Of a stretch of DNA of 5,837 nucleotides, positions 1-5,837 are shown piece by piece. The position numbers and the translations under genes were made by a program. The notes beneath the pieces are model-generated. The model made no database searches and was not told where the DNA came from. It worked only from the letters and a program-made list of their open reading frames with translations. Numbering within the stretch: the first letter of the stretch is position 1; the number at the start of each line of letters is the position of its first letter. The stretch is from Candidatus Rokuibacteriota bacterium (GTDB lineage Bacteria; Methylomirabilota; Methylomirabilia; Rokubacteriales; JACPHL01), in the NCBI GenBank assembly GCA_016188625.1, contig JACPHL010000318.1:1-5837 (forward strand), written 5' to 3'.

Positions 1-600
1 CCGCGGGTCGTCGTGGTGGCGGGAGGGTCCCTCGCCAAGCTGGGCATGAAGTACCGGGCGCACCTGGCGAAGGGGATGCCGATCCTCGAAGACGTGCTGG
101 CCGGGCTGGCCGTGCTGATCGAGCGGGCGGACGGCCGCGAGCCGGTCGTGCGCCTCGACACCCTCGGGCTGCACGCCGTGTCGAGCGGCTCGTCGCAGCA
201 GGCGCTCGTCGAGGCGCTCGTCATGGGGCCGCTCGGGAAGGCCGGCTACCGGTTGACCGAGGTGGACCGGTACGCGACCGAGATGCACAACCCGGAGATC
301 ACCGAGCCGGCGGGCAGCGGGGATGTGCCGCAGGGGAACTACCGCCTCATCGCGGCCCTCGGCGCCCTGAAGGGCGAGATCCCCCGCGACGGCGTGGCCG
401 ATTTCATCGCCGCGCACGGGATGCCCGGGTACGCCCCGACGCAGGGGCACATCGCCTCGGCGGTCTGCTATCTGGCCCATGCCCTCCGGGCCATGCGGAG
501 CGGCAAGATGAAGCGCGCGCTGTTCATGGCGAAGGGGAGCCTGTTCCTCGGGCGCATGACCGCCCTGTCCGACGGCGTGTCGTTTCTGCTGGAGGCCTGA
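1..600 (+). CDS. grdC: Glycine/sarcosine/betaine reductase component C, beta subunit (C-terminal part)
   Basis: The reading frame is open from the first base, so the true start lies outside the window and only 199 residues are seen; the family is about 500 residues long. GrdC is a ketoacyl-synthase-like protein. With GrdD it takes the carboxymethyl group from the selenoprotein GrdA and releases acetyl phosphate in the cytoplasm. The fragment follows the remembered family sequence closely: VAGGSLAKLGMK near residue 6, a PILEDVLAG block, EMHNPEITEPAGSGDVP near residue 95, HGMPGYAPTQGHIAS with the conserved His at residue 150, and KGSLFLGRMTALSDGVSFL at the end. The TQGH histidine may correspond to the active-site His of thiolase-fold enzymes (inference). 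The family call is firm. The natural substrate (glycine, sarcosine, betaine or another amine) cannot be told from this subunit. In Clostridia grdA usually lies upstream of grdB and grdC, so the grdC-grdA order here differs. Confidence 0.93.
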   Translation, partial: PRVVVVAGGSLAKLGMKYRAHLAKGMPILEDVLAGLAVLIERADGREPVVRLDTLGLHAVSSGSSQQALVEALVMGPLGKAGYRLTEVDRYATEMHNPEITEPAGSGDVPQGNYRLIAALGALKGEIPRDGVADFIAAHGMPGYAPTQGHIASAVCYLAHALRAMRSGKMKRALFMAKGSLFLGRMTALSDGVSFLLEA

Positions 601-601
601 A

Positions 602-607
602 GGGAGG
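602..607 (+). promoter_or_regulatory. Ribosome binding site of grdA
   Basis: GGGAGG lies 6 nt before the ATG at 614. This near-ideal site fixes the start upstream of the in-frame UGA at 740. It therefore supports a full-length recoded GrdA rather than a shorter protein beginning at the ATG at 758. Confidence 0.75.
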
Positions 608-613
608 ACGCGG

Positions 614-1075
614 ATGAAGCTGGCGGGGAAGCGGGTGCTCGCCATCGGCGAGCGCGACGGCGTGAACGGGGCGGCCATCGAGGCCTGCGTCAGGAGCGCG
701 GGGGCTGAGGTCCTCTACGTCGAGACGCAGTGCTTCGCCTGAACCGCTGCCGGCGCCATGGACCTTGAGGGTCAAGGTCGAATCAAGCAGGTGGTCGAGC
801 AGGCCGGCACGGAGGACGTCATCGCGGTGCTGGGCGCCAACTCGCCGGACGCGGTGGAGATGTTCGCGCTGACGCTCAAGAGCGGGGACCCCAGCTACGC
901 GGGCCCCCTGGCGGGCGTGGCGCTCGGGATCCCCTCCTTCCACATCCTCGAGCCGGAGATCGCGGCGCAGATCGCCCCGGAGGTGTACCAGCGGGAGCTG
1001 GCGTTGCCCGCGATGGCCATGGACGTGGACGAGGTGATCGGGCCGCTCAAGACGCTCCGGGAAGAGCACCCATGA
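614..1075 (+). CDS. grdA: Glycine reductase protein A, selenoprotein GrdA (UGA read as Sec43)
   Basis: Reading UGA 740-742 as selenocysteine gives 153 residues, about the usual GrdA length. GrdA is the small shared selenoprotein of glycine, sarcosine and betaine reductases. Its selenocysteine takes a carboxymethyl group from component B and passes it to component C, leaving an oxidised Se-S bridge that must be reduced. Visible family marks are the N-terminal GKRVLAIGERDG, an AIEAC helix, the redox motif C40-F-A-U43 followed by TAAGAMDLE, then VIAVLGAN, GDPSYAGPLAGVALG and an HILEPE block. Homology runs unbroken on both sides of the UGA in one frame, so this is recoding rather than a nonsense mutation. 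The gene follows grdC by 13 nt, and its TGA stop overlaps the ATG of the glutaredoxin gene (ATGA), which suggests translational coupling. Thioredoxin normally re-reduces GrdA in Clostridia; none is seen here. Confidence 0.95.
740..742 (+). other. Selenocysteine codon (UGA) of grdA
   Basis: An in-frame TGA falls at residue 43, between C-F-A and T-A-A-G-A-M-D-L. GrdA proteins carry Sec at this point, in the motif CxxU. Confidence 0.94.
761..779 (+). promoter_or_regulatory. Candidate bacterial SECIS hairpin of grdA
   Basis: Positions 761-768 (gaccttga) and 772-779 (tcaaggtc) are perfect reverse complements, giving an 8-bp stem with a GGG loop at 769-771. If the closing A-U pair opens, the loop becomes AGGGU, which contains GU. 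The stem begins 18 nt after the UGA and the loop lies about 27 nt after it, within the spacing known for bacterial SECIS elements recognised by SelB. The hairpin lies inside the coding sequence (residues around MDLEGQGR), as expected in bacteria. Folding was judged by eye. Confidence 0.75.
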
Positions 1076-1344
1076 CGAGCCCGTCCGTCATCATCTACAC
1101 GGGCGTGGGGTGAGTGCCCTGCCACCGAGCGGTAGAGTATCTATCGCAGAGAGGCGTGCCGTTCACGGAGAAGAACGTCCGGAACGATCCGGCCGCCCGG
1201 CAGGAGCTGCTGGCGATGGGGTTCACGTCGGTGCCGCTGCTGCTGATCGGTGCCCGGAGGCTGACCGGGTTCAATCCCGCGGAGATCGAGGCGGCGCTGC
1301 GCGCGTCCGCCCCAACCCCGATGGGGAGTGATCCAGAACCGTAG
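1072..1344 (+). CDS. Glutaredoxin-like selenoprotein with a UxxC active site (UGA read as Sec14)
   Basis: Reading UGA 1111-1113 as selenocysteine gives a 90-residue, single-domain glutaredoxin/NrdH-like protein, a normal length for the family. Visible features are the first strand SVIIYT, the active site U14-V-P-C17 in place of the usual CxxC, the helix HRAVEYLSQRG, the strand VPFTEKNV, D39-PAARQEL, the TSVP turn with the probable cis-proline P55, the strand LLLIG, and a G66-F67 pair with the final helix NPAEIEAAL. Without recoding, the protein would lose its first strand and the active site. The ATG overlaps the grdA stop by 4 nt, so the two selenoproteins are probably translated together. 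The likely role (inference) is to reduce the oxidised Se-S bridge of GrdA, a job done by thioredoxin in Clostridia. Its own reductant (glutathione, a thioredoxin reductase or another) is not visible. Selenocysteine glutaredoxins are known, but this coupling to grdA is unusual. Confidence 0.88.
1111..1113 (+). other. Selenocysteine codon (UGA) of the glutaredoxin-like gene
   Basis: An in-frame TGA lies 13 codons after the ATG, exactly where the first active-site cysteine of a CxxC glutaredoxin belongs. It is followed by V-P-C. The frame stays open from 1072 to the TAG at 1342-1344, and homology continues on both sides. Confidence 0.87.
1129..1147 (+). promoter_or_regulatory. Candidate bacterial SECIS hairpin of the glutaredoxin-like gene
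   Basis: Positions 1129-1135 (gcggtag) pair with 1141-1147 (ctatcgc) over 7 bp, including one G-U pair, and enclose the 5-nt loop AGTAT at 1136-1140. The loop contains GU at 1137-1138, the feature that SelB reads in the E. coli fdhF SECIS. The loop starts 23 nt after the UGA, in the normal range. The stretch 1131-1145 is clearly richer in A/T than the surrounding gene, which fits selection on the RNA structure. Folding was judged by eye. Confidence 0.75.
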
Positions 1345-2143
1345 GACGCCCGGCCGGCGAGCCGTGAGCCGCCCCCAGAGATCCGAGCCGCAGTACTCGC
1401 TGCAATCGCTCGAGCGAGGCATCGAGATCCTCTACCAGCTCGCCGACCGCCCCGCGCGGTCGGTCGAGGAGCTGAGCCGGCTGCTCCGCTGCCCCAGGAG
1501 CACCGTGTACCGCACGCTGGGCATCCTCCGCCGGGCCCAGCTCGTGGACCGCGATCCGGCCTCGCCGGGCTACCGGCTCGGGCTCGGGGTCCTGCGGATG
1601 CAGCGCGCCGCGCTCCAGGCCCTGCCCGTGCGGGACGCGGCGTTCCCGGTCATGCGGGAGCTGGCGGCCCAGTCCGGGGAGTCGGTCGTGCTGACCGTGC
1701 GGCGGGGCGATTTCGGGATCGCGGTGGAGTCGATCGAGAGCTCGGCGCCGGTCCGGGTCGTCCCGGCGCCGGGCGAGAGCTTTCCGCTCCACTGCGGGGC
1801 GCCGATGAAGGCGATCCTGGCGTTCCTCCCTGACGAGGAGATCCGCCAGTACCTCCGCCGGACGCTCGAGCGCTTGACGCCCCGCACCATCACCGATCCG
1901 CGCAGGCTCCGGCGCCACCTCGCCGAGATCCGGGAGCGCGGCTACGCGGAGAGCTGGGAAGAGGTCTACGTGGGCGCCGTGGGCGTGGCGGCGCCGATCG
2001 TGGGGCTCGACGGCCACGCCGTGGCGAGCCTGGGGATCGCGGGCCCCGTCCACCGGATGACCTCCCAGCGGGTCGGCGAGCTGGCGGGGACGGTGATGGC
2101 AGCCGCCAAGGATGTGAGCCGGAGGCTGCAGTTCTCCCGGTAA
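1328..2143 (+). CDS. IclR-family transcriptional regulator
   Basis: The protein has 271 residues, typical for the family. An N-terminal winged helix-turn-helix spans about residues 23-85. It begins YSLQSLERGIEIL, has the recognition helix RSTVYRTLGIL (57-67), and the wing ends GYRLG. The effector-binding domain follows from about residue 95, with HCGAPMKAILA near 155 and a late block GVAAPIVGLDGHAVASLGIAGP. IclR proteins bind palindromic DNA as dimers or tetramers and respond to small organic acids. The GTG at 1328 overlaps the glutaredoxin gene by 17 nt. A second GTG at 1364 (residue 13) would avoid the overlap and still keep the whole HTH; neither has a good ribosome binding site, so the start is uncertain. 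Its place between the selenoprotein pair and the TRAP genes suggests it controls one or both (inference). The ligand is unknown. Confidence 0.92.
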   Translation: MIQNRRTPGRRAVSRPQRSEPQYSLQSLERGIEILYQLADRPARSVEELSRLLRCPRSTVYRTLGILRRAQLVDRDPASPGYRLGLGVLRMQRAALQALPVRDAAFPVMRELAAQSGESVVLTVRRGDFGIAVESIESSAPVRVVPAPGESFPLHCGAPMKAILAFLPDEEIRQYLRRTLERLTPRTITDPRRLRRHLAEIRERGYAESWEEVYVGAVGVAAPIVGLDGHAVASLGIAGPVHRMTSQRVGELAGTVMAAAKDVSRRLQFSR

Positions 2144-2308
2144 GCGGTCTCAGGCGTCCGGCCGGAGGCGGGCACCGGCGGGGCGCTTTAGGCACGAGGC
2201 CGCGACGCCGGTCGAGAAAGGGAAGCCATGGCCCGGTCGGAAGGGGGGTGAGACTGTCCTGATCTCGGGACGTGCTCGGGGCACCAGATGTCCGAAGGCG
2301 GAACAAGA

Positions 2309-2314
2309 AGGGAG
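2309..2314 (+). promoter_or_regulatory. Ribosome binding site of the TRAP binding-protein gene
   Basis: AGGGAG lies 6 nt before the ATG at 2321. It favours that start over the in-frame ATG at 2288, which would place a charged stretch (SEGGTRRETE) ahead of the signal peptide. Confidence 0.75.
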
Positions 2315-2320
2315 ACCGAA

Positions 2321-3433
2321 ATGAGAAGGACAGCGTTCCTGGCGGTTACGACGCTCCTCGTCGCCGGTGTCATCATGATGGGTGTGCCGGCGACCGTTCC
2401 GGCTCAGTCCAAACCCATCGTCCTGAAGATGCAGAGCCCGGTCCCCGTGGCCAGCGTGATCTTCGAGAACTTCAAGATGTACGCGGAGATGGTCGAGAAG
2501 ATGTCCGGCGGGCGGATCAAGATCGAGGCGCTCCCTGCGGGCGCGGTGGTCGGCGCGTTCGAGATCCTGGACGCCACCTCCCGGGGCGTCCTGGATGGTG
2601 CGCACTCCTGGGTCGGCTACTGGGTCGGGAAGAACCCCGCCGCGGGGATCATCGCCGGCGCCCCGGCAGGCTCGTTCGGGATGGATCAGCTGGACTACTA
2701 CGGCTGGTTCCACGAGGGCGGCGGCATCGAGCTGCTGCAGGAGTTCTACGACCTCGTGGGGGCGAACGTGGTGACGGTCGGGCCGGTGGCGGGCGTGGGC
2801 CCGCAGCTTCTCGGGTGGTTCAAGAAGCCCGTCAAGAGCCTGGACGAGTTCAAGAAGATGAAGTACCGCGTCCCCGGGATCGCCGCCGACGTGTACAAGG
2901 AGATGGGGGTGAGCGTGGTGACACTGGCCGGCGGCGAGATCCTGCCGGCCGGGGAGCGGGGCGTCCTCGACGGCGCCGAGTGGCTGACCCCCGCCGACGA
3001 CATCAAGCTGGGCTTCCACACCGTCTGGAAGTACATGATCACGCCGGCGTTCCACGACTACGTGCCGACGTGGGACGTGTACTTCAACAAGGAAGTCTGG
3101 AAGAAGATCCCGGCGGATCTCCGGGAGATCCTCAAGGGGGCCGCGATGGCGACGTCCTTCCGCCACTGGCTGCGCTTCAACCGGCAGAACGCGGAGTCCC
3201 TGGAGGAGCTGAAGAAGCTGGGGGTCACCGTGGCGAAGACGCCCGACGAGATCAACATGGCGTTCCTGAAGGCCTGGGAGAAGGTCGCCGAGCGCGAGGC
3301 CGGGAAGCATCCGTTCGTCAGGAAGGTCCTCGACTCCCAGAGGAAGTACGCGGCCTCTATGCAGACGTACCGGCTCAGCGTGAACCCTCCGTACGAGTAC
3401 GCCGCCGGCTACTTCCTGAAGCAGCAGAAGTAA
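2321..3433 (+). CDS. dctP: TRAP transporter periplasmic substrate-binding protein, DctP family
   Basis: The protein has 370 residues from the ATG chosen by its ribosome binding site. It starts with a Sec signal peptide: RR at 2-3, a hydrophobic core to about residue 22, and probable cleavage after VPA at 28. The mature protein shows the DctP fold: VLKMQSPVP at the first strand, GGRIKIEALPAGAVVGAFEILDA, then KMKYRVPG with R183, the arginine that in this family binds the substrate carboxylate. GGEILPAGERGVLDGAEW (E206, W221) and TPADDIKLGF follow. The last motifs resemble the TakP-like, 2-oxoacid and monocarboxylate branch (recalled, not searched), so a small organic acid is the likely ligand; the exact one is unknown. 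It hands substrate to the DctQM permease encoded downstream. The 177-nt gap before it suggests its own promoter, although none can be pointed to. Confidence 0.93.
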   Translation: MRRTAFLAVTTLLVAGVIMMGVPATVPAQSKPIVLKMQSPVPVASVIFENFKMYAEMVEKMSGGRIKIEALPAGAVVGAFEILDATSRGVLDGAHSWVGYWVGKNPAAGIIAGAPAGSFGMDQLDYYGWFHEGGGIELLQEFYDLVGANVVTVGPVAGVGPQLLGWFKKPVKSLDEFKKMKYRVPGIAADVYKEMGVSVVTLAGGEILPAGERGVLDGAEWLTPADDIKLGFHTVWKYMITPAFHDYVPTWDVYFNKEVWKKIPADLREILKGAAMATSFRHWLRFNRQNAESLEELKKLGVTVAKTPDEINMAFLKAWEKVAEREAGKHPFVRKVLDSQRKYAASMQTYRLSVNPPYEYAAGYFLKQQK

Positions 3434-3449
3434 CCCGGAAGGGCATGCG

Positions 3450-3487
3450 ACACGCGGCGGCGGGGCGCTCACCCCGCTGCCGCGTGT
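3450..3487 (+). promoter_or_regulatory. Strong intergenic hairpin between binding-protein and permease genes
   Basis: Arms 3450-3465 and 3472-3487 pair over 16 bp, with a single G-U pair and a 6-nt loop (cgctca). No U-run follows, so it is not a classical intrinsic terminator. Its position just after the binding-protein stop and before dctQ fits an mRNA-stabilising or partial-attenuation element. Such an element would keep binding-protein transcripts more abundant than permease transcripts, as reported for other binding-protein transport operons (inference). A smaller 6-bp stem (3493-3498 with 3515-3520) follows it. Confidence 0.7.
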
Positions 3488-3525
3488 GCGTGCGCGGGAA
3501 GGTCGCGCGAACGGCCCGCGGCGCA

Positions 3526-3546
3526 GGGGGGGGAGGGGCATGAGGG
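3526..3546 (+). promoter_or_regulatory. G-rich ribosome binding site of dctQ with quadruplex-forming pattern
   Basis: Eight G in a row (3526-3533), an A and four G lie directly before the ATG at 3540. They provide the GGAGG core and rule out the upstream GTG at 3486, which lies in the hairpin arm. Four runs of three G with loops of 2, 1 and 6 nt (3526-3528, 3531-3533, 3535-3537, 3544-3546) satisfy the usual quadruplex pattern and enclose the start codon. Whether it folds in RNA is unknown. Confidence 0.6.
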
Positions 3547-4100
3547 CGCCTCCGGAATCGCTGCTGAGAACGGTACGGGTCATCGATCGGCTCATCGGGG
3601 AGGGCTCCGGCCGGCTCTTCTGCTGGCTCGTCGTCCCGCTCACGCTCGGGCTGACCTACGAGGTCATCGCCCGGTACGTCTTCAGCGCGCCCACCATCTG
3701 GGCCTACGACATCGCCTACATGCTCTACGGCTCCCACTTCATGCTGGGGGCCGCCTACACGCTGTACAGGCAGGGGCACATCCGCACCGACATCTTCTAC
3801 GAGCGCTTTTCGCCGCGGACGCAGGGGATCATCGACGCCACGCTCTACGTCCTCTTCTTCTTCCCCGGGATGGCCTACATCTTCCTGGCCGGCTTCGAGG
3901 AGGCCCGCCTCGCCTGGAAGGTCCTGGAGGTGTCGGACGCGAGCCCCTGGCGCCCGCCCATCTACCCGTTCAAGACGGCCATTCCGGTCGCGACCGCCCT
4001 GCTGATCGTCCAGGGGGTCTCCGAGTTCCTCAAGAGTCTCTACGCCGCCCTGAGCGGCCGGCGGCTTCTGCCGTCCGGGATGACCGGTCATGAGTCCTGA
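3540..4100 (+). CDS. dctQ: TRAP transporter small permease, DctQ family
   Basis: The protein has 186 residues, normal for DctQ, with four predicted membrane segments at about 26-48, 54-76, 97-119 and 145-167. Typical family marks are EVIARYVFSAPTIWAYDIAY at the end of segment 1 and start of segment 2, the polar loop QGHIRTDIFYERFSPR (78-93), and SPWRPPIYPFKTAIPVA before the last segment. DctQ sits beside DctM in the inner membrane and is needed for assembly or docking of the binding protein. The start at 3540 is chosen for its G-rich ribosome binding site; an earlier GTG (3486) would add 18 basic, non-conserved residues. The 3' end overlaps dctM by 11 nt, which indicates translational coupling. 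Confidence 0.92.
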   Translation: MRAPPESLLRTVRVIDRLIGEGSGRLFCWLVVPLTLGLTYEVIARYVFSAPTIWAYDIAYMLYGSHFMLGAAYTLYRQGHIRTDIFYERFSPRTQGIIDATLYVLFFFPGMAYIFLAGFEEARLAWKVLEVSDASPWRPPIYPFKTAIPVATALLIVQGVSEFLKSLYAALSGRRLLPSGMTGHES

Positions 4101-5406
4101 ATACCTGGGGCTGATCCTGCTGGCCGCGCTGTTGTTCGGGATCTTCGTGGGGTTCCCGATCGCGTTCACCCTCATCATCCTGGCCATCGTCTTCGGCTAT
4201 ATCGGGTTCGGCGGGAAGGTGTTCTACCTGACGGTGCTCCAGATCCTCGGGCTCATGAAGGAGGAAACCCTGGCCGCGGTGCCGCTCTTCATCTTCATGG
4301 GGCACGTGCTGGAACAGGCCGGGCTCATGGAGCGACTCTTCAAGGCCTTCCAGTTCGTGCTGGGCGGGGTCCGGGGGTCGCTCTACCTCGGCGTGCTGCT
4401 GACCGCGACGGTCTTCGCTACGGCGACGGGCATCATCGGGGCCTCCGTCACCGTGATGGGCCTCCTGGCGGTCCCGGCCATGATGCGGAGCGGCTATGAC
4501 GTCCGGCTCTCGGCGGGGACGATCACCGCCGGCGGGTGCCTGGGGATCCTGATCCCGCCGAGCGTCATGCTGGTCCTCCTGGGCCCGGTAGCCGGCGTCT
4601 CCGTCGTCCACCTCTTCGCGGCGGCCATCGTCCCGGGCCTGATCCTGTCGGCCCTGTTCATCGGCTACACCATGGTCCGGTGTTACATCGATCCGACGCT
4701 CGGGCCGCCGCTCCCGCCGGAGGAGCGGGCCGCGTCGGTCGGCGCGGTCGTGCGGGAGTTCGCCGCCGGCATCGTGCCCGTGGGCTTCATCATCTTCGCC
4801 TCCCTCGGGAGCATCCTGTTCGGGCTGGCGACCCCGACGGAGGGAGCGGCGATGGCGGCCTCGGGATCGCTGCTGCTCACGTTCCTCTACCGGCGGTTCA
4901 CGTTCGCGCTGCTCCGGGATGCGGCGCTCAGGACGCTCCAGACCTCCAGCATGATCCTGTTCCTCGCGGTCGCCTCCAACATCTACGGATCGGTCTTCGC
5001 CCGGTTGGGGACGGCCACGTGGATCACCGAGACGATGCTGTCCCTGGCGCTGCCGCCGGTGGGGCTGATCGTCCTCCTGATGGCGGTCATCTTCATCCTC
5101 GGCTGGCCCCTCGAGTGGCCGGCCATCGTCCTCATCTTCCTGCCCATCTTCCTGCCCGTGATCAACAAGCTGGGCTTCGACCTCGTCTGGTTCTGCACGC
5201 TGGTGGCGGTGAACCTTCAGACGGCGTTCCTCTCCCCGCCGGTGGCGATGGCCGCGTACTACCTCAAGGGGGTCGCCCCGCAGTGGGATCTCCTCAAGAT
5301 CTACCGGGGGATGTTCGAGTTCATGCTCCTCCAGCTCGTGGGGCTGGCCCTCGTGTTCCTCTTCCCCGAGCTCGCGCTCTGGCTCCCGCGTGTGCTGTTC
5401 AGGTAA
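4090..5406 (+). CDS. dctM: TRAP transporter large permease, DctM family
   Basis: The protein has 438 residues, the usual DctM length, and is hydrophobic throughout with about 12 predicted membrane segments. It is the transport subunit, a sodium-driven secondary importer that receives substrate from the periplasmic binding protein. Recognisable blocks are GFPIAFTLIILAIVFGY near the N-terminus, AAVPLFIFMGHVLEQAG, GILIPPSVMLVLLGPVAG (P156-P157-S158), the second-repeat motif ATPTEGAA (P249-T250-E251), and NLQTAFLSPPVAMAAYYLKG from N375. The last block resembles the subgroup often labelled mannitol/chloroaromatic, a label that says little about the real substrate. It begins inside the end of dctQ (overlap 4090-4100) and ends 60 nt before the IorA-like gene. 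Confidence 0.95.
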   Translation: MSPEYLGLILLAALLFGIFVGFPIAFTLIILAIVFGYIGFGGKVFYLTVLQILGLMKEETLAAVPLFIFMGHVLEQAGLMERLFKAFQFVLGGVRGSLYLGVLLTATVFATATGIIGASVTVMGLLAVPAMMRSGYDVRLSAGTITAGGCLGILIPPSVMLVLLGPVAGVSVVHLFAAAIVPGLILSALFIGYTMVRCYIDPTLGPPLPPEERAASVGAVVREFAAGIVPVGFIIFASLGSILFGLATPTEGAAMAASGSLLLTFLYRRFTFALLRDAALRTLQTSSMILFLAVASNIYGSVFARLGTATWITETMLSLALPPVGLIVLLMAVIFILGWPLEWPAIVLIFLPIFLPVINKLGFDLVWFCTLVAVNLQTAFLSPPVAMAAYYLKGVAPQWDLLKIYRGMFEFMLLQLVGLALVFLFPELALWLPRVLFR

Positions 5407-5454
5407 TCGCCGGCGCGGGGCGGGCGGTACCCGGAGCGCCTGACCGGCGCGCCC

Positions 5455-5461
5455 GAGGAGG
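5455..5461 (+). promoter_or_regulatory. Ribosome binding site of the IorA-like gene
   Basis: GAGGAGG lies 5 nt before the ATG at 5467. It is the strongest such site in the window and fixes the start of the truncated last gene, including its N-terminal extension. Confidence 0.8.
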
Positions 5462-5466
5462 TTTCT

Positions 5467-5837
5467 ATGCCTCGAAATCCGTCGTACCAGGTCACGGAGT
5501 ACGTGGACCGGCCGTACGAGAAGTTCTCCCGGAGCGATCTGGCGGTGGATCGGCCCGGCGCCGAGCTGCTCATGACGTGCAACGACGCCCTGGCCCGCGG
5601 CGCGATCGAGGCCGGCGTGCGGGTCGCCGCCTGCTATCCCGGCGCGCCGGTCACCTACGTGCTGGAGGCCCTGGCGGCCGCGGCGCGGACGTTTCCGGAG
5701 ATGCACGTCGAGTGGTCGGCCAACGAGAAGGTCTCGTACGAGGTCGCGCTCGGCGCGGCCATGGGCGGCGCCCGCTCGATCGCCGTCATGAAGGACGTGG
5801 GCCTCGGGTGGATCCTGGACCCCCTCCTCTCCTCGAC
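5467..5837 (+). CDS. iorA: Indolepyruvate ferredoxin oxidoreductase alpha-like protein (N-terminal part)
   Basis: The frame is open to the right edge, so only the first 123 residues of a protein usually 600 residues or more are seen. The family uses thiamine diphosphate and Fe-S clusters to oxidise 2-oxoacids to acyl-CoA with ferredoxin. The fragment matches the pyrimidine-binding domain: NDALARGAIEAGV (39-51), YPGAPVTYVLE (57-67), VEWSANEKVSYEVALGAAMGGAR (81-103) and MKDVGLG (108-114). About 33 residues precede the domain, longer than the short leader usual in IorA. GN is replaced by C38-N39, and the block after MKDVGL (GWILDPLL) departs from the usual NVAADPLM. It may be a paralogue acting on another 2-oxoacid. 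It lies 60 nt after dctM with no terminator between, so it may share the transcript. The family call is fairly firm; the substrate is not. Confidence 0.82.
   Translation, partial: MPRNPSYQVTEYVDRPYEKFSRSDLAVDRPGAELLMTCNDALARGAIEAGVRVAACYPGAPVTYVLEALAAAARTFPEMHVEWSANEKVSYEVALGAAMGGARSIAVMKDVGLGWILDPLLSS

Follow-up and report, generated by a model that had tools for sequence, protein, structure and literature searches.

A selenocysteine redoxin, with selenocysteine (Sec) predicted at codon 14, is encoded directly behind grdA at positions 1072-1344 of the window, by which we mean the whole stretch of DNA analysed, an entire contig (C140) of 5,837 bases. Comparison with related sequences confirmed this assignment. 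On balance, we lean towards the view that the protein is a Sec-redoxin of a family associated with ferredoxin-thioredoxin reductase (FTR) and that it was recruited to reduce GrdA, a role predicted from gene order and sequence.

The source is a 2.6-Mb MAG of the order Rokubacteriales (344 contigs, 84% complete), here called G000, and it was the sole genome of its own family in the comparison. The contig carries, in order, the 3' end of grdC, grdA, the redoxin gene, an IclR regulator gene, the genes of a TRAP transporter (DctP, DctQ, DctM), and the start of an indolepyruvate-ferredoxin-oxidoreductase-like gene (Table 1). The GrdA translation reads MKLAGKRV...CFAUTAAGAMDLE.... As the initial annotation had stated, the redoxin gene overlaps the grdA stop by 4 nt, with its ATG at 1072 inside the ATGA, an arrangement typical of translational coupling and of an operon junction. 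All the genes at 1328-5837 lie on the same strand as the grd genes, and they may be relevant to the substrate of the reductase or to electrons from ferredoxin. Another contig of this genome, C341, ends with grdE and the start of grdB (L141), which may be the upstream part that the operon in the window lacks.

Table 1. Positions of the features in the grd part of the window
Feature	Positions	Strand	Basis
grdC, 3' part, truncated by the contig start; beta subunit of glycine/sarcosine/betaine reductase component C	1..600	+	NCBIfam NF040746, 1.7e-89, profile positions 278-474 of 477
grdA, encoding selenoprotein A of 153 aa with Sec at codon 43	614..1075	+	PF04723 (Pfam GRDA), 1.2e-52; NCBIfam NF040748 above cut-off
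UGA for Sec43 of GrdA (CFAUTAAGA)	740..742	+	translation
bSECIS-like hairpin of grdA, 8-bp stem, GGG loop	761..779	+	fold
ATGA, redoxin start codon within the grdA stop, 4-nt overlap	1072..1075	+	sequence
Selenocysteine redoxin of the glutaredoxin/NrdH type (90 aa; active site GUVPC)	1072..1344	+	PF00462, 3e-13; 22 Rokubacterial homologues
UGA for predicted Sec14 of the redoxin	1111..1113	+	conserved UGA
bSECIS hairpin of the redoxin, 15 nt downstream of the UGA; stem of 8 bp with a GUA apical loop	1129..1147	+	fold; covariation
IclR-family regulator gene; start codon uncertain, the listed one giving a 17-nt overlap with the 3' end of the redoxin gene	1328..2143	+	PF01614, 1.9e-43

Selenocysteine in the redoxin

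The redoxin frame runs from the ATG to a TAG at 1342-1344, contains a single in-frame TGA, at codon 14, and begins MTSPSVIIYTGVGUVPCHRAVEYLSQRG.... A close form of the protein was present in 23 of 59 Rokubacteriales genomes, the window genome included, and the 22 other homologues, which are 51-67% identical to it, all have TGA at the same codon. Comparison with nine relatives gave dN/dS values of ~0.2-0.55, with the sequence before and after the TGA both under purifying selection.

The hairpin that follows this codon is also conserved. Over 26 sequences, 99.5% of its cells were paired, three of the eight pairs had changed on both sides, and the covariation score was reached by none of 500 shuffles. 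Its codons were nearly invariant in the nine comparisons, versus 33-59% of synonymous sites differing overall. Because the folding energy by itself was not beyond that of shuffles, the case for a SECIS element is carried by covariation rather than by energy. The energy of the grdA hairpin was likewise not beyond shuffles by itself, and Rfam gave no match anywhere in the window, SECIS included.

The Sec machinery, on which the initial annotation had made its reading depend, was located in the window genome: a single contig carries SelB (over cut-off), tRNA-Sec, and a SelA-like ORF that precedes selB and was assigned as SelA by reading its sequence. Outside the Rokubacteriales, the redoxin has Sec in Entotheonella, delta-type MAGs, Rubrobacter, and Chloroflexota and Cys in Tissierellia (L104, L105, L114), at L194, and in others. 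Thus, the U/C alternation at residue 14 for which that annotation had proposed a search does exist. It had also looked to homologues with neither Cys nor Sec at the active position as evidence against its proposal; none was found among those aligned.

We consider it most improbable that the gene is an artefact, produced either by reading through a chance TGA or by a chimeric contig that joins grdA to an unrelated redoxin gene. The direct adjacency was seen once, in the one genome of its family and in a MAG of 344 contigs, but the protein, the UGA, and the SECIS element are conserved in 22 Rokubacterial relatives, and the 4-nt ATGA is a typical operon junction. Given this conservation, chance read-through is excluded in practice.

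Fold and active site

The redoxin matched the Pfam family Glutaredoxin (PF00462) with 50.2 bits against a curated cut-off of 22.9. The best family models, TIGR02196 (YruB; 1.3e-16, score 60.8 versus a cut-off of 88.55) and TIGR02194 (NrdH; 2.1e-14, 53.5 versus 85.75), scored below their cut-offs, as did the UXX-star model NF041212 (40.6 bits versus 66). An AlphaFold (AF2) model of the protein had a pLDDT of 87.8. The closest structure to this model was 7c10 (Z 14.7, rmsd 1.0 over 75 residues, 40% identity), which we take to be cGrx1, the selenoprotein glutaredoxin of Clostridium (Alkaliphilus) oremlandii, and 7c10 was also the nearest solved structure by sequence (3e-13). The next matches were BC3987 and NrdH redoxins (Z ~13) and a fusion of glutaredoxin with ferredoxin disulfide reductase, 7pwe (Z 12.1). 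As modelled, the fold is NrdH/cGrx1-like. The earlier assignment of a glutaredoxin fold with UVPC in place of CxxC was borne out by the Pfam match, the same-codon UGA of the 22 relatives, and the covarying bSECIS. Classical glutaredoxins bind glutathione through a GG motif. NrdH has TGFNP instead of the glutathione-binding motif and is recharged by thioredoxin reductase; the window redoxin likewise has TGFNP at this place.

In the tree, the redoxin fell in the Rokubacteria/Entotheonella FTR-linked set (26 rows, support 98/98); the FTR-linked Sec-redoxin clade is a grouping defined in this analysis. The second active-site Cys is retained throughout the clade. The active site of the window redoxin is GUVPC, and the 25 other members have UGPC, UGAC, UGGC, or UTGC. 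The ordinary TrxA of the window genome has WCGPC. In the literature (PMC10880999), the thioredoxins of clostridial grd operons are described as dedicated to GrdA and as having an atypical [G/S]C[V/E]PC active site, not WCGPC; the Tissierellia grd thioredoxin has TCEPC. The fit of GUVPC to the motif of the grd-dedicated TrxA is suggestive only. UVPC was rejected as a signature exclusive to grd linkage, given that L027 and L030 have UVPC in genomes without a grdA match and that two other grd-linked redoxins have UGPC. Matches in a plasmid collection proved to be ordinary redoxins with <60% identity.

The weak matches to UXX-star families bear on another reading, that the protein handles selenium or a metal(loid) in the manner of UXX-star proteins, for which a review suggests metal binding (PMC13188914), and that its linkage to grd reflects a common need for selenium. 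We regard this as very unlikely: the UXX-star score is below cut-off, the second active-site Cys is kept across the clade, and the FTR and trxB neighbours of its relatives point to dithiol chemistry. Two further Sec redoxins, with QPGUASC, are encoded in the window genome (L057 on G000:C9 and L058 on G000:C264); the one on C9 scored 54.8, below the UXX-star cut-off of 66.

Linkage to ferredoxin-thioredoxin reductase and to grd genes

In Rokubacteria, the redoxin gene is typically followed by a gene with the cysteines of the FTR catalytic chain (CPC..CAC..CHC), which adjoins it in 19 of the 23 carrier genomes. Matches to PF02943 were present in 19 of 59 Rokubacteriales genomes, every one beside the Sec-redoxin (Fisher 6e-12). 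In genus g7, trxB, the redoxin gene, and the FTR gene are consecutive, and in two Entotheonella genomes the FTR gene is convergent to the redoxin gene, with a Sec ArsC-like gene upstream. This ArsC-like protein (KGUSTC / KGUTTC) is encoded just 5' of the Sec-redoxin at L090 and L092 (Entotheonella and a related MAG), and that of L090 matches NF041106.

A similar arrangement was found in the Chloroflexota set, 149 genomes related to a Chloroflexota MAG: an FTR gene of the double-Sec type lies near 24 of the 25 Sec redoxin forms (GUGPC). Those FTRs that we read have Sec at both catalytic positions (CPU..CPC..CIU), and the one tested matched NF041072 (FtrB_double_U) with 221 bits versus 160. At L171-L193 and L195, a two-gene, three-Sec module is thus conserved in 24 genomes, with Sec read at both positions in several. 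The first report of a double-Sec FTR came from GOS data (PMC2398784). The two FTR-linked sets, Rokubacteria/Entotheonella and Chloroflexota, are adjacent in the tree (90/83). The window genome had no PF02943 match either beside the redoxin or elsewhere in its 84% complete assembly. The simplest reading of these sequences is that the linkage to FTR came first and that to grdA was a later move.

Among 95 genomes of the phylum, we found 16 grdA genes, and the redoxin is directly behind grdA only in the window; none of the 15 other loci, two of which end soon after grdA, has it beside grdA. Other carriers of redoxin relatives supplied nine more grd loci, none with the redoxin there; one of them, in Tissierellia, has the clostridial order trxB-trxA-grdE-grdA-grdB. 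The initial annotation had proposed looking for grdA followed by a glutaredoxin-like ORF in other genomes. Within the phylum nothing of the kind came to light, but grd-linked redoxins did appear in a Chloroflexota MAG and a relative of it. In the Chloroflexota MAG (L107), a Sec-redoxin gene lies ~580 nt upstream of a Sec-grdB, which is followed by two grdE genes. In a relative of this MAG, G119, one strand carries grdC-grdA, a double-Sec FTR gene, grdE, transporter genes, and grdB-grdE, and the Sec-redoxin gene, encoded on the opposite strand, separates grdA from the FTR gene, so that grdC-grdA, redoxin, FTR, and grdE fall within ~5 kb. The whole locus (L208, G119:C1:550000-569999) is a large grd cluster with grdC, grdA, grdB, two grdE genes, transporter genes, the double-Sec FTR, and the Sec-redoxin. 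Since the redoxins of L107 and G119 (L177) occupy neighbouring positions in the tree, their grd linkage may represent one event.

Carriers of the redoxin are enriched in grdA. In the Chloroflexota set, 5 of the 25 genomes that carry the Sec-redoxin have grdA versus 0 of 31 without it (one-sided Fisher ~0.014, uncorrected for relatedness), and in Rokubacteriales the redoxin was present in 9 of 14 grdA genomes versus 14 of 45 others (p 0.03, also uncorrected for relatedness). Most carriers have no grdA match: 14 of the 23 in Rokubacteriales and 20 of the 25 in the Chloroflexota set.

These distributions bring in the main rival to a role as GrdA reductant, one with which a thiol/selenol redoxin is equally compatible. 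The protein could be a general-purpose Sec-redoxin of the FTR system, acting on other clients such as peroxiredoxins, ArsC-like selenoproteins, or ribonucleotide reductase, and could have come to lie behind grdA by rearrangement, with GrdA not a specific client. The usual FTR neighbour in Rokubacteria and the Chloroflexota set, the placement of every PF02943 match of the 59 genomes beside the redoxin, the absence of grdA from most carriers, and the Sec ArsC-like neighbour in Entotheonella all argue for it. The 4-nt overlap with grdA, two more grd linkages in another lineage, the enrichment of carriers in grdA, and the lack of an FTR match in the window genome (84% complete) argue against it. 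We judge this alternative to be a serious one, though the less probable.

A client within the reductase other than GrdA is unlikely. Reduction of GrdB (Sec-Cys, UxxC) or of the component-B complex would suit L107, where Sec-grdB is the nearest grd gene, and the window genome, where grdE and the grdB start end another contig. The overlap in the window is with grdA, however, and in the clostridial scheme electrons pass from thioredoxin to GrdA and then to GrdB (PMC3091704).

Proposed role and comparison with known systems

The initial annotation had proposed that the redoxin replaces thioredoxin as the reductant of GrdA. Its premise, the role of thioredoxin in Clostridia, agrees with the Tissierellia gene order and with TrxA3/TrxB3 of the C. 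difficile grd operon, which are described as required for GrdA reduction (PMC10880999). The proposal itself gained from the overlap, the grd linkage in L107 and G119, and the grdA enrichment; it lost ground to an adjacency unique in the phylum and to FTR as the usual partner. The ordinary TrxA of the window genome and the UGPC of the other grd-linked redoxins also speak against it. Because the adjacency is unique in the phylum, 14 of 23 Rokubacterial carriers have no grdA match, and FTR is the usual partner, GrdA is probably a recruited client rather than the ancestral one.

In the mechanism that we favour, recruitment to GrdA, a Sec-containing NrdH/cGrx1-like redoxin would be translated together with GrdA and pass electrons to it, so reducing the Se-S bridge that remains after every turnover, and would stand in for the dedicated thioredoxin of clostridial grd operons. 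The older electron source of the subfamily was probably the FTR catalytic chain, with electrons passing from ferredoxin to FTR to the Sec-redoxin. Since no FTR was found in the window genome, the candidates for recharging the redoxin there are thioredoxin reductase and an FTR that the assembly lacks. We infer both the flow of electrons from redoxin to GrdA and the identity of the upstream reductase. The best thioredoxin reductase copy of this genome (L145, G000:C147:3667-4569) has an in-frame TGA (URGVSTCATC) where E. coli-type enzymes have G; because it is a single-base change from GGA, this TGA is probably an error or a nonsense mutation. A Sec-to-Sec relay is not unprecedented: in Clostridium oremlandii, a Sec-glutaredoxin acts as the reductant of Sec-MsrA (Kim 2011, cited in PMC4333827).

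In the non-clostridial grd loci surveyed (Methylomirabilota, Entotheonella, delta-type MAGs, and Chloroflexota), a reductant is wanting, because we found no trxB and, apart from a TrxC-like gene in G003, no trxA. That gene, upstream of grdC, was rejected as a grd thioredoxin: it is TrxC-like, has WCGPC, and adjoins a gene that reads as clpB. The clostridial thioredoxin pair that recharges GrdA, by comparison, sits in the grd operon. A Sec-redoxin that overlaps grdA and whose relatives are tied to ferredoxin-dependent reductases is a candidate driver of non-clostridial reductases of the glycine/sarcosine/betaine type. More tentatively, and with rather low confidence, we suggest a line outside Clostridia from ferredoxin to FTR (both catalytic residues being Sec in the Chloroflexota set), then to the Sec-redoxin, GrdA (Sec), and GrdB (Sec). 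If so, GrdA-type reductive energy metabolism would be fed by ferredoxin, not NADPH, and the window would show this line in compact form, the redoxin having been incorporated into the grdA operon.

Sec-glutaredoxins as a family were already known, as the initial annotation had said (PMC1794560), and both the redoxin family and its Sec insertion are of known kinds. The coupling to grdA, which that annotation took to be new, and the FTR/Sec-redoxin module appear new: within a partial coverage of the literature, which took in work on glycine reductase and glutaredoxin, we found no report of either. With this module, the double-Sec FTR family reported in 2008 gains a conserved partner.

Among known systems, TrxA3/TrxB3 of Clostridia resemble the window arrangement in placing a small redoxin in a grd operon, with an active-site motif that GUVPC fits (PMC10880999), but they belong to the thioredoxin family (PF00085), use Cys, and have their own TrxB in the operon. 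The double-Sec FtrB (NF041072) and the Desulfotalea psychrophila fusion 7pwe couple FTR-type reductases to Grx-type redoxins; unlike these, the window redoxin adjoins grdA, in a genome where no FTR was found. The UXX-star families (NF041212, NF041114, NF041211) are also small Sec Grx-like proteins; the window redoxin differs in its score below cut-off and its retained second Cys. The NrdH/YruB redoxins (TIGR02194, TIGR02196) are small CxxC redoxins and gave the best-scoring models, but the window redoxin is under both curated cut-offs and has Sec in its active site. Nearest in both sequence and fold is cGrx1, itself a selenoprotein redoxin that serves a selenoprotein, MsrA; unlike cGrx1, the window redoxin adjoins the gene of its candidate client, grdA, has UVPC, and belongs to an FTR-linked subfamily.
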